From assembly GCA_000752215.1 (NCBI GenBank), contig CCFG01000011.1, positions 379,109 to 443,108 on the forward strand: DNA of 64,000 bases. The letters run 5' to 3'. Of the stretch, positions 1 to 64,000 are shown in pieces; the stretch's first letter is position 1, and every line of letters starts with the position of its first letter. A program made the translations under genes and the position numbers. Under the pieces are notes generated by a model. That model ran no database searches. It was not told where the DNA came from and saw only the letters and a program-made list of their open reading frames with translations. The DNA comes from a bacterium MS4. GTDB taxonomy: Bacteria; Bacillota; Clostridia; Oscillospirales; Acutalibacteraceae.

Positions 1-1551
1 TTCCAGCAGGGCCGCAAGCTCGGAGTCGCTCATTTCAATGCCGTTCCTTCTGAACTCGCGTTCCAGCTCCGCTTTTCCCTCAACGATATTCTCATCGCGC
101 TTCTCACGTTTAAACCATGCGCGTATTTTATTGCGGGCCTCGCTTGTTTTGACGATTTTCAGCCAGTCACGGCTGGGCCCGCGGGTTTCTTTGGAGGTAA
201 GGACTTCAATGATCTGACCGGTTTTTACTTTGTAATCAATCGGTACAATCCGCTTGTCCACCTTGGCGCCGATCATCCGGTTGCCGACGGCGCTGTGGAT
301 GGCATAGGCAAAGTCGATCACAGTGGAGCCGGACGGCAGGTTAATGACATCGCCTCGCGGCGTAAAGACAAAAACTTCTTCCGGGGCCAGGTCCGATTTG
401 ATGGTGCGCACCAGATCGGTCGCGTCCCCGCTGTCCTTCTGGCTGTCCAGCATCTGGCGGATCCAGGCAAGACGCTGTTCCAGCGAATCGCCGCTCTTCC
501 CGCCAAGGCCGAGCTTATATTTCCAGTGAGCCGCGATTCCGTATTCCGCGGTATGGTGCATTTCCCACGTTCTGATCTGCACCTCGAACGGGATTCCGTC
601 CTTCCCGATCACCGTTGTATGCAGGGATTGGTATAAATTCGGCTTCGGGGTAGAGATATAATCCTTGAACCGGTTCGGAATCGGGCGGTACATGTCGTGA
701 ATAACGCCCAAAACGTTATAACAGTCGTTTACCGTATCAACGATGACGCGTACGGCGTAGATATCGTATATTTCATCCATGGAGCGTCCCTGAATAAACG
801 TCTTTCGGAAAATCCCGTTGATGCTCTTGACTCTTCCTTCCAGATAAACGTTGGGAATCAGCGGCGACACGCGTTCAAAAATACACTTTTTTGTCCGTTC
901 AATAAAGGCTTTCCGCTCATTGCTCCGCAGCTCAAGACTGCTTTCAATCTCCTCATAGGCCACGGGGTCCAGACATCGGAGGGAAAGGTCTTCCAGTTCC
1001 TCTTTCACGGCCCGGATGCCTAGACGGTGCGCAATCGGGGCGTAAACCTCCATGTTTTCCAGCGCCTTGTCGCGCTGCTTCTGCGGCGGCATGAATTCAA
1101 TCGTGCGCATATTGTGCAGGCGGTCGGCCAGCTTAATAATGATGACCCGGATATCCTCCGCCATGGCGATCAGCATTTTGCGCAGGTTCTCCGCCTGCTG
1201 TTCCTCCCGGGAAGAGTACGGAATACGGCCGAGTTTTGTTACGCCGTCCGTCAGGTTGGCAATTTCCGCCCCAAAGCTCTTTTTCAGCTGTTCCAGATTG
1301 ACCGGCGTATCCTCCACGACATCGTGCAGAAGGCCGGCGGCAACGGATTCAGTGTCCATACCCAGTTCCACCAGGATGCACGCAACCGCGACAGGATGGG
1401 AAATATAGGGCGCGCCGGAAAGGCGCTTCTGTTCCTCATGGGATTTTACCGCGAGCTGATAGGCGCGGTCTATCACATCCATGTCATATTCATGTTCACT
1501 TTCCTTGATTAAAGCGACCAAACGGTCATACGTCATTAGCGGCCACGCCAT
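1..1551 (-). CDS. rel: RelA/SpoT family (p)ppGpp synthetase/hydrolase (3' end outside window)
   Basis: Makes and degrades the stringent-response alarmone (p)ppGpp. The visible 517 codons show an N-terminal HD hydrolase domain (LLHDVVEDT near residue 75), the synthetase domain (NRFKDYISTPKPN, YQSLHTTVIG) and a TGS domain beginning VFVFTPRGDVINLP. The ACT/C-terminal part lies beyond base 1. Two in-frame ATGs are possible, at 1536 (MTYDRL) and 1551 (MAWPLM). I prefer 1551 because AAAGGAGG lies about 9 bases upstream of it. The start overlaps the 3' end of recJ, so the two are translationally linked. The recJ-rel order is common in Firmicutes. The single bifunctional architecture is inferred from both domains looking intact. 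Confidence 0.95.
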   Translation of the reverse strand, partial: MAWPLMTYDRLVALIKESEHEYDMDVIDRAYQLAVKSHEEQKRLSGAPYISHPVAVACILVELGMDTESVAAGLLHDVVEDTPVNLEQLKKSFGAEIANLTDGVTKLGRIPYSSREEQQAENLRKMLIAMAEDIRVIIIKLADRLHNMRTIEFMPPQKQRDKALENMEVYAPIAHRLGIRAVKEELEDLSLRCLDPVAYEEIESSLELRSNERKAFIERTKKCIFERVSPLIPNVYLEGRVKSINGIFRKTFIQGRSMDEIYDIYAVRVIVDTVNDCYNVLGVIHDMYRPIPNRFKDYISTPKPNLYQSLHTTVIGKDGIPFEVQIRTWEMHHTAEYGIAAHWKYKLGLGGKSGDSLEQRLAWIRQMLDSQKDSGDATDLVRTIKSDLAPEEVFVFTPRGDVINLPSGSTVIDFAYAIHSAVGNRMIGAKVDKRIVPIDYKVKTGQIIEVLTSKETRGPSRDWLKIVKTSEARNKIRAWFKREKRDENIVEGKAELEREFRRNGIEMSDSELAALLE

Positions 1552-3613
1552 AGGATTCACCCTCCTTTCCCAGAGAATATAAATGATTGAGTATGTTGGA
1601 GCGGAACAAGTCCACTTTCTTTTCCGTATGTACTATTTCTACCGTGCAGATATTGCCGGATTTCTCCAGCGTAATCAGATGATGCTCGGCAAGGACGTCC
1701 AGTGCCGTCAGAAGCTTTGCAAAACCGATCTGCGCAGAGCCGGTTTTCGCCAAAAGGCTTTCCGCTTCCCCGCGAAAGCCGTTCCCCGCACGCACCGCGC
1801 GGTAAACGGCGGCAAATTCGTTCCGGTCCGGTATCAGACCGGAAAGCTCTTCCTGAGACAACGGCTCTTCTCTTTTGGATTTCTCATAAAGCGCAAGCCC
1901 GGCAATGACTTCGTCCAAATCCACATCGGAGCGTTTCAGGTCTTTGATATAGATGGAAAGCGTATTTTTTCCGTTGTACTCCCGCGCTTCCAGCGTGACC
2001 GCAAGGTCGAGCAGATCGCCGGTAGAATACGGGAACTGCTCCAGCGTGGTGCCGAATTTCATGCAGCGTACAGCGGCGTTACCCTGCGTCACAGTTACGC
2101 GCAGATGCTTTCCCCCGCCGACCGGCGTGATGTCGGACAATGTCATATGATACAAACCAAAGAGCGGCGACGGATTTCCCATCCCGAACGGTTCCAGTGC
2201 CTGTACGTATTCGGGAATGTCCAGCGTCAGCTGCTTCGGTTTTAAAAGGCAGTCGATTTTCAAAACGGGAACCGGCATTGGGCCGGAAGCGGCGTAAGCA
2301 TTGATCGTTTTGCGGAACGCGGCGATGTTTTCCGTCGGCAGCGTCAGACCGGCCGCCATCGGGTGCCCGCCGTAGCGGGTAAGCAGCCTGTCGCAGGAAC
2401 GCACCGCTTCAAAAAGGGAAAATCCCTCAATGCTTCTGCCGGAGCCCTTGGCTTCTTCACCGGAATAGGAAATGATAATACTCGGTTTTCCAAACTGCTC
2501 GGTAATTCTGGAAGAAACAATTCCGATGACGCCGTGGTGCCAGTTTTCGCCCTCGATAACCAAAACACGGTCGTAAAGCCGCTGCGGCTGTTCCTTTAAC
2601 TGCTGCAGTGCTTTCTCATATATTTCTCTCTCAATTTGGCGCCGGTATTCATTTTCGTCATTGATATCGCAGGAAAGTTCCCCCGCTTCGTCCGGATACT
2701 CGGTTAACAGCAGACGGACCGCCCTGTCGGGGGAACCGATCCGCCCCGTCGCGTTGATGCGCGGCACAATGGTAAAGGCAATATTTCCGGATGTCAGTTT
2801 CCGCCCTTCCATCCCCGCCTGCTCCAGCAAAGAGCGAAGGCCGAGCCGGTCGGTGCGGGAAATCATCCTGAGTCCCGCTTTGACAAAGCTGCGGTTTTCT
2901 CCCGTCAGCGGAACGATATCGCCGATCGTCCCGATCGCGACGAGATCGGCGTAATTATCGAGAAGAGCCGTTATATCACAGTCTTCCCCTTCCAGAGCCA
3001 TAATCAGCTTAAAAGCGACGCCGACGCCGGAAAAATCTTTATAAGGACTTTTGCAGTCGCTTCGGTAAGGGTCCACAACGGCACAGGCACGCGGCAGTTC
3101 CGTGCGCGGCCGATGATGATCCGTAATTACAACGTCCATGGAAAGACTGTTGGCATAATCGACTTCTTCGATCGACGATATTCCGTTATCCACCGTAACA
3201 ATCAGGCTGACCTGCTGCTCATGCAGTGTTTTGATCGCGTTCCTGTTGAGGCCGTAGCCTTCCCCTTCACGCTCCGGAATATAATACAGCACATTTGCTC
3301 CGCAGGATTCCAGATAGGAATACAGCATTGCGGTAGAGGTAACCCCGTCGGCGTCGTAATCCCCGTAAACCGCTATTTTTTCAAATCCGTCTACAGCGCT
3401 TAAAACACGGTCAGCCGCCTGACGCATATCGGCCATCAGAAACGGATCGGAAAAAGTCAGTTCGGACTGAAACAGCTCTCGGATGTGCTCCGGCTCTGTA
3501 ATTCCCCGTGCCTGCAGCAAAACCGCCAGGAGTTCTGGGATTCCTGTTTCATTCGATATTTTTTGCGCAGATCGGCCGTCACAAGGAAAGACCTGCCACT
3601 TTTTTATACTCAC
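1526..3613 (-). CDS. recJ: Single-stranded-DNA-specific exonuclease RecJ
   Basis: 5'-3' single-strand DNA exonuclease of the DHH phosphoesterase family, acting in recombination and repair. The 695-residue protein has the first metal motif DYDADG at residues 85-90, VDNG near 141 and the family-defining DHH at 165-167. A DHHA1-type domain follows (GGHPMAAGLTL near 420), then an OB-fold region and a C-terminal extension of about 130 residues. Start is GTG at 3613, with AGGTG about 8 bases upstream. A sigma-A promoter (TTGAAT-17-TACAAT) lies just ahead. The 3' end overlaps rel by about 26 bases. The C-terminal extension is longer than in E. coli RecJ, as usual in Firmicutes. Confidence 0.95.
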   Translation of the reverse strand: MSIKKWQVFPCDGRSAQKISNETGIPELLAVLLQARGITEPEHIRELFQSELTFSDPFLMADMRQAADRVLSAVDGFEKIAVYGDYDADGVTSTAMLYSYLESCGANVLYYIPEREGEGYGLNRNAIKTLHEQQVSLIVTVDNGISSIEEVDYANSLSMDVVITDHHRPRTELPRACAVVDPYRSDCKSPYKDFSGVGVAFKLIMALEGEDCDITALLDNYADLVAIGTIGDIVPLTGENRSFVKAGLRMISRTDRLGLRSLLEQAGMEGRKLTSGNIAFTIVPRINATGRIGSPDRAVRLLLTEYPDEAGELSCDINDENEYRRQIEREIYEKALQQLKEQPQRLYDRVLVIEGENWHHGVIGIVSSRITEQFGKPSIIISYSGEEAKGSGRSIEGFSLFEAVRSCDRLLTRYGGHPMAAGLTLPTENIAAFRKTINAYAASGPMPVPVLKIDCLLKPKQLTLDIPEYVQALEPFGMGNPSPLFGLYHMTLSDITPVGGGKHLRVTVTQGNAAVRCMKFGTTLEQFPYSTGDLLDLAVTLEAREYNGKNTLSIYIKDLKRSDVDLDEVIAGLALYEKSKREEPLSQEELSGLIPDRNEFAAVYRAVRAGNGFRGEAESLLAKTGSAQIGFAKLLTALDVLAEHHLITLEKSGNICTVEIVHTEKKVDLFRSNILNHLYSLGKEGESYGVAANDV

Positions 3614-3639
3614 GCACTACACCTGCCCCATAATTTCTT

Positions 3640-3668
3640 ATTGTATCATTTTGATAAAAAATATTCAA
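3640..3668 (-). promoter_or_regulatory. Sigma-A promoter of recJ-rel
   Basis: Minus-strand TTGAAT (3663-3668) and TACAAT (3640-3645) separated by 17 bases, about 27 bases upstream of the recJ GTG. Position and spacing fit a housekeeping promoter. Confidence 0.6.
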
Positions 3669-3720
3669 TATTTATCTGCATCCTATCACATCGAAGCGGC
3701 CACGGTTCTCCATGCATAAT

Positions 3721-3783
3721 AACAAAAAGCCACCGATGACCGCCGGCGACCACAGAAACGGGTCAGCCGGACAGACCGGTGGC
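3721..3783 (-). terminator. Terminator after secDF
   Basis: On the minus strand a long hairpin with outer arms GCCACCG/CGGTGGC and inner CCGGC/GCCGG is followed by TTTTTGTTATT. It lies 38 bases after the secF stop and ahead of the recJ promoter. Confidence 0.75.
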
Positions 3784-3820
3784 ATGGATTCAAATAACGG
3801 TTTTCACCCGCGTAAAAGCC

Positions 3821-4777
3821 TTAAGCGTTTGCCTGCGCCCTTTTTGCAGCCTTGTGGTTCTGCCACATGACATACATCGGACCGGCAACGCAGACGGAGG
3901 AATAGCAGCCGGTGATAATACCGACCATCATCGGCAGGGCGAACGTCGTTACACTGCTCAGGCCGTAAACAGCGCCGACAATATACACCGTCGCAATGGA
4001 GGAAAAGGTGCATCCGGCGGTATAGAGGGAACGGGTAAAGGTCTGATTGATACTGGTATTGACCAGAACCGAATACGGAGTCTTCGGTCCAAGCAGCCTG
4101 CGGTTTTCTCTGATACGGTCGTAAATGATGATGGTATCGTTCAGAGAATATCCCAAAATGGTCAGAACCACCGCAATAAAGCTGTCGTTGAGCGGCATTC
4201 TGAAGATAATAAAGGTAAAGTAAACCATTGCGATATCGTGCAGAAGGGCGATAATCGCCATAACGCCTGCGGACATACCGCCAATTTTCTTAAACCTGAG
4301 CGCGACATAAAAAATCAGAAGCAGGAAGGCAATCGCAATCGCCGCGATACATTTTGCAAAGAAGTTACGTCCCATGGACGGATTAATGGAGCTTGATTCG
4401 ACAACCTGGAAACCCGCGTTCGGGTACTTCGCTGTAAGCGCTTTGGCAATTGCCTGCTGGTTGTCAATGGAAATGGAATCCGTTCCCGCAAAGGAAATGG
4501 AAACGTTGTTTTTTGCTTCCGAGCCGTCGGCGGATTTCACGCTCTCAAGGATACGGACGGTAACATCCTTTTGCGTGGTATCCTGAACGATCTTCTCTAC
4601 ATCCTCCTGTACAATCTTTCCGGTGTAGGAATATTTGATGACCGCGCCGCCGGTAAACTGAATGTCGAGCTGGGTGCCAAAAATGATATTGAAAATCAGA
4701 CCGATGGCCATGATTCCGATGGAAATGCCGAAAAAGATTTTTCTGTTTTCAAAAAATTTGATGTGAAAGGTTTTCAT
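3821..4777 (-). CDS. secF: Protein translocase subunit SecF
   Basis: Membrane partner of SecD that uses the proton-motive force to help pull secreted proteins through SecYEG. The 318-residue protein has one N-terminal membrane segment (about residues 12-32), an extracytoplasmic domain with FTGGAVIKY, and five C-terminal membrane segments including the conserved region around LTILGYSLNDTIIIYDRIREN. ATG at 4777 is preferred over the upstream in-frame ATG at 4801 because GGAGGTGCCGCAAA precedes it. The start overlaps the secD stop (ATGA), indicating coupled translation. secD and secF are separate genes here, unlike the fused secDF of Bacillus subtilis. Confidence 0.95.
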   Translation of the reverse strand: MKTFHIKFFENRKIFFGISIGIMAIGLIFNIIFGTQLDIQFTGGAVIKYSYTGKIVQEDVEKIVQDTTQKDVTVRILESVKSADGSEAKNNVSISFAGTDSISIDNQQAIAKALTAKYPNAGFQVVESSSINPSMGRNFFAKCIAAIAIAFLLLIFYVALRFKKIGGMSAGVMAIIALLHDIAMVYFTFIIFRMPLNDSFIAVVLTILGYSLNDTIIIYDRIRENRRLLGPKTPYSVLVNTSINQTFTRSLYTAGCTFSSIATVYIVGAVYGLSSVTTFALPMMVGIITGCYSSVCVAGPMYVMWQNHKAAKRAQANA

Positions 4778-6183
4778 TTTGCGGCACCTCCATATAACCA
4801 TTTGCTGCGTGCGAACTTAAACCCGGAAAGGGACTTTGTCATCAGGCGGGTCGCCGTTACGCCGAACACGAAGTTGCCGACAATACCAATGAGCAGAGTA
4901 TAACCGAAGGAATAAATGGAACCGGTGGTCGACGGGCCAAAGATCATGGAAAGAATGTTCGTCGGTCCGAAAACGCCCATCAGGATAAGAGCAACGATAA
5001 TAACGGTGATATTGCCGTCGAAAATCGCCCAGAAGCTGTTGTCGTCACCCTTCTGGATCGCGCCGTCAAGCGTTTTGCCCGCCCACAGTTCCTCTTTAAT
5101 TCTGGATGCGGTAATGATATTTGCGTCCACGCCCATGCCGATGGAAAGGATAATACCGGCAATACCGGGCAGGGTCATGGTGAAGCTGTTTACAAACGGG
5201 AAGTAACCGGAAACAGCCGCAAAGGAAAGCGCGATCTGGCCAAGCAGCGCAATAATCGCAACAAAACCGGGAAGTCTGAAAACGAAAAGCATAAAGATAC
5301 AAATGATAGCGAATGCAATGCAGCCGGCAATCAGCATGGCGTGCAGGGAAGAAGCTCCCAGCAGAGGGCTGATCGTGCTGAAGTTTGTAGTGGTAAGCTT
5401 AAAGGGAAGCGCACCGGCAGTGATTTTGTTTGCCAGGGCGGATGCTTCCGCAGCGGTAAAATTGCCTTCAATAGAGCATTTACCGTCCGTAATGACCGCG
5501 TTGACCGTCGGGCTGGAAATCATCACATCGTCCATCCAGATGGAAATAACCTGACCTTGCAGGCGCTCAGTCGCTTCCGCAAATTTTTCGGTTCCGCTGT
5601 CGTTCAGTTCAAGGCCGACCATGTACTTGGAGGTACCGCTTGTCTGGTCCTGAGACATCTCTGCCTTGGCGCTCTTAATGTCGCTGCCCTGCAGGATGAT
5701 GGCGTCTGCGGTAGTTCCCTTCGGGGTTTTATAGACGGGTTGTCCATCGGCGTCTGTTTCCGTCGTCGTGTACTCGCCGCCCTCGCGGAAGGTAAGCAAC
5801 GCTGTTGCGGAAAGCTCCTGGATTGCGCTTTCCGGGTCAAAAGTGGTTTCGCCGTTCTTCCACGGGAAGCGGACAATAATCCGGTCATGATCGTAGTCCG
5901 TATACAACTCATAATCGGTAATGTGTTTGCTGGTCATACGAACTTCAATAATGGATTTGGCGGAATCAATTTGTTCCTTGGTTGCCTTAGTCGAAGTTGC
6001 GGGGCTGAACGTAGCCTCGACGCCGCCGTTGATGTCAATTCCCCATCTAATGTCGCTTACACCCTTTATGTAGGTGTTCGAATTATCCCCGTTTTGTCCC
6101 TTAATACCAAAAGTAGCGGTATAAGTTAAAAACAGTATGAGGAGGGCGACGATGAAAAAAACTGGTTTTGCTACTCGCTTCAT
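4774..6183 (-). CDS. secD: Protein translocase subunit SecD
   Basis: Partner of SecF in proton-driven late steps of protein export. The 469-residue protein starts at the ATG at 6183 (MKRVAKPVFF), with GGAGG 7 bases upstream. The longer frame back to 6279 reads through the promoter and is not real. TM1 lies at about residues 6-24, followed by the P1 domain with WGIDINGGVEATF (the D-x-x-GG motif of SecD). The C-terminal part carries the remaining membrane segments, including the GMGVDANII region. It is the first gene of a two-gene operon with its own sigma-A promoter. Confidence 0.95.
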   Translation of the reverse strand: MKRVAKPVFFIVALLILFLTYTATFGIKGQNGDNSNTYIKGVSDIRWGIDINGGVEATFSPATSTKATKEQIDSAKSIIEVRMTSKHITDYELYTDYDHDRIIVRFPWKNGETTFDPESAIQELSATALLTFREGGEYTTTETDADGQPVYKTPKGTTADAIILQGSDIKSAKAEMSQDQTSGTSKYMVGLELNDSGTEKFAEATERLQGQVISIWMDDVMISSPTVNAVITDGKCSIEGNFTAAEASALANKITAGALPFKLTTTNFSTISPLLGASSLHAMLIAGCIAFAIICIFMLFVFRLPGFVAIIALLGQIALSFAAVSGYFPFVNSFTMTLPGIAGIILSIGMGVDANIITASRIKEELWAGKTLDGAIQKGDDNSFWAIFDGNITVIIVALILMGVFGPTNILSMIFGPSTTGSIYSFGYTLLIGIVGNFVFGVTATRLMTKSLSGFKFARSKWLYGGAAK

Positions 6184-6238
6184 TCGTAAATCCTCCAATT
6201 TTGGTGTTCTGTGAATCCTCGCAGACGTAACAAAGTTT

Positions 6239-6267
6239 ATTATATTGTTATTGCCCCAAAAAGTCAA
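6239..6267 (-). promoter_or_regulatory. Sigma-A promoter of secDF
   Basis: Minus-strand TTGACT (6262-6267), a 17-base spacer and perfect TATAAT (6239-6244), about 55 bases upstream of the secD ATG. Confidence 0.75.
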
Positions 6268-6297
6268 TCGATTTGGCAAGATTATTAACGGATACAG

Positions 6298-6326
6298 TCA
6301 AAAAAAGAAAGGGAGCAGCGCTCCCC
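6298..6326 (-). terminator. Terminator after the aminotransferase gene
   Basis: The minus strand reads GGGAGC-GCT-GCTCCC followed by TTTCTTTTTTT, immediately after the stop at 6332. Confidence 0.8.
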
Positions 6327-6331
6327 TTCCC

Positions 6332-7612
6332 CTATTTGCTTAACAGCTTTTCCGCCGCCGCCAGCTGAACACAGATACAGAACAATTCCATCGCCTGTTC
6401 CAGTTCCGCTACGGGCGGGTAAGTCGGAGCAACCCGGATATTCCTGTCGTTCGGGTCCTTGCCGTACGGATACGTAGCGCCCGCGCCGGTAAGGGTGACT
6501 CCGGCCTCCCTGCAGAGCGAAACCACGCGCTTTGCGCAGCCGTCCAGAACATCCACGCTGACAAAGTAACCGCCGTTCGGGTTGGTCCATTCGGCAACCC
6601 CCTTGCCTCCCAGCTCCGATTTCAGGCTGGAGATCACCGTCCGGAATTTCGGTTCCAGCAAAGCACGGTGTTTTGCCATGTGCTTCATTACGCCGTCCAT
6701 ATCCTTGAGAAAATAAATGTGGCGGAGCTGATTCAGCTTATCCGGCCCGATCGTCTGGAAGGAATAATGCTCCCTCAGGACGGCGAGGTTGCTTTCGCTT
6801 GCCCCCATGGCCGCGATACCCGCGCCCGGGAAGGTGATCTTGCTGGTGGAAGAAAAGAAGATAGGCAAATCGATATTGTTATATTTCCGGCATTCGTGCC
6901 AAAGGTTCAGCAAGGTGTCCGGAGTATCCGTCAGGTCATGAACACAGTAGGCGTTATCCCAGAAGATTTTAAAATCCTTTGCCGCCGGCTTCAGGGCCGC
7001 AAACCGCCGGACCGTTTCATTGGAATAGGTAATACCCGTGGGGTTGGAATATTTCGGCACGCACCAGATTCCCTTAATCGCCGCATCGTCCGCGATCAGC
7101 TTCTCCACCACATCCATGTCCGGACCGGTGGCAAGCATCGGCACGGCAATCAGCTCAAAGCCGAAATATTCGGTGATGGCAAAATGCCTGTCGTAGCCGG
7201 GCGAAGGGCACAGAAATTTAACAGGACCCTGTCTGCCCCACGGCTCGCAGCCTGCAAAGCCATGCGTCATGGCACAGGATATCGCGTCAAACATCATGTT
7301 CAGGCTGGAATTTCCGCCGACGATGATATTATGATCGTCCACGCCCATCATTTCCGCGAACAGCTCCCTCAGTTCCGGCAGGCCGTCCGGCAGACCATAA
7401 TTGCGGCAGTCGTCTCCGGTTGAAGAATGCATATCGGAACCTGAATTCAGAGTATCCAGCATTTTCATGGAAAGATTCAGCTGATCCGTCGCCGGTTTTC
7501 CACGCGCCATATTCAGTTTAAGGCCCTGGGCTTTAAACTGGTCGTAGCGGTTCTGTAAGTCTGCTTTCACTTTTGACAGCTCGGAATCTGACATGGATAA
7601 AAATTGCAACAT
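6332..7612 (-). CDS. Class I/II-fold PLP aminotransferase (aspartate aminotransferase-like)
   Basis: Pyridoxal-phosphate aminotransferase of the branch related to actinobacterial AspT-type aspartate aminotransferases. It is probably cytosolic and uses aspartate or glutamate as donor; the exact substrate cannot be read from sequence. The 426-residue protein shows the N-terminal NMARGKPATDQL motif, NYGLPDGLPELRELF, the cofactor-stacking region CPSPGYDRHF, NPTGITYSNETVRRF, and the Schiff-base lysine in SSTSKITFPGAG. The start is chosen at the ATG at 7612 (MLQFLSM), 7 bases after AGGGAG; the ATG at 7618 is a close alternative. The gene stands alone between its own promoter and terminator. Confidence 0.85.
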   Translation of the reverse strand: MLQFLSMSDSELSKVKADLQNRYDQFKAQGLKLNMARGKPATDQLNLSMKMLDTLNSGSDMHSSTGDDCRNYGLPDGLPELRELFAEMMGVDDHNIIVGGNSSLNMMFDAISCAMTHGFAGCEPWGRQGPVKFLCPSPGYDRHFAITEYFGFELIAVPMLATGPDMDVVEKLIADDAAIKGIWCVPKYSNPTGITYSNETVRRFAALKPAAKDFKIFWDNAYCVHDLTDTPDTLLNLWHECRKYNNIDLPIFFSSTSKITFPGAGIAAMGASESNLAVLREHYSFQTIGPDKLNQLRHIYFLKDMDGVMKHMAKHRALLEPKFRTVISSLKSELGGKGVAEWTNPNGGYFVSVDVLDGCAKRVVSLCREAGVTLTGAGATYPYGKDPNDRNIRVAPTYPPVAELEQAMELFCICVQLAAAEKLLSK

Positions 7613-7660
7613 GAGCATCTCCCTATCATAATATGCAAAATACATATGTAAACTCCTATT

Positions 7661-7689
7661 ATTCTAATATATGCCGTGACGAAATGCAA
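7661..7689 (-). promoter_or_regulatory. Sigma-A promoter of the aminotransferase gene
   Basis: Minus-strand TTGCAT (7684-7689), a 17-base spacer and TAGAAT (7661-7666), about 50 bases ahead of the chosen start. Confidence 0.6.
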
Positions 7690-7800
7690 GTTTAAAATAA
7701 AATTCCTGCATTTTCATCAATCTTCATGAAATTAGAATCCTAAGAACCCATTTCTATGTATTACATTTTAGGAAGCTGCCCAAAAGGGTTTCGATGGAAA

Positions 7801-8193
7801 TTACTTCAAATACTGCGCAAGCTCAATGTCCACCTTCTGGATATGATTCAGAAGCCAGTTCATCAGAAAATAATTGGTTTTGGATACCAGCGCGATGGAA
7901 GCGCCTTCTTTTGAAAGATCGTTTTTCAGATCGGCAATCTGTTTCTTAAAATACTCATGCAGTTCCTTATGCTCTTTGTACTTCGGATAGGTGCTGCTTC
8001 TCTGCAGCTTTTCCTCGTCCGAAAAATGCTTGATGGTATAGCCCTCCAGAAACTCCAGCGTTTTGAAAATTTCTTCCTTGCCCTTGCCCTGATTGCAGGC
8101 GGCAAAGAGCTGGTCGATCCGGTCGCACAGCTCCTTGTGCTCCCCGTCAATCAGAGGCACGCCGATTTTCAGGCTTTCTTTCCACATTGCCAT
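7801..8193 (-). CDS. Bacteriohemerythrin
   Basis: Small oxygen-binding diiron protein, cytosolic, thought to sense, scavenge or carry oxygen in anaerobes. All seven metal ligands are visible in the 130-residue chain: His19 (DGEH), His56 and Glu60 (KHFSDEE), His75 and His79 (YKEHKELH), His117 and Asp122 (NHIQKVD). The four-helix domain is the whole protein, with no fused sensor or receptor. ATG at 8193 is chosen (MAMWKESL) with GAAGGG upstream; a GTG nine bases earlier is in frame. It follows asnS by about 50 bases on the same strand and may be co-transcribed with it. Confidence 0.93.
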   Translation of the reverse strand: MAMWKESLKIGVPLIDGEHKELCDRIDQLFAACNQGKGKEEIFKTLEFLEGYTIKHFSDEEKLQRSSTYPKYKEHKELHEYFKKQIADLKNDLSKEGASIALVSKTNYFLMNWLLNHIQKVDIELAQYLK

Positions 8194-8244
8194 AAAAAAC
8201 ACATCCCTTCTATTTCCTATATCAGATCCCCCAAAATTTCCTTA

Positions 8245-9639
8245 TTAAAATTCCGCCGTGCCGGTCGTGCGCGGGAAAGGCAGCACGTCGCGGATATTGG
8301 CGATTCCTGTCAGATACATGACCAGACGCTCAAAGCCAAGGCCGTAACCGGCGTGCTTTGTGCCGCCGTAGCGCCTCAGGTCGAGGTACCACCAGTAATT
8401 TTCCTCATCCAGATGGAAATCCTTCATGCGCTGCTGCAAAACGTCCATGCGCTCCTCGCGCTGGCTGCCGCCGATTATTTCGCCGATTCCCGGCACCAGT
8501 AGGTCTACCGCCGCCACCGTTTTGCCGTCGTCATTCAGACGCATATAGAATGCTTTGATTTCCTTCGGATAATCGGTCACAAAAACCGGCTTTCCGTAAA
8601 CCTTTTCCGTCAGATATTTCTCGTGCTCGGTCTGAAGGTCGGTTCCCCACTCCACTTTATACTCAAACTGGCCGTTGTTTTTTTTCAGAAGCTCAACCGC
8701 CTCAGTATAGGTCACGCGGGCAAAATCGGAATCGACGACATTTTGCAGACGATCCACAAGGCCCTTGTCGACAAACTGATTAAAGAACGCGATATCGTCC
8801 GGACAGGTCTCCATAACATATCCGATGACGAATTTAATCATCGCTTCCGCCAGTTCCATGTCGTCCTGCAGGTCGGCGAACGCAATTTCCGGCTCTATCA
8901 TCCAGAATTCCGCCGCGTGGCGCTGGGTATAGGATTTTTCCGCACGGAAGGTCGGGCCGAAGGTGTATACCTTTCCAAAAGCCATGGCCATGCACTCGGC
9001 TTCAAGCTGCCCCGAAACCGTCAGCGAAGTATGCTTCTGGAAAAAGTCTTGTGAATAGTCCACCGCACCGCTTTCCGTCCGGGGAGGGTTGTCCGCGTCC
9101 AGCGTGGTCACGGTGAACATCTCTCCCGCTCCCTCACAGTCGCTGCCGGTAATCAGCGGAGTATGGACATAGACAAAATCATTTTCATTGAAAAATTTAT
9201 GAATCGCAAACGCGGCGGCGGAACGGATGCGGAACGCCGCGCTGAACGTATTGGTGCGCGGGCGCAGATGGGCGATCGTACGCAGATATTCCAGAGAATG
9301 GCGTTTTTTCTGAAGGGGATAATCCGGCGTGGACTGGCCATCCACCTCTACCTGCGCGGCATGGATTTCAAAAGGCTGCTTCGCTTCGGGCGTTATAAGC
9401 AGTTCGCCCGACACCGTAAGAGCCGAACCCACATTCAGCTTTGCGATCTCTGTAAAATTAGAAATTTTATCGGATTCAAATACAATCTGAACTCCCTTAA
9501 AGCAGCTTCCGTCATTCAGTTCAATAAAACCAAGCGCTTTGGAATCCCGGATCGTGCGTACCCAGCCGCAAACCATGACGGTTTTCCCGCCGAGTTCCGC
9601 CGTTTTGGAATATAATTCGGCTATTTCAGTCCTTTTCAA
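8245..9639 (-). CDS. asnS: Asparaginyl-tRNA synthetase
   Basis: Charges tRNA-Asn with asparagine. The 464-residue length is typical. An N-terminal OB-fold anticodon-binding domain ([14 protein letters not shown] near residue 20) precedes the class II catalytic core. Motif 2 is [21 protein letters not shown], and motif 3 is [13 protein letters not shown] near the C-terminus. The ending [12 protein letters not shown] is characteristic of AsnS rather than AspRS. Start is TTG at 9639 with AGGAGG 7 bases upstream; no ATG in the region fits the ribosome site better. An upstream minus-strand TATAAT lies near 9685. Confidence 0.96.
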
Positions 9640-9682
9640 GCTGATACCTCCTAAATATTAGCAACTTATGAATTATTCTTAT

Positions 9683-9709
9683 ATTATAACACGAAGCTAC
9701 TCTGTGCAA
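9683..9709 (-). promoter_or_regulatory. Possible asnS promoter
   Basis: Minus-strand TTGCAC (9704-9709) and TATAAT (9683-9688) with a short 15-base spacer, 44 bases ahead of the TTG start. The -10 box is perfect, but the spacing is tight, so confidence is limited. Confidence 0.4.
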
Positions 9710-9761
9710 TACCAAAAACGCAGGAATTTCCGCAAAACTTCAAATATCTGCAAATTAGGGG

Positions 9762-9790
9762 TTGATTTTTCCCGGAACATTCGATATAAT
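9762..9790 (+). promoter_or_regulatory. Sigma-A promoter of tRNA-Ser
   Basis: TTGATT (9762-9767), a 17-base spacer and perfect TATAAT (9785-9790), 40 bases upstream of the tRNA. Confidence 0.7.
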
Positions 9791-9830
9791 ATCAGAGTTG
9801 CCTGATGTGAGAGCAACTTAATTGCCACTT

Positions 9831-9916
9831 GGAGAGGTATTCTAATGGTAAGGAGCCACATTGGAAATGTGGTGTGCCGCAAGGCATTGTGCGTTCGAGT
9901 CGCATCCTCTCCGCCA
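9831..9916 (+). tRNA. tRNA-Ser (anticodon GGA)
   Basis: 86-base cloverleaf with the long variable arm of a class II tRNA. The acceptor stem is GGAGAGG/CCTCTCC. The anticodon stem is CCACA/TGTGG around loop TTGGAAA, giving anticodon GGA at 9863-9865. The variable arm is near TGCCGCAAGGCA, and the T-arm contains GTTCGAGTC. The 3' CCA is encoded at 9914-9916. It stands alone between a promoter and a terminator. Confidence 0.95.
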
Positions 9917-9919
9917 AGA

Positions 9920-9950
9920 AAGAGCATCCGCATTTGCGGGTGCTCTTTTT
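9920..9950 (+). terminator. Terminator of tRNA-Ser
   Basis: AAGAGCATCCGC and GCGGGTGCTCTT form a stem with a short TT-containing loop, ending in a T run at 9946-9950. Confidence 0.85.
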
Positions 9951-9975
9951 CATGAATTAAGATAAAAATACATCT

Positions 9976-10079
9976 TACAGTAATTCCATTTCAGTTTACG
10001 AAAAAAAACGCGTTCCTCCCCCCGCCTTCGGCGGGGGGAGGAACGCAACCTTGTTGCAGAATCAGCTGGAAATGCTGTA
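9976..10079 (+). repeat. Nested palindromic repeat, copy 1 (MITE-like)
   Basis: 104-bp intergenic unit. Imperfect terminal inverted repeats (TACAGTAATTCCATTTCAG at the left, CTGGAAATGCTGTA at the right) begin and end with TA. They enclose a perfect 17-bp hairpin (arms GCGTTCCTCCCCCCGCC and its complement, 3-base loop TTC) and the asymmetric conserved string CCTTGTTGCAGAATCA. It lies between the tRNA-Ser terminator and an acetyltransferase gene. Further copies are at 19350, 50887 and 53892. Confidence 0.85.
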
Positions 10080-10109
10080 GCAGTTTAACGGAAAGGACGC
10101 GGAAATGTA

Positions 10110-10808
10110 ATGGGCACGAAACAAGCCGTATCGTATTTATCAAAGGATATGCTTTTACATATTGATATGCTGGAAATCCTGAAGCGGAAGGACACCGAAG
10201 TATTGCAGGCGTCCGACCGGGGCGCCCTGCTTTACAATGAAAGCTGCGGCGTCTATATGATCAGCGCGCAGGACGGGCAGACAGCGGAAAAAATGCTTTC
10301 ATCCGTCAAACGGCCCGAAGTGATCGTCACGCATCAGAATTTCTGTATCGATACGGTTCAGAAGCAATTCCGGTTCCGCAGGAAAACAGCCTGCCATCAG
10401 GCTGCATATTTTAATAGGAACCCGCTGCCCGTACCGGAGTCCTCGGCGGTGATCCGCCCGCTGGACGAATCCTATCTGCCGTTTCTGTTAAAGTACTATT
10501 CCCTCGCCGGTATCGTGTCGGTGCAGGAACGCCTGGAATCCGGCTCCATGTTCGGAGCGTTTCTCAGCGGCACGCTGGCAGGATTTGCCGGCACTCACGC
10601 GGAAGGCTCCATGGGTCTGCTGGAAGTGCTTCCGGAATACCGCCGCCAGGGCATTGCCGTCGTACTGGAAACCTTCCTCGCCAACCGTTTCCTGGCGGAA
10701 GGCCGGGTTCCGTTCGCTCAGATCATTGCCGGAAATACGGCTTCCCTAAAGCTGCAGCAAAAGCTGGGCTTTACCGTTTCAGAACAGACCATCTGTTGGC
10801 TGGAGTAG
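10110..10808 (+). CDS. GNAT family N-acetyltransferase
   Basis: Probable acetyl-CoA-dependent acetyltransferase of unknown substrate. The 232-residue protein has an unassigned N-terminal half (about residues 1-110). The C-terminal half is the GNAT fold: motif A is GLLEVLPEYRRQGIAVVLE near residue 170, and the motif B region is NTASLKLQQKLGFTVSEQT. The layout resembles the FR47-like/GCN5 acetyltransferases with a degenerate N-terminal half. ATG at 10110 follows AAAGGA by about 12 bases. Repeat copy 1 lies 30 bases upstream and may therefore be in the transcript. The 3' end overlaps the convergent glycosyltransferase gene by 30 bases. Confidence 0.75.
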   Translation: MGTKQAVSYLSKDMLLHIDMLEILKRKDTEVLQASDRGALLYNESCGVYMISAQDGQTAEKMLSSVKRPEVIVTHQNFCIDTVQKQFRFRRKTACHQAAYFNRNPLPVPESSAVIRPLDESYLPFLLKYYSLAGIVSVQERLESGSMFGAFLSGTLAGFAGTHAEGSMGLLEVLPEYRRQGIAVVLETFLANRFLAEGRVPFAQIIAGNTASLKLQQKLGFTVSEQTICWLE

Positions 10809-12089
10809 CGTTCCCTCGCCCGACGGCTGCTCCGGCCTGGCAAAAGACAGATAATAATAATCGTTGATCTGTTTGTGAAAGTCGGCGCCCAGACGGTAAA
10901 AGATTCCCATCGTTTCATAAAGGACTTCCGGACCCGCCGCCGTACATACCAGCTGCCCGCCGGGTTTCAGGAGGCCGTAGAGGATTGTAAAAATCCCTTC
11001 CCTGTTGTGAAGCGCGGCCGATTCGCTTTCCAGCACAATATAATCGTATTGCCTGCCGCCGAAATACAGCTGAACGTCTTCGGCAGGACCCTGAACACAT
11101 TCCCTGCAGATGGTTTTCAGCTCCGTCATATTATTGCTCCGTTCAGACAGATAATAGAGTTCCACATCCTTGCAGCCGTGGCTTTTACATACATTTTTCA
11201 GCTGCAGTACGGTGGTACCGAAGGAACCGCCGATTCCCAGAATGCTGACCTCGTTTTTACCGCTGTAATCCAGAACATTCAGCACGTTGAAGTCGATCAA
11301 GCCCGCTATATAGGCGTCGACCCCGAACTTTACAAAAAACAGCCCTTTGTTTCTGATGGCAAGATTTTTATCCTTTTCATATTCCGCATTAAACGTACAG
11401 GCGCCAAAGTGATGGACGAACGTGTCCTTTGCCAGAATGGTCTTATATCCCATTCTTCTGATGCTGAAGCAGATGGCGTCGTCGTCATAGCACCCGGGAT
11501 TGAAATCTTCGTCAAATCCGCCCAGCACCTTTAGAATTTCCGTTCTGTAAATAGCGGCGTAAACCGTCATCTTCAGACGTTCCTCCCACAGATCGGGGTT
11601 GCTGACATTGTACCGCTCCGCAATCCTCTGCATTTCCTCCATCGACTGGCACGGCAGATTGATCTGCTGATAATTGCACGACGCGTCACAGACCGGCACC
11701 ACCATGCCGATTTTCGGATCGGATTCGAAACAATTCAGAAGGTTGTCAAGCCAATGAGCGGTAACGACGACATCATTGCTGACATTCATGGTGTATTTTC
11801 CTTCCGCTATTTTGAACCCGCAATTGAACGCTTTGCATACGCCGATGTTTTCCGGAAAACTGATTTTTTTCTGATTCGGCAGGCTGTTGAAATATTCTTC
11901 CGTGCCGTCCGAGGAACCATTATTAATGGTTATCAGCTCGAAATCGATGTGGGAGGTATAACGATAGATGCTTTCTATACACTGCCTGGTATAATCCAGA
12001 TGATTGTACGCGAGCACCACGATGCTCACCAGCGGAGATACTGTTTCCCTGTTTTCGATCTGCGCCGCTTCCTTTTGCTCTGTACCCAT
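10779..12089 (-). CDS. Glycosyltransferase family 2 protein with C-terminal SAM-methyltransferase-like domain
   Basis: The N-terminal domain (about residues 18-260) is a GT-A glycosyltransferase: VSIVVLAYNHLDYTRQCIESI, INNGSSDGTEEYF, a DXD-like SNDVVV and a GGFDEDFNPGCYDDDAICFS acceptor region. The C-terminal part (about residues 285-420) looks like a Rossmann methyltransferase, with a glycine-rich VSILGIGGSFGTTVLQLKN and YGLLKPGGQLVCTA. It probably transfers a sugar from a nucleotide-sugar to a surface glycan or protein; the acceptor is unknown. ATG at 12089 has AAGGAGAG upstream. It is transcribed convergently with the acetyltransferase and overlaps it at the end. Confidence 0.8.
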   Translation of the reverse strand: MGTEQKEAAQIENRETVSPLVSIVVLAYNHLDYTRQCIESIYRYTSHIDFELITINNGSSDGTEEYFNSLPNQKKISFPENIGVCKAFNCGFKIAEGKYTMNVSNDVVVTAHWLDNLLNCFESDPKIGMVVPVCDASCNYQQINLPCQSMEEMQRIAERYNVSNPDLWEERLKMTVYAAIYRTEILKVLGGFDEDFNPGCYDDDAICFSIRRMGYKTILAKDTFVHHFGACTFNAEYEKDKNLAIRNKGLFFVKFGVDAYIAGLIDFNVLNVLDYSGKNEVSILGIGGSFGTTVLQLKNVCKSHGCKDVELYYLSERSNNMTELKTICRECVQGPAEDVQLYFGGRQYDYIVLESESAALHNREGIFTILYGLLKPGGQLVCTAAGPEVLYETMGIFYRLGADFHKQINDYYYLSFARPEQPSGEGTLLQPTDGLF

Positions 12090-12266
12090 CTTCCCGCTCT
12101 CCTTAAATGAATTGGTTCACTCCGGTAACGGCGTAACTCACCCGATCTCCGTTTCACAGAAGTTCATCCTATTATTATATGAACAGGCTGAGGCAATTGA
12201 TATTTTCAAAAGAGAATTTTTATTCCAAGCAAAACTTACAATGACAATTTACGGGGGAATCCAATC

Positions 12267-13040
12267 ATGACAGTTTATCAGCAAATCCTTATCGCCTGCC
12301 CTCTGGTGTTTCTGGCAAGCTTTGTGGACGCGGTCGCGGGCGGGGGCGGACTGATTTCTCTGCCCGCATACTACCTGACGGGCATGACGTCTCACTTTGC
12401 CATTGGCTCCAACAAGTTTTCTTCCTGTATCGGCACGATGTTCTCTACCGGAAGGTTTTTAAAGAGCGGCAGCTTCCATCTGCGCGTCGCTCTCGTCTCG
12501 GCCGGATTTGCCCTGGCTGGAAGCTACGCCGGCGCGCGGCTGGCGCTCTTCCTGGACGACCGTTTCCTTCGTCTCGCCATGCTGGTGCTTCTCCCCTTTG
12601 CCGCCGCCGTCATCTTGCTTTCACGGAAAAAGGACAGCTCGGATATCAGCACTTTTGAGAAAATCCCCGCACGGCGCGCCCTGCTCCTTTCCGCGGGGAT
12701 CGGGCTGGCTCTCGGCATGTACGACGGCTTTTTCGGGCCGGGCACCGGCACTTTTCTGATTATTGCTTTTACTGCTTTCCTCGGGTTCGACTACAAAACG
12801 GCCTGCGGCAATACCAAAGTTGTCAACCTGGCTTCCAACGCAGCCGCACTTGTTACGTTTGTTGCGGCGGGAACGATTCAGTATTCCGTTGCCGTTCCCG
12901 CGGCAGTTTGTTCCATCGCCGGCCACTGGATCGGTTCCGGACTGGCAATTAAAAAAGGGGCCCGGTTCATCCGGCCCGTTATGGTCTTCGTACTGGTACT
13001 CCTGTTTTCCAAAGTCGTTTACGACATGCTGATAAAATAG
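12267..13040 (+). CDS. TauE/SafE family membrane exporter
   Basis: Integral membrane protein of 257 residues with about eight hydrophobic segments. Family signatures are FVDAVAGGGGLISLPAYYLTG (residues 18-38) and the internally repeated GMYDGFFGPGTGTFLIIAF near residue 152. TauE/SafE proteins move sulfite, sulfoacetate or other organosulfur anions, but substrate assignment from sequence is unsafe. ATG at 12267 has GGGGGAAT upstream. It is divergent from the glycosyltransferase with 177 bases between, and convergent with larE. A sulfur link with larE is only suggestive. Confidence 0.85.
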   Translation: MTVYQQILIACPLVFLASFVDAVAGGGGLISLPAYYLTGMTSHFAIGSNKFSSCIGTMFSTGRFLKSGSFHLRVALVSAGFALAGSYAGARLALFLDDRFLRLAMLVLLPFAAAVILLSRKKDSSDISTFEKIPARRALLLSAGIGLALGMYDGFFGPGTGTFLIIAFTAFLGFDYKTACGNTKVVNLASNAAALVTFVAAGTIQYSVAVPAAVCSIAGHWIGSGLAIKKGARFIRPVMVFVLVLLFSKVVYDMLIK

Positions 13041-13054
13041 GAATCATATAGGAT

Positions 13055-13093
13055 GAAAAAAGCCCCGGACCTCCGCAAAAACGGTCCGGGGCT
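13055..13093 (-). terminator. Terminator of larE, possibly bidirectional
   Basis: AGCCCCGGACC (13061-13071) pairs with GGTCCGGGGCT (13083-13093). Read on the minus strand it is followed by TTTTTT. It lies between convergent genes. Confidence 0.8.
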
Positions 13094-13124
13094 CTGCTAT
13101 GCAAAAAAACGGGGAATGGCTCAT

Positions 13125-13979
13125 TTATTGATTCAAGGTCTCATTCATGCTTCCGGTGCGGTAGCCTTTGATATCCAGCGCAATATAGGTAAACCCGATC
13201 TCTTTGAATCTGGAATCAATTTTGTCACGCGTCTTTCCGTCCAGCATTGCAGCAAAGCCGTTTTCATCCGTCTCAATACGGGCCAGATTTCCGTGAAAAC
13301 GGACGCGTACCTGATGGAAGCCCAAATCAAGCAGATACTGTTCAGCCTGATCGATCATGCGCAGCCTGTCCGGCGTAATGTCCTCCCCGTACGGAAAACG
13401 GGAGGATAAACAGGCAAAGGACTGCTTGTTCCATGTGGGAAGTCCCAGCTTTTTGGAAAGCTGGCGGATTTCCACCTTCGTAAGACCGGCCTCCCTTAGG
13501 GGGCTTTTAATCCCCAGTTCCGCAACAGCCATCAGGCCCGGCCGGTAATCCCCGTTATCGTCCGAATTGGAACCTTCGATAACATTTTCAATTCCTTTTG
13601 TCTGTGCGATTGCTTTAATTTTGGAAAAAAGCTCAGACTTACATAAGTAACATCTGTTGGTCGGGTTCTTGGAAAAACCGTCGATATTCAGTTCTTCGGA
13701 GTCCACAACGATATGTTCGATGGAATTGTCAAACGCAAACGCCGTTGCCTCGTCCAGCTCCCTTTTGGGGAAACTGAGGGAACGCGCCGTAACGGCAATT
13801 GCCTTGTCGCCCAAAACATCATGGGCCACTTTCAGAAGAAAAGTGGAATCAACCCCGCCGGAAAAAGCGGCGGCTACGCTTTTCAGACTTCTTAAATATT
13901 CTTTCAGGTTCTCATACTTAATCTCTAATAAATCCATATCTGTCCCCATCAATTCTATTTTTTTCACACCTGATATCAT
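13125..13979 (-). CDS. larE: ATP-dependent sacrificial sulfur transferase LarE
   Basis: PP-loop enzyme that installs sulfur on the nickel-pincer nucleotide cofactor of lactate racemase-type enzymes. The 284-residue frame has the PP-loop SGGVDST at about 40-46. Cysteines lie at about 110, 113 (RCYLCK) and 190 (ACLSSRFPYG). A three-cysteine pattern is known from iron-sulfur-cluster LarE proteins that can work catalytically, while single-cysteine forms sacrifice their own sulfur. Here the cluster type is an inference. Start is uncertain: 13979 has GATAGGATT upstream, and the ATG at 13937 (MDLLEIKYENL) is equally typical of the family. No larA, larB or larC is visible in the window. Confidence 0.88.
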   Translation of the reverse strand: MISGVKKIELMGTDMDLLEIKYENLKEYLRSLKSVAAAFSGGVDSTFLLKVAHDVLGDKAIAVTARSLSFPKRELDEATAFAFDNSIEHIVVDSEELNIDGFSKNPTNRCYLCKSELFSKIKAIAQTKGIENVIEGSNSDDNGDYRPGLMAVAELGIKSPLREAGLTKVEIRQLSKKLGLPTWNKQSFACLSSRFPYGEDITPDRLRMIDQAEQYLLDLGFHQVRVRFHGNLARIETDENGFAAMLDGKTRDKIDSRFKEIGFTYIALDIKGYRTGSMNETLNQ

Positions 13980-14169
13980 ACTGATTTAATCCTATCAATT
14001 CCTATCAGATTAGTATTCATTTTATCTTAAATCCTTCGGGTTGTCAACCGGAAATGCTCTGCAAAAGGCGGCAGCCGGAACTGCGTTTCGGTAAAAGCTC
14101 CTATTTGTTATACATAAATCCTCCCGAATTTCAATAAAATAATAAAGTTTTCAGAAGGGCCTTAAAAAG

Positions 14170-14198
14170 TTGATGAACAGGCCGACATTTGTTATAAT
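14170..14198 (+). promoter_or_regulatory. Sigma-A promoter of ppx-ppk-pfk
   Basis: TTGATG (14170-14175), a 17-base spacer and perfect TATAAT (14193-14198), 37 bases upstream of the ppx start. Confidence 0.7.
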
Positions 14199-14234
14199 CG
14201 ACTTATAAAAACGAAGCATTGGTGGTGTCGCGTT

Positions 14235-15797
14235 TTGAACAGAAAAAAGACGAATAAGACAGCAAAGTTAGCAGCAGTAATCGACATTGGTTCGAATATG
14301 CTGAAAATGAGAATATCTCAGTTGAAAAAAGGCGAAATCGTTGATTTGGATATCCTGGAGTATCCCCTGAGCCTCGGTCACGAGGTCTTTACGGAAGGGA
14401 AAATCCGGTTTGAAAGCCTGCGGGAGCTATCCCGCGTTCTGCACGGATACTCTTCCATTATGGACGAATACGGAGTTGACCAGTGCAAAGTCGTGGCCAC
14501 CACCGCATTCCGGGATGCCAAAAACAGGTCCTACGTTGTCGACCAGCTGAAAATCCAAAACGATATTACGGTTCAGGTCTTGGAAGACGATCAGGAAAAA
14601 ACGCTGATTTATTCCGAAATATTAAATTTCCTGAACAGAATCGAAAATAAAAAGAGCGAAAATGCGCTGATCTCTTACATCGGCGCGGGAACCATCGGAT
14701 TTTCCGTTTATAACGGCAAGCATATGGTTTTTTCTCAGAACATACCGATGGGCGCGCTGAAGCTGCATGATATGCTGGGAAATATCCAGGAACTGACGGA
14801 GGACTTTTACACTGTTGTAGAAGAATATCTTCATTCGATTATCGGACATATCAACATTCCGTTTAAAAAGGGAATCGTATCAAATCTGATCCTGACCGGC
14901 AACGAGATTCAGCTGATTGCAAAAATCTGCGGCGTGGAGCCGGTGGACGATTGTTACACCATTCCTACTGCAATGCTCACCGACCTGTTTAAACGGGTAC
15001 GCTCCATGTCCCAGGAAAAGATCGGGATCGAGTACGGTATCACCGAGGAAACCGCGGAGCTGCTGTATTCCGCCCTGGCCATTTATATCTCTCTGATCGA
15101 TTTTACCACTTCCGATTATATCATTTCGCCCAAGGTCGAGCTTTGGGACGCATTGATGCGGCTGATGCTCATCCCGAAAAGCGGGGATGAATACTTTGAG
15201 CATGTCCGCGCAAATGCGATTTCCTGCGCGCAGGAAATCGCCAAAACCTACAACTGCAATCAAAAGCATTCCGATAATATCCGAAAATTCGCCTGCCGTA
15301 TTTTTGACAAAATGAAGGGCGCCCACGGTCTTGACCACAGGAAAAGGCTCCTTCTGGAGCTGGCGGCCATCCTGCACGACAGCGGGCACTATGTGACGGC
15401 CAAGCAGCACCTTTTGAGCGCGTTCGACCTGATTAAAGATATTGACGTTTATGGAATGACCGACGACGAGATGCTGATTACAGCGTATGTCTCCCGGTAC
15501 AACGAATACGACGTGCCGAATTACGACGACGTTGAATTTATCCGCACCAGCGACAAGAACAGGCTGATCGTTTCCAAGCTGGTGGCGATTTTCCGGCTTG
15601 CCAATGCCCTGGATAAATCGCAGAAGCAGAAGCTGAAGGATATTAAGGTCAAACTGGAAAACGACAAGTTACTCATTACAGCGGAAAGCAACGATAACGT
15701 CTATTTGGAAAAATGGGCGTTTGAACAGTGCGCCCCTTTCTTTAAGGAGGTTTTCGGATACAATCCGGTGCTTACCATCAAATCATCTCTTATATAA
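14235..15797 (+). CDS. ppx: Ppx/GppA family exopolyphosphatase with C-terminal HD domain
   Basis: Likely releases phosphate from polyphosphate ends or acts on guanosine pentaphosphate. The 520-residue protein has an ASKHA-fold N-terminal part (AAVIDIGSNMLKMRIS at about 13-28, ATTAFRDAKN near 95, SYIGAGTIGFSV near 142). The C-terminal HD-type helical domain contains HGLDHRKRLLLELAAILHDSGHYV. The second phosphate loop reads GAGT where most family members have GGGS, so this is a divergent member. Start is TTG at 14235 with a weak GGTGG site. ppk follows after 18 bases, an arrangement that pairs polyphosphate breakdown with synthesis. Confidence 0.85.
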   Translation: MNRKKTNKTAKLAAVIDIGSNMLKMRISQLKKGEIVDLDILEYPLSLGHEVFTEGKIRFESLRELSRVLHGYSSIMDEYGVDQCKVVATTAFRDAKNRSYVVDQLKIQNDITVQVLEDDQEKTLIYSEILNFLNRIENKKSENALISYIGAGTIGFSVYNGKHMVFSQNIPMGALKLHDMLGNIQELTEDFYTVVEEYLHSIIGHINIPFKKGIVSNLILTGNEIQLIAKICGVEPVDDCYTIPTAMLTDLFKRVRSMSQEKIGIEYGITEETAELLYSALAIYISLIDFTTSDYIISPKVELWDALMRLMLIPKSGDEYFEHVRANAISCAQEIAKTYNCNQKHSDNIRKFACRIFDKMKGAHGLDHRKRLLLELAAILHDSGHYVTAKQHLLSAFDLIKDIDVYGMTDDEMLITAYVSRYNEYDVPNYDDVEFIRTSDKNRLIVSKLVAIFRLANALDKSQKQKLKDIKVKLENDKLLITAESNDNVYLEKWAFEQCAPFFKEVFGYNPVLTIKSSLI

Positions 15798-15815
15798 AAA
15801 GGCTGTGTGTTGATC

Positions 15816-17930
15816 ATGAACGATATCATCGAAAAAATAAAAATCCCCTACATCAACCGTGAACTGAGCTGGATGGACTTTAACGGCCGGGTGCTGGAAG
15901 AGGCTTTTGAACGGGAAAACCCGATTATGGAACGCATCCGTTTTCTGGCGATTACCGCTTCCAATCTGGATGAATTCTTTATGGTACGCGTAGCCGGCGT
16001 GAAAGAACAGGTAAACTCGGATTATCGGGGCGAGGACCCTTCCGGCCTGAAGCCGAAACAGCTTTTGCCCCTGCTTTCCCAAAAAATCCATGCCTTCACG
16101 GAAAAACAGTATTCTTGTTTGTACCGCTCCATTATGCCGGCAATGAGAAAAAGCGATATCAGCTTTATCCTTCCTGAGGAAATGAGCCCCGATCAGCTGC
16201 GTTTTATTTCCGATTACTTTGATAAAGTGCTCTTCCCCGTGCTGACGCCGCTTGCAGTGGACACAAGCCGCCCTTTCCCCCTGCTTGCAAATAAAAGCCT
16301 GAATATTGCGGTACGGCTCAAGGGTGAGGAGGATTCCTATTTCGCCGTCGTACAGGTACCATCGATTCTGTCCCGGTTTCTGGAAGTTCCCTCCACCCGC
16401 GGCAAAACCTATGTCCTTCTGGAAAATGTCATCATGTATAAGCTGGAAGAGCTGTTCGAGCTCAGCGATATTCAGTCCGCCTGCCCGTTCCGCATGACCC
16501 GCAATTCGGATCTGGACATTGACGAGGAGTCGGAGGACCTGCTGATCGAAATACAGAAATCCATTAAGAAGCGCAAACGCGGCAAGCCCGTGCGTCTGGA
16601 GCTGATACAGAAATGCGACGTTGAGACGCGGGAATTTCTGATTGATATGCTCGACGTCAGCGAGGATGAAATATATGAACTGCCCGGCCCGCTTGATCTG
16701 ACCTTTTTCTCAAAATTCGCCTCCATTCCGGAATTTAAAAACCTGTGCTTTCAGCCGATCGAGCCGGTCTATCCCCCCGCCGATTTCTGGGGCTACGACG
16801 ATATTTTTGAAGCCATCCGTGAAAAGGACAGGATGGTTCACCATCCATATGAAAGCTTTGACATCGTGGTTGATTTCGTCCGCAGGGCGGCGGAAGACAA
16901 AAATGTGCTGGCAATCAAACAGACGCTTTATCGCGTCAGCGGACATTCCCCGATTGTGGCGGCGCTGATTACCGCGGCGGAAAACGGCAAACAGGTCACC
17001 GTACTGGTGGAACTGAAAGCGCGCTTTGACGAAGAAAACAACATTCTGTGGGCAAAAAAGCTGGAGGAAGCCGGGTGCCATGTCATCTACGGTCTGGCCG
17101 GGCTAAAGACCCACTGCAAAATCTTGCTGGTCGTCCGCCGCGATGAGGACGGCATTCGCCGCTACCTTCATATGGGAACGGGAAATTACAACGATTCGAC
17201 CGCGAAAATTTACACCGATATCGGCGTCTTTACCTGCAAGGAGCCTTACGGAACAGACGCTTCTTCCCTGTTTAACGTGCTGACCGGGTACTCCCGCCCG
17301 CCGGAATACAACCGGTTCGTGGTTGCGCCGCACGGAATGAGAAGCTTTTTCCGGCGGATGATCGAAAAAGAGATTGAAAACTCCCGTCAGGGCCTGCCCT
17401 GCGGAATCACGGCAAAAGTGAATTCCCTTGTCGACCCCGATATTATTGAGCTGCTGTACAAAGCCTCCCAGGCAAACGTTCCGGTACGCCTGCTGGTGCG
17501 CGGTATCTGCTGCCTGATTCCCGGGCTGCCGGGAACCAGCGAAAATATTACGGTCTATAGCATCGTCGGCCAGCTTCTGGAGCACAGCCGCATTTTCCGC
17601 TTTGAAAACGGGGGCAGCCCCAAAATCTATATGGGAAGCGCGGACTGGATGCAGCGCAACCTCGACCGGCGTGTGGAGCTTATATTTCCGATTGAGGAAG
17701 AAGACCTGCGGCAGCGGGCGTTCGCGATATTGGACCTGATGCTGAGCGACAATATCAATGCCAGGATCATGCAATCCGACACGGTGTACGCTCATATTGA
17801 TAAACGCGGAAAGGCCCCCTGCAATTGCCAGATTGAATTTTCCCGTCTGGCGCAGGCGGCGGTAAACAAATATATAGAACAGGACGGCAATAAGCCATTC
17901 CGCCCAATTTACAGTGCGGAATTCAGGTAA
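15816..17930 (+). CDS. ppk1: Polyphosphate kinase 1
   Basis: Reversibly polymerises the gamma-phosphate of ATP into polyphosphate. About 704 residues, typical of PPK1. The N-terminal domain has INRELSWMDFNGRVLEEA and SNLDEFFMVRVAG. The catalytic C-terminal domains have the phosphorylated histidine in RRYLHMGTGNYND and a second conserved histidine in LLEHSRIFRFENGG. Basic ATP-binding segments include IKQTLYRVSGHSP. ATG at 15816 (MNDIIEKIK) is chosen; GTG at 15807 and TTG at 15810 are in frame and slightly closer to the AAGG site, so the start is uncertain by three codons. It is the middle gene of ppx-ppk-pfk. Confidence 0.95.
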   Translation: MNDIIEKIKIPYINRELSWMDFNGRVLEEAFERENPIMERIRFLAITASNLDEFFMVRVAGVKEQVNSDYRGEDPSGLKPKQLLPLLSQKIHAFTEKQYSCLYRSIMPAMRKSDISFILPEEMSPDQLRFISDYFDKVLFPVLTPLAVDTSRPFPLLANKSLNIAVRLKGEEDSYFAVVQVPSILSRFLEVPSTRGKTYVLLENVIMYKLEELFELSDIQSACPFRMTRNSDLDIDEESEDLLIEIQKSIKKRKRGKPVRLELIQKCDVETREFLIDMLDVSEDEIYELPGPLDLTFFSKFASIPEFKNLCFQPIEPVYPPADFWGYDDIFEAIREKDRMVHHPYESFDIVVDFVRRAAEDKNVLAIKQTLYRVSGHSPIVAALITAAENGKQVTVLVELKARFDEENNILWAKKLEEAGCHVIYGLAGLKTHCKILLVVRRDEDGIRRYLHMGTGNYNDSTAKIYTDIGVFTCKEPYGTDASSLFNVLTGYSRPPEYNRFVVAPHGMRSFFRRMIEKEIENSRQGLPCGITAKVNSLVDPDIIELLYKASQANVPVRLLVRGICCLIPGLPGTSENITVYSIVGQLLEHSRIFRFENGGSPKIYMGSADWMQRNLDRRVELIFPIEEEDLRQRAFAILDLMLSDNINARIMQSDTVYAHIDKRGKAPCNCQIEFSRLAQAAVNKYIEQDGNKPFRPIYSAEFR

Positions 17931-17972
17931 TTTTAAGGATATAGATAAAGGAATCAGGGAAAGAGGAAACGT

Positions 17973-19049
17973 ATGAAAAGAATCGGAATTTTAACAAGCG
18001 GCGGGGACTGTCAGGGACTGAATGCGGCGATCCGCGGTGTCGCAAAAGCGCTTTATGTTGAGTTTCAGGAAAACGTCGAGATCTACGGAATCAACGACGG
18101 ATACCGCGGCTTGATCGAGGGCAACTACAAACGGATGAAACCGGACGATTTTTCGGGTATTCTGACCCTTGGCGGCACCATTCTGGGCACTTCCCGCCAG
18201 CCCTTCAAGCTGATGCGCGTGGTGGACGAAAACAGTGTCGACAAAGTCAAATGCATGAAAGACAACTATAAAAAGATGAAGCTGGACTGCCTGGTGATTT
18301 TGGGCGGAAACGGAACCCATAAAACCGCCAACCTGCTGAGTGAAGAAGGGCTGAATATTGTCACCCTGCCGAAAACCATCGACAACGATGTCTGGGGCAC
18401 CGATATGACGTTTGGATTCAGCAGCGCAATGGAAATCGCGACAAACGTACTGGACTGCATCCACACCACCGCAACCTCTCACGGCAGGGTGTTCATTGTG
18501 GAAATCATGGGCCACAAAGCGGGATGGCTGACCCTGCACGCGGGCATTGCGGGCGGGGCGGACGTGATCCTCCTGCCGGAAATCCCTTACAGCATTGACA
18601 GTATCGCCCAAACGCTGGAACAGCGCAACAAACACGGAAAGCGTTTTTCCATTCTTGCCGTAGCGGAAGGCGTGATCTCCCAGCAGGAATCAAAAATGAA
18701 TAAAAAAGAGTTCAAAGCATCGAGGGCAGGGATGCCCTATCCCTCCATTTCCTACCGTCTTACAAGGGAAATCAGCGAGAGAACCGGTCAGGAAATCCGC
18801 GTGACGGTTCCGGGGCATTTTCAGCGCGGCGGAAGTCCCTGCCCTTATGACAGGCTTCTGGCAACGCGGTTCGGCACCGCAGCGGCAAAACTCATTTCCG
18901 ATAAAAAATACGGAAATATGGTAGCTCTGCAAAACGGAAGCATCGTTCCCGTTCCATTGAATGAGGTTGCAGGAAAGCTGAAGGGCGTCCCAACAGATTG
19001 CGAGATCATTCAGACCGCAAGGGACATCGGCATCAGCTTCGGCGATTGA
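17973..19049 (+). CDS. 6-phosphofructokinase, group III-like (mixed ATP/PPi residue signature)
   Basis: Phosphorylates fructose 6-phosphate at C1. 358 residues. The N-terminal LTSGGDCQGLNAAIRG is typical of the PfkA superfamily, and the catalytic region is PKTIDND (133-139). Residue identities at donor-site positions are mixed: GGNGT at 111-115 keeps the glycine typical of ATP enzymes, but has Asn where ATP enzymes have the magnesium-binding Asp, and PKTIDND has the lysine typical of PPi-dependent and group III enzymes. The phosphoryl donor is therefore not decided. A second, canonical pfkA is at the right end of the window. It lies 42 bases after ppk and is probably in that operon. Confidence 0.88.
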   Translation: MKRIGILTSGGDCQGLNAAIRGVAKALYVEFQENVEIYGINDGYRGLIEGNYKRMKPDDFSGILTLGGTILGTSRQPFKLMRVVDENSVDKVKCMKDNYKKMKLDCLVILGGNGTHKTANLLSEEGLNIVTLPKTIDNDVWGTDMTFGFSSAMEIATNVLDCIHTTATSHGRVFIVEIMGHKAGWLTLHAGIAGGADVILLPEIPYSIDSIAQTLEQRNKHGKRFSILAVAEGVISQQESKMNKKEFKASRAGMPYPSISYRLTREISERTGQEIRVTVPGHFQRGGSPCPYDRLLATRFGTAAAKLISDKKYGNMVALQNGSIVPVPLNEVAGKLKGVPTDCEIIQTARDIGISFGD

Positions 19050-19065
19050 GAAAGAGGGGAATCAT

Positions 19066-19311
19066 ATGAAACCGAGCAAAAACAAGAAACCAGCCGTCGT
19101 GGCGGTTACCATGATGATCGGCGCGATTTCCGCCGCCATGATGGCATTTACGGCCGTACTGAACATCTGCGCTTTTATCAGGATTGTTCGCTGTACCAAT
19201 ACGGTACAGAAATCACTGCCAGAAATTGAAAAAGCCGCGCGGCTCTACAGGAAGAACCACACGGCGGAAAAAACGGACAGTGAACAAAAAACGGATAACC
19301 TATCTTCCTGA
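19066..19311 (+). CDS. Small single-pass membrane protein of unknown function
   Basis: 81-residue protein with a basic N-terminus (MKPSKNKKP), one hydrophobic segment at about residues 10-36 and a charged lysine/glutamate-rich tail. The AGGGG ribosome site at 17 bases after the pfk stop makes it a plausible last gene of the polyphosphate operon. I do not recognise a family. Confidence 0.6.
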   Translation: MKPSKNKKPAVVAVTMMIGAISAAMMAFTAVLNICAFIRIVRCTNTVQKSLPEIEKAARLYRKNHTAEKTDSEQKTDNLSS

Positions 19312-19350
19312 AACAAGCATCCGCCGGCTGAGCCGGCGGATGCTTGTTTT
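19312..19350 (+). terminator. Terminator of the ppx-ppk-pfk operon
   Basis: AACAAGCATCCGCCGGC and its exact complement flank a TGA loop and end in TTTT. The strong stem also reads as a terminator on the opposite strand. Confidence 0.85.
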
Positions 19351-19450
19351 ACAGCAATTCCATTTCAGTTTGCAAGATAAAACATATCACTCCCCCGCCT
19401 TCGGCGGGGGAGTGACACAACCTTGTTGCAGATCAACCGGAAACGCTGTA
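19350..19450 (+). repeat. Nested palindromic repeat, copy 2 (MITE-like)
   Basis: 101-bp copy starting TACAGCAATTCCATTTCAG and ending CGGAAACGCTGTA. The central hairpin has perfect 13-bp arms (TCACTCCCCCGCC and its complement, loop TTC). The outer stem sequence differs from copy 1 on both arms, so pairing is kept. It abuts the operon terminator and lies between convergent genes. Confidence 0.85.
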
Positions 19451-19460
19451 GATTGAATAT

Positions 19461-19907
19461 TTATGATACCGTAATGTGGTCTTTGAGACCCGCGAATGTT
19501 TTTTCACCGATGCCGCTGACCTTCCTAATTTCCTCTATGCTTTTAAAAGGACCGTTTTTCTCCCGATAATCCACAATTCGCTTCGCGATCACGTCGCCGA
19601 TTCCGTCCAGGCCGTCGCTCAGCTGCTGGGCGGTGGCAGTATTGATATTGATTTTTCCGTTGACCGCCGGGGTCTCGTCCGCAATCTTCTCCGGTTTGGA
19701 TGAAAGGGCGGAAGCTGCAAAGGACGAAGCCTCCGATCCGGTTTTCGGGATATACGTTTCATCAGCCGACGCAGAAGCGTCCGTCGTGACAACAAGATCG
19801 GAAAGAGAAACTTCGGGCACATAAAACGCATTATACCCGATAATGAGGGCAAACAGTACCGCCGCGATTACCATGAGATACCGCACATGCAAAGTTTCAT
19901 CATCCAT
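19461..19907 (-). CDS. comEA: ComEA-like helix-hairpin-helix DNA-binding protein
   Basis: Surface DNA-binding protein related to the competence receptor ComEA. 148 residues: a short cytoplasmic start, a membrane anchor at about residues 9-28, a Ser/Ala-rich linker (40-80), and a C-terminal domain with two helix-hairpin-helix motifs (NINTATAQQLSDGLDGIGDVIAKRI and SIEEIRKVSGIGEKTFAGL). ATG at 19907 follows AGGTGG. It comes 22 bases after the pseudouridine synthase gene and is the last gene of the long minus-strand block. No comEB or comEC lies beside it, so a role in DNA uptake is inferred from the domain only. Confidence 0.88.
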   Translation of the reverse strand: MDDETLHVRYLMVIAAVLFALIIGYNAFYVPEVSLSDLVVTTDASASADETYIPKTGSEASSFAASALSSKPEKIADETPAVNGKININTATAQQLSDGLDGIGDVIAKRIVDYREKNGPFKSIEEIRKVSGIGEKTFAGLKDHITVS

Positions 19908-19929
19908 GCTGAAGCCACCTTATCCAGCG

Positions 19930-20850
19930 CTAATCCTGCTTTAGCTTTTTCAGAAACTGAACAAAGTAAGCCGGAAGCTCGCTGGTGATTTCCATGTATC
20001 GGCCGTCACGCGGATGAAGGAATCCAATCACCTTGGCGTGCAGACACTGACCGTTCAGGTTCGGAACGGGTTTCTTCGGGCCGTAAACCGCATCCCCCGC
20101 AACCGGATGCCCAATGTACGCCATATGCACCCTGATCTGATGCGTGCGACCCGTTTCCAGCCTGCACTGCACATGGGTAAACCCGTTGTACCGTGCAAGA
20201 ACATGGTAATGCGTAACGGCATTGCGGGAGTTCTTTTCGGTCACCGCCATCATCTTCCGGTGGAGCGGGTGTCTGCCGACAGGCGCGTCGATCGTCCCGT
20301 CATCCTCTTTCAGATTGCCGTGGACAACCGCCTCGTAGAGGCGTGTAAAGCTGTGCGCCTTTATCTGCTCGGCCAGCTTCCGATGGGAAAAATCATTTTT
20401 CGCCACAATCAGCAGACCGCTTGTATCCTTATCTATGCGGTGAACGATGCCGGGCCGGATAACCCCGTTGATTCCGGAAAGCGAATCGCCGCAGTGCGCC
20501 AGAAGGGCGTTGACCAGCGTGCCGGTGTGGTTACCGGCGGCCGGGTGCACCACCATCCCCTTTGGCTTATTGACGACCAGCAAATCCGCGTCCTCATACA
20601 GAATTTCCAGAGGAATTTCCTCCGGCTGGACATCCAGCTTTTCCGGCTCGGGAACGACGAGGTCAATGCAGTCGCCTGCCGTACCCCGGTAGCTTTTCGT
20701 AAGGGGCTTTCCGTTCAGGGTCGCATTGCCCCGCTCAATCAGCTTTTCCGCCGCAGAGCGCGTGATATTTTCCGTTTTTTCGCTGACAAGCTTGTCCAGC
20801 CGGATACCGGAATCTTCCGGATGTATCTCAATTTGAATCATCTTCTGCAT
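19930..20850 (-). CDS. rluD: RluD-family 23S rRNA pseudouridine synthase
   Basis: Converts uridine to pseudouridine in structured RNA, probably 23S rRNA helix 69 by family. 306 residues. An S4 RNA-binding domain (RLDKLVSEKTENITRSAAEKLI) is followed by the catalytic domain with the active aspartate in HRIDKDTSGLLIVAK, plus RLYEAVVHG and GRTHQIRVHMAYIGHPVAGD. The longer upstream frame is rejected because it runs through lspA. The ATG at 20850 overlaps the lspA stop (TAATG). The ATG at 20841 is an alternative. lspA-rluD adjacency is conserved in many Firmicutes. Confidence 0.92.
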   Translation of the reverse strand: MQKMIQIEIHPEDSGIRLDKLVSEKTENITRSAAEKLIERGNATLNGKPLTKSYRGTAGDCIDLVVPEPEKLDVQPEEIPLEILYEDADLLVVNKPKGMVVHPAAGNHTGTLVNALLAHCGDSLSGINGVIRPGIVHRIDKDTSGLLIVAKNDFSHRKLAEQIKAHSFTRLYEAVVHGNLKEDDGTIDAPVGRHPLHRKMMAVTEKNSRNAVTHYHVLARYNGFTHVQCRLETGRTHQIRVHMAYIGHPVAGDAVYGPKKPVPNLNGQCLHAKVIGFLHPRDGRYMEITSELPAYFVQFLKKLKQD

Positions 20851-21329
20851 TATTTTGTACGGATAACCTTTTCTGCGTTGCTGTTTAAATCGGAAAAAAA
20901 CAGGATATGAATCATTAGAAACACCGTTCCGACCGTTACGCAGCAATCGGCAAAATTAAAAATCGGAGGAAAAAAGCTGACGGAAATATAATCGACAACG
21001 TATCCATACATCATCCGGTCAATCAGGTTTCCGATTCCCCCGCCGATAATCAGCGTACCGGCCGCATAGGAAAAGAAATTATGCTGCCTGTATTGGAACA
21101 GGGCGTAAATGATGACGGCGGAAATAGTCAGAGTCACCACAACGAAAAGCCAGCGCTGGTTCTGCAGCATTCCGAACGCCGCCCCCCGATTCTGAATATA
21201 AAAGATTTTTAAAAAGCCATTGATCACATGAAAGCCGCTGTTAGGCTGCAGATTGGACGTAACCAGCAGCTTAAGAATCTGGTCGATTGCGACAGCCGCC
21301 GCTGCAAGCAATAGTGCAATAATTGCCAA
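20850..21329 (-). CDS. lspA: Lipoprotein signal peptidase (signal peptidase II)
   Basis: Membrane aspartyl protease that removes the signal peptide from prolipoproteins. 159 residues with four membrane segments. The catalytic aspartates are in GNLIDRMMYG and FNFADCCVTVG, with DYISVSFFPPIFNF between. The N-terminal region NRGAAFGMLQ is also conserved. Start is TTG at 21329 with GGAGAGATTCCG upstream. It is translationally coupled to rluD by a one-base overlap. Confidence 0.95.
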   Translation of the reverse strand: MAIIALLLAAAAVAIDQILKLLVTSNLQPNSGFHVINGFLKIFYIQNRGAAFGMLQNQRWLFVVVTLTISAVIIYALFQYRQHNFFSYAAGTLIIGGGIGNLIDRMMYGYVVDYISVSFFPPIFNFADCCVTVGTVFLMIHILFFSDLNSNAEKVIRTK

Positions 21330-21437
21330 CGGAATCTCTCCTTTTGTATGGTATGATGATGTATGGAAAAGGGCGAACCAGACAGCCCGCCCTTTTTGCA
21401 GTTATTGAAAGCTCATGCGCTACGGCAGGGAGCATTT

Positions 21438-22205
21438 TTAATGACGGTCGTAGATACCTTCGGAAGAATCCTCGCCATCGGCAGTCTCATCCTCATCGCT
21501 GAACTGAATGGAACTGAAATGCTTCGGCTTTCCCTCCGGCGGGAAATCGTCCTCATCGAAATTGGAAACCTCTGTGTTAAACAGGCGGTCCTGCTTCTCA
21601 GAAGGAACCGATTCTTCCAGAGGCTGAGCCTCTTCTTCAGCCGCGGGGGACGGAGAAGCCGGCTCCGGCACCAAAACCTCCGCATTCTGTGCAGGCGCGG
21701 GCGCTGCTTCCGGTTTATGCGCCGGCAGAGCGTCAATTAAGGTAAGGTGCTCTTTATAAAGGCCCAGCAGCTTGGAACGGAAATCCGAAACAGTCTGCTG
21801 AAGGCGCTCCATTTCCTTCTGCTGCTCAGTCACGCTCTGTTTGGCGCCGGAGATAATCCGCTCCGCCTTAATGTTGGCGTCCTTTACAATAATTTCAGCC
21901 TTGTGACGGGATTCGCGGATGGAAGCATCGCCCAGCTTCTGGGCACTGACAAGGGCATTTTTGATCTCATCCTCTTCCAAACGGTAGTCTTCCACTTTTG
22001 CAGCCAATATTTTCATTTTTTCAAGAAGCTGTTCGTTTTCCGCTTTCAGCCTTTCATACGCTTCTTTTTGTTCCAGGTCTTTTTTAAGAAGCGCATCATA
22101 GGATTCCTTTACCTGATCGATAAATTGGTCCACATCGTCGGTACGGTACCCGGAAAAACCGGATTTTCTGAAACTGGCGTTAATAATATCGTTCATTGAT
22201 AGCAT
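21438..22205 (-). CDS. divIVA: DivIVA-domain protein
   Basis: Coiled-coil scaffold that binds curved membrane at poles or septa and organises division. 255 residues. The N-terminal DivIVA motif is NDIINASFRKSGFSGYRTDDVDQFIDQV, with coiled coil from about 30 to 160 (repeating E/K/L heptads). The C-terminal tail from about 165 is disordered, acidic and Pro/Ala-rich, and may bind partners. ATG at 22205 follows GGAGG by 8 bases. Position downstream of sepF and ylmH is the classical Gram-positive division cluster order. Confidence 0.92.
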   Translation of the reverse strand: MLSMNDIINASFRKSGFSGYRTDDVDQFIDQVKESYDALLKKDLEQKEAYERLKAENEQLLEKMKILAAKVEDYRLEEDEIKNALVSAQKLGDASIRESRHKAEIIVKDANIKAERIISGAKQSVTEQQKEMERLQQTVSDFRSKLLGLYKEHLTLIDALPAHKPEAAPAPAQNAEVLVPEPASPSPAAEEEAQPLEESVPSEKQDRLFNTEVSNFDEDDFPPEGKPKHFSSIQFSDEDETADGEDSSEGIYDRH

Positions 22206-22219
22206 GTTCGAGCCCTCCG

Positions 22220-22975
22220 TTAAATATATTTCCTGCCTGTAATACTCAATCTGCCTTTTTTTGTGACGGGCCCAAGGCGGTCAAGAACAAAGCGGCCCTT
22301 TCCCTTGATGGAGAGTTTGCTGTCCGGCGCGACAGACGCCGACACCGAAGTGTTCACTTCATGGTTCAGCATCACCAGCCCGGCGCGAATCATCTCTGAT
22401 GACTTTTCCCTGCTTGTGCCGATGGCAGCCGCGACAATACAGTCCAGCCGCGCGGAAGCGACAACCGCGGAAAAATCTTCAAAGCTTCTGCCAACCGGCA
22501 GCGGCAGTACGGCGCCCTTGACCAGCCGGACACCCACTCTGCCGATTTTCTGTGTCTGGGACAAAAGATAATCGGTTACCTCGCTGCGGGGAAAAATCAC
22601 GCAGCGGCCCTCCTCCACAAGGATATCCCCGAGCGTTTCACGCTGGAGGCCGTTTGCAAGGAGAGCGCCGAGAAAGTCGCGGTGGGTAAGCGTATCGCAG
22701 ACACGATAGCTTGCGGTAACCGCTGCAATGGGAAACGATTCGGTATCCGGCTCTGCAAAGTCCGGAAATGCGCCAAAAACTACACGCTCCGAGCCGTCGT
22801 ATCCGCCCCAGAGCATATAGTTTTTAAAGGAAAGACGATTCATGATTTTCTGTGCCGCAAGCGCCTGACGCTCGTCTAAAAAGCCCACAAAGCGGGGCTT
22901 CGCTCCGCTTTGTGCCAGACGTACGGCATCGCAAAGTTTTGCTTCAAAAATTGCGTCGGCCGACTGTTTCTCCAT
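22220..22975 (-). CDS. ylmH: YlmH-type S4-domain RNA-binding protein
   Basis: RNA-binding protein of the cell-division-linked ylm cluster; YlmH homologues act in ribosome quality control and bind stalled peptidyl-tRNA complexes. 251 residues. The N-terminal region has RFVGFLDERQALAAQKIMNRL, the middle domain has VCDTLTHRDFLGALLANGLQRETLGDI, and the C-terminal S4 domain has SRLDCIVAAAIGTSREKSSEMIRAGLV-like spacing (around residues 178-240). The ATG at 22975 overlaps the sepF stop by one base. Confidence 0.9.
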   Translation of the reverse strand: MEKQSADAIFEAKLCDAVRLAQSGAKPRFVGFLDERQALAAQKIMNRLSFKNYMLWGGYDGSERVVFGAFPDFAEPDTESFPIAAVTASYRVCDTLTHRDFLGALLANGLQRETLGDILVEEGRCVIFPRSEVTDYLLSQTQKIGRVGVRLVKGAVLPLPVGRSFEDFSAVVASARLDCIVAAAIGTSREKSSEMIRAGLVMLNHEVNTSVSASVAPDSKLSIKGKGRFVLDRLGPVTKKGRLSITGRKYI

Positions 22976-23451
22976 TAAAAATAAACACCGTTGTTTTCCA
23001 GCTCATCTAAAACGTCGTCACCCGTCAGGTCAACGTTATAAGGCGTTATAATGAAGGTGCTTGTAGCGACCCTCTTGATCTTTCCGCCGTTCGCGTAAGC
23101 GACGCCGCTCAGAAAATCAATAATACGGCGGGAAACATCCTTGTTTGTATTTTCAAGGTTTAAAACCACCGTATGCATTTTCAAAAGCTCGTCCGCTACT
23201 GCGCAGGTCTCTTCGCCGAAGCGCTCCGGCTTAAACAGAACGACCTGCAGCTGAGCGGTCGCATGGATATTGACGACCTTGTTTCCGCTGTTCTGCACAG
23301 GTGCGCGCTTAATGGTATCGCGTTCACGGATTTCGGCTTCCTCGTTCTGACGGGAGGAAATTTCCTCCTGCTGAACACCGTCATAATCGTAGTCGTACTC
23401 GTCTTCCGGCGGGTTCCACATATCTTTGATTTTTTCTACAATTCCTGCCAT
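22975..23451 (-). CDS. sepF: Cell division protein SepF
   Basis: Membrane-associated FtsZ partner that aligns FtsZ filaments at the septum. 158 residues. An N-terminal amphipathic membrane-targeting segment (MAGIVEKIKDMW) is followed by an acidic Asp/Tyr linker (residues 13-40). The globular SepF domain spans about 75-158, with VVLFKPERFGEE and TNKDVSRRIIDFLSGVAYANGG. ATG at 23451 has AGGAGG upstream. It lies between yggS and ylmH, as in Bacillus. Confidence 0.95.
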   Translation of the reverse strand: MAGIVEKIKDMWNPPEDEYDYDYDGVQQEEISSRQNEEAEIRERDTIKRAPVQNSGNKVVNIHATAQLQVVLFKPERFGEETCAVADELLKMHTVVLNLENTNKDVSRRIIDFLSGVAYANGGKIKRVATSTFIITPYNVDLTGDDVLDELENNGVYF

Positions 23452-23471
23452 CGCTAAGCCTCCTGTAATGA

Positions 23472-24209
23472 TTATTGATTGTATATTCTTGGGCCAAACA
23501 GAGCAGAACCAATTCTAACCATATTGGCTCCCAATAAGATTGCCTGGGAATAATCGGACGACATGCCCATGGACAAGTAATCCATATTAACATTATCTAT
23601 TTTTTTATCCCTGATGTCAATAAAATGTTGAGACATCTTTGAAAAATATCCCTGTGTTTCGCCGCTGTCCGCGTCTGCAGGGGGAATCGCCATCAAACCG
23701 CGGATATGGATCGACGGCAAAAGCGAAATCTGCCCGATCAGATCGTGCAGCTCCGGCGGCAGCACCCCCGATTTGTTGGGCTCGCTCCCGATATTGACCT
23801 CGATCAGAACGTCGGTCGTAAGGCCTCCGGCAAGCGAAAGACGAGAAATTTCCTTTGCCAGCTTAACGCTGTCCACCGACTGGATCATGGAGACCTTCCC
23901 CACTATATTTTTCACCTTATTGGTCTGTAAGTGCCCGATAAACTGGAGCTCGCACCGGGAAAGCGAATAGGCGTCGTACTTTTCGCAAAGCTCCTGCACT
24001 TTATTTTCACCGATATGGTTGATGCCGAGCGCGATCCCGTGATTGATCACCTCCACCGGAACGGTTTTCGTGGCCGCAAGAAGCGTGATATCCTGCGGGC
24101 GGCGTCCCGACTTTACGGCGGCGTCGGCTATATTGCTGCGGATCGCCTTCAGATTTTCTTCCAAATCCGAAAACCGGCGGTCAAAATCATTTGACGACTT
24201 TTCCATCAT
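23472..24209 (-). CDS. yggS: YggS/PROSC-type pyridoxal phosphate homeostasis protein
   Basis: PLP-binding single-domain protein that keeps vitamin B6 and amino acid pools balanced; no catalytic activity is assigned to the family. About 245 residues. The PLP lysine is in LLAATKTVPVEVI, and further motifs are IGENKVQELCEKYDA, FIGHLQTNKVKNIV, IEVNIGSEPNKSGV and SMGMSSDYSQAILLGANMVRIGSALFG. ATG at 24209 is preferred over the longer TTG start at 24230 because GGAAGGGA lies upstream. It overlaps the end of the HlyD-like gene. It corresponds to ylmE in the Gram-positive ylm cluster. Confidence 0.93.
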   Translation of the reverse strand: MMEKSSNDFDRRFSDLEENLKAIRSNIADAAVKSGRRPQDITLLAATKTVPVEVINHGIALGINHIGENKVQELCEKYDAYSLSRCELQFIGHLQTNKVKNIVGKVSMIQSVDSVKLAKEISRLSLAGGLTTDVLIEVNIGSEPNKSGVLPPELHDLIGQISLLPSIHIRGLMAIPPADADSGETQGYFSKMSQHFIDIRDKKIDNVNMDYLSMGMSSDYSQAILLGANMVRIGSALFGPRIYNQ

Positions 24210-25473
24210 ATAAATCAGTCCCTTCCACAACTACTTCATCAAACAGCTTCACGGTTGAATCGGTCATCAGGTCCTCCTTCGGAGGGTCAGTCTGGCAGAT
24301 GGCGTAATTCGCCGTACTGAACAACGGAAAAATCTGCCTGAACTCTATTTCACTGCCGTGCATGACATACACGCCCTTGACTTCCCTGGTAACAGAAGTT
24401 GCCTTGCCGTCGCTGTCTTTTCCTGTTTTCGTCACCTTGGCAAAATGAATCGCTTTCTGGCTCACACGGATTCCCGTGTACTTTTCGATCTGAATCTGCG
24501 CCGTGGCGTTGCGGATCAGCGCCAGAGAAGAATTCATACTGCTGCTCTGCAGAATAACGACCGCTTCAGTGTCTTTGTCCGCCTGATTTACCGCGGCGAC
24601 CGTCGCCGGGACAGTTTGGTTAGAGGCAAACGGAAACTGAATGGATACGGCGTCGCCCTCCTTGAACTTGGAGGCTTTGTCAGCCGCTGCCAGACAGGCG
24701 AAATACCAGTCGTAATCTTCACAGATTTTCCCCGCGGAGCCGCTTTGCCCCGCCGGTTTTTCCTTTTGCTTTTCCTTGAATTCCGCAGGTGTAACGGTCA
24801 ACAGCTTGTCATAGTCGTAAACCGATTCATAGCCATCCACGGAGCTGATAAAATAACCCGACGCCGGAGCGGTAACAGAGCCGGTCGCCGCGCTGTTGGA
24901 TTTGGACAGCGTATCGCGCTCCGCTTTCAGCGCATTGATTCTGGTATTGAAATTCGCCGTCTTGTCCGTTACGATCTGGCGCTCGTTGATCAGGTAGAGC
25001 AAATCTTCGCGGCTGTTCGTCAGCTCGGTGTATTCGCCCGACTGGATGCAGTCCAGCAAATCCACCAGTTTCAGGTTGATCTGCGAGCCGATGGAGCCGA
25101 TGCTCGCCGCATAGGTATCCCCCGGCGTGCTGAGCTTCTGCAGCTTGGAAATCTGGTAATCGAGATCGGCAATCTGCTGCTGTGCCGCGGCACTCTGCTC
25201 GTTCGGATAAATCTTCGCGACTGTGCCACCCTTTGCCACCTTTCCCCCGTCGTTGATGCTGTAAGTGATCACGCCGTTGACTTTGGTATTCATCAGTTTT
25301 TCTTTCCTGACGGCGGTGCCGGTCACCTGTACGGTGTCCGCCGTGCTGGCGTAGGACGCCGTTTCCGTCTGAACCTTTGCGTAATGGGAGTTATAAATCT
25401 GATATCCCATATAAATAAACAGAAGGATGGCCACAACAGCCGATGCGATTCTTCTCAGCAGCGGACTATTCAT
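24187..25473 (-). CDS. HlyD-like membrane-fusion/adaptor protein
   Basis: About 428 residues with a short cytoplasmic start and one membrane anchor (about residues 8-28). The extracytoplasmic region has a lipoyl/barrel-sandwich half (GGKVAKGGTVAKIYPNE), a central coiled coil (about 90-200) and the returning half-motif (TGSVTAPASGYFISS near 205), followed by a beta domain. No RND or ABC transporter lies beside it. Clostridial genomes often carry such a protein by the sepF genes, and an envelope or division role is conceivable but unproven. ATG at 25473 (MNSPLLRR) is 9 bases after AAAGG. It overlaps the end of miaA. Confidence 0.72.
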   Translation of the reverse strand: MNSPLLRRIASAVVAILLFIYMGYQIYNSHYAKVQTETASYASTADTVQVTGTAVRKEKLMNTKVNGVITYSINDGGKVAKGGTVAKIYPNEQSAAAQQQIADLDYQISKLQKLSTPGDTYAASIGSIGSQINLKLVDLLDCIQSGEYTELTNSREDLLYLINERQIVTDKTANFNTRINALKAERDTLSKSNSAATGSVTAPASGYFISSVDGYESVYDYDKLLTVTPAEFKEKQKEKPAGQSGSAGKICEDYDWYFACLAAADKASKFKEGDAVSIQFPFASNQTVPATVAAVNQADKDTEAVVILQSSSMNSSLALIRNATAQIQIEKYTGIRVSQKAIHFAKVTKTGKDSDGKATSVTREVKGVYVMHGSEIEFRQIFPLFSTANYAICQTDPPKEDLMTDSTVKLFDEVVVEGTDLYDGKVVK

Positions 25474-26426
25474 CGTTCCCATCCTTTCCGATCGATTATC
25501 CGGAATGCCTGTTGGATCACTCCGTCAAAATCCGTGTACTCGTCCACCATAATCCAATGGATGTTTCCGTCACGGCGGAACCAGGTAAGCTGGCGCTTGG
25601 CGTACCGGCGGCTTTCCCGCTTAACGGACTCGACCGCCTCATCCAGAGAGCACTCCGAGCGGAAATACGGCAAAAGCTCCTTGTAGCCGATCGCCTGCAA
25701 AGCAGTCTGGGCGCCGGGCCGGTTCAGAATTTCTTCCGCTTCCGCCAGCAGCCCGTCCTGCATCATCCGGTCCACCCGCAGATTGATCCTGTCATAGAGC
25801 TTTTGGCGGTCCTGAAAGTCGAGACCGATGATGCACGCGTCGTACGGGGAAGGCATTTGCCTTGACAGCTCAAACTGTTCGGTCATTGTGACGCCGGTCG
25901 TGCGGTAAATCTCAATGGCACGGATCACTCGCCCCAGATTGTTCGGATGAATCCGCTGTGCAGACGTGGGGTCAAAGCTGCGCAATTCGTCGATCAGCGT
26001 CTGCACGCCCAGCTTTTCGGCCTTTTCGGCAAGTTCCTTTCTCAGAGCTTCGTCCTTATCGTTCTCGGTAAACCGTATATTTTGCAGGAGAGAGCGGATA
26101 TAAAGCCCGGTTCCCCCCGCAATGACCGGCAGTCTGCCGCGCGCGTGCACCTCCGAAATGCAGTCCGAAGCAAGCGAGACATAGTCCGCCACGCTGAACG
26201 GCTGGGAAAGCGGTGCAAAATCGATCAGATGATGCGGCACACCGCGCATTTCTTCCGCCGTCGGCTTGGCCGTGCCGATATTCATTCCTTTGTAAATCTG
26301 CATGGAATCGGCTGAAATCACTTCACCGTTCCTGCTGAGCGCAAGCTCCACCGCAAGACGGCTTTTGCCGGAAGCGGTCGGGCCTACAACCGCGGCAACC
26401 GGGATTTTTTCTTTCCTGTTCATCAT
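25470..26426 (-). CDS. miaA: tRNA dimethylallyltransferase MiaA
   Basis: Adds the dimethylallyl group to A37 of tRNAs that read UNN codons, the step before MiaB-dependent methylthiolation. 318 residues. The P-loop is VVGPTASGKSRLAVELA, followed by ISADSMQIYKGMNIGTAKPT, HHLIDFAPLSQPFSVADY and GGTGLYIRSLL. The C-terminal region has RYAKRQLTWFRRD. ATG at 26426 overlaps the mutL stop (ATGATGA), and the ATG at 26423 is an alternative. miaB is about 6 kb upstream in the same block. Confidence 0.95.
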   Translation of the reverse strand: MMNRKEKIPVAAVVGPTASGKSRLAVELALSRNGEVISADSMQIYKGMNIGTAKPTAEEMRGVPHHLIDFAPLSQPFSVADYVSLASDCISEVHARGRLPVIAGGTGLYIRSLLQNIRFTENDKDEALRKELAEKAEKLGVQTLIDELRSFDPTSAQRIHPNNLGRVIRAIEIYRTTGVTMTEQFELSRQMPSPYDACIIGLDFQDRQKLYDRINLRVDRMMQDGLLAEAEEILNRPGAQTALQAIGYKELLPYFRSECSLDEAVESVKRESRRYAKRQLTWFRRDGNIHWIMVDEYTDFDGVIQQAFRIIDRKGWER

Positions 26427-28333
26427 TGTATACGCCCAAACTGGCGCTCCAGGTCCTTTTTTTTCATCACGATGGATACCGGACGCCCGTGCGGGCAGTA
26501 GCGGATATCCTCATTTTCCATTCTTCTGGCGAGAGCGGCAAGCTCCATCGGCGAGCTCAGGTCCCCCGCCTTCACCGCCGCCCGGCACGCCACGTTGTGG
26601 TAAAGCCAGTCGAGCTTTTCCGTCGTGATATCGTTTTTGGCCGACTGCAGGTAGCCCGCAATCTCCATCACCGTTCCCGCAATATCGTCGTCGCCCAGAA
26701 TCAGCGGGACGCTCCGGACCAGCACGGTGCCGGAACCGAAGTCGTCGATTTCAAACCCCGCCGCCGCGCAGACGTCCAGGGAATTCATCACCGCGGCGTA
26801 CTCGTTTTTCTCCAGGGTAACGGCGACCGGCTCCAGAAGCATCTGCTGGTCGGCCCGGCCTTCCTGCGCCCTGAGCTTTTCGTAGAGCATCCGCTCATGG
26901 GCGGCATGCTTGTCGATAAAGACCAGTTCGTCTCCCCGCTCCAGAATAATATAAGTATGAAAGGCTTCCCCAACCAGCTTTTCCGGTTCCGGGGAATCGA
27001 GAGGTTCGACCGGTCCGGGTTCCGGCGCCGCCGGATTCTCCGGCTCCACGGCAGCGGGCTCCGTGACGGCTGGGACAGTCGCCTGATTTTCCTGTGTCAC
27101 GGGAACCGGCTCGGTAAATTCGATATTCGCCGCCGCGAAATCCGTATGGAACGTTGGCCTGTGCGTGTCACTGACCGCAAAGCTGTAGGAAGGCGCCGCG
27201 GGGCGAACCGCCGGAATCACCGGCACGGCCGGCGGCTGCACTGCCGCTGTTGCGGGAGGAGCGGCAAACTGTATCTGAACCGGGGCCTTCGGCTGTTCAA
27301 AAACCGAAGTCTCCTGCTTTTGAAAGGCCATGACGGTTGGCGCATCCCCACGGTGAAGAGCAGTTTTGACGCCGTGGTAAACCGCGTCAAATACCGGCTT
27401 TTCATTGATAAAGCGAACCTCTATTTTCGAGGGATGGACATTGACGTCCACCGCCTGATAGGAAATGCCCATATGAAGCACACAGGCAGGGACCTTCCCC
27501 ACCATCAGAGAACCCTTGAACGCCTCTTCCAGAGCGACCATCGCGGTGCGGCTTTTGATATAGCGGCCGTTGATAAAGAAATGCTGCATGCTCCGGTTCG
27601 GACGCGCCGAGGCAGGTTTGCTGATAAAGCCCCAAAGCTTTACACCGTTTAATTCGTATTCCACCGGAATCAGTCCCGCGGTAAATTCCTTTCCAAAAAC
27701 AGCGTATACGGCTGATTTCAGCTTGCCGTCACCGGGGCTGTTCAGCGTTTCGCGGGAATCACGGATGAAGCGCACCGAAATCTCCGGATGAGAAAGAGCA
27801 ATCCTATCCATCACCGCGGCGATGGCGTTCGCCTCCACAACATCCTTTTTCAGGAATTTCATGCGCGCGGGCGTATTATAAAAAAGGTCACGCACCACAA
27901 GGGTGGTTCCCTGCGCGCAGCCCGCATCCTCACAGGTCTGTTCCACCCCGCCGTCGATTTCATAGCGCGTCCCGGCCAGCTCGCCCTGTGTCGCGGTCAG
28001 AAGCTCCACCCGGGCCACAGCCGCAATGGAGGCCAGAGCCTCGCCGCGGAAGCCGAGGGTGGAGATGCTCTCCAAATCGTCCTGGCTGTGAACCTTGCTG
28101 GTGGCATGGCGCAGGAAGGCGACCGCAACGTCGTCACGGGCGATCCCGCTGCCGTTGTCCGTGACCCGCATATAGGTAATCCCGCCGTTTTTTATTTCCA
28201 CGGTAATAGAGGCCGCACCGGCGTCGATTGAATTTTCGACCAGCTCCTTAATAACGGAAGCAGGGCGTTCCACTACTTCACCGGCGGCGATCAATTCCGC
28301 GATATGTTTGTCCAATACATTGATTTTACTCAT
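26423..28333 (-). CDS. mutL: DNA mismatch repair protein MutL
   Basis: ATPase that couples mismatch recognition by MutS to strand incision. 636 residues. The N-terminal GHKL ATPase has ELVENSIDAGA, DNGSGI and GFRGEALASI. A Pro/Ala/Glu-rich linker spans about 335-445. The C-terminal dimerisation domain has the endonuclease motif DKHAAHERMLYE and CPHGRP near the end. This suggests a nicking MutL, as in bacteria without MutH. ATG at 28333 follows AAGGAGG. An acetyltransferase gene separates it from mutS. Confidence 0.95.
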   Translation of the reverse strand: MSKINVLDKHIAELIAAGEVVERPASVIKELVENSIDAGAASITVEIKNGGITYMRVTDNGSGIARDDVAVAFLRHATSKVHSQDDLESISTLGFRGEALASIAAVARVELLTATQGELAGTRYEIDGGVEQTCEDAGCAQGTTLVVRDLFYNTPARMKFLKKDVVEANAIAAVMDRIALSHPEISVRFIRDSRETLNSPGDGKLKSAVYAVFGKEFTAGLIPVEYELNGVKLWGFISKPASARPNRSMQHFFINGRYIKSRTAMVALEEAFKGSLMVGKVPACVLHMGISYQAVDVNVHPSKIEVRFINEKPVFDAVYHGVKTALHRGDAPTVMAFQKQETSVFEQPKAPVQIQFAAPPATAAVQPPAVPVIPAVRPAAPSYSFAVSDTHRPTFHTDFAAANIEFTEPVPVTQENQATVPAVTEPAAVEPENPAAPEPGPVEPLDSPEPEKLVGEAFHTYIILERGDELVFIDKHAAHERMLYEKLRAQEGRADQQMLLEPVAVTLEKNEYAAVMNSLDVCAAAGFEIDDFGSGTVLVRSVPLILGDDDIAGTVMEIAGYLQSAKNDITTEKLDWLYHNVACRAAVKAGDLSSPMELAALARRMENEDIRYCPHGRPVSIVMKKKDLERQFGRIQ

Positions 28334-28366
28334 GAAACGCCTCCTTTTCTACAATCAGATCAAACG

Positions 28367-28885
28367 TCAATCATCCAGAGAAATCCAGTATCGCTGGATG
28401 ATCCTGTTTTCTTTCTGAACTTCGTTCTCTAAAATCCCATGATTTTTCAAAATGGTTCTCGCTGAACCGCGGTTCTTTCCGTCACAGGTGACCAGAACCT
28501 TATAAATTCCCAATTTCCTTGCCTCTTCCAACGCGAGGGAAAGCATTTTACAGGCATAGCCCTTTCTGCGTTCCGAAGGACGCACGCCATAGCCGATGTG
28601 TCCCCCGACTGAGAAAAGATAGTCGTTGAGCCTGTGCCGAAGGTTCACCGAGCCAAGAATTTTTCCGCCGCTATTTACGTAGAACCACGTGCTCCCCGGA
28701 ACAAAGTGCTCCGGACAGCCCTCTTTGGTTTCCAACTCTTTTTGCAGCCGCAGGTAATCCGAAAAGCTGTGATCCCCCTGGCAGGAGGAAAAAGGATAAA
28801 TGGTTTCTCCGCTGCGCTGCCATTCGTTTATGTATTCCCGATATTCCCGTTCCATCGAGGCATTCAATTTAACTAACCGGCACAT
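28367..28885 (-). CDS. GNAT family N-acetyltransferase
   Basis: 172-residue acetyltransferase of unknown substrate. The acetyl-CoA loop region is GHIGYGVRPSERRKGYACKML (about 92-112), followed by EEARKLGIYKVLVTCDGKN and a C-terminal IIQRYWI strand. ATG at 28885 has AGGAGCAGAG upstream. It is wedged between mutS (24 bases) and mutL (33 bases) and should share their transcript. Nothing in the sequence ties it to mismatch repair; it may be a passenger. Confidence 0.82.
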   Translation of the reverse strand: MCRLVKLNASMEREYREYINEWQRSGETIYPFSSCQGDHSFSDYLRLQKELETKEGCPEHFVPGSTWFYVNSGGKILGSVNLRHRLNDYLFSVGGHIGYGVRPSERRKGYACKMLSLALEEARKLGIYKVLVTCDGKNRGSARTILKNHGILENEVQKENRIIQRYWISLDD

Positions 28886-28908
28886 AACTCTGCTCCTGTA
28901 AAAACAAA

Positions 28909-31518
28909 TTACTTTGCGAGTGTGGCCAGCTCAAACAGCGTATTCATGCACTCAATGGGCGTCAGGGTGTTGACGTCCAGCTTTTTGAGCCTGTCCATAA
29001 TTTCCGTCTCGTTCGGCGGAGTGATCACAAGCTGTAAATCTTCCTGCGTTTCCTCTTTATGCCCGCGCCTTTTCGGCATGGTCACCTGCTGCCCGCTTTC
29101 CAGCTCCGTCAGCACCTGTTTTGCACGGTTCACAATTTTATTCGGCACGCCGGCAAGCTTGGCCACTTCGATGCCGAAGCTGTCGTCCGCTCCGCCGCGC
29201 ACGATCCGGCGCAGGAAGGTAATGTCGTCGCCGCGTTTTTTTACGGCGATATTGTAATTTTTCACGCCGTCAATCAGCTCTTCCAGCTCCGTCAGCTCGT
29301 GGTAATGGGTAGCGAAAAGAGCTTTCGCGCCCAAAAGCTGTTTGTTGGCGACATATTCCAGAACGGCGCGGGCAATGCTCATCCCGTCAAAGGTTGAGGT
29401 TCCCCGCCCGATTTCATCCAAAATCAGCAGACTGTTGCCGGTGGCGTTTTTGATGATATCCGCAACCTCTGACATTTCGACCATAAAGGTCGACTGGCCG
29501 GAAGCCAGATCGTCCGAAGCGCCCACGCGGGTGAAAATGCTGTCCGTAATCCCGATTTCCGCATAGGAAACCGGCACAAAGCAGCCGATCTGAGCCATAA
29601 TGACGATCAGCGCGATCTGACGCATATAGGTGGATTTACCTGCCATGTTCGGGCCGGTAATGATAGCGACCCGGTTTTCGTTCCTGTCGAGCGTAACGTC
29701 GTTTGGCACGAAGGGAGTATCGAGCAAAACCTCGACGACCGGATGGCGGCTTTCCTTAAGAATGATTTTCCCGTCCAGATTGACGATCGGGCGGACGTAA
29801 TGATGTTCCGCCGAAACCTGTGCAAAGGAGGTCAGCACGTCGAGCCTTGCAATCGCGTTGGCCGTCGCCTGCACGCGGGTCAGCTGCGCGGCTACACTGC
29901 TCCGGACAGCGTCAAAAAGCTGGAACTCCAGCTGTACGGACTTTTCGTGCGCGCCAAGGATTTTTCCCTCCAGCTCCTTGAGCTCGGGGGTAATAAAGCG
30001 TTCGCAGTTGGTAAGGGTCTGCTTGCGTATGTATTCCGGCGGTGCCTGATCCTTATAGGAATTGCTGATTTCAATGTAATACCCGAATACCCGGTTGTAC
30101 CCGACTTTCAGCTTCGGGATACCGGTTTTTTCCCGTTCCTGCGCCTCGATCTGGGCGATGATACCCCGGCCGTCGCTCATGTCGCCTTTCAGAAGATCCA
30201 GTTCCTCACTGTAGCCCGGCAGGATCATGCCGCCTTCCCGAATGGAAAACGGAGGCTCTTCCACAATCGCGCGGTCGATTATCCGGTAAACATCCTCCAG
30301 AACGTCGATATGCTGTTCAATCTCTGTAAGGAGGTTAGACTTTACATCTTTTAACAGGGTCTTCAACGCTGGCAGCCGCATGATTGCGGAGGACAGCGAA
30401 CGAAGCTCCCTGCCGTTGGCGGAGCCGTACACAATGCGGGACATCAGCCGTTCCAGATCGTGGATTCCGGTCAGCTGTTCGGCAACGGCGTCGCGCAGAA
30501 TGGCGTCCGCCGCCAGCTCCTCCACCGCGTTCAGACGGCGGTTGATCTGGACCGGGCTCAACAGCGGTTGTTCAATCCAGCTGCGGATCAGGCGTTTGCC
30601 CATCGCCGTGCGCGTTTTATCGAGCACCCACAAGAGCGAGCCGCGCTTTTCCTTGTTGCGCATCGTTTCCAGAAGCTCCAGGTTGCGCCGCGCGTTCAAG
30701 TCCAGATGCATATACTGCGCGCCGGTGTAAAGGTCTATCCCATTAATGCGTTCAATGCCCACGCGCTGTGTGCGCTTCAGGTAGGAAAGCAGCGCGCCGA
30801 CGGCCTGAACAATCTCTGTTTTATCGGAAAGCTCCAACTCCGCAAGGCTTTTGGAATGAAACTGATCCAACACCAGCAAAGAACAGCTCTGCGTCTCAAA
30901 CTCCGCATTATCCAGCAGTTCCAGGCTGGCGGAAAGCCGCTCCTTGATGAATTTCGGAAGCCCGGTCAGCTCCAGAGTATTCTGGTTGACAAGGATTTCG
31001 CGCGGCGAATAGCGGGAAAGCTCGTTTTTAATCTGCTCCGTCAGGTCCCCGCCGGAAAGCGTGGTCGCGTGCAGTTCGCCGGTGGAAATATCCGCAAAAC
31101 AGATTCCCGCGCCTACACCCTCGGCGCAGAGCGAACAGATAAAGTTGTTGCGCGCCTCGTCCAGCATACTGCTTTCCAACACCGTACCGGGCGTAATCAC
31201 GCGGATGATATCGCGTTTTACCAGCCCTTTGGCCAGCGCGGGGTCCTCCATCTGCTCACAGATGGCGACCTTATAGCCCTTCGCGACCAGACGCGCCACA
31301 TAGCTTTCATAGCTGTGGAAGGGCACGCCGCACATGGGTGCCCGCTCTTCCTGTCCGCAGTCGCGCCCGGTCAGCGTCAGTTCCAGTTCCTTCGATGCAA
31401 GTTTGGCGTCTTCATAAAACATTTCATAAAAATCACCAAGGCGAAAAAACAAGATTGTATTGGGATTCTGTTTTTTGATTTCAAAATACTGCTGCATCAT
31501 TGGTGAAAGATTTGCCAT
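28909..31518 (-). CDS. mutS: DNA mismatch repair protein MutS
   Basis: Mismatch-recognition ATPase. 869 residues, full length. The mismatch-wedging Phe-x-Glu motif is in LGDFYEMFYEDA (about residue 29). Connector and lever domains follow. The C-terminal ABC-type ATPase has Walker A GPNMAGKSTYM, the STFMVEMSEVADI signature, Walker B LLILDEIGRGTSTFDG and ATHYHELTELE. It precedes the acetyltransferase and mutL on the same strand. Confidence 0.97.
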   Translation of the reverse strand: MANLSPMMQQYFEIKKQNPNTILFFRLGDFYEMFYEDAKLASKELELTLTGRDCGQEERAPMCGVPFHSYESYVARLVAKGYKVAICEQMEDPALAKGLVKRDIIRVITPGTVLESSMLDEARNNFICSLCAEGVGAGICFADISTGELHATTLSGGDLTEQIKNELSRYSPREILVNQNTLELTGLPKFIKERLSASLELLDNAEFETQSCSLLVLDQFHSKSLAELELSDKTEIVQAVGALLSYLKRTQRVGIERINGIDLYTGAQYMHLDLNARRNLELLETMRNKEKRGSLLWVLDKTRTAMGKRLIRSWIEQPLLSPVQINRRLNAVEELAADAILRDAVAEQLTGIHDLERLMSRIVYGSANGRELRSLSSAIMRLPALKTLLKDVKSNLLTEIEQHIDVLEDVYRIIDRAIVEEPPFSIREGGMILPGYSEELDLLKGDMSDGRGIIAQIEAQEREKTGIPKLKVGYNRVFGYYIEISNSYKDQAPPEYIRKQTLTNCERFITPELKELEGKILGAHEKSVQLEFQLFDAVRSSVAAQLTRVQATANAIARLDVLTSFAQVSAEHHYVRPIVNLDGKIILKESRHPVVEVLLDTPFVPNDVTLDRNENRVAIITGPNMAGKSTYMRQIALIVIMAQIGCFVPVSYAEIGITDSIFTRVGASDDLASGQSTFMVEMSEVADIIKNATGNSLLILDEIGRGTSTFDGMSIARAVLEYVANKQLLGAKALFATHYHELTELEELIDGVKNYNIAVKKRGDDITFLRRIVRGGADDSFGIEVAKLAGVPNKIVNRAKQVLTELESGQQVTMPKRRGHKEETQEDLQLVITPPNETEIMDRLKKLDVNTLTPIECMNTLFELATLAK

Positions 31519-31557
31519 AACCTGCGTTTCATCTCCAATTCATGACTTGATGGGGAA

Positions 31558-31965
31558 TCAGTGACAGCCCCCGCAGGAGGAACAGTTGCCGCCGCAGGAG
31601 GATTCCACGTAATCGGTGGTCTCCGGGTCCTCGCCGTCGGCGGACTGGCCGATAATAGCGCTGACGCGCTGAAGCAGGGCATCCATTTCTTCCTTGGCCT
31701 TGTTGTAAGCCGTCATATTCGGATTCTGCATGATCTGGGCGTAAATGTGGCGCAGCTCCTGATTGAGCACCTGCATTTTGTCGGAATCCTGCTCCGGCTT
31801 CTGGGCCTCGTTGTTGATTGCCATTCTCTTCAGGTTGAACTCGCCGATCAGGTCCTGCAGCTGCTGATCGTCGTCGCTGTTCTGCTTTGCAAGCTGCATA
31901 TTCAGATAACGCGAATCCTTCTGTATTTCTTTGCCGATTTCTCTCGCTAAGCTGATAATATCCAT
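31558..31965 (-). CDS. YlbF/YmcA-family protein with cysteine-rich tail (RicF-like)
   Basis: 135 residues. The helical YlbF-type domain (DIISLAREIGKEIQKDSRYL, LIGEFNLKRMAI, NPNMTAYNKAKEEMDALLQRV) is followed by a tail with four cysteines at about 124, 128, 131 and 134 (CGGNCSSCGGCH). In Bacillus the Ric complex (YlbF, YmcA, YaaT) binds iron-sulfur clusters and affects RNase Y-dependent mRNA processing; the C-terminal cysteines here fit that role. ATG at 31965 is chosen (AAGGAGTAACAAA upstream) rather than the longer frame. Placement between miaB and mutS is common in Clostridia. Confidence 0.82.
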   Translation of the reverse strand: MDIISLAREIGKEIQKDSRYLNMQLAKQNSDDDQQLQDLIGEFNLKRMAINNEAQKPEQDSDKMQVLNQELRHIYAQIMQNPNMTAYNKAKEEMDALLQRVSAIIGQSADGEDPETTDYVESSCGGNCSSCGGCH

Positions 31966-32035
31966 TTTGTTACTCCTTAATAATAATTTATATTGATTCA
32001 TAAAAAACGTTGAAAAACTTGATTGACCGCCTGAT

Positions 32036-33457
32036 TTATGGATGAAGCTCTCCGTTTAAAATCCAGTTGCGGGCGGAAGTGATCTTTACCTCGGCAAAAC
32101 CGCCGATCAGGTCCTGATCCCCCGGAAAGTCCACAACGATATTGCCGTCGGTCCGACCGGAAAGAAGACCGTTCTTTTCATTGCGCTCTTCCACCAGCAC
32201 ACGTTGGACTGTGCCGACCATCCCGGCGCAGCGCGAAGCCGCGATATTCTCCTGCGCTTCACAAAGCTGCGCAAACCATTTTGACTTTTCCCCGGCGGGA
32301 ACCGGGTCGGGCATCTTCGCCGCCCTTGTCCCCACACGCGGGGAATAGATGAAGGTAAACAGCGAGGTGAATTCCACCTCCTGAATCAGGCTGACGGTAT
32401 CGAGGAATTCCTCGTAGGTTTCGCCCGGAAATCCGATGATCACGTCGGATGTAAGAGAGAGGTCCGGAAGCTTTTCCTTGGCGTAACGGATCAGGTCAAG
32501 ATATTTTTCGCGGGTGTAGCCGCGGTTCATTTCTTTCAGCACGCGGTCGTTGCCCGACTGGAACGGAAGATGAAGGTGGCGGCTGATATGCCGCCCCTGC
32601 GCAATCGTGTCGATCAGCTCACGGGTCGCGTCCTTCGGGTGCGAGGTCATAAAACGGATACGGTAATCGCCGTCCACCGCGTCGAGCAATCGCAGGAGCT
32701 GTGAAAAATTCATCGGTTCGTCCAGACGCTTGCCGTAGGAATTGACATTCTGCCCCAGGAGGGTAATATCTTTGTATCCCGCCTTTACAAGGCCCTTGAA
32801 CTCCTCCAGAATCGCCTCCGGGGTACGGCTGCGCTCCCTGCCGCGCACATAGGGCACAACACAGTATGAGCAAAAATTGTCGCAGCCATACATGACCGTA
32901 AGCCATGCTTTCGTGCTTCCGTCGCGATGGACCGGCAGACCTTCGACGATTTGCCTGTCCTCGCTGTCGTCGCCGCGCGCAAAAACACGGGAACCCTGTG
33001 TGATTGTGGTAAATAAAAGCTCGGGGAGCTTATGGATCACATGGGTGCCGAAAACCAGGTTGACAAAAGGAAAGCTCTTTCGGATTCGCTCGGCGACATG
33101 CTCCTGCTCCATCATACAGCCGCAGAGGGCGATAATCAGGGAAGGATTGCGCCGTTTCACATTTTTCAGCGCTCCTACATTTCCGAAAACCCTGTCTTCC
33201 GCATGCTCGCGGACCGCGCAGGTATTAAAAATGACGAGGTCCGCCTCATCCTCTTGATCGGTAAAGGAAAAACCCATTTCTTCAAGCTGACCCTTTATTT
33301 TCTCACCGTCCGCAACATTCTGCTGACAGCCGTAAGTGTGCACCAGCGCCATGGGAACGGCGCCGCGCGCCCGGATCGCCATGATCTGAGAAACGTCGCT
33401 GATGAATTCAGCCTGGGAACGCGCCGACTGCTCCTGAGCCGGAAATTTTTCTGCCAA
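32036..33457 (-). CDS. miaB: tRNA-2-methylthio-N6-dimethylallyladenosine synthase MiaB
   Basis: Radical-SAM methylthiotransferase that completes ms2i6A37 in tRNA. 473 residues. The N-terminal domain holds the cysteines of the auxiliary cluster (TYGCQQNVADGEKI, FNTCAVREHAEDRV, LCGCMMEQEHV). The radical SAM domain has the CxxxCxxC motif in GCDNFCSYCVVPYVRGRERSR. A TRAM domain is at the C-terminus. The start codon appears to be TTG, with AGGAGGGCTATCC upstream. It is the first gene of the minus-strand repair, tRNA-modification and division block. Confidence 0.95.
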   Translation of the reverse strand: MAEKFPAQEQSARSQAEFISDVSQIMAIRARGAVPMALVHTYGCQQNVADGEKIKGQLEEMGFSFTDQEDEADLVIFNTCAVREHAEDRVFGNVGALKNVKRRNPSLIIALCGCMMEQEHVAERIRKSFPFVNLVFGTHVIHKLPELLFTTITQGSRVFARGDDSEDRQIVEGLPVHRDGSTKAWLTVMYGCDNFCSYCVVPYVRGRERSRTPEAILEEFKGLVKAGYKDITLLGQNVNSYGKRLDEPMNFSQLLRLLDAVDGDYRIRFMTSHPKDATRELIDTIAQGRHISRHLHLPFQSGNDRVLKEMNRGYTREKYLDLIRYAKEKLPDLSLTSDVIIGFPGETYEEFLDTVSLIQEVEFTSLFTFIYSPRVGTRAAKMPDPVPAGEKSKWFAQLCEAQENIAASRCAGMVGTVQRVLVEERNEKNGLLSGRTDGNIVVDFPGDQDLIGGFAEVKITSARNWILNGELHP

Positions 33458-33491
33458 AAGGATAGCCCTCCTATGTTATATGGTATAACTG

Positions 33492-33520
33492 ATTATATCA
33501 TGTTGCTTTGGTTACTTCAA
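33492..33520 (-). promoter_or_regulatory. Sigma-A promoter ahead of miaB
   Basis: Minus-strand TTGAAG (33515-33520), a 17-base spacer and perfect TATAAT (33492-33497), 35 bases upstream of the miaB start. It probably drives the whole co-directional block. Confidence 0.65.
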
Positions 33521-33521
33521 G

Positions 33522-33565
33522 AAAAAAGAACCAAAATCCCTGCCACCGGGCAAGCGGCGGCAGGG
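33522..33565 (-). terminator. Terminator after the glycosyltransferase gene
   Basis: The minus strand pairs CCCTGCC (33559-33565) with GGCAGGG (33538-33544), followed by a T-rich stretch ending TTCTTTTTTC. It overlaps the -35 region of the miaB promoter. Confidence 0.6.
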
Positions 33566-33577
33566 AAAAAGAAGGCC

Positions 33578-34540
33578 CTATTTTGCTTTATACATCCACG
33601 GAATGGTGCGCCAGACGGCGATCCGGCGTTTCAGCGCCTTATCCGTCTTCCTGCCCGCCGAAAGCAGCTTGTCGTATCCGGCGGCGTGCAGATAGCTGCG
33701 CACCGCGTTATAGCCCGCGCCTTCTTTCAGCATAATGTCCACCCCGTTCATAACGGTCAGCGGCAGTTTCTGGTGTTCAAACAGCTGAATCAGCTCCGCG
33801 TCATCCCGGCGGGTGGTTTTGATGAGATCAAAAATCCGGAGCAGGGCGTCGGTATGCTGAAAGATATTCTTCCCCACCGGCTTCTGCTTGCCGCGCTTTA
33901 ATTCATAGATGGTATCCCGTTTGATGACCGTCGGCGACTGCGCGATCGTCTCGGCGCAGAGCAGGCAGCGGAAAACAAACTCCTCCGCGTATCCGTGGCT
34001 GCAGGAGTCGAAAAAATAAATCTGCCTGTCCAGCAGAAACCTGCGCCGGAGCATGACCGCGGAGATATCGATATGGATCGAATGGCTGAGAACGCCCTTC
34101 AGGTATTGGGCGCCGCTTTCCTGACGGATGGCCTTGCTGATCAGCCGGCGTTCCGCGGCATGAGCTTCCTCCTCACTGATGCTGCCGAATACAAAATCCG
34201 CCGAAGTATGCAAAGCCGTTTCCAGATATCCGCCGATAAAATCGCGGTACAGTCTGCGGGCGAAAATAAAAGTGAGGTAATCTCCCCCGGACTTCTGTAT
34301 TCCTGTATTTAAAGCCGCGGCGACGGTTCCGTCGCCGTTCTGAATGACAAAACCACGAAGCTTCAGCTCTTTGATAAGCTGGACGGCTTCCCAGACCGTC
34401 TTATCCGCGGAACCCATGTCCACTACGACAAATTCCGCGTCCAGCCCGGCCGCCTGCGCAGCAATCGAGCGCAATACTCCCGATATTTCCTGTTCAACAT
34501 TCTTGACCGGAACAATAATGGAAAGCTTTGTAATCTGCAT
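33578..34540 (-). CDS. Glycosyltransferase family 2 protein
   Basis: 320 residues. The N-terminal GT-A domain has LSIIVPVKNVEQEISGVL and VVVDMGSADKTVWEAV, then GDYLTFIFARRLY where the metal-binding DXD would sit. That acidic motif is not obvious here, so the protein may be a weak or inactive transferase. The C-terminal 100 residues are helical and basic, ending WRTIPWMYKAK. ATG at 34540 has AAAGGAGG upstream. It is a single gene between the TetR gene and a terminator. Substrate unknown. Confidence 0.75.
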   Translation of the reverse strand: MQITKLSIIVPVKNVEQEISGVLRSIAAQAAGLDAEFVVVDMGSADKTVWEAVQLIKELKLRGFVIQNGDGTVAAALNTGIQKSGGDYLTFIFARRLYRDFIGGYLETALHTSADFVFGSISEEEAHAAERRLISKAIRQESGAQYLKGVLSHSIHIDISAVMLRRRFLLDRQIYFFDSCSHGYAEEFVFRCLLCAETIAQSPTVIKRDTIYELKRGKQKPVGKNIFQHTDALLRIFDLIKTTRRDDAELIQLFEHQKLPLTVMNGVDIMLKEGAGYNAVRSYLHAAGYDKLLSAGRKTDKALKRRIAVWRTIPWMYKAK

Positions 34541-34623
34541 TACCGAACCTCCTTTACTGAATCTGTTACCAGTATATCATATTGTGATGAATAGAAAAGA
34601 TGAAAACTGACAGTTATCCGTTC

Positions 34624-35232
34624 CTAATTCAAATTACTTTCAGTGATATTCGCTTTTTTCTCCGCCGGATGCTCCTGAAAATACCGGCCGGCCGTGTAGA
34701 GCTTGCTGTCGTCGATAAAATGTGTCAGGCGCAGGACAATTTCCTCCGGCTGCTGCTTCATGCCGCAGCGCGCCCACTGGATAACGACGCCTACAAGCCC
34801 GTAGGAATAGAATTCCGCTATAAAGACCTTATCTTCCGCGGCGATCTGACTCCCCTGTGAAACAGTATCCAGCATTTCGGCAATCAGGTCCTTTGTTACA
34901 TTAAAAAAATAGTCCTGAAAAGCGTTTTGTCCGGTGACGCTGAGCGCATTCGTATAAAAATACTGCTCATTCTTCATCGTTTTCAGAACGTCAAGAACAA
35001 CGTTGTTCCATTCTTCAAACGATCGGTGCTGCGTGACGGCGGAAACGACCTCATTGTAATAAATCCAATCCACCAAATCATATTTGTCCTTAAAATGATA
35101 ATAAAAGGTCTGACGGTTAATCCCGCAGTGTTCCACAATATCGGCAACCGATATTTTCTGGAGCGGTCTTTTCTTCATCAATTCCTTTATGGAAGCGGCA
35201 ATCGCTTTTTTGGTTATCAGTGAATCAGACAT
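34624..35232 (-). CDS. TetR/AcrR family transcriptional regulator (DhaS-like)
   Basis: 202 residues. The N-terminal helix-turn-helix spans about residues 8-50 (ITKKAIAASIKELMKKRPLQ, VADIVEHCGINRQTFYYHFKDKYDLVDWIYY). The C-terminal ligand domain resembles the TetR_C group with a conserved FYSYGLVGVVIQWARCGM helix. ATG at 35232 has AGGAG upstream. No adjacent divergent target is evident, since the next gene is tRNA-Ala. The regulated genes are unknown. Confidence 0.88.
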   Translation of the reverse strand: MSDSLITKKAIAASIKELMKKRPLQKISVADIVEHCGINRQTFYYHFKDKYDLVDWIYYNEVVSAVTQHRSFEEWNNVVLDVLKTMKNEQYFYTNALSVTGQNAFQDYFFNVTKDLIAEMLDTVSQGSQIAAEDKVFIAEFYSYGLVGVVIQWARCGMKQQPEEIVLRLTHFIDDSKLYTAGRYFQEHPAEKKANITESNLN

Positions 35233-35369
35233 GGTTTTTTCTCCTGAAATACATGAGGACGTTATGTATTTAAGTTCGCACCCCGGATGAATGGTTTGTT
35301 TCCATTTTACCAGTATTATTGTATTTTTTCAATATGGCTGTTAGGAATCAGATTTTTTTACAATACTAC

Positions 35370-35398
35370 TTGCATTCTCCCAGAAAGTATGATATTAT
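35370..35398 (+). promoter_or_regulatory. Sigma-A promoter of tRNA-Ala
   Basis: TTGCAT (35370-35375), a 17-base spacer and TATTAT (35393-35398), 26 bases upstream of the tRNA. Confidence 0.65.
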
Positions 35399-35424
35399 AA
35401 CAAAGCTGTTTTAAAATAACGTAT

Positions 35425-35500
35425 GGGGCATTAGCTCAGCTGGGAGAGCGCCACACTGGCAGTGTGGAGGTCAGCGGTTCGATCCCGCTATGCTCCACCA
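35425..35500 (+). tRNA. tRNA-Ala (anticodon GGC), integration target
   Basis: 76-base cloverleaf with encoded CCA. Acceptor GGGGCAT/ATGCTCC, anticodon stem CCACA/TGTGG around CTGGCAG (anticodon GGC), T-arm GGTTCGATCCC. Its last ten bases plus one form the direct repeat that bounds the element to the right, so insertion at this 3' end left the tRNA intact. Confidence 0.96.
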
Positions 35501-35501
35501 A
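35491..35501 (+). repeat. attL core of the integrative element
   Basis: TGCTCCACCAA, 11 bp, covering the last ten bases of tRNA-Ala and one base beyond. It is identical to the copy at 46809-46819. An inverted arm AATCCGAACC lies 8 bases to its right at 35510-35519. Confidence 0.85.
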
Positions 35502-35509
35502 ATCAAGAT

Positions 35510-35548
35510 AATCCGAACCTTTTTCTAATCGGGAATGGGTTCGGATTT
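35510..35548 (+). terminator. Element-borne terminator behind tRNA-Ala
   Basis: AATCCGAACC (35510-35519) pairs with GGTTCGGATT (35538-35547) around an 18-base T-rich loop, followed by TTATCATTT. It presumably replaces the original tRNA terminator moved to 46.83 kb. The left arm doubles as the attP arm. Confidence 0.6.
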
Positions 35549-35574
35549 ATCATTTATATGGATGAAGTAGTATA

Positions 35575-35612
35575 AGAAAAGCGGCGGCGGTATGGGCTAC
35601 ATACTGCCGCCG
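35575..35612 (-). terminator. Terminator of the HNH-Vsr-Dcm transcript
   Basis: The minus strand pairs CGGCGGCAGTATG with CATACCGCCGCCG (one wobble), loop TAGCC, followed by CTTTTCTTA. It lies about 90 bases after the HNH gene stop. Confidence 0.65.
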
Positions 35613-35700
35613 TTACTTTAATCAAAGGAATTATAGGACATCGAAAAATTTGGTAATATTAATAGTTTGCAGGTAGTCGACAAGCAGATTAGATATGGAT

Positions 35701-36675
35701 TTACTCGTCGCCACGATGTTCGACATCATGGCATACATTGCATAGAGTGGTGAGGTTTTCCACTGTGTTATCTCCGCCATCTTTGTGATGCTTTTTATGA
35801 TGTAGTTCAAGCATCTTTCTGGGGTCTTCTTTTGATAACATACTTCTATTCCAACCACATTTAGTACAACTAAAATGATCCCGCTCCAAAACGGCCACTC
35901 GAACAACATCTGGAATTTTTCTATCGTGCTCATGTGCTTGTCTATCTTCTTCTAAAACATAAACACCAACAGGTAAATCTTCTCGGCCGGTATTTTTAGT
36001 AACTATGGGCCAACCATCTTCCGTTCGTAATTCTCTTACACGTCGTGCCCATTCCTTTGCTTCCCCGGCTAAATAGCTTAATTCTTCACCTGTAACTTGC
36101 ACTCCTACATTTTTTCTTAGGTACTCAATGATTTTATCCTTTGTTGCAATCTTCTTTTTACGAATCTCATTGAGTAAGTTCCAGCGAAGGGCAGCGTCTC
36201 TATCTTGTTCGGTACGCATAAGTATATATTGATTAGGCCTGATTTTAGAAGGATCAATCCCTAAAGCTTGAAACGAGGCAGCATCATCTGGATTTTGAGC
36301 CATTTCGCTGACTGTATAACCCGAATAGATCCACCAACCAAATTGAACACGCAATTCTCTAAGGCGGCGAGCCCATTCATCAATACCTGCTACGACCATA
36401 AGCTCATCTCCATCAATTACCATTTGAGGGTATTGAAGTAGGTAGGAGATAATTCGCTCACGGGCGGAAGCCGCTTCGCTCTTTGGAATAAGTGAGCTTC
36501 CTAAATCACGTAGCGTATGAAACGCTGGAACCAACGCAACAACCTTAGGGCGAAGATCACTTTTCTTCAATTCCTCAGAAAAGTTTGTGAGCAACTCAAC
36601 TAGTGACTGCCGAAGTTCTTCTGGAACATCTTTGGGCTGAGAACGACGTGCCAAATCGGCACCTTCTTTCATCAT
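35701..36675 (-). CDS. HNH endonuclease (probable restriction nuclease of the Dcm/Vsr cassette)
   Basis: 324 residues. The C-terminal HNH domain has two zinc-knuckle pairs and the catalytic core: CTKCGWN near residue 266, LELHHKKHHKDGG near 290, ENLTTLCNVCHDVEH near 305. The middle carries two related helical repeats, each ending EWARRLRELR or EWARRVRELR followed by a GW-containing strand (about residues 105-118 and 212-225), which may be DNA-binding modules. Position directly after vsr and dcm suggests it is the restriction partner of the methylase. ATG at 36675 begins 3 bases after the vsr stop; no strong ribosome site is seen. Confidence 0.82.
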   Translation of the reverse strand: MMKEGADLARRSQPKDVPEELRQSLVELLTNFSEELKKSDLRPKVVALVPAFHTLRDLGSSLIPKSEAASARERIISYLLQYPQMVIDGDELMVVAGIDEWARRLRELRVQFGWWIYSGYTVSEMAQNPDDAASFQALGIDPSKIRPNQYILMRTEQDRDAALRWNLLNEIRKKKIATKDKIIEYLRKNVGVQVTGEELSYLAGEAKEWARRVRELRTEDGWPIVTKNTGREDLPVGVYVLEEDRQAHEHDRKIPDVVRVAVLERDHFSCTKCGWNRSMLSKEDPRKMLELHHKKHHKDGGDNTVENLTTLCNVCHDVEHRGDE

Positions 36676-36678
36676 TTT

Positions 36679-37131
36679 TTAATCGACATGTTTAATACTG
36701 TTTTGTGTAGCTGCATTCTCTCTAAACAAAAATTCTTTTATGCGTTGCAACAAAGCATCTTGATTTTGCTTTTTAAGCTCGCATTCCCAAACGACTAACA
36801 CCCGCCATCCTAATTCTTTAAGTTTCGCTTCATCAATTCTGTCACGTTCTATATTCTTGTCGATCTTTTTATTCCAAAACTCTGTGTTTGTTTGCGGACG
36901 TTGTCCTCGCTTACAATTGTGACCATGCCAAAAGCAACCATTTACAAAAATTACAGCCTTATATTTCGGCAGCACAATATCAGGTGTTCCTGGAAGGTTT
37001 TTACGAGAAAGACTAAATCTAAACCCATTCCTATGCAGAATACTTCTTAACTTAACTTCAGGCGCAGTATTCTTATTTTTAATATGAGACATTATTTCTT
37101 TTCTTTTTTGAGAATCAAATATATCAGCCAT
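36679..37131 (-). CDS. vsr: Very short patch repair endonuclease Vsr
   Basis: Nicks DNA 5' of T in T:G mismatches that arise by deamination of 5-methylcytosine. 150 residues, the usual length. Visible motifs: MSHIKNKNTAPEVKLRSILHRNGFRF, the catalytic Asp in GTPDIVLPKYKAVIFV, and the zinc/metal cluster GCFWHGHNC. A WRVLVVWECEL segment follows. It overlaps the dcm end by 8 bases. A C5-cytosine methylase as partner fits the Vsr role exactly. Confidence 0.96.
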   Translation of the reverse strand: MADIFDSQKRKEIMSHIKNKNTAPEVKLRSILHRNGFRFSLSRKNLPGTPDIVLPKYKAVIFVNGCFWHGHNCKRGQRPQTNTEFWNKKIDKNIERDRIDEAKLKELGWRVLVVWECELKKQNQDALLQRIKEFLFRENAATQNSIKHVD

Positions 37132-38245
37132 CTTTTTTTATTTCCAGAAGTCTTTCTATACACGTTGCAACTTGAGCGGCCAATAATGGAGGAACAGCAT
37201 TCCCAATCTGTTTGGCAATTTCTATTTTACTGCCAAGAAAACAGAAAGAATCGGGAAACGATTGCAACCGCGCAGCTTCACGATGTGTAATTGGTCTATG
37301 TTCTTTTGGATGCAAATAGCGCCCCTTTTCCGGCTTAAAAAATTCTGTACGAATAGTGACGGATGGTTTATCCCACCATAATCTTCCAAATAAATCAGTG
37401 CCGCCGGATTTTTTATTAATCCAACAATTCGGTGTTATTTCCGGTGCAATTCGCTGTAAATCAAAGCGATTCATTCCTTCGTTGGGTATTGACATATATC
37501 GTCTAAGGCTAACTTCTGTTGGCTTACGCCCAAAATGCAAATCAAGTGGTGGTTCAATATCTTTTCTAATTTCTGTTCCTACCGGTTTCGGCAAATCCCC
37601 AATAGCGTCTCGAACTGTTCGCCACGGTTGGGGGTTTTCAATATAGCCATCTGTTGGATTCAGTGTGTTAGGGGAAATTACAGCAGGATTATAATGTGTT
37701 TTCAGTGGTGGGAAGAAGTTATTGGGATCTGCAAATTTACACCCAATTATAAAAGCTCTGTATCTCACTTGCGGTACACCATAATCGGCAGCGCATAGTT
37801 TAGCTTTAGCTAATTTGGAAAAACCCAATTTTTTTGCATACCGAGCTATGTCTTTGTATTCTTCTGAACCCAGCAATTGTGGGACATTTTCCATTACAAA
37901 AACATCCGCTCCAGAGCGCTTGACAACATCCATAAAGGGAAGCCAAAGGCTTCTCCTTGAATCTCCGTTACGATTTCTATTCAATAAACTAAAACCTTGG
38001 CACGGTGGCCCGCCAATTACAACATCAGCAGTTGGGATAGTCGTATCTGGAGCATTTAACAGATCAACTATATCGCCAACAATACAATGATTTCCATAAT
38101 TAGCATTGTATGTATCCGCGGCATATTGATTAAAATCGTTTGCCCAAACTGGCTCAAAATCATGTTTCAATAAGTGGCTAAAACCGAGAGACAGCCCCCC
38201 CGCACCACAGAATAAATCTATAAGTTTATATTTAGTATTTGACAT
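37124..38245 (-). CDS. dcm: DNA (cytosine-5)-methyltransferase
   Basis: Methylates cytosine C5 in a specific DNA site; the recognition sequence cannot be deduced. 373 residues with ordered motifs: I (LFCGAGGLSLGFS, residue 11), IV with the catalytic Cys (GGPPCQGFSLLNRNRNG), VI (VFVMENVPQLL), VIII (YRAFIIGCKF), and IX/X (REAARLQSFPDSF, QIGNAVPP). The target-recognition region lies at about 190-300. ATG at 38245 has AGGTGAA upstream. It heads the cassette dcm-vsr-HNH with its own promoter. Confidence 0.95.
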   Translation of the reverse strand: MSNTKYKLIDLFCGAGGLSLGFSHLLKHDFEPVWANDFNQYAADTYNANYGNHCIVGDIVDLLNAPDTTIPTADVVIGGPPCQGFSLLNRNRNGDSRRSLWLPFMDVVKRSGADVFVMENVPQLLGSEEYKDIARYAKKLGFSKLAKAKLCAADYGVPQVRYRAFIIGCKFADPNNFFPPLKTHYNPAVISPNTLNPTDGYIENPQPWRTVRDAIGDLPKPVGTEIRKDIEPPLDLHFGRKPTEVSLRRYMSIPNEGMNRFDLQRIAPEITPNCWINKKSGGTDLFGRLWWDKPSVTIRTEFFKPEKGRYLHPKEHRPITHREAARLQSFPDSFCFLGSKIEIAKQIGNAVPPLLAAQVATCIERLLEIKKDG

Positions 38246-38279
38246 ATTTCACCTAAACCAATTCGATAAATATATTTTG

Positions 38280-38308
38280 ATTATAGCATACGAAAGCAAT
38301 CCTGTCAC
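38280..38308 (-). promoter_or_regulatory. Promoter of dcm-vsr-HNH
   Basis: Minus-strand GTGACA (38303-38308), a 17-base spacer and perfect TATAAT (38280-38285), 35 bases upstream of the dcm ATG. Confidence 0.65.
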
Positions 38309-38383
38309 TTGATTTTGCTTCCGAGTATTAATTATGGAGCTTAAAAAAATCCACCTATCAGGAGATGTTTAACTAAACCTTTT

Positions 38384-38428
38384 TCAAAAAACAAGAACAG
38401 GCTGACGTCAAATCAACCTGTTCTTGTC
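38384..38428 (-). terminator. Terminator of the Rep/FtsK operon
   Basis: Minus-strand ACAAGAACAGG and CCTGTTCTTGT flank a 15-base loop and are followed by TTTTTTG. It separates the replication module from the dcm promoter. Confidence 0.8.
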
Positions 38429-38467
38429 GTTATGATCACTCGAGGGTTATCCGTAGTTTTGCAAGAG

Positions 38468-38647
38468 TTAGGGTTTCGTTCCTTTCTCCTGATTTTCTTT
38501 TTCCTGCCGCCTTTGCCATTCGGCAAATTCCCGCTTGCCGTCCTCGCTCTCAAAATAAGCCTGTATGTCCGGGAGCAGGCAGCGGGCTAGAGATTCTATC
38601 ACATGATATGGAATGTCAGTTTGACGGTTCTTTTTCCGCCGTTTCAA
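38468..38647 (-). CDS. Small protein after rep (unknown function)
   Basis: 59 residues read from a TTG at 38647 (MKRRKKNRQTDIPYHVIES...), chosen because AGGAGGGAGG lies 8-9 bases upstream. The longer frame back to 38758 only shadows the rep gene. A basic start is followed by an amphipathic segment (ARCLLPDIQAYFESEDGKRE) and a Gln/Glu/Lys tail. It overlaps the end of rep by about 32 bases and appears translationally coupled. I do not recognise the family; small proteins in this place are common in related elements. Confidence 0.6.
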   Translation of the reverse strand: MKRRKKNRQTDIPYHVIESLARCLLPDIQAYFESEDGKREFAEWQRRQEKENQEKGTKP

Positions 38648-39572
38648 TAGGGCCTCCCTCCTTTGAGGCAATGTTATACTGCCGATAGTTGATGATATTT
38701 TTAACCTCCCCGGCCTCGTCGGTAATTGCGATAGTCTTTTCGTAGGTGAGCGGTGCACCGCCTATGGCCTCCTGTGCTTCGGCCTCTGTGACCTGCCATA
38801 CCTCTGGCCTTTTTATGCCTCGGCTGGCTCGGTACAGGTTGAATCCGGGAGGATACAGGCGTAGCCGCGCTCCTTTGATGATTGCTTTCTTTTGGCGCTC
38901 GCCTTGCTTGTCCGTGATGCTGGCCTCAGATATGCGACCCTTTATGGCTCCCGCGCTTATGGCTTCGGTCAGTTCCATATCCCCAAGGTAGGCGGTCAGG
39001 TAAAGGCCGGGATTCTCAATCCCTTTCAAACTCTTTGTTTTGGTAAAGCCGTTGCCCCAAATCCGCGCCATGTCTTGATTTGGGATAAATGGAGATTTTT
39101 CAGGGAATAGAAACAGGCCGTGCAAATGCCATGCGCCCCTTGCTTGTGGTTCGGCGGCGGTGATATATTCGGCGGACGGGTGTCCCTGCTTGTCCAAGTG
39201 ATAGCGAAAGCGTTGCCAGAATCGCCGAAAGTCCTCATAAAGCCGTTTTGCGTCGGTCATATTCTCGGCATAGGTAAGCGTTATCCATAGGGCCGTTTCC
39301 GGGTCTGTTAGATTGGCATCGATGAGATCGCGGAGCTTGCGGAGGGATTGCGCCACATTCGCCTTGCTTTCCCATCTGGTCGCGGCGTGAGCAGACTCCC
39401 TGACTTCCCCTGTGCGCTTATCTACATACAAATCTGCGTTTAGCTTTTCAATCACACCGCCAGTAGGAACAGACCGCATATATCGGACTTCCACGACATT
39501 CCCGCACCGCTTCACCGTTACTGTCGCATCCGGCGTGTCCGGCCTTACGTCCGGGATTCTGTCAATGTTCAT
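38616..39572 (-). CDS. HUH-type replication initiator/relaxase-like protein
   Basis: 318 residues. It has the metal-binding HUH motif in WHLHGLFLFPEKS (about residue 160), preceded by LWITLTYAENMTDAKRLYEDFRRFW, and a tyrosine segment NPGLYLTAYLGDME near 205 as the likely nicking tyrosine region. This pattern fits rolling-circle Rep proteins of plasmids, phages and integrative elements. It probably nicks the element origin for replication or transfer of the circular form. ATG at 39572 is the first possible start after an in-frame stop, but no clear ribosome site is seen. Downstream of the FtsK-like gene on the same strand. Confidence 0.78.
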   Translation of the reverse strand: MNIDRIPDVRPDTPDATVTVKRCGNVVEVRYMRSVPTGGVIEKLNADLYVDKRTGEVRESAHAATRWESKANVAQSLRKLRDLIDANLTDPETALWITLTYAENMTDAKRLYEDFRRFWQRFRYHLDKQGHPSAEYITAAEPQARGAWHLHGLFLFPEKSPFIPNQDMARIWGNGFTKTKSLKGIENPGLYLTAYLGDMELTEAISAGAIKGRISEASITDKQGERQKKAIIKGARLRLYPPGFNLYRASRGIKRPEVWQVTEAEAQEAIGGAPLTYEKTIAITDEAGEVKNIINYRQYNIASKEGGPIETAEKEPSN

Positions 39573-39653
39573 AAAATATCAAGTTAATACCGCCTGCGGC
39601 GGTGGACGGTTCGGGCGGCTCTTGCTGCGCTGCACCGCCCGTCCCGCCCAGTG

Positions 39654-40745
39654 TCAGCGGCACATCGCTTTCCGAATGGTATCATTGAGAACTTCAAAGT
39701 CCCTAATCGGCGCAATTTTGACACGCTCTATGCCTTTTCCATCAATAAGCATATACCCCTCGCCCAAGCCATTGCGCTCGTTCATTTTGTCCTTGTAGTC
39801 TGAAAAAAGCATTTGCCGTTGCTCCTTTGACAAATCCCCAAGCGCCAGAATAGCCCGAAACTGGTCACGGGCACCAGCTTTGAAATGCTCAACATCGGCA
39901 CGTTGTACGCCAATCAGTATCCGCATATTTAGACTGCGCCCCATAAAGAGCATATTGCCAACCATTGTCTTTAGTTCATCAGCAGCCTTTTTGTCCTGTG
40001 CAGATATAAGCGCTCCATATTCATCTATTAGCAAAACCCGGATTTGCTTGTTACGCTCTTCGTCATTGGCTGCAAGCCGTTCTGAAAACTCTTGATAGAA
40101 CGCCCTTATGCCGTTGGGTACATCTTCATAGCCGTAAAAATTGGACGTATCCTCAAATTGAGCAAAGCTGCTTTTCTTGTAGTCGCAAATTGTGATACTA
40201 ACAGTTGGAATGTACTTTGCATAAATGCCGAGTAGTACCGAAAGGGCATAGCTCTTGCCGCTGCCGGTTTTTCCTACGCACAGCAGATTGGGCAGCTTAC
40301 TGAGTTCTTTTGCAAAAAACTCATTATAAGGTGAAATGATAGTGGGTCTATCGTGCTTGCGTGGCGTAACATATAGCCTTGTGCACGTGCTTTTTTTGCA
40401 TAGTTCTATACGGTCAATGCGAAAATTCAAGGCTGTTTCGAGTTGCTCCGTTTTATCCTCAAAAGCGGAAACGGTCACTCCTTTATTGTCAATTCCCCAA
40501 ATTAGACCGTAGAGCTTTGTTTTATCGCCACGAACAGAACGCAAACGAGGATACTCCCCCGAACAATTCTTTATACCGTTGCGCTTGCAAGCTTGCAGAA
40601 ATCGCTTTGCCTTAATGGGTGGGGTTCGGATAAACTGAACAATGCAAGTTAGCACTGTTAAAAAGAGTGTGAAAAGCACCATGTTTCGCGTAAACTCTCC
40701 CAACGGTTCGGGAATAGCCGATAAAAAGTCATTTATGGTATTCAT
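39654..40745 (-). CDS. FtsK/SpoIIIE-like DNA translocase of the element
   Basis: 363 residues. An N-terminal membrane segment (about 18-37, LFTLFLTVLTCIVQFI) is followed by an ATPase domain with Walker A LLCVGKTGSGKSYALSVLLG and Walker B RVLLIDEYGALISAQ. The sensor region MFMGRSLNMRILIGVQRADVEHF is typical of the FtsK/TcpA family of coupling or transfer ATPases. It is far shorter than chromosomal FtsK, as in Tn916-type and actinomycete integrative elements. It likely moves element DNA or couples Rep-bound DNA to transfer. ATG at 40745 has GGAAAGGAAAG upstream. Confidence 0.82.
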   Translation of the reverse strand: MNTINDFLSAIPEPLGEFTRNMVLFTLFLTVLTCIVQFIRTPPIKAKRFLQACKRNGIKNCSGEYPRLRSVRGDKTKLYGLIWGIDNKGVTVSAFEDKTEQLETALNFRIDRIELCKKSTCTRLYVTPRKHDRPTIISPYNEFFAKELSKLPNLLCVGKTGSGKSYALSVLLGIYAKYIPTVSITICDYKKSSFAQFEDTSNFYGYEDVPNGIRAFYQEFSERLAANDEERNKQIRVLLIDEYGALISAQDKKAADELKTMVGNMLFMGRSLNMRILIGVQRADVEHFKAGARDQFRAILALGDLSKEQRQMLFSDYKDKMNERNGLGEGYMLIDGKGIERVKIAPIRDFEVLNDTIRKAMCR

Positions 40746-40807
40746 TGTGGTCTTTCCTTTCCAAAGGAAATGGCAAGGGGCGTTTTACCCCCACGCCATA
40801 CCAAATC

Positions 40808-41173
40808 TTATTTGCTATTTGTGTTGACAATCTCAACTCCGTCTGCCGTTCCGCTCATTTGCATTTTTCCGTTAATTGTATATATGGAAATTTGCGGATT
40901 TTTGAAACGTACAATCAAAGGCTTCATAGCGGAGCACAATGACTTTATTTTCTCATCGTCTACGTCCGGCAAAGGGTCAGTGCTTCCTTCTATCCTAATA
41001 GTGAGGGGAGCAAACCCCTGTCCCTGTAATGCGACACCGATGTTCGTATGAGTACGAATGTCACTTGTGGGCTTGCCATCTGCAAACGGCAGTACAGCAC
41101 GTTTCTCCGTCAGAAAGGCAATGTCTTGATTGTCATTTATCGCACCTAGCCCCACTTTAATTTTGTTTGCCAT
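40808..41173 (-). CDS. Hypothetical protein of the element
   Basis: 121 residues, starting at the ATG at 41173 (MANKIKVGLGAIND), with AAGGAG upstream. No membrane segment. It has mixed beta-type composition with an acidic middle (DPLPDVDDEKIKSL). Position just upstream of the FtsK-like gene resembles the small accessory genes before tcpA/ftsK in other integrative elements. Family not recognised. A 60-base gap with short inverted repeats (40755-40802) separates it from ftsK. Confidence 0.6.
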   Translation of the reverse strand: MANKIKVGLGAINDNQDIAFLTEKRAVLPFADGKPTSDIRTHTNIGVALQGQGFAPLTIRIEGSTDPLPDVDDEKIKSLCSAMKPLIVRFKNPQISIYTINGKMQMSGTADGVEIVNTNSK

Positions 41174-41231
41174 AATAAAATCTCCTTTTTGTGTACCCCT
41201 GTGCCAGTAAACACAGGGGTATATCATTCCG

Positions 41232-41555
41232 TTACTTGCTCTTTTGCTTGCTGTTCTCTTGACTTTGGCACTGCCAAATGACATCAAAAATTTTCTCAAT
41301 AGCCGCCTTGAATGTATCAGCCTCGTAACCCTCCCCCGAACAATCAAAGCTAAAATCACTTGAAACCACCACTACACCAATGTGATTGGTAAGTAGAAAT
41401 TTTAAGAAATCGCGTGGGGTCATGCGGTCGCTTGTGCTACAAATGAAATTTGCTTGCGAGACTGCGTGCGGATAATTCTTGGAAAAGTTGCAGTGTATCA
41501 TCTCATATAAATTAGGTGTTGGGTCTTTACCTACAATGCCGATATTTCTAACCAT
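41232..41555 (-). CDS. Hypothetical protein of the element
   Basis: 107 residues from ATG at 41555 (MVRNIGIVGKDPTPN), with AGGATAACAAG upstream. An alpha/beta-looking protein with a hydrophobic strand IGVVVVSSDFSFDC and a Gln/Lys-rich tail. No known motif is recognised. It appears to be the first gene of the minus-strand group running through the FtsK-like and Rep genes. Confidence 0.55.
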   Translation of the reverse strand: MVRNIGIVGKDPTPNLYEMIHCNFSKNYPHAVSQANFICSTSDRMTPRDFLKFLLTNHIGVVVVSSDFSFDCSGEGYEADTFKAAIEKIFDVIWQCQSQENSKQKSK

Positions 41556-41714
41556 CTTGTTATCCTGCTTGACCTTACTGCCACTTAGCTACGGCGGCAG
41601 TAAGGTGTCTACTACTTTTATTTGTGCTGACCAGCTACAACATGAGATTAACATATCGCCTAAAAACCTTCATTCATTGATTCGATAACTTTGATAATTT
41701 CTTGCAGCTTTTTC

Positions 41715-41743
41715 TTGATTTTTCGTTGATAGGACGATAAAAT
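41715..41743 (+). promoter_or_regulatory. Promoter of the 203-residue XRE regulator
   Basis: TTGATT (41715-41720), a 17-base spacer and TAAAAT (41738-41743), 27 bases ahead of the ATG. It is divergent from the 41555 gene. Confidence 0.5.
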
Positions 41744-41769
41744 CTTGATAAGGGAAAGCGAGGCGAAAA

Positions 41770-42381
41770 ATGAAAAAGGCGGCAAAAGATCTAACTCGGA
41801 TTGCAATGGTTTTAGAGGATTTGAGAAAACAGGGAATAAATCAAGCGACGTTTGCAAAAGCAATTGGGTATCCAGAATCTAATGTTAGTGACATAAAGAA
41901 TGGTAAGCGCCAGCCTCCGATGGACTTTCTGTTACAGGTGAATGAAGTCTATCATTATAGTATTGATTACATGCTTGATAAGTCTGATGATATGAAAGAC
42001 GAAGCAAGCGAAATTCTGTCGGCTTTAAGTAAACTTTCTGATGGATACACGACAACGCCTAAAACCTATACAGATAGTGACGGCAATATAATCGAAGGAC
42101 AATTTTTGCTGCTAAATATAAATGAGCATTTATATGATTTTTTGGTCGCATATGACCATGCAACTCGATTGCAGCAAGAGCAAGGCTTGAAATCCTATAA
42201 CGAGGAAATTCAGAAAATCAAGCAAGAATATATGAAACATAAAGGCACAGGCGAAAACCGGAAATGCATTCTTATTCCAAGCAATAATATGATAGAGATA
42301 GTCGGCTCTAAAAAGAGGGAGCGACAAACAATGGACGAAATATTGGATTTAGGGACAGAGCTAAGTGATTATCTCGATTAG
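41770..42381 (+). CDS. XRE-family helix-turn-helix regulator with C-terminal extension
   Basis: 203 residues. The N-terminal HTH (about 10-65) reads LRKQGINQATFAKAIGYPES and NVSDIKNGKRQPPMDFLLQV. The remaining 130 residues are predicted mostly helical, with a mid-region hydrophobic patch LYDFLVAYDHATRLQQEQ and a basic stretch NRKCILIPSNNMIEIVG. It is divergent from the minus-strand Rep/FtsK group, so it could be the repressor of replication and transfer genes. ATG at 41770 has GCGAGGCG upstream. Confidence 0.78.
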   Translation: MKKAAKDLTRIAMVLEDLRKQGINQATFAKAIGYPESNVSDIKNGKRQPPMDFLLQVNEVYHYSIDYMLDKSDDMKDEASEILSALSKLSDGYTTTPKTYTDSDGNIIEGQFLLLNINEHLYDFLVAYDHATRLQQEQGLKSYNEEIQKIKQEYMKHKGTGENRKCILIPSNNMIEIVGSKKRERQTMDEILDLGTELSDYLD

Positions 42382-42387
42382 GCAAAT

Positions 42388-42437
42388 AAAAAGACAGCCA
42401 TTACAGTACATTATGTGTACCACGGTGGCTGCCTTTT
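42388..42437 (+). terminator. Terminator of the XRE gene
   Basis: AGACAGCCA/TGGCTGCCT outer arms and GTACA/TGTAC inner arms, with A-run before and TTTT after. It could act in both directions. Confidence 0.6.
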
Positions 42438-42456
42438 AGCTTATTAACTTGTCCCA

Positions 42457-42505
42457 ATAAAAAACAACACCCATGATACTTCTAATCAGTATCTTAGGTG
42501 TTGTT
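42457..42505 (-). terminator. Terminator of the small XRE gene
   Basis: Minus-strand AACAACACC and GGTGTTGTT arms (with TACT/AGTA inside), followed by TTTTTATTG. The stem overlaps the last codons of the 42494 gene. Confidence 0.7.
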
Positions 42506-42724
42506 TTCCTTTTTAGGGTCTGGCAGAATTTCTATAATGTCGGTAACTTGACAACTAAATATTTGGCAAAGGGCGTCAAGTGTATTGGTTGATACAGATT
42601 CATCATTCATCAACCTTTGAATAGTTTTGCTATCCAAGTTATATATTCCGCATTTGGTTCTCAGAAAATAAGTGCTGATTTTTTTATATTCCATCAGCTT
42701 TCTAAGCGGCTCGAAAGAAACCAC
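42494..42724 (-). CDS. Small XRE-type repressor-like protein
   Basis: 76 residues read from a GTG at 42724 with GGGGAGGTG 6 bases upstream (start MVSFEPLRKLMEYKKIS). A lambda-repressor/Cro-like HTH: LRTKCGIYNLDSKTIQRLMN and ESVSTNTLDALCQIFSCQVTDII. The longer frame to 42955 runs into the neighbouring gene and is not used. The single-domain form resembles antitoxin- or Cro-like regulators. It faces away from the membrane protein gene, with the 32-bp palindrome between them. Confidence 0.75.
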   Translation of the reverse strand: MVSFEPLRKLMEYKKISTYFLRTKCGIYNLDSKTIQRLMNDESVSTNTLDALCQIFSCQVTDIIEILPDPKKENNT

Positions 42725-42776
42725 TGACGCACCTCCCCTCTTGACTTTATATTCATTATCACATATAATGACGATG

Positions 42777-42808
42777 AACCTATATGAGGAATATTCCTCA
42801 TATAGGTT
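42777..42808. promoter_or_regulatory. 32-bp perfect palindrome, likely operator
   Basis: AACCTATATGAGGAAT followed immediately by its exact reverse complement. It sits between the divergent starts at 42724 (minus) and 42833 (plus), 25 bases before the latter. It is a good candidate for binding a dimeric XRE regulator. Confidence 0.75.
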
Positions 42809-42832
42809 GGGATGATTGGGAGAGGGGCTAAC

Positions 42833-43285
42833 ATGAAAAAAGTAATATGGATTATTGGCACCGGAGCTGCGTGTGTTGTTTACTCTTTTCTTGTCGGGGT
42901 CATAGCAATTGCGGGACAAATCATTACAAGTATAAGAACACACTCCGAAATACAATCAGTCAATCAAGATTTCTTGAATCCCATAATGGCAGTGGGATGG
43001 GCTGTTTTGATTATTCTATCCATTTGGATGCATAAACGGTGGAACGCCAAATGCCACGCCTGTAAACGCTGGAACGCTTTGAAGCTGTTAAAAACAGAAG
43101 TTCTAAAGCAAGAGAAAATTTCTGTTCTTGTGGAACTAAAACAAAGAAACTTGAATCGAGAAGTGACTGGCACTCAAGACCAATACATTCCCGGCAAACG
43201 AAAAACATATCAGGATACATACCAATGCAAATACTGTGGCAATCTGGAAATTTGTACACATACCGAGGATAGTACAAGTATATAA
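42833..43285 (+). CDS. Membrane protein with C-terminal zinc-ribbon-like cysteines
   Basis: 150 residues. Two membrane segments (about 4-30 and 52-69) are followed by a cytosolic part with CHACKRW near 77 and a C-terminal CKYCGNLEICTHTE. The four or more cysteines suggest metal binding. ATG at 42833 has GAGGGGC upstream. Transcribed away from the small XRE gene and toward the RCC1 gene. No known family recognised; a signalling or immunity-type membrane partner is only a guess. Confidence 0.6.
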   Translation: MKKVIWIIGTGAACVVYSFLVGVIAIAGQIITSIRTHSEIQSVNQDFLNPIMAVGWAVLIILSIWMHKRWNAKCHACKRWNALKLLKTEVLKQEKISVLVELKQRNLNREVTGTQDQYIPGKRKTYQDTYQCKYCGNLEICTHTEDSTSI

Positions 43286-43392
43286 AGCTGCGGATTGATT
43301 GACTTTATAATCCATTCTCTTTACAATAAAAGCAACGATAACAATGAAATATATACCAAATATTCAAAATATAAATGCGGAGGTATTAACTG

Positions 43393-44664
43393 ATGAAAAA
43401 GCGTATTTTATCCCTCTCGCTGGCGCTGATAATGTGTTTGGGGCTTGCTGTTCCAGCTTCGGCGCATGATATGAGTAAGGCAGGACAGGCGAATATTGTC
43501 AGTGCCAGCGGTAATCATACTGGATTGATAGATAAAAATGGTTCCTTATGGATGTGGGGATTATACAAACCAGTTGGCAATGGTCTTTGGAAACCCGCCC
43601 CAGTCCCAGCTAAAGTGTTGGATAATGTCGTTTCCGTCAGCAGCGGCAGCAATCACACCGCCGCAATTAAGACAGACGGTTCCTTGTGGATGTGGGGTTC
43701 CAATAACAGCGGCGAGTTAGGCAATGGCGGTATTGGGAATATTCACGACGGCGAGGGCGGTATTTATCAGGATGTGCCTGTCAAGGTGATGGATAAAGTG
43801 GCTTCTGTGAGCTGCGGAGACGGGTATACCGCCGCCATTAAAACGGACGGTTCCCTGTGGATGTGGGGAGCAAACAATGATATGCAGTTAGGGAATAATG
43901 GTGTTGGAAATGTTCAAGACGAAATTTATGGGGCATATCAGACGCTTCCTGTGAAAGTGCTGGATAATATGGTTGCCGTCAGCTGCGGAAGCAGTCATGC
44001 TGCCGCCATCAAAACAGATGGTTCTATGTGGTGGTGGGGATATCTGGGTGTTATGTCGGACAATAATAGTGTATCCGCGACTTATTATGCTGAGCCCGTC
44101 AAGGTTATGGACAATGTAGCCGCTGTCAGTTGCGGAGGAAGTCATACTGCTGCGCTCAAGACAGATGGCTCCTTATGGATGTCTGGAGGAGATAACGGAT
44201 GGGGGCAATTGGGCGATAGTTCTTCCACCGGGGGAAGATCACCCGCAGATCCGATAAAAGTCATGGATGGTGTCGCTTTTGTCAGTTGTGGGGGAAGTCA
44301 TACCGCCGCTGTAAAAACAGATGCTTCCCTGTGGATATGGGGTAGTAACGAGTTTGGCGAACTGGGTTCTTCCACCGGTAATGCAAAAGTGCCTTACTAT
44401 AATACTGTATCCGCGAGTTATGACAGTTTTCCTGTGCAGACCGTTCCTGTCAAATTGATGGACGGCGTGTCTGCAATTAGTTGCGGTAATTCCTATACCA
44501 TGATTGTCAAAACAGATGGTTCTGTTTGGGCGTGTGGGAGTAACGAGGTAGGCAAGTTGGGTAATAACGGTAAGGGAAATAGTAGTCGGGATATTGGTGG
44601 CTACGTGATTACAATGCAGACCACCCCGATGAAAATTCCCACTCTGACAGCCAAGTTGAAATAA
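43393..44664 (+). CDS. Secreted RCC1-repeat beta-propeller protein
   Basis: 423 residues with a clear signal peptide (MKKRILSLSLALIMCLGLAV, cleavage after ASA near residue 24). The rest is seven RCC1-like repeats, each with a core of SCGxxHTAAIKTDGSLWMWG type: about residues 35, 90, 137, 191, 239, 290 and 360. Seven repeats match a seven-bladed propeller. A protein-protein or surface-binding role is inferred; no enzymatic motif is seen. ATG at 43393 follows GGAGG. It is cargo of the integrative element, between XRE regulators. Confidence 0.88.
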   Translation: MKKRILSLSLALIMCLGLAVPASAHDMSKAGQANIVSASGNHTGLIDKNGSLWMWGLYKPVGNGLWKPAPVPAKVLDNVVSVSSGSNHTAAIKTDGSLWMWGSNNSGELGNGGIGNIHDGEGGIYQDVPVKVMDKVASVSCGDGYTAAIKTDGSLWMWGANNDMQLGNNGVGNVQDEIYGAYQTLPVKVLDNMVAVSCGSSHAAAIKTDGSMWWWGYLGVMSDNNSVSATYYAEPVKVMDNVAAVSCGGSHTAALKTDGSLWMSGGDNGWGQLGDSSSTGGRSPADPIKVMDGVAFVSCGGSHTAAVKTDASLWIWGSNEFGELGSSTGNAKVPYYNTVSASYDSFPVQTVPVKLMDGVSAISCGNSYTMIVKTDGSVWACGSNEVGKLGNNGKGNSSRDIGGYVITMQTTPMKIPTLTAKLK

Positions 44665-44701
44665 GTTTTCCAAAAACATAAAACCCCATTATATGAAATC
44701 G

Positions 44702-44743
44702 GCAGGGCAGTTAAGGGATTGGCTTTAATTGCCCTGTCTTTTT
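44702..44743 (+). terminator. Terminator of the RCC1 gene
   Basis: GCAGGGCAGTTAA and TTAATTGCCCTGT form a long stem with a 10-base loop, followed by CTTTTT. Confidence 0.75.
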
Positions 44744-44757
44744 ATGCAATTATTGTG

Positions 44758-44786
44758 TTGACATTTTAACTCAAATATCGTATTAT
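44758..44786 (+). promoter_or_regulatory. Sigma-A promoter of the third XRE gene
   Basis: Perfect TTGACA (44758-44763), a 17-base spacer and TATTAT (44781-44786), 27 bases before the ATG. Confidence 0.75.
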
Positions 44787-44812
44787 ATCTTTATAAGAAA
44801 GGGGAGTTGACT

Positions 44813-45181
44813 ATGCAAGAGATATCGCAACGGTTAAAAGGCTTGCGGGAGAGTGTGAGCCTATCCCAAGCAAAGATAGCGGCACTGATGGGCGCAACAC
44901 AAGCCAGCGTGAACAGATATGAGAACGGACAGTCTTCCCCGCCGTTAAAGATTTTGCTTTGGTATGCGGATTTCTTTGATGTTTCTATGGATTATATTTT
45001 CGCTCGAACAGAGCAGCCAGAGGGCAAGTTATACGAGCATAAGCCGAAAGTGATTGAAGCTATCACGCAGGATAGCAAGGAATTACGGCAGTTTGTAGAT
45101 ATGTGTTTTGACCCCTCGTCACCTGTCAGCGAAAAGCTACGGGAGGTTTTAACGCAGATGTTGCAGGAGCAGGGCAAATAG
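44813..45181 (+). CDS. XRE-family transcriptional regulator
   Basis: 122 residues. The N-terminal HTH (LKGLRESVSLSQAKIAALMG, TQASVNRYENGQSSPPLKIL) is followed by the DFFDVSMDYIFARTE tail found in many Clostridial phage-like repressors and a helical C-terminus. ATG at 44813 with AAGGGGAG upstream is preferred over the TTG at 44807. It lies directly before the recombinase gene and may control excision. Confidence 0.85.
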   Translation: MQEISQRLKGLRESVSLSQAKIAALMGATQASVNRYENGQSSPPLKILLWYADFFDVSMDYIFARTEQPEGKLYEHKPKVIEAITQDSKELRQFVDMCFDPSSPVSEKLREVLTQMLQEQGK

Positions 45182-45363
45182 GCGGGTGCGTTTCCCCTTT
45201 CGTATGATATTCAAAAATTCCCGCCAGTCAAGGTTAAAATGAACTGATTTACAATCAGACCTTGACAGGAGGAAATTTTTGAATCTGCGGCAAATAAGGG
45301 GAACGCCCCCTGTGTGGCGGGTTTTGAAAAACCGCCCATAAAGTTACGAAAGGTTGTGAATAT

Positions 45364-46869
45364 ATGAAAGCCGTTATTTACGCTCGTTATTCCTCTGATA
45401 GCCAGAGGGAAGAAAGTATAGAGGGACAGTTACGGGAATGTAAGGAGTACGCCGAACGAAACGGCATCACGATTTTAAGCACCTATATTGACCGTGCTTT
45501 GTCAGCAAAAACGGACAATCGCCCCGACTTCCAACGGATGATTAAGGACAGCGCCAAGGGGCTTTTTGATATTGCCCTTGTCTGGAAGTTAGACCGTTTC
45601 GCGCGAAATCGCTATGATAGCGCGCATTATAAATCCATCTTGAAGAAAAATGGCGTAAAAGTTGTATCAGCCAAAGAAGCAATCGCAGAGGATAGCACAG
45701 GAATTTTACTTGAAAGTCTGTTAGAGGGGTATGCGGAGTTCTATTCCGTTGACCTATCCGAAAAGATACACCGTGGGCAAAAAGACAACGCATTAAAAGG
45801 GCTGAACAATGGCGGTGGGATTCCGTTAGGGTATCTGCTGGGGAAAAACCAGCGCTTAGAAATTGACCCGCTTACTGCACCTGTGGTAATTGAAATCTTC
45901 ACTCGCTATTCCGAGGGCGAAACCGTCCGAGCGATTGTAGAATCGTTGAACAAGCGCGGTTTGCAGACCAAAAGGAACAAACCGTATAGCATGAACAGCT
46001 TCAATGCCATTCTGAAAAATCGCAAGTACATAGGCGAATACAAATATCAGGATGTTGTCATTCCGGGCGGCGTTCCTGCCATTGTCCCGGTAGAATTGTT
46101 TGACCGGGTACAGGCGCGAATGGAGAAAAATAAACGAGCTCCGGCTATGAGTAAGGCCGAAGATGATTATTTACTCACAACTAAGTTGTTTTGCGGTAAG
46201 TGTGGTCGGCTGATGGTTGGTGAAAGCGGTACTAGTCGTACTGGGAAGAAGCATTATTATTACAAATGTGGAAGTGCCAAACGCAAAACAGGTTGTAAGA
46301 AAAAGGCTGTGAAAAAAGACTGGATAGAAAATCTAGTGGTTAGCCGTACCATGCGAATGATTTTTGATGATTCCACCCTTGCAGTTATTTCAGATATGGT
46401 GCTAGATGTTCAAGAACAGGAAAATACATCATTACCAATTTTGAAAGAGCAGTTGTCGCAGACGGAACAAGGCATACAGAATATGTTAAATGCCATCCAG
46501 CAAGGGATTTTTACTCCCGCCACCAAGCAGCGGTTAGAGGAACTAGAAGCAAGCAAGGAGCGGTTGACCGTCAGCATTTTACAAGAAGAATTACAAAAGC
46601 CACGGTTGACCGAGGAACAAGTTTTATTCTGGTTGCGTCGTTTCAGAACGATTGACACCACCAAACAGGAACAACGGCAACGACTGATAGACAGCTTTGT
46701 GAATGCTGTGTATGTATACAACGATAAAATCATCCTAATTTTTAACTATAAGGACGGTACAGAAACCATCACCCTAGACGATATAAATGGTTCGGATTTG
46801 GTAGCAAGTGCTCCACCAAGTAAAAAATCCAGGAGCCATCAGGTTCCTGGATCTTTTGTTTTACCTTGA
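45364..46869 (+). CDS. Large serine recombinase (integrase) of the element
   Basis: Catalyses site-specific integration and excision. 501 residues in the integrated form. The N-terminal resolvase domain has the nucleophile Ser10 in VIYARYSSDSQ, plus VWKLDRFARNRYDSAHYK. The recombinase domain spans about 155-270, the zinc ribbon about 277-325 (LFCGKCGRLMVG, YYYKCGSAKRKTGCKKK), and a coiled coil follows to about 430. The C-terminus crosses attR at 46809, so the last 16 residues (SKKSRSHQVPGSFVLP) are encoded by flanking host DNA. In the circular form the tail would differ. ATG at 45364 has AAAGG upstream. Confidence 0.93.
   Translation: MKAVIYARYSSDSQREESIEGQLRECKEYAERNGITILSTYIDRALSAKTDNRPDFQRMIKDSAKGLFDIALVWKLDRFARNRYDSAHYKSILKKNGVKVVSAKEAIAEDSTGILLESLLEGYAEFYSVDLSEKIHRGQKDNALKGLNNGGGIPLGYLLGKNQRLEIDPLTAPVVIEIFTRYSEGETVRAIVESLNKRGLQTKRNKPYSMNSFNAILKNRKYIGEYKYQDVVIPGGVPAIVPVELFDRVQARMEKNKRAPAMSKAEDDYLLTTKLFCGKCGRLMVGESGTSRTGKKHYYYKCGSAKRKTGCKKKAVKKDWIENLVVSRTMRMIFDDSTLAVISDMVLDVQEQENTSLPILKEQLSQTEQGIQNMLNAIQQGIFTPATKQRLEELEASKERLTVSILQEELQKPRLTEEQVLFWLRRFRTIDTTKQEQRQRLIDSFVNAVYVYNDKIILIFNYKDGTETITLDDINGSDLVASAPPSKKSRSHQVPGSFVLP
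46809..46819 (+). repeat. attR core of the integrative element
   Basis: TGCTCCACCAA, identical to the tRNA-Ala 3' end at 35491-35501 and lying within the recombinase frame. An inverted arm GGTTCGGATT lies 10 bases to its left at 46789-46798. Confidence 0.85.
46822..46860 (+). terminator. Displaced original terminator of tRNA-Ala
   Basis: ATCCAGGA (46827-46834) pairs with TCCTGGAT (46845-46852), followed by CTTTTGTTTT. It starts 8 bases after the CCA-like end of attR, the usual place for a tRNA terminator. Confidence 0.75.
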
Positions 46870-46888
46870 AAAATACACAGAAACGTAT

Positions 46889-46935
46889 AAAGTCGGAGCT
46901 GCCGCCCCTATGGGCCGGTCGCTCCGACTTTTTTA
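46889..46935 (+). terminator. Second terminator right of the element
   Basis: AAAGTCGGAGC (46889-46899) and GCTCCGACTTT (46921-46931) flank a GC-rich loop with further pairing, followed by TTTTTT. It lies between the recombinase and the convergent LysR gene. Confidence 0.8.
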
Positions 46936-47004
46936 TCGGCTGTTTTGCATCAAGCCCTTTGCCCTTACTCCGTCCGTTACGGCTTCTAACCTATCTGTAC
47001 TGCT

Positions 47005-47892
47005 TTACGGGGTCGGCTTTGACTTGCCGCAGATTTTTAAAAAGCGCTGCATGGGTACGGTCAGAAACTTATCCGTACGGTAAATAACAGAGAGCGCCCA
47101 GGGAAATTCCGGGTTCTTCAGATGGAGCTGGCACACGCGGCCAGAGTACAGCTTATCGACCAAAGGCTTTGGCAAAATGCTGACGCCCTGATTATTTGCT
47201 ACCATTTCCAGCAGCAAATCCCATTGGGAGCTTTCAAAAACAATGTTTGGCGTAAAGCCCGCGGCTTTGCAGCGTTCCATCACTACATCATAATACATAT
47301 AATCCGGAGAAACCATCAACAAACGCTCCGTCTCCAACGTCCCGAAGTCCACGCTGCTTTTGGCGGCAAGCGGATGCTGCTTGGGGACGACCAGCACGGC
47401 CTCCGAATGAAAAACGGTTTGGCTGTAAAACTTACTGTCCGAAAACGGTTCGATCACCACGCCCAAGTCCAGCGTTCCGTCGTCCACCAGATCCCGGATC
47501 GATTTGGAGGTGATCTCCGTAATCTGCAGGTCGGTTTCCGGGTAAGCTTTCCGAAATTGATAAATCAGGGAGGAAAAATAGATGGTTCCGGCGGACGGGG
47601 GCAGGCCGAGTGTCAGGGAACCTCCCGCACAGCGCAGCCGTTGCTCCAGTTCCTGCGTCTGGGTCTGATAATAGTCCAGCAGCTTTGTTGCGTATTCATA
47701 AAACGCCAAACCGTCCTGCGTAATCAGAAGATCCTTCGCCCGGCGTCCGATGAATTCCGCCTGAAATTCATTCTCCAGTGCGCGAATGGCCTTGCTCAGG
47801 GTCGATTGGCTGACAAAAAGTTTCTCAGCCGCTCTTGTAAAATTACGTTGCTTTACCACTTCCACATAGTAAGCCAGCTGAATCATTGTCAT
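47005..47892 (-). CDS. LysR family transcriptional regulator
   Basis: 295 residues. The N-terminal winged HTH is MIQLAYYVEVVKQRNFTRAA then KLFVSQSTLSKAIRALE. The C-terminal ligand-binding domain (about 90-295) has LTLGLPPSAGTIYFSSLI and LLEMVANNQGVSILPKPLV. ATG at 47892 (MTMIQ) is preferred because GAGGAGG lies upstream; the ATG at 47910 is less well placed. It is divergent from the MFS/CoA-transferase genes, with an operator-like triple half-site between, so it most likely controls them in response to an acid or CoA-linked metabolite (inference). Confidence 0.92.
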   Translation of the reverse strand: MTMIQLAYYVEVVKQRNFTRAAEKLFVSQSTLSKAIRALENEFQAEFIGRRAKDLLITQDGLAFYEYATKLLDYYQTQTQELEQRLRCAGGSLTLGLPPSAGTIYFSSLIYQFRKAYPETDLQITEITSKSIRDLVDDGTLDLGVVIEPFSDSKFYSQTVFHSEAVLVVPKQHPLAAKSSVDFGTLETERLLMVSPDYMYYDVVMERCKAAGFTPNIVFESSQWDLLLEMVANNQGVSILPKPLVDKLYSGRVCQLHLKNPEFPWALSVIYRTDKFLTVPMQRFLKICGKSKPTP

Positions 47893-47984
47893 TGGGGATT
47901 TCCTCCTCAATCATTTACTCTGTCTTCATTATACTTGGAAATTCCGTGATTGCAATTCCGAAATAGATAGATCAAGGTGTTTTT

Positions 47985-48014
47985 GTATGAATTTAATTCA
48001 TACGGGTATGAATT
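47985..48014. promoter_or_regulatory. Triple inverted half-site operator for the LysR regulator
   Basis: GTATGAATT (47985-47993), T, AATTCATAC (47995-48003), GG, GTATGAATT (48006-48014). Two overlapping palindromes share the central half-site. It lies in the 246-base region between the LysR start and the MFS start. Confidence 0.7.
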
Positions 48015-48138
48015 TTTTGTATTTTTCCTCTGAAAAATGCCGTGCTATGATTACAGTAAAGAAATGCTTTGGCCAAAGCAGACAAAATTAAATGAACTGC
48101 TTGCATGCGGCTGTATGTAAGCGAGAGGAGAGGTATTT

Positions 48139-49347
48139 GTGCAAGAGCAAGAGAAAAAAGTATCTTCCGTCAGAGCCATTCTGATTGAAACGGTGATGTT
48201 TTTTACATACGCGTTTTTCGCCGTAAACTGGGTCGCCGGCAGTACGCTGACGCCGCAGATCATGAAGTATTTCAATCTGCAGTCGTTTGCTTCGGCAACC
48301 TTCATTTCCAACGCGATCACTATCGCAAAAATCATCGGCAACTTCATGGCTGCCGGAATTCTTGTCAAGCTGCTGCCCAAAAAAGCGATCGGTCTGGGAT
48401 CCGGACTGATCGTCGCGGGCAGCGCGCTGGCTGTGCTGGCGCCGCAGTATTGGATTTTTATTTTGGGCCGCTTTCTTATGGGGTTTGGCGGTGCGCTGTA
48501 CGTCGTCTATTTCAGCCCCGTTGTCATTCACTTTTTTGCCCCTGAGAAACGACCGACAGTCAATGCGCTCAATAACGTAGCCTACAATGTCGGAGGAATC
48601 ATCGCAATGCTGATCGTCGGCCCGGTCATCCGCTGGATGCAGACCTGGCAGTACAGCATGGCGTTTTTCGCAGCAATCAGCGCCGTATTGTTCATCACAT
48701 GGCCGGTTTTGGGACAGGACTTTGAACTGAACCGTTCCTCCGGAGCGAACGCGGAAAAATACACCATAGGAGATGCGATCAAGGAAAAAAACAACTGGTT
48801 CCTGCCGCTTACGTATTCCGGATTACTTACCTTCTACATTGTGCTGCTCAATATTTTCCCGATTTCCGGTGTTACCGCAATCAACTCTAAAACACTCAGC
48901 ACTCTGGTGGCGGTCGGCGGCGTTGTCGGTTCCGTGCTGGCGATCCTTCTGTCCAAGGTATACTTCAAGCGCCTACCCGTAATCCGCTGGAGCGGTCTGG
49001 CCATGACCCTTTTCGGTGTGCTGATGTTTAACACGAAAAACGGCATACTTTCGATCATTGCCGCCTTTGCCATCGGCGTGCTGATGTTCCTGCCTATCAC
49101 CTCCCTTGTAATGATTCCGCAGGAACTGCCGAACATGTCCCCCGCAAAGCTGACGACCATCATGGGGCTGTTCTGGGCGCTGTCCTATGTGATTGAATCG
49201 GTCGTATTCTATCTGATTGGCATTGTGATCGACAAATCCGGGTATTCGGCCGGACTGACCATCGCGCTGGTAATGAGCGCCACCTTCTTTCTCGGATCGT
49301 TCCTACTTCCGGAAACGGGGCGTACCACGAAAGAAAAGAAGCAGTAA
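48139..49347 (+). CDS. Major facilitator superfamily transporter
   Basis: 402 residues, about 12 membrane segments. The inner-loop motif between TM2 and TM3 (LVKLLPKKAIGLGSG) and the region GRFLMGFGGALYVVYFSPVVIHFFAPEKRPTVNAL match the MFS fold, nearest in look to the CynX/NimT-type carriers. Substrate unknown; the downstream CoA-transferase suggests a carboxylate. Start is GTG at 48139 with GAGAGG upstream. Two bases separate its stop from the longest frame of the CoA-transferase, so the two are an operon. Confidence 0.85.
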   Translation: MQEQEKKVSSVRAILIETVMFFTYAFFAVNWVAGSTLTPQIMKYFNLQSFASATFISNAITIAKIIGNFMAAGILVKLLPKKAIGLGSGLIVAGSALAVLAPQYWIFILGRFLMGFGGALYVVYFSPVVIHFFAPEKRPTVNALNNVAYNVGGIIAMLIVGPVIRWMQTWQYSMAFFAAISAVLFITWPVLGQDFELNRSSGANAEKYTIGDAIKEKNNWFLPLTYSGLLTFYIVLLNIFPISGVTAINSKTLSTLVAVGGVVGSVLAILLSKVYFKRLPVIRWSGLAMTLFGVLMFNTKNGILSIIAAFAIGVLMFLPITSLVMIPQELPNMSPAKLTTIMGLFWALSYVIESVVFYLIGIVIDKSGYSAGLTIALVMSATFFLGSFLLPETGRTTKEKKQ

Positions 49348-49367
49348 GAATGGAAAGGAATGTCTTT

Positions 49368-50702
49368 ATGAAATCGTTTGAAGAAATATACCGTGAGAAA
49401 AAAATGACCGCAGAACAGGCACTCGAGCTGATTCAGGACAACGACTATCTGTTTTCCGCCCAAGCGGCCGGGGAGCCCGAGGCCATTCTGGAAAAGCTAC
49501 AGTATCTCAAGAAGACCGGCGTAAAAAACACGGTTCTGAACACCTGTCTGCCCCTGAAGTATTACGAGGCGTTCAAGGACCCTGAAATGAAGGGTATCAT
49601 GGCGCACAACGGCTGGTTTTTCAATGCCGGTCTGCGTGACGCACAGACCAAAAAGCTGGTGAGCGACGTGCCCCAAAGCTCCACCTCCATTCTGCGCAAA
49701 ACTCTTGACCGCATCGCTTATGAAAACCGCCGTCCCGTGGTGCTGGCCACAGTATCCCCCATGGATCGGCACGGATATATGTCTCTGTCCGTCAGCGCGA
49801 TTTATGAGCGGGACCTGATCAACAAGGGCGCGCTTGCTATCGTGGAGGTAAACCCGAATTATCCCCGTACCTTCGGCGATACACAGGTTCACATTTCCGA
49901 GGTTGCGGCAGTTGTGGAATCCGACCGTCCAATTTTAAAAAGCAAGCTGGTTCCCTACACCGAAACGGATGCGGCAATCGGCAGATTTATTGCCTCACTG
50001 ATCGAAGACGGCTCCACGATTCAGCTGGGAATCGGCAATATTCCGAACGCGGTAGCGACGGAGCTGAAGAGCAAACATCACTTGGGAATCCACACGGAAA
50101 TGTTTACGGAAACCATGGTGGATTTGCTTGAATGCGGCGCGGTGGACAATTCCCAGAAGGGTCTGCTCAACGGCTACTCGGTCTGCTCTTTTACAATGGG
50201 CAGCCAGAGGCTGTACGACTACATCGACAACAATCCATCCGTTTTGTTTAAATCCTGCACCTTTACCAATGACCCGTACACCATTGGGAAAAACAACAAA
50301 TTTGTTTCGGTGAACGCCACACTGGAGGTTGACCTTACCGGACAATGCGCTTCGGAAACAGTGGGCCATACCCAATGGTCCGGCACGGGCGGACAGTCGG
50401 AAACCGTGCAGGGTGCCCAGATGTCCCCCGGCGGCAAGTCGATTATCGCCATGCACTCCACCTATACCACCAAAGACGAAAACGGCAAAGAGATCCTTCA
50501 TTCAAAGATTGTGCCGTTTTTAAAGGAGGGCTCGGTCGTTACCACGTCCCGCAACGACACGGACTACGTGGTAACGGAATACGGCGTTGCGTGGCTGCGC
50601 GGGTTGAACGTGAGCCGCCGCGTCGAAGCGCTCATCAACATTGCGCACCCGGACTTTCGCGAGGAACTGCGCCGCCAGGCCGAAATTAACAAAATTTGCT
50701 AA
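49368..50702 (+). CDS. Acetyl-CoA hydrolase/transferase family CoA-transferase (4-hydroxybutyrate/butyrate type)
   Basis: 444 residues of the acetyl-CoA hydrolase/transferase family, which swaps CoA between acetate and another carboxylic acid. Visible: LNTCLPLKYYEAF, the N-terminal-domain core VLATVSPMDRHGYMSLSVSA, IQLGIGNIPNAVATEL, HTEMFTETMVDLLECGAV and SVNATLEVDLTGQCASETVG, whose glutamate is the probable thioester-forming residue. YGVAWLRG near the end is also conserved. ATG at 49368 (MKSFEEIYREK) has GGAAAGGAA upstream. It is co-transcribed with an MFS carrier under a LysR regulator. The acid used cannot be decided. Confidence 0.87.
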   Translation: MKSFEEIYREKKMTAEQALELIQDNDYLFSAQAAGEPEAILEKLQYLKKTGVKNTVLNTCLPLKYYEAFKDPEMKGIMAHNGWFFNAGLRDAQTKKLVSDVPQSSTSILRKTLDRIAYENRRPVVLATVSPMDRHGYMSLSVSAIYERDLINKGALAIVEVNPNYPRTFGDTQVHISEVAAVVESDRPILKSKLVPYTETDAAIGRFIASLIEDGSTIQLGIGNIPNAVATELKSKHHLGIHTEMFTETMVDLLECGAVDNSQKGLLNGYSVCSFTMGSQRLYDYIDNNPSVLFKSCTFTNDPYTIGKNNKFVSVNATLEVDLTGQCASETVGHTQWSGTGGQSETVQGAQMSPGGKSIIAMHSTYTTKDENGKEILHSKIVPFLKEGSVVTTSRNDTDYVVTEYGVAWLRGLNVSRRVEALINIAHPDFREELRRQAEINKIC

Positions 50703-50720
50703 ATAACTGCTTTCCCTCGC

Positions 50721-50764
50721 ACAGCGCACCCTCTGCCGCGGTTTTCCTGCGGTAGGGGGTGCGC
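50721..50764 (+). terminator. Terminator-like hairpin after the CoA-transferase gene
   Basis: GCGCACCCTCTGCCGC and GCGGTAGGGGGTGCGC form a long stem with loop GGTTTTCCT. There is no immediate T run; a T-rich stretch follows about 10 bases later. Confidence 0.5.
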
Positions 50765-50886
50765 TTGCATTTGCTTGTTTATTTTATTGTATAGAAAATG
50801 GGACGGCTGGAGAAATTATAGGAAGCGTCCCTTTCTACTAATAAACCATCATTTTCAGAACAGCAAAAATACAGGAACAAACTATC

Positions 50887-50987
50887 TGCAGCAATTCCAT
50901 TTCAGTTGCGAGACAAAACGCGTTCCTCCCCCGCCCTTCGGCGGGAAGGAACGCAGCCTTGTTGCAAAATCAACTGGAAATGCTGTA
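50887..50987 (+). repeat. Nested palindromic repeat, copy 3 (MITE-like)
   Basis: 101-bp copy starting TGCAGCAATTCCATTTCAG and ending CTGGAAATGCTGTA. The central hairpin is imperfect: left arm GCGTTCCTCCCCCGCCC, right arm GGCGGGAAGGAACGC. The asymmetric string GCCTTGTTGCAAAATCA is retained. It lies between the CoA-transferase and a small membrane protein gene. Confidence 0.82.
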
Positions 50988-51028
50988 AAGCACTATAAAA
51001 ATTCCAATTTGTGAGGACGTGTAAAATT

Positions 51029-51532
51029 TTGACGCTTGCCATCATGCAAATCGTATTTTTAGGACTTTGCTATAAGTGGAGCGATTGGAAAAACTGGAAA
51101 CTGTATTACCCGACAATGCTTTTTTATATTATTGGAAATCTGACGGAAGACATTATCACCTGCAAAAAACCTTTGTGGCTCTACTATGGCTCAACGTCGA
51201 TCGACCGATTAGCCGATTATCTATTCGGCTTTTTGATTTTTCCCTGTGTGGTAATCCTGTTTTTATCAAGATACCCCAAGGGCAGAATGAAGCAGATCGC
51301 GTATTCATGTGCATTTATTGCCGTGATGTCGTTTGTCGAAATCGCACTTTATATTCATGGAGAGATACAATATTACAACGGATGGAATCTCTGGTGGTCC
51401 GTTTTGCTTTACGTTGGAGTATTCCCATTGCTGCGGCTGCACTATAAAAATCCGATATGGGCATGGGTGATATTATTTGCATTAGTGGCCGGCGGAGTAT
51501 TCCATTTTAAAATTCCTTTATCGGAGTTATAG
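51029..51532 (+). CDS. CBO0543-type small membrane protein
   Basis: About 167 residues with five to six hydrophobic segments and the recurrent WSDWKNWKLYYPTMLFYIIGN opening. LWLYY and RLADYLFGFLIFP are further family-like spots. Proteins of this type occur in Bacillus and Clostridium; no function is established. The start is taken as TTG at 51029 (with GTGAGGA upstream); the GTG at 51011 is an alternative. First of three related tandem genes. Confidence 0.68.
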   Translation: MTLAIMQIVFLGLCYKWSDWKNWKLYYPTMLFYIIGNLTEDIITCKKPLWLYYGSTSIDRLADYLFGFLIFPCVVILFLSRYPKGRMKQIAYSCAFIAVMSFVEIALYIHGEIQYYNGWNLWWSVLLYVGVFPLLRLHYKNPIWAWVILFALVAGGVFHFKIPLSEL

Positions 51533-51568
51533 AAGATTGATAAATGTTTTATTTTTAGGAGAAATTCA

Positions 51569-52150
51569 ATGTTTGCCAAAGAGTTTGCTGTCCCAAAAAG
51601 TGTGGATATCCAAAGGGAACTGACGGATATCCATATTCAAGAGTGGCTGCGGGAAGACGTATTTCATTTTAAATGGTGGTTTTTGATTGCCTTTCTTGTA
51701 ATTCTTGCATTGATCTGGTGGATAATGCTTGATAAATCGAGATCGATGGAAATCTGCCTGTTCGTGATTTTGTCCGTCATAGTCTTTATGGGCATCAACG
51801 AATACGGGGAAGAATTGACATTATGGGATTATCCGACCGATCTTATTCCCATATTCCCGCCGTTGTCTTCCGTTAATTTAATAAGTTTTCCTCTGATTTA
51901 TTCACTGGTTTATCAGCGCTTCGGCAAGGGAAAAAGGTTTGTATATGCAGTTATCATAACATCGGCTGCAATTTGTTTTCTGTTTGAGCCGCTCCTTACC
52001 TGGGGAGGATTCTACTATCTGATTCACTGGCAGTATTATTTCAGCTTCCCGATTTATACGATAGTGGCAATCGGCATAAAAGCAGCGGTAATGAAAATTT
52101 ACGCGATCAGGGAAAAAAATCAGATCAGTGTCCCGGCGAATCGAAATTAA
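51569..52150 (+). CDS. CBO0543-type membrane protein, second of three
   Basis: 193 residues with about five membrane segments. A charged amphipathic N-terminus (SVDIQRELTDIHIQEWLRED) precedes FKWWFLIAFLVILALIWWIM. The motif NEYGEELTLWDYPTDLIPIFPP (about 84-105) is shared almost word for word with the next gene, showing duplication. ATG at 51569 has AGGAGAAATTCA upstream. Function unknown. Confidence 0.7.
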   Translation: MFAKEFAVPKSVDIQRELTDIHIQEWLREDVFHFKWWFLIAFLVILALIWWIMLDKSRSMEICLFVILSVIVFMGINEYGEELTLWDYPTDLIPIFPPLSSVNLISFPLIYSLVYQRFGKGKRFVYAVIITSAAICFLFEPLLTWGGFYYLIHWQYYFSFPIYTIVAIGIKAAVMKIYAIREKNQISVPANRN

Positions 52151-52163
52151 GGAGCGGATGTAA

Positions 52164-52724
52164 TTGATACCGAATAATATGCTGGCAAACGCCGACATTC
52201 AATGGAAATTGACTTCCGCCCGCTTTGAAGAATGGTTTCAGACCGAGCTGTTGCGTTTCAAGTGGTGGCTGCTGCTGCTTGTATTTCTGTTTTCTATTGT
52301 TGTCTGGTGGAAAACAGTCGACAAATCCAGACTGAATGAGATTGTTCTGTATGCGGGTATCGTAACCGTGATGATTTTGATCCTTGACGAGTTGGGAGAG
52401 GAAATGACTCTCTGGGATTATCCCGTGGAGATATTTCCGCTGTTTCCTCCCATAGCGGCTATTGACCTGGCAAGCCTGCCCCTGGTCTACTCTATTATCT
52501 ATCAACATTTCCGGACATGGAAAAGCTTCACGATTGCCTCGATCATCATGTCCGTTCTCTCGTGTTTCGTTCTTGAGCCTCTTTTTGTTTTGAGCGGTAT
52601 CTATCAAATGATTACATGGAAAGCCTATTATGGACTGCCGCTGTATTTCGCCATAGGAATCTGTTCAAAAGCAATCATGGTGAAGATATTCAGAACGCAG
52701 ACAAAACATTCCGACCAGCTTTGA
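52164..52724 (+). CDS. CBO0543-type membrane protein, third of three
   Basis: 186 residues. It parallels the preceding gene along its whole length: IQWKLTSARFEEWF then FKWWLLLLVFLFSIVVWW, and DELGEEMTLWDYPVEIFPLFPP. About five membrane segments. Start is TTG at 52164 with AAGGAGCGG upstream. Thirteen bases follow the previous stop, so the two are co-transcribed. Function unknown; the conserved LWDYP motif is the place to look for a role. Confidence 0.7.
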   Translation: MIPNNMLANADIQWKLTSARFEEWFQTELLRFKWWLLLLVFLFSIVVWWKTVDKSRLNEIVLYAGIVTVMILILDELGEEMTLWDYPVEIFPLFPPIAAIDLASLPLVYSIIYQHFRTWKSFTIASIIMSVLSCFVLEPLFVLSGIYQMITWKAYYGLPLYFAIGICSKAIMVKIFRTQTKHSDQL

Positions 52725-52842
52725 ATGTGGCTTTTCTTCGGTTCACCCTTCTTCTATGCACAGGCGGCATTGATATATGAAATTTATTGAACCGGTAATA
52801 ATTCCGCTCATCAAAGGAAAACCTAACACTGAGGTGAGGATT

Positions 52843-53268
52843 ATGAAAGTAAAAGAAATCATGTCAACAAAAATTGCGAGCCTGGATTCAAATGATTCCA
52901 TCGAAAAGGCCGCGCAGCTGATGAAGCAATACGATGTGGGTTCGATTCCTGTGTGCAGCCGGGACAAGGTCATCGGCATCGTCACCGACCGGGATATCGC
53001 CCTGCGGGCGACGGCGGACGGCGGCGACACGAAACAGACGGTCAGGGATATCATGAGTTCCGATCCGGTCGTCGGAAGCCCCGATATGGATGTCCATGAC
53101 GCCGCCAGAATCATGAGTGAAAAACAGATCCGCCGGCTTCCCATTGTGGATCATAACAGCCTGATCGGGATCGTCGCGCTGGGTGACATCTCCCTTGAGC
53201 CCACCCTGCAGGACAATGCCCAGGAAGCCTTAAAAAATATTTCTCAGCCCAACCACGGCAATATGTGA
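52843..53268 (+). CDS. CBS-domain protein
   Basis: 141 residues made of two tandem CBS domains: MKVKEIMSTKIASLDSNDSI with DVGSIPVCSRDKVIGIVTDRDIALR, and MSSDPVVGSPDMDVHDAARI with QIRRLPIVDHNSLIGIVALGDISL. Such stand-alone pairs usually bind adenine nucleotides and act as energy sensors. The start is the ATG at 52843 with GAGGTGAGG upstream, rather than the ATG at 52777. Target protein unknown. Confidence 0.9.
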   Translation: MKVKEIMSTKIASLDSNDSIEKAAQLMKQYDVGSIPVCSRDKVIGIVTDRDIALRATADGGDTKQTVRDIMSSDPVVGSPDMDVHDAARIMSEKQIRRLPIVDHNSLIGIVALGDISLEPTLQDNAQEALKNISQPNHGNM

Positions 53269-53287
53269 ATACGCAGCCGTCCCATAG

Positions 53288-53326
53288 AATGCACCCCAAG
53301 GTCTGAAATTGATAAGGGGTGCATTT
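53288..53326 (+). terminator. Terminator of the CBS gene
   Basis: AATGCACCCC (53288-53297) and GGGGTGCATT (53316-53325) with an 18-base loop. The T tail is weak (TTATTATG). Confidence 0.55.
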
Positions 53327-53391
53327 ATTATGCAATAAATTCTGTGATTTGGATAAACTAAGATATCATCAAAATTAAGGAGGACAACCTA

Positions 53392-53592
53392 ATGAGCGAT
53401 ATACAAAAACGCAAATTGAAGCTGAACGATCAGGATTCCTTTTTCTATACGGACAACGTCATCTCCTCGACGGAATGCACCGGCCTGATACAGACTCCTC
53501 CGGTATCCGAAGGGGAAGCTGAATCCTACACGGAAATTTACCATATTCCGAAACCGGAAAATGAAGAAAACAACGGCCTGCAGCACGAATAA
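53392..53592 (+). CDS. Small acidic protein of unknown function
   Basis: 66 residues (MSDIQKRKLKLNDQDSFFYT...), charged, with a Glu-rich second half and no membrane segment. AAGGAGG 8-9 bases upstream of ATG makes translation likely. Family not recognised. A hairpin that includes the next ribosome site follows its stop. Confidence 0.6.
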   Translation: MSDIQKRKLKLNDQDSFFYTDNVISSTECTGLIQTPPVSEGEAESYTEIYHIPKPENEENNGLQHE

Positions 53593-53611
53593 AGAAAGTC
53601 GAAAACGATTC

Positions 53612-53651
53612 CACACCTCAGCATCATTGCATATCATAATACTGAGGTGTG
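53612..53651 (+). promoter_or_regulatory. Hairpin enclosing the ribosome site of the WWWF mini-gene
   Basis: CACACCTCAG (53612-53621) pairs perfectly with CTGAGGTGTG (53642-53651) over a 20-base loop. The right arm contains GAGGTG, the ribosome site of the ORF starting at 53656. It could hide the site or act as a weak terminator. Confidence 0.55.
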
Positions 53652-53655
53652 TATT

Positions 53656-53760
53656 ATGTTAAGATTACCTTATATCTGGTGGTGGTTCCCTCCCCGTCGT
53701 CCGAGGATTCCACAACCGCGCCGTCCCCACGGGTGGATGCGGCCACGCGGCCACCGCTGA
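53656..53760 (+). CDS. 34-residue Trp/Pro/Arg-rich miniprotein (WWWF family member)
   Basis: A 34-codon frame beginning MLRLPYIWWWFPPRRPR and ending with RPRGHR. GAGGTG lies 7 bases upstream. The core WWWFxPRR is shared with the 64-residue protein at 57551. It is rich in Trp, Pro and Arg, so it could be a membrane-active or coat-type peptide; this is a guess. A strong terminator follows at 53775. Too short for usual ORF cut-offs. Confidence 0.55.
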   Translation: MLRLPYIWWWFPPRRPRIPQPRRPHGWMRPRGHR

Positions 53761-53774
53761 CAGTTTTGCATTTT

Positions 53775-53815
53775 CGCCGCCGTTGGATTTTTTGATTCAT
53801 CGGCGGCTTTTTTTA
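53775..53815 (+). terminator. Terminator after the WWWF mini-gene
   Basis: GCCGCCG (53776-53782) and CGGCGGC (53801-53807), loop of 18 bases, then TTTTTTT. Confidence 0.85.
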
Positions 53816-53891
53816 TCAGGTACTATCTGAGAAATCAAGGAATTCGTCTGTTTCGGCTAAAACCCATCGTTTTTTATCATCAAATGGTGCC

Positions 53892-53957
53892 TATTGCAAT
53901 TCCATTTTAAATTTGAGAGAAACGCAATCTTGTTGCAGAATCAATCGGAAATGCTAT
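53892..53957 (+). repeat. Nested palindromic repeat, copy 4 (deleted, 66 bp)
   Basis: Left end TATTGCAATTCCATTTTAA and right end CTTGTTGCAGAATCAATCGGAAATGCTAT are recognisable. The central GC-rich hairpin is missing apart from ACGC, so only 66 bp remain. It lies 110-180 bases upstream of the ECF S-component gene. Confidence 0.7.
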
Positions 53958-54069
53958 CGCTATTTCCTTGGGATTGGATAAAGCGATTGACTTTTTCCCA
54001 CAGACTGATATAATAAACAGGAAATTTGCGCTGTATCCGGCAACGGAACAGCAGCAGGAGGTAATAAAA

Positions 54070-54741
54070 GTGAATAAACAATCCGCAAAGTATGGGGACT
54101 TTGTCCTGACGGCGCTGTTCGCCGCCATCATTTTCGTGCTGGCTTTCACCCCGATTGGTTTTATTAATCTGGTGATTATCAAAGCCACCATCATCCACAT
54201 CCCGGTCATCATCGGCTCGATTGTGCTGGGACCGAAACGCGGGGCGATTCTGGGCGGCATTTTTGGCCTGACAAGCCTGCTCAGTAACTACATGACACCG
54301 TCCGTGCTCTCTTTCGCGTTCTGTCCTTTTATTCCTGTCCCGGGAACCGCGCACGGCAGCCCTATGGCCCTCGTGATCTGCTTCATTCCCCGCATTCTGG
54401 TGGGCGTTGTGCCGTATTATGTGTATCAGTTTGCGCAGAAGCTCTCAAAGAACAGCTCCAAGGGAGAATATCTTTCCCTTACGCTTGGCGGAATTTCAGG
54501 GGCCCTCACCAACACCGCGCTGGTAATGAGCCTGATTTATTTTCTGTTTAAAGAAGCCTATGCGACCGCCAAATCCATTCCGGTCAGTGCGGTAATCGGC
54601 GTCGTGCTCGGCATTGTCGGAACAAACGGCGTGCCGGAGGCTCTTGTGGCCGCCCTGATTACCGTTGCGGTATGCAAGCCGCTGCTGAAGCTGCGGAAAA
54701 AAGAATATGCCGGAGTTCAAAATCTTCCGAATAGAAAATAA
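54070..54741 (+). CDS. panT: ECF transporter S-component, probably pantothenate (PanT-like)
   Basis: 223 residues with about six membrane segments. The S-component features include LTALFAAIIFVLAFTPIGFI and HIPVIIGSIVLGPKRGAILGGIFG (the Pro-Val-Ile and GAxLG regions). It binds a vitamin and docks on a shared ECF ATPase module encoded elsewhere. Substrate is inferred from the adjacent coaX, 14 bases downstream. The start is GTG at 54070 with AGGAGG 8 bases upstream; the longer frame from 53968 overlaps the flank of repeat copy 4 and has no ribosome site. Confidence 0.82.
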   Translation: MNKQSAKYGDFVLTALFAAIIFVLAFTPIGFINLVIIKATIIHIPVIIGSIVLGPKRGAILGGIFGLTSLLSNYMTPSVLSFAFCPFIPVPGTAHGSPMALVICFIPRILVGVVPYYVYQFAQKLSKNSSKGEYLSLTLGGISGALTNTALVMSLIYFLFKEAYATAKSIPVSAVIGVVLGIVGTNGVPEALVAALITVAVCKPLLKLRKKEYAGVQNLPNRK

Positions 54742-54755
54742 GCAGGTGATTTTTT

Positions 54756-55523
54756 ATGATTCTCGCCGTTGACGTTGGGAATACGAATACTGTCCTGGGC
54801 TGTATGGATGACGATAAAATCCACTTTACCGCCCGCTTTGCCACGGACCGTGCAAAGACAAGCGACGAATACGCGATTCTGGTGCAGAGCCTTTTTATGG
54901 TAAACCGCTGTCCCTTCTCCAAAGTAGAGGGCGGAATCATTTCCTCGGTTGTCCCGGAGCTTTCTGTGGTTTTACAGGATGCGATTGAAAAATTGACGGG
55001 GAAAGTCTCTTTGATTGTCGGTTCCGGCGTAAAGACCGGGCTGAACATTCTGATCGACAATCCGGCGCAGCTCGGCAGCGACCTTGTCGTGGACGCGGTA
55101 GCCGCTTACGCCGGGTATCCGAAGCCCGCCATTATTTTCGATATGGGCACCGCCACGACTCTCTCTGTTTTAGACACGCGTGGAAACTACATCGGCGGCA
55201 TGATCATGCCCGGCGTACGCGTCGCCATGGAAGCGCTTTCCAGAGAAACCGCGCAGCTTCCGCACATCAGCTTGGAGGCGCCGAAAAAAATCACGGGAAC
55301 AAACACGGTGGACTGTATGAAAAGCGGCGCTATTTTCGGAAATGCCGCCATGCTGGACGGGGTGATCGACCGCATTGAGGAAGAATTGCATCAGCACGTG
55401 ACCGTCGTGGCTACGGGCGGACTTGCGCGCCACATTGTTCCCTACTGCAAGCGCAAGATCATTTGGGACAACGACCTTACTTTAAAGGGTCTGTACATCA
55501 TCTATAAAAAAAATATCAAATAA
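54756..55523 (+). CDS. coaX: Type III pantothenate kinase
   Basis: First step of coenzyme A synthesis: ATP-dependent phosphorylation of pantothenate, by the non-CoA-inhibited form. 255 residues. Conserved motifs of the ASKHA fold: MILAVDVGNTNTVLGC (phosphate loop), GSDLVVDAVAAYAGYPKPAIIFDMGTATTLSVL (catalytic Asp region) and VVATGGLARHIVPYC. ATG at 54756 follows AGCAGGTG. It pairs with the transporter gene to import and trap pantothenate. Confidence 0.95.
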   Translation: MILAVDVGNTNTVLGCMDDDKIHFTARFATDRAKTSDEYAILVQSLFMVNRCPFSKVEGGIISSVVPELSVVLQDAIEKLTGKVSLIVGSGVKTGLNILIDNPAQLGSDLVVDAVAAYAGYPKPAIIFDMGTATTLSVLDTRGNYIGGMIMPGVRVAMEALSRETAQLPHISLEAPKKITGTNTVDCMKSGAIFGNAAMLDGVIDRIEEELHQHVTVVATGGLARHIVPYCKRKIIWDNDLTLKGLYIIYKKNIK

Positions 55524-55530
55524 TTTACAG

Positions 55531-55568
55531 GGGCTGAAATCCGGTGGATTTCAGCCCTCCCTTTTTTT
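55531..55568 (+). terminator. Terminator of panT-coaX
   Basis: GGGCTGAAATCC and GGATTTCAGCCC with loop GGT, followed by TCCCTTTTTTT. Confidence 0.88.
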
Positions 55569-55696
55569 AATTCCGCTGTATGGACAGAAGTTCATCGTCC
55601 GCCGAGGAAAAAGCTGACAGCCCGGATCAGGAAAAATCCGGACATACTATCTTTGTTGCGAAACAACAGAGAGATTTTATGTTCGGAGCTGGGATT

Positions 55697-57145
55697 ATGA
55701 AGAAAAAAGAAAAGGGACTGTCCGCGTGGCAGCTTACCATGATGGCACTGGGAACGGTCATAGGAGGTTCCTTCTTTCTCGGCTCGTCGGTGGCAATTCA
55801 CGCCGCGGGCCCGTCGATTTTACTGTCTTACATTTTAGCCGGGTTTCTGGTTTACTTTATCCTGTTCGCACTGTCCGAAATGACCGTCGCCAATCCCGAC
55901 TCGGGCTCTTTCCGTACCTTTGCGGCTCAGGCGTACGGGCAGGGTACGGGGTTTGTCGTGGGGTGGGTGTACTGGACGGGAATGATTCTCGCCATGTCCA
56001 GCGAGGCCACCGCCGTGTCCATCCTTGTCAGGGAATGGGTGCCGAATCTTTCCATCCCGCTGTTCGGAAGTCTGATTATTATCATTGTAACCGCTCTGAA
56101 TCTGCTGGGCGCGGACAAGCTCAGCAGGCTGGAAAGCGGACTTGCGGCAATCAAGCTGCTGGCCATCGTTTCCTTTGTGGTAATCGCCGCTTTGCTGATT
56201 GCCGGACTCTTCCCCGGAAGCCCGGCTGTCGGTACGGGAGCGCTTATGAAGGAGCCCCTGATGCCGGGAGGAATCAAAGGGATCGCCGGAAGCATGCTGA
56301 TCGTCATGTTCGCCTATGCGGGTTTTGAGATTATCGGCCTCGCTTCTTCGGAAGCGGACAACCCGCAGGAAACCGTTCCGAAAGCAATCAATTATACGGT
56401 GCTCTGTCTGGTCGGATTTTACATTCTCTCCGTCGCCGTGCTTCTCCCCCTGATTCCGACCGCCGATATTAACGAGGATACGAGTCCCCTGGTCGCCGCC
56501 CTGAACAGAAGCGGAATCGGATGGGCCGGTACCGCCATGAACCTGGTGCTGGTGACTGCCATCCTGTCCACCATGCTGGCGGCTATGTTCGGTCTTGGGC
56601 GGATGATGCGTTCGCTCGCAGAGGAGGGCCTTGCCCCCGTCTGGCTGAAGGATCAGAACGATGTTCCCCGCTGCGGAATCCTGTTTTCAGGTTTTTCCAT
56701 GCTGGTGGGGCTGGGACTCGGTCTGCTGTTTCCGAGAGTTTACCTGTTTCTGATCAGCTCCGGCGGCTTTGCCCTGCTCTTCACCTATACGCTCATCATG
56801 GCGACCCATATCCGTTTTCGCAAACAGCACGGCTGTCCGCCGAACGGGAAATGTCAGGTAAAGGGATATCCCTACACCTCCCTGTTTGTTCTGCTTGCCC
56901 TGATCGTCATTATGGTCAGTATGCCCTTCGTTCCCGGACAGGCGTCCGGACTGATGGCGGGAATTTTTATGGTCATTTTTTATTCGCTGTGCTATGTCGC
57001 AGTCAGACTGTATTATCTTTCGAAGCATCCGGAGCTTTCCCGCGGAAACGCAGTTAAAAAAGATTTCAAGAAAAATCTTTCGGCGGAATTTTCCAAAGAG
57101 CTTACCCCGCCAAACACGAAAGACAACGACAGCAATCGGAAATAA
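55697..57145 (+). CDS. APC superfamily amino acid permease
   Basis: 482 residues with 12 likely membrane segments. N-terminal signature LSAWQLTMMALGTVIGGSFFLGSSVAI (APC-type substrate loop), GMILAMSSEATAVSIL, and FAYAGFEIIGLASSEADNPQETVPKAI (TM6 region). C-terminal tail basic and polar. Substrate undetermined. ATG at 55697 has GGAG 8 bases upstream; the frame extended to 55580 includes untypical hydrophilic sequence and is less likely. Confidence 0.85.
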   Translation: MKKKEKGLSAWQLTMMALGTVIGGSFFLGSSVAIHAAGPSILLSYILAGFLVYFILFALSEMTVANPDSGSFRTFAAQAYGQGTGFVVGWVYWTGMILAMSSEATAVSILVREWVPNLSIPLFGSLIIIIVTALNLLGADKLSRLESGLAAIKLLAIVSFVVIAALLIAGLFPGSPAVGTGALMKEPLMPGGIKGIAGSMLIVMFAYAGFEIIGLASSEADNPQETVPKAINYTVLCLVGFYILSVAVLLPLIPTADINEDTSPLVAALNRSGIGWAGTAMNLVLVTAILSTMLAAMFGLGRMMRSLAEEGLAPVWLKDQNDVPRCGILFSGFSMLVGLGLGLLFPRVYLFLISSGGFALLFTYTLIMATHIRFRKQHGCPPNGKCQVKGYPYTSLFVLLALIVIMVSMPFVPGQASGLMAGIFMVIFYSLCYVAVRLYYLSKHPELSRGNAVKKDFKKNLSAEFSKELTPPNTKDNDSNRK

Positions 57146-57317
57146 ACGGTTTTTTTATTTGAACTCCACATATTTCCATGTTTTTAATTTGTTAACATTA
57201 ATTTCTTAAAATTTTAAAAGCTGCTTCACCGCACAGACATAAGCGGACGATATACTTTTAATTGTTCCGAAAAGGTTTTTGCTCCTCCTTATGTATAAAG
57301 ATATTATGATTACTGCC
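57146..57317. other. Intergenic region, AT-rich, no gene seen
   Basis: Non-coding stretch between the permease and the structured leader. It contains AT-rich runs and a possible -10 (TATACT near 57250), without a convincing -35. No ORF with a ribosome site was found. Confidence 0.4.
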
Positions 57318-57490
57318 GTACGCCTGTCGGCACAGACGGAATACCGAACCGACAGGCAGGCAGACTAACAGCAGGTTCCCCTATGGGGATTCACATATAC
57401 TCTTTTTCATTTCCCTCTTTTTTGCCCGTCTGAAAACAGGCGGTACAGGCGGCTCGCACCGGTGATACGGTATGAGCCGCTTTTATTTTA
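57318..57490 (+). ncRNA. Structured leader or small RNA (unknown class)
   Basis: Several stems in a row. GCCTGTCGG pairs with CCGACAGGC with an inner CGG/CCG mini-stem (57320-57357). A CCCC/GGGG mini-hairpin lies near 57379. CCGTCTG pairs with CAGGCGG around AAAA (57426-57443), then comes the terminator at 57449. The early CGCCTGT can also pair with either of two downstream ACAGGCG copies (57437 and 57446), giving mutually exclusive folds. It lies upstream of the Pro-rich gene at 57551. No known riboswitch motif was recognised. Confidence 0.4.
57449..57490 (+). terminator. Intrinsic terminator ahead of the Pro-rich gene
   Basis: GCGGCTC (57449-57455) and GAGCCGC (57474-57480) with inner ACCG/CGGT pairing, followed by TTTTATTTTA. 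Confidence 0.8.
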
Positions 57491-57550
57491 CGTTGGAACC
57501 TTCTTAACTCTGTCAGCTGCATATTATAGAGAGTAAGGAGGTGTAATAAT

Positions 57551-57745
57551 ATGGCAAGAGGATTCTTCCCCTTCTGGTGGTGGTTCCAGCCCAGAAGGCG
57601 TCCGCCGGGGCCGCCTCATCCGCCGGGGCCTCCCCGTCCGCCAAGGCCGCCCCATCCACCGGGACCGCCCCATCCGCCGGGACCGCCCCATCCGCCGGGA
57701 CCGCCTCATACGCCCGGCAGACCGGGACGCCAGCGTGGACATTAA
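57551..57745 (+). CDS. Pro-rich 64-residue protein with PPHPPG repeats (WWWF family)
   Basis: Starts MARGFFPFWWWFQPRRRPPG, then runs through repeats of GPPHPP-type hexapeptides (about residues 20-54) and ends RPGRQRGH. AAGGAGG lies about 9 bases upstream of the ATG at 57551. Expected to adopt a polyproline II rod after a Trp-rich head. The WWWFxPRR head matches the 34-residue ORF at 53656. Function unknown; extended-fibre, coat or wall-associated roles are possible. Also open on the opposite strand, which is a composition artefact. Confidence 0.6.
   Translation: MARGFFPFWWWFQPRRRPPGPPHPPGPPRPPRPPHPPGPPHPPGPPHPPGPPHTPGRPGRQRGH
57605..57715 (+). repeat. 18-bp-period tandem repeat in the Pro-rich gene
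   Basis: About six units of CCGCCCCATCCGCCGGGA-type 18-mers with small variations, coding for PPHPPG. Copy number may change by slippage. Confidence 0.7.
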
Positions 57746-57840
57746 AAAGCAAAGCGGGGGCAACACACCGCGTTCAAAATAAATTTCCATTCATAAATCA
57801 AGCGGTTTCGTAAAAATTAATCCTGAGGTGATTGATTTTT

Positions 57841-58008
57841 ATGAATATTCCGTATTGCGGCTGGAATAAAAACGACAAAAATAATCCGTTTGAAGCCGGC
57901 GACTATGATTTTATGGAGTACAACGAGAAAGAAACAGAAAAAAATGACAGTGACGAAGACAATTCTTATCAGGATTTTCTTCGGAGCGATCGGAATCAGC
58001 CAAACTGA
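57841..58008 (+). CDS. 55-residue acidic protein of unknown function
   Basis: Starts MNIPYCGWNKNDKNNPF. Charged and Asn/Asp/Glu-rich, with no hydrophobic stretch. TGAGGTG lies about 11 bases upstream. A terminator follows 3 bases after the stop. The coding frame differs from the overlapping longer frame that leads to the next gene. Not recognised. Confidence 0.5.
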   Translation: MNIPYCGWNKNDKNNPFEAGDYDFMEYNEKETEKNDSDEDNSYQDFLRSDRNQPN

Positions 58009-58010
58009 AA

Positions 58011-58045
58011 AAGCCGTCCCGGAATTCGGGACGGCTGTATTTTTT
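58011..58045 (+). terminator. Terminator of the 55-residue gene
   Basis: AGCCGTCCCG and CGGGACGGCT around loop GAATT, then TATTTTTT. Confidence 0.88.
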
Positions 58046-58081
58046 ACAGACGAAAGGGAATCCTACTCGCGAGGTGATAAT

Positions 58082-58225
58082 ATGGCTGATATAGGGCCCG
58101 CGATGAAAAGCAAGTTTGACTCCCTGTCAAAAGATCTGAAAGAAGAAATTATGAAAAGGGATGTCAAAATCAATTCCATTCAGGATTTGATTAAGTGCCT
58201 GGACTCCATTGTCGCAGAGGGGTAA
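58082..58225 (+). CDS. 47-residue helical protein of unknown function
   Basis: MADIGPAMKSKFDSLSKDLK followed by an amphipathic helix-type remainder ending CLDSIVAEG. GCGAGGTGATAAT sits directly upstream of the ATG, supporting this start over the longer frame. Lys/Glu heptad pattern hints at a short coiled coil. Family not recognised. Its stop lies in a terminator hairpin. Confidence 0.55.
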   Translation: MADIGPAMKSKFDSLSKDLKEEIMKRDVKINSIQDLIKCLDSIVAEG

Positions 58226-58242
58226 ACCCTCTGCTGCTTTTT
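58214..58242 (+). terminator. Terminator overlapping the 47-residue gene stop
   Basis: GCAGAGGG and CCCTCTGC around GTAAA, then TGCTTTTT. The stop codon is within the loop. Confidence 0.7.
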
Positions 58243-58298
58243 CAGAGGCCGCATAAATAGAAATACATGAAAAATCCCCAAATAATCGTTGGCTACGG

Positions 58299-58326
58299 TT
58301 GACTTCTCCTGTTTTTGTGCTATAAT
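58299..58326 (+). promoter_or_regulatory. Sigma-A promoter of the cold-shock gene
   Basis: TTGACT (58299-58304), a 16-base spacer and perfect TATAAT (58321-58326). The predicted 5' leader is about 120 bases. Confidence 0.8.
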
Positions 58327-58357
58327 AGATATGTATTCTAAATGTACCAATGGAACT

Positions 58358-58419
58358 CGCATATTTATGTAAGTCATTGACCGTTTAATGATTTACATAA
58401 ATGTGCGGTTTTTTATTTT
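58358..58419 (+). promoter_or_regulatory. 21-bp hairpin plus U-tract in the cold-shock 5' leader
   Basis: 58358-58378 pairs with 58387-58407 along 21 positions (two G-T wobbles, loop of 8), followed by TTTTTTATTTT. It has the form of an intrinsic terminator sitting inside the leader, 35 bases before the cold-shock ORF. Confidence 0.75.
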
Positions 58420-58453
58420 ACATGCGGATATAATATATTTGGAGGTGCTTTTT

Positions 58454-58666
58454 ATGAATAAAGGTACAGTAAAATGGTTTAATCAGGATAAAGGATTTGG
58501 ATTTATTTCCAACGACGAAGGCGGGGACGATGTGTTTGTCCATTTTTCCGCTATTACCGGTCAGGGATATAAATCTTTAACGGAAGGTCAGAAAGTTACT
58601 TTCGACACCGAGACAGATCCTCGCAACGGGAAACTGAAAGCTGCCAATGTTACTGTTGTACAATAA
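58454..58666 (+). CDS. Cold-shock protein (CspA family)
   Basis: Single-stranded RNA/DNA-binding chaperone. 70 residues: [20 protein letters not shown] includes RNP1 (KGFGFI), and RNP2 is VFVHFS. ATG at 58454 has GGAGG 9 bases upstream. It has its own promoter and a long structured leader, as cold-induced csp genes often do. Confidence 0.97.
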
Positions 58667-58708
58667 CATTATGAAGCAAAGAAGGTCAAATTTTTCATAA
58701 AAATAAAT

Positions 58709-58737
58709 TTGACAATCAAGCTGGTATCCTGTATACT
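58709..58737 (+). promoter_or_regulatory. Sigma-A promoter of the zinc-ribbon gene
   Basis: Perfect TTGACA (58709-58714), a 17-base spacer and TATACT (58732-58737). A 9-bp hairpin (TGCCTGACC/GGTCAGGCA, 58746-58767) lies in the predicted leader. Confidence 0.8.
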
Positions 58738-58793
58738 GACAATAGTGCCTGACCTCACGGTCAGGCATATATTTTAAAAACGAGGTACTTCAA

Positions 58794-59066
58794 TTGTTTA
58801 ACAAAGACAAAACCCTGACATGCAGAGACTGCGGACAAGAATTCGTATTCACCGCAAGTGAACAGGACTTCTTCGCTGAAAAAGGATTCACTAATGAACC
58901 CACACGCTGCAAGGACTGCCGCAATGCCCGCAAAAACGCCGGAAAACCCCAGCGTGAAATGTTTGACGCTGTCTGCGCTTCCTGCGGAACAACCTGCAAG
59001 GTTCCTTTCCGTCCTAGGGACGACCGCCCGGTTTACTGTAGCGAATGCTTTTCCAAGCAAAGATAA
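58794..59066 (+). CDS. Zinc-ribbon protein
   Basis: 90 residues with eight cysteines in four CxxC pairs: LTCRDCGQEF (about residue 9), RCKDCRNARK (39), AVCASCGTTCKVPF (60) and VYCSECF (81). The N-terminal half matches the probable zinc-ribbon domain common in Clostridia; the second half is a CxxC domain with the PFxPRxDRPVYC style. Likely a small RNA/DNA- or protein-binding zinc protein. Start is TTG at 58794 with ACGAGG upstream. It follows the cold-shock gene but has its own promoter. Confidence 0.85.
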   Translation: MFNKDKTLTCRDCGQEFVFTASEQDFFAEKGFTNEPTRCKDCRNARKNAGKPQREMFDAVCASCGTTCKVPFRPRDDRPVYCSECFSKQR

Positions 59067-59086
59067 TTCAAGAATACCGATTGCTG

Positions 59087-59114
59087 AAGTACGCCGTTTA
59101 CGGCGTACTTTTTT
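59087..59114 (+). terminator. Terminator of the zinc-ribbon gene
   Basis: AAGTACGCCG and CGGCGTACTT around TTTA, followed by TTTT. Confidence 0.85.
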
Positions 59115-59197
59115 GTCAATATTTCTCTTTCTTCAACCACACTATGGATTTATATTTCTATGTTATAATAAAAGAAATACACTTAGGAGGTGCTCTA

Positions 59198-59350
59198 TTG
59201 AATACAAAGAAAAAAGCAATGCTGAAAAGCAAATTATTGGTATACAAGGTTTGCTATCAGCAGGCTGAAAAACAAAAGGACCATACACGCATGGACAAGA
59301 TTGAAGTTTTCATAGACGAACTCCAGGAAGAAATCGATAGTATGGACTGA
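59198..59350 (+). CDS. 50-residue Lys/Glu-rich helical protein of unknown function
   Basis: Starts at TTG 59198 (MNTKKKAMLKSKLLVYKVCY) with AGGAGGTG ideally placed upstream. Amphipathic helix pattern, ending ELQEEIDSMD. A TATAAT at 59164 may be its -10. Not recognised. Confidence 0.55.
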   Translation: MNTKKKAMLKSKLLVYKVCYQQAEKQKDHTRMDKIEVFIDELQEEIDSMD

Positions 59351-59380
59351 ATGAGCGGCAATGCCCGTTCCTAATAACCG

Positions 59381-59449
59381 CCTCCGCTTGGTTGAACCAG
59401 ATGCGGCTTAAAAAGCCATGTCTGTTTTCATGAAGCCGGAGGTCTTTTT
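59381..59449 (+). terminator. Branched terminator-like hairpin
   Basis: Outer stem CCTCCGCTT with AAGCCGGAGG (one bulged C). Inner small stems are TGGTT/AACCA, GGCTT/AAGCC and CATG/CATG. It is followed by TCTTTTT. Confidence 0.55.
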
Positions 59450-59542
59450 CTGTCTGCAGACTGCCGTCCATATCTTAACCGCATGATTGATATCGCTTCC
59501 GCGCTATGATAAAATGGAAAAAACACATATCAGGAGGACACC

Positions 59543-60469
59543 ATGTCAAAAATTCGTATTGGAATGATCGGACTTGGAAATATAGCGCAGAAGGTTTATC
59601 TCCCGTTTCTTTCCGCGGAAAAAAACTGGACTTTGGCCGGGGGATACAGCCCTACGGAATGGAAAAGGAGCCAGCTGTGCGGCATGTACCGGATTAAAGC
59701 GTTCCCCAGTCTGACGGATTTGCTGAGGGAGACGGACGCCGTATTCGTATCCTCGTCAACGGAGTCCCACTATGAAATCGTTTCAGAAGCTTTGAAGCAC
59801 GGAAAAGACGTATATGTAGACAAACCGCTTGCGGCTACCTCCGACGAAGCGGAACAGCTCGCGGATCTCAGCCTGCGATACGGCAGAAAGCTGATGGTCG
59901 GGTTCAACCGCAGATTTGCACCGATGTATGTCCGGGCAAAAAACATGACGGACGCCGGCACGGCGCTGATTCGGCTGGAAAAGCACCGGGCGGACTCCAT
60001 CCGGTCCGAAAATTATAGAATCACAATGCTGGACGACTATATTCATCTGGCAGACACCGCCCGCTGGTTCGCCGAGCCCGAGGACGGCAGCCAGATCGGC
60101 GGTTCCGTCAAGGTGAATGAAAATCAGGAACTGATTTTTGCCCGGCACCAATATAAAGCGGAAAACGGCTGTACCGTCTTTTTGGACATGCACCGGAAAG
60201 CCGGTACCAATCTGGAAAGAATCGAGGTTCTCACCGAAGGGGCCCTCGTGCGGGTCTTGGACATGGATACTTTTGAAACCGAAGCCGGAGGAAAAACGGA
60301 AACGGAAACTCCGCCGGCCTGGGAAACCATTTTAAAACGCAAGGGATTTGAAGGGGCCATTCTCCATTTTATCAATTCCATTGAGGGAAATACCCAGCCG
60401 CTGGTAAACGGCGAGGAAGCATTGAAAACCCAAAGGCTTCTGGACACGATGATGCATATCGGAAATTAG
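59543..60469 (+). CDS. Gfo/Idh/MocA family oxidoreductase
   Basis: NAD(P)-dependent sugar or inositol-type dehydrogenase, substrate unknown. 308 residues. The N-terminal Rossmann motif is RIGMIGLGNIAQKVYLPFL (residues 4-22), then DVYVDKPLAATSDEAEQLA with the EKP-like DKP lysine, and VGFNRRFAPMYVRAK. The C-terminal alpha/beta domain has DDYIHLADTARWF carrying the catalytic-type histidine. ATG at 59543 has AGGAGG upstream. The 3' end overlaps the convergent HD-GYP gene by 4 bases. Confidence 0.88.
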   Translation: MSKIRIGMIGLGNIAQKVYLPFLSAEKNWTLAGGYSPTEWKRSQLCGMYRIKAFPSLTDLLRETDAVFVSSSTESHYEIVSEALKHGKDVYVDKPLAATSDEAEQLADLSLRYGRKLMVGFNRRFAPMYVRAKNMTDAGTALIRLEKHRADSIRSENYRITMLDDYIHLADTARWFAEPEDGSQIGGSVKVNENQELIFARHQYKAENGCTVFLDMHRKAGTNLERIEVLTEGALVRVLDMDTFETEAGGKTETETPPAWETILKRKGFEGAILHFINSIEGNTQPLVNGEEALKTQRLLDTMMHIGN

Positions 60470-61662
60470 GCCGTCGCGCAAGCCGCTTCAAAAATGGAAT
60501 TGATATCTTCTACAATGGAAGCGTCGATCAAGTCGTGCTCCGACATGTTCCGCATCAGCATAATCGCCCTGCTGTGCGGCATAGCCGGACGGTACGGCCT
60601 GTCCTCCGTCAGGGCCTGGTAGATATCCACGCAACACAGAAGCCGGGAATTAAAGTCAAGCCTGTTCCCGTCAAATCCATACGGGTACCCCTTCCCGTTC
60701 AGCTTTTCATGATGATTGGCCGCCCAGTCGGCGATCTCTTCAAACCCTGTGATTTCTTCCAGCGTTTTGCGGGTATAAAACGGATGGGACTGTATGACCG
60801 CGATTTCATTCGCATCCAGAGTACCGGGTTTGTCCAGAATTTCATTGGGTATCATCAATTTTCCCAGATCGTGCAGATCAGCGGCAATCCGCATTTTCCA
60901 ATAGGTTTCTCTGTCAAATTCATAATAATCGCACAGAATCCCGGTCTTCTCACTGATCCCACGCGAATGCGAACCGGTAAACGGCGATTTGGCGTCAATA
61001 ATATTGCTGAATATTCTGGAAACCGTGCGCATTTCCTGATAGCTGAACTCCCTGTGGACGGTGGGGGTAACTACGCGCAGCGCCTGGAATACGAAATTGT
61101 CATCCATATTCAGCCAGAATTCAATATTTCTGCTCAGCTCCAGAAAAACATCGATAAAATCGGGGTCGAAAATCGGGAATTTTTTAACCCGGGCTTCGAT
61201 ATCGGCGTGTTTCCTTCCCTCGGAAAAATAGATGGCGACGAAATCGGCCAGAGCAATAATCCTTGAAAACATCGGGATTTTCTTGCCGGAAACGCCGAAA
61301 AATCCGCTGCCGTCATAATGCTCGTGATGATAGAGAATAACATTCGGTATTTTATGAAAGAAAGGGAAAAAATTAATGTTTTTCTCCCCCTCCACGCAAT
61401 GCATCCTGTCGAGTTCCGCTTTTCTGTAGTTTTCAATGCCATCTACCTGGATCAGTGCTTTGGTCACGCCGTTATCGTGCAGAAGCGAATAGGAAATCAG
61501 GTCGAACAATTCCGTATTGGATAAATTGATTTTCTGCCCGATTCTTGCGGCAATATAGGCCACCCTTCTGCCGTGATTGGTAACGTCGCTGATTAAATCC
61601 TTTTCTACGAAGTCAAGCGTATAGGAAAGAGAATTCAATAGTTCATTTACATTAAAATCCAT
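60466..61662 (-). CDS. HD-GYP domain protein with second HD domain
   Basis: Probable cyclic-di-GMP phosphodiesterase. 398 residues from ATG at 61662 (MDFNVNELL, GGAG upstream). The N-terminal part holds an HD-like domain (NHGRRVAYIAARIG, LLHDNGVTKAL, HHEHYDGSGFFG). The C-terminal part is the HD-GYP domain (GSHSRGISEKTGILC, DLHDLGKLMIPNEILDKPG, NHHEKLNGKGYPYGFDGN). Both halves keep His-Asp pairs. No membrane or sensor domain, so the protein is cytosolic. Convergent with the oxidoreductase gene. Confidence 0.9.
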   Translation of the reverse strand: MDFNVNELLNSLSYTLDFVEKDLISDVTNHGRRVAYIAARIGQKINLSNTELFDLISYSLLHDNGVTKALIQVDGIENYRKAELDRMHCVEGEKNINFFPFFHKIPNVILYHHEHYDGSGFFGVSGKKIPMFSRIIALADFVAIYFSEGRKHADIEARVKKFPIFDPDFIDVFLELSRNIEFWLNMDDNFVFQALRVVTPTVHREFSYQEMRTVSRIFSNIIDAKSPFTGSHSRGISEKTGILCDYYEFDRETYWKMRIAADLHDLGKLMIPNEILDKPGTLDANEIAVIQSHPFYTRKTLEEITGFEEIADWAANHHEKLNGKGYPYGFDGNRLDFNSRLLCCVDIYQALTEDRPYRPAMPHSRAIMLMRNMSEHDLIDASIVEDINSIFEAACATA

Positions 61663-61887
61663 GATCACAATCTCCATGTTTGCAGTTTGGTAAATTATAA
61701 CATTTATTTTATAATAATACAAGAAATGACTTTTTATGACCATGTATCAAAATTTACAGATTTTAAATCTAAAAAATCCACCCACGCTGCACAAACCTCC
61801 CTTTCCGCCTGCGTCTAAGCAAGCGGAAAAACGGGCATATTCCTGACAGAAATATCCTTTTTATTCTGTTTGGTCAGGAGGATTTGC

Positions 61888-62280
61888 ATGAAGAAAAACA
61901 AAAAAAATTTCTGGTTCATTTTTTTCACTGTGGCTATTCTGTCTTTTACGCTGATCTATCTCGGTATAAAATATCTGCTCGGAAATCCGGTCACCCTGCA
62001 GAATATTGCCGCATATATCATCCTTTCCCTGATTTTCGGCGCCGTCTCCTCCGTTTTGTATCTGCTGCAGCTGAAAATCATGTGCTTTGTCTTCGTGCTG
62101 GGTCTTTTCGTGGGATACCTTGATATGTTCCGGACATTTCTGGGAAGCAGAAGCGGGTGGGAGGACCTGGCCGGCCTTTTATCCCTGTTCACCTGGATGG
62201 CCATCGGGCTTTGCGCCGGCACCGTATTGCAGTTCCTCTCCTATTGTTATCACAAAATCCGGTATCGCGGAAAAGACTGA
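61888..62280 (+). CDS. Small integral membrane protein of unknown function
   Basis: 130 residues with four hydrophobic segments (about 9-30, 39-58, 62-80 and 98-120) and a basic tail. ATG at 61888 has AGGAGG 6 bases upstream. CCTGAC (near 61842) could pair with GTCAGG at the edge of the ribosome site. No family recognised. Confidence 0.6.
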   Translation: MKKNKKNFWFIFFTVAILSFTLIYLGIKYLLGNPVTLQNIAAYIILSLIFGAVSSVLYLLQLKIMCFVFVLGLFVGYLDMFRTFLGSRSGWEDLAGLLSLFTWMAIGLCAGTVLQFLSYCYHKIRYRGKD

Positions 62281-62352
62281 ACGTTTTGTCATGCCGAGGG
62301 CGGATGCATCATAAGATTTGATAAGAATCATAATTGGAAGAGGTGCATCCTT

Positions 62353-62844
62353 ATGCTGGTTGAGATACCGTATAACCGGGAACAGGTAGCCGAATACGCC
62401 AAAACGTGGGCTCTTTTGAGGAACCGCGCCTTTATGAATTTCGATAAAATGGGCGGCGACTGTACCAATTTTGCCTCGCAGTGCATTTATGCCGGAAGCA
62501 GGGTGATGAATTACACCCCCATTTTCGGCTGGTACTACAAAAGCAGCAATGACCGTACCCCTTCGTGGAGCGGCGTTCAATATCTTTTTAATTTCCTGAC
62601 GACAAACAAGGAAGCGGGACCTTATGCGGAGCAGGTCGACGTAAGCTCCCTGGAGGTTGGGGATATTGTTCAGCTCGGCAACGCCGAAAACCACTTTTAC
62701 CATTCCCCCGTCGTTGTTGGCATCACTGAGCAGGATATTTTTATCGCCGCCCATACGTACGACGCATACATGCGGCCGCTGAGCAGCTATTTTTACAGTA
62801 CCATCCGTTACTTACATATCAAAGGCGTAAGGAAATATCAATGA
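62353..62844 (+). CDS. Putative amidase-domain (Amidase_6-like) protein
   Basis: 163 residues. The motif GGDCTNFASQCIYAG (about residues 35-49) gives a catalytic-type Cys, and HSPVVVGITEQ with AAHTYDAY gives histidines, in the style of Amidase_6 cysteine hydrolases linked to cell-wall or spore work. No signal peptide. ATG at 62353 has AGAGGTG upstream. Activity is inferred from motifs only. Confidence 0.8.
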   Translation: MLVEIPYNREQVAEYAKTWALLRNRAFMNFDKMGGDCTNFASQCIYAGSRVMNYTPIFGWYYKSSNDRTPSWSGVQYLFNFLTTNKEAGPYAEQVDVSSLEVGDIVQLGNAENHFYHSPVVVGITEQDIFIAAHTYDAYMRPLSSYFYSTIRYLHIKGVRKYQ

Positions 62845-62963
62845 AATTTTTCCGGAGCTTGAAAAAGAGAACAGCATGTTTTCGAAAATCATTTACAAAT
62901 ACTTCCAATAATGATAGAATGAAATAGCTATGAACAGGCAATTTGAAGGAAAGGCAGATTTGT

Positions 62964-63272
62964 ATGGGAGTAAAACTGAAAAATTTGATGGAATCCCTGC
63001 TTTTGACCAAAATGGACGAGGTAATCGATAAGCTGGATTGCTGTAAATGTGAAAAATGCCGGATGGACATCGCTTCTTACGCATTGAACAGACTCCCGCC
63101 CAAATATGTTGCCACCTATGAAGGCGAGGTTTATTCCAAGCTGGATACGCTGTCCACACAGTATGAAACGGATTTGCTCAACGCATTGTTTCAGGCCGCA
63201 AAGGTGGTTTCGGAAAACCCTCACCATACTCTTCCCACTGAAATTTCTTCTGAAAATAATACGCAAAAATAA
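62964..63272 (+). CDS. comFB: Late competence protein ComFB-like
   Basis: 102 residues. It contains the ComFB pattern MESLLLTKMDEVIDKLDCCKCEKCRMDIASYALNRLPPKYV-like (the CxxC...C cysteines at about 32-38 and the NRLPPKYV motif). ComFB-family proteins were found in the comF operon and some bind cyclic-di-nucleotides; the role here is unknown. The start is ATG at 62964 (MGVKLKNL) with GGAAAGG upstream. Confidence 0.8.
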   Translation: MGVKLKNLMESLLLTKMDEVIDKLDCCKCEKCRMDIASYALNRLPPKYVATYEGEVYSKLDTLSTQYETDLLNALFQAAKVVSENPHHTLPTEISSENNTQK

Positions 63273-63313
63273 AAGGAGTTCCGCCAGAAAAACGGAACTC
63301 CTTTTATTTTTTT
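63266..63313. terminator. Bidirectional terminator between comFB and pfkA
   Basis: AAAAGGAGTTCCG (63271-63283) and CGGAACTCCTTTT (63293-63305), with T runs on either side. It serves both convergent genes. Confidence 0.85.
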
Positions 63314-63315
63314 AA

Positions 63316-64000
63316 TCAGATTGAAATTTTTAGCGCTATGTCGTACAGGCTCCTGTCAAAAACGCGCTCCATCTCAAGCGCTTCCGTAATATCCAGATCA
63401 ACGATCTTGCCATTCTGCATCACAACGACCCTGTTGCCCCGGCCTTTGTACAGAAGATCGGCGGCATGGAATCCCATCACGCTACCGGCCACACGGTCAC
63501 GGAGCGTGGGCGACCCGCCGCGCTGTACATGGCCAAGTACCGTAGCCCTGGTTTCGATCCCCGTCTTTTCTTCAATATCCTTTGCCAGCTTGTCTACTCC
63601 ACCGACGCCCTCAGCCACCACAATGATAAAATGCTTTTTACCCGTTTTCTGGGTAAACATCATACGGTTGATGATGTCCGTCTGAAAATCGAAGGGAACT
63701 TCCGGAACAAGGATGGTCGTTGCACCGACCGCAATGCCGGTCTGGAGTGCCAGATCCCCGCATTTCCTGCCCATTACTTCTACAACACTGCAGCGGTCAT
63801 GCGACTCGGTCGTATCGCGCAGACGGTCAACCATCTCCACGGCCGTGTTCATGGCGGTGTCAAAGCCAATGGTATATTCACTGGCGGCAATGTCGTTGTC
63901 AATCGTACCCGGCACGCCTACGCAGGGAATTCCTTCCTTGGTAAGGTCGCGCGCACCGCGGAAAGAACCGTCTCCGCCAATGACCACGATGCCCTCGATG
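63316..64000 (-). CDS. pfkA: ATP-dependent 6-phosphofructokinase (5' end outside window)
   Basis: Canonical PfkA glycolytic enzyme, about 228 residues visible. VVIGGDGSFRGA carries the ATP-type GGDGS, and GVPGTIDNDIAASEYT carries the catalytic aspartate with Gly-type PGTIDND. Further motifs: VVEVMGRKCGDLAL and LGHVQRGGSPTLRDRV. The N-terminal part (about 90 residues) lies beyond base 64000. It contrasts with the divergent PFK at 17973. Confidence 0.95.
   Translation of the reverse strand, partial: IEGIVVIGGDGSFRGARDLTKEGIPCVGVPGTIDNDIAASEYTIGFDTAMNTAVEMVDRLRDTTESHDRCSVVEVMGRKCGDLALQTGIAVGATTILVPEVPFDFQTDIINRMMFTQKTGKKHFIIVVAEGVGGVDKLAKDIEEKTGIETRATVLGHVQRGGSPTLRDRVAGSVMGFHAADLLYKGRGNRVVVMQNGKIVDLDITEALEMERVFDRSLYDIALKISI

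Follow-up and report, generated by a model that had tools for sequence, protein, structure and literature searches.

In integrases of the A118/LI type, passages of Rutherford et al. (2013) describe 25-bp attP half-sites with an outer motif; the zinc-domain motif occupies positions 16–24 of this half-site and is shifted by 5 bp towards the centre in attB (PMC3783163). Placement of attP within the integrase gene (int) is described for Mx8, where int acquires a different 3′ end upon integration, which changes the specificity of the integrase (PMC6070905), and Islander names the Mx8 and SSV integrases as having attP in int, in a text where "integrase" denotes the tyrosine family (PMC4383910). The integration-dependent immunity of mycobacteriophages (BPs and others) is described as combining an attP in a coding sequence, a changed C-terminus and an attB at a tRNA gene (PMC9262239). 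Multi-targeting large serine recombinases were described by Durrant et al., with DUF4368 in 63% of the clade, in a main text from which the word tRNA is absent (PMC10083194). With respect to tRNA genes, a passage of a 2015 database paper states that the use of tRNA ends is not known for serine integrases (PMC4383910), and one in a 2022 review states that the serine integrases of mycobacteriophages do not use them (PMC9262239). Sites and integrase types are both listed in the 2025 TIGER resource, in passages that do not cross-tabulate the two, and elements of the kind reported here may lie undescribed in its database. Among the literature matches listed, mostly from outside subscription journals, none describes tRNA-targeting serine integrases with attP inside their gene. 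With a probability of about 0.88, the locus analyzed here is an 11,318-bp element moved by a serine recombinase that targets the 3′ half of a tRNA gene, with attP lying within int and the tail of the integrase being detached on integration.

Boundaries, genes and empty site of the element

The 64-kb stretch of DNA analyzed (hereafter, the window) carries a tRNA-Ala (GGC) gene at 35425–35500 (+ strand; ARAGORN), the 3′ end of which is the left half of attL. The 11-bp sequence TGCTCCACCAA is present twice in the window, at 35491–35501 and 46809–46819 (both +), with no copy on the opposite strand, and is the only same-strand recurrence among the 11-mers from the last 31 bases of the tRNA end. An earlier note had claimed an exact 11-bp repeat at the tRNA-Ala 3′ end and 11.3 kb to the right, which proved correct to the base, and its placement of the right copy within the end of a large serine recombinase gene was borne out by domains and coordinates. 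The 49-bp site given there (GGTTCGGATT, 10 bases, the core, 8 bases, AATCCGAACC) was reproduced when the right end was joined to the left, and the arms GGTTCGGATT and AATCCGAACC, recomputed, agree with the description as exact inverted complements; the chance of such an arm pair 5–20 bp from a given core is, as a rough figure, ~2.4e-4. The left attP arm is located at 46789–46798 (+) within the integrase coding sequence, where it encodes G-S-D-L together with the next bases, and the right arm at 35510–35519 (+). The joined right and left ends of the element read CACCA AATCAAGAT AATCCGAACC, which is the predicted excision junction. The element occupies 35501–46818 (11,318 bp) and has a G+C content of 43.3%, with 51.5% in the left flank and 48.0% in the right flank.

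Several observations go beyond the earlier note, among them a third arm copy, the position of attP within int, the likeness of the arms to the T-arm, and a large tRNA-targeting clade. The third copy of GGTTCGGATT is found at 35538–35547 (+), where it is able to pair with 35510–35519 as a hairpin within the left end; it is present in relatives too, but was part of the search by which they were found.

The gene at 45364–46869 (+) is, judged by its domains, a large serine recombinase (serine integrase), with Resolvase (PF00239), Recombinase (PF07508) and Zn ribbon (PF13408) matches in this order, all above cut-off, an architecture in agreement with the large serine type assigned before. The gene uses its own codons to 46818, followed by 16 host-encoded codons and a stop. 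It matches the integrase family phrog_95, with PDB sequence matches to the TP901-1 and A118 integrases; TP901-1, A118 and Bxb1 integrases were matches by sequence or fold, with whole-chain TM-scores of only 0.2–0.4 and a score of 0.79 for the TP901-1 catalytic domain. DUF4368 was absent from its Pfam matches, and among SCCmec recombinases (CcrA/B/C) the best NCBIfam match was CcrB with 169 bits versus a cut-off of 900. On the minus strand, the element encodes an HNH endonuclease (35701–36675; Pfam, PADLOC), a Vsr-type endonuclease (36679–37131; TIGR00632, PADLOC Vsr) and a C5-cytosine DNA methyltransferase (37124–38245; family matches, PADLOC), all assigned to cargo, as well as a rolling-circle type replication initiator (38616–39572; PF23343, phrog_3419) and an FtsK/SpoIIIE-like ATPase (39654–40745; PF01580, phrog_1358). 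Domain matches on the plus strand identify an HTH regulator (41770–42381), an RCC1-repeat protein (43393–44664; cargo) and an HTH repressor-like protein (44807–45181). No relaxase or type IV secretion family was found in the 13 element proteins scanned, so that the element is not classed as an ICE.

An empty site is present in a genome of the same genus (G002), the one genome in which a full empty site was seen. Its gene order (TetR, tRNA-Ala, a like terminator, LysR, MFS) is the same as in the window flanks, with no insert, and the identities are 99% for TetR, 93% for LysR and 98% for MFS (over 95 residues in the stretch); the 77-base tRNA-Ala query is 100% identical. In the window, the putative displaced tRNA-Ala terminator lies at 46827–46857 (+), just 3′ of the integrase, and the similar hairpin of G002 directly follows tRNA-Ala. 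The locus thus has a whole tRNA gene, a fragment of it repeated at the far end and an empty site in a relative, as expected of an integrative element at a tRNA gene.

Searches with the target tRNA-Ala gave at least 95% identity in nine of ten other genomes of the genus (the G008 match spans 60 of 77 bases; G006, 64% complete, had weak matches only). No left end follows tRNA-Ala in five of these nine (G002, G004, G005, G007 and G009), an open and related tail with a left end was found in G003 and G008, and a broken left end in G001 and G010. Downstream of the gene in these last four genomes, no integrase relative was detected at E 1e-4 (~18.7 kb; 4.3 kb in G010). The exact arm hairpin is present once each in G000, G007 and G008 among 11 genus genomes. 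A genome-wide repeat family was rejected as its explanation because these are single copies in three genomes and of differing nature: the G007 copy resembles a plain terminator, and that of G008 is the end of a different, decayed element.

Related integrases, tRNA targets and crossover

Integrase relatives were obtained from named genomes (best 80 of 300), host relatives (matches in 78 of 98 genomes; 30 best fetched), viral contigs (15, then the best 80 of 437), phage records (838 with a match, 6 fetched) and plasmids (364 with a match, 1 fetched). A set of 146 loci combines the named genomes, host relatives, first 15 viral contigs, phage records and plasmid. Some loci bear two identifiers (L123/L230, L113/L231, L114/L233, window/L112 and others), and identical sequences were merged only in counts called distinct, not in the 146 loci or the 42 left ends described below.

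The layout is an arm of 10 bp, 15 bp, 5 bp, 9 bp and a second arm of 10 bp. An arm-like stretch with CCA at a fixed distance was present at the gene end in 125 of the 146 integrase loci (at most 5 mismatches of 10), and in 107 with at most 2. Among the 125, mismatches numbered 0 in 43, 1 in 47, 2 in 17, 3 in 11 and 4–5 in 7 loci; right ends were chosen by arm likeness (≤5/10, or ≤3/10 in the codon analysis), and the 7 with 4–5 mismatches may be due to chance. A terminator-like hairpin lies 3′ of the core in 65 of 96 relatives (shuffled: 1/96), which fits the tRNA's own terminator being shifted behind the integrase. Two loci (L007 and L011) that a loose rule had classed as uninterrupted, but that are interrupted by eye, are missing from the hairpin count and the host-extension count (n = 96 and 95).

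Left-end sites numbered 42 among the 146 loci and the window, a few of them being uninterrupted attP sites. ARAGORN called a tRNA at the left end of 20 of 25 two-ended loci (21/26 with the window), and the targets were Leu (8), Pro (3), Val (3), Ala (3), Met (1), Tyr (1) and Ile (1). The remaining two-ended loci have a tmRNA target by Rfam (L004), a T-arm by eye (L033 and L051), a 3′ fragment (L010) or none of these (L016), and some left ends outside the two-ended pairs are without tRNA. Right ends are mis-anchored at L029 and L227, the loci with Tyr and Ile targets; both count among the 25 pairs but were dropped in the covariation test. Targets are distributed by clade in an integrase tree of 111 rows (97 of them different): the amino acid changes 5 times among the 18 rows for which a tRNA was called, and the dinucleotide at attP positions 25–26 changes 15 times. 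These comparisons place the window element in a clade of large serine recombinases using tRNA 3′ ends. Further expectations of the earlier note held as well: the empty site exists in G002, integration by a serine enzyme into a tRNA 3′ end is corroborated by that site and by the tRNAs at 20 of 25 relatives, and arms and spacing are common to related elements.

We numbered attP from 1 to 49, with the left arm at 1–10, ACCA at 27–30 and the right arm at 40–49. The T-arm of the target, GGTTCGATCC at 35476–35485 (+), carries an arm-like attB motif 5 bp closer to the core than the attP arm, and GGTTCG starts at position 1 in attP and 6 in attB of the window. When attP arms were compared to the T-arms of 21 tRNAs, the best match was at +5 (mean 6.19 of 10; next 5.0 at −1), a match that counts about once because the T-arm is near-identical in all tRNAs. 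No motif was found for the right half of attB in 95 flanks, only A-richness. The attP is thus a ~50-bp site with inverted outer motifs, and the 5-bp offset is seen in the left half of attB only. We propose that the integrase makes contact at the arms.

Position 25 is identical between attL and attR in 23 of 25 loci (12 G, 11 C), the two exceptions being the mis-anchored L029 and L227; position 26 is identical in 24 of 25 (21 C, 3 G) and position 24 in 10 of 25. This pattern places the crossover at or just right of position 25, and we infer a 2-bp crossover at attP positions 25–26, which would correspond to 35495–35496 (tRNA positions 71–72) in the left repeat and 46813–46814 in the right repeat. 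The covariation at 25 and at 26 represents one independent change each in the tree. In relatives, attL and attR mostly agree only from ~2 bp before ACCA through its end ([C/G][C/G]ACCA), a stretch that the 11-bp repeat of the window exceeds.

The attP site within the integrase gene and the detached tail

The integrated gene in the window ends with ...SAPPSKKSRSHQVPGSFVLP, its last 16 residues being derived from host DNA, whereas across the joined ends the integrase reads ...SAPPNQDNPNLFLIGNGFGFIIYMDEVV. The detached 3′ end of the gene lies at 35501–35575 (+), now beside the tRNA, and consists of 24 tail codons (35501–35572; NQDNPNLFLIGNGFGFIIYMDEVV) and a stop, readable only across the joined ends. 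In 95 relatives, the host extensions of integrated genes range from 0 to 163 codons (median 16).

Of 40 distinct tails, 39 have 20 or more open codons in frame 0, compared to 15 and 11 in the other frames. The spacer of the left-end hairpin is a multiple of 3 (18, 21 or 24 bases) in 41 of 42 left ends, with one of 19. Using 58 close pairs among 72 tails (preselected as open over 21 codons), pN/pS is 0.37 in frame and 1.14 and 1.32 in the other frames, and differences at codon positions 1, 2 and 3 number 155, 93 and 280. Close pairs were used because synonymous sites are near-saturated among the 24 tails with a spacer of 18, which gave 0.58 outside the arms versus 0.74 and 1.37. Since the arms were used in the left-end search, the fixed NPN and third-arm codons are partly so by construction; NPN codons alone were excluded from the close-pair estimate, and third-arm codons were kept. 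Tail codon 11 is Gly in 24 of 24 tails with all four third bases in use. Taken together, these patterns indicate that the tails evolve as protein. The left arm, for its part, is constrained as DNA: its serine codon is TCG in 81 of 81 genes, compared to 12% elsewhere in those genes (L213 was dropped from the codon analysis as out of frame, and L018 was kept despite an internal stop). In a model of the uninterrupted relative L209 (mean pLDDT 77.8, pTM 0.40), the tail is predicted at low confidence to form a beta hairpin after an unstructured link, with pLDDT of 42–57 for blocks of the tail and 31–38 for the link.

The free form of related elements was sought in viral contigs, a set that comprises phage genomes by collection label only. 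The pattern TTCGGAT-N17-ACCA-N10-ATCCGAA was found in 72 contigs, and in none with one base more. The frame through attP encodes this integrase and a tail of 16 to 32 codons in 62 of the 72; in 55, the retrieved stretch shows 300 or more open codons upstream and a stop 15–45 codons on. Six frames stop in the left half of attP with no tail, and all five that could be tested adjoin this integrase. The integrase of L344 is in another frame, no integrase was found beside the pattern in L346 and L378, and L357 was too short to judge. A search by protein gave 78 distinct viral integrases. A CCA-anchored site with at most 3 arm mismatches is present in 34 of them, in frame in 27 and out of frame in 7, and 44 are without such a site; some of those lacking an in-frame site stop at a contig end or appear integrated.

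Other candidates were set aside. A scan of the viral set for arm pairs at other total lengths was uninformative, such pairs being common at odd lengths, and was replaced by the exact pattern with its one-base-shift control. The plasmid OY725851.1 (L244) encodes a 53% identical integrase, but after the core comes a terminator-like hairpin in place of a tail. The gene in G057 (L123, L230) is uninterrupted, yet its neighbours look chromosomal, and it was not counted as a free form.

Interpretation and comparison with known systems

The proposed mechanism draws on the boundaries, one empty site, the attP layout, the coding tail, the tRNA targets and the uninterrupted viral genes, each read from sequence. 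The outer motif of attB would be the T-arm GGTTCGA, with crossover at or next to tRNA positions 71–72, and a similar motif stands at both ends of the 49-bp attP, 5 bp further out than in attB. The left arm and core serve as integrase codons to 46818, and the frame continues across the joined ends into the 24 tail codons. On integration, the tRNA stays whole, its terminator ends up behind the integrase, and the conserved tail is swapped for host-encoded residues; excision would restore the tail. The free element would accordingly produce a tailed integrase that integrates, and the integrated element a tail-less one. That loss of the tail alters the activity of the integrase, for example to hold the integrated state, is possible and at best an even bet. 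More tentatively, and short of what we would call probable, the integrases of the clade may each encode their own directionality switch, in the form of a tail that exists only in the free form, and may read the universal T-arm; a tRNA or tmRNA gene of nearly any kind could then serve as attB if the crossover bases match.

Alternatively, attP may occupy the 3′ end of int for compactness, the tail being a translated, mildly constrained passenger with no effect on activity, an explanation that is quite conceivable, if not one we would bet on. The six tail-less viral sites among 72 and the wide variation of host extensions are in line with it, as is the fact that known domains end before the tail (Pfam matches reach residue 327 of 501; the PHROG match extends to 467 of 485). 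It is less easily reconciled with a pN/pS of 0.37 in frame 0 only, the invariant Gly of codon 11 with its four third bases, and the 39 of 40 distinct left ends that stay open. It is unlikely that the element is an immobile relic of a past integration: it retains the core and both arms intact, as well as unbroken frames for integrase and tail, against which stand the decayed left ends at the same tRNA in G001 and G010 and the open tails of G003 and G008 without an integrase relative in the stretch read. Finally, the inverted arms could belong to the left end as a transcription terminator or an RNA hairpin, with the attP palindrome as a by-product, given that 35510–35519 and 35538–35547 can pair and that the same arm sequence forms an apparently ordinary terminator in G007. 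We regard this as very improbable, because members of the clade keep the left attP arm, 11.3 kb away in int, at a single distance from the core, and no match remains once the spacer is one base longer.

If re-use of the T-arm by the proposed tRNA-targeting integrase is true, it would explain how one integrase type reaches many tRNAs, and attB sites would be available across bacterial genomes at large. The control of directionality would also become testable, in a protein from which integration removes a defined tail of 24 residues.

Compared to described systems, the window integrase has the same domain order as the A118/LI type and matches 4kis by sequence and fold; the published 5-bp shift of the attB motif towards the centre is also that seen in the left half of the window site. 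Unlike that type, the window element targets tRNA 3′ ends, has attP in int and carries an extra C-terminal tail of ~24 residues. Many target genes within one serine recombinase clade are likewise described by Durrant et al., whose clade has DUF4368 in most members, a domain that the Pfam matches of the window integrase do not include. In the immunity systems of the BPs type, as described, the split gene is a repressor and the integrase belongs to the tyrosine family, whereas in the window the serine integrase itself is split. Mx8 is the closest precedent for an altered integrase: in the accounts of Mx8 and SSV, int acquires a different 3′ end through integration, as in the window element, although the window enzyme is a serine recombinase and the tail that it loses is conserved across the clade.

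Gene content of the element

Genes for an HNH endonuclease, Vsr and a C5 methyltransferase adjoin the left end of the element (window 35701-38245), and this group looks like restriction-modification cargo. A rolling-circle initiator and an FtsK-like ATPase are encoded at window 38616-40745, and no relaxase or T4SS families were found among the element proteins scanned. With this gene content, the element is possibly a replicating, mobilisable one. This small mobile element also carries an RCC1-repeat protein (window 43393-44664), the N-terminus of which, judged by eye, resembles a signal peptide.

Decayed relatives in the host's genus

A 7.6-kb decayed relative of the element is present in G008, a genome of the host's genus (L207 9911-17590, reverse strand). 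It has a GCACCA core and adjoins genes that look like those of a conjugative element; of its integrase, inspection by eye shows the 3' end alone. Left-end relics were identified 3' of tRNA-Ala in four genomes of the genus besides that of the host (L147, L155, L152, and L153). In two of these four relics, the tail, i.e., the codons past attP, is open (KQDYPNF...), and no integrase relative was found in the stretches read at any of the four.

Second left ends and variant attachment sites

At four other loci (L067, L069, L070, and L072), a second left end lies ~150-290 bases 3' of the integrase, and the stretch before it terminates like a tRNA 3' end. These second left ends perhaps represent tandem elements or a tRNA mimic. 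Among the viral relatives, L220 has different arms (GAGTTCGTAT / ATACGAACTC) flanking a CTCCACCA core, with the site located within the integrase frame. Two others (L266 and L273) have a CTCCACT-type core without the full CCA, which perhaps suits hosts with tRNA genes that lack an encoded CCA.
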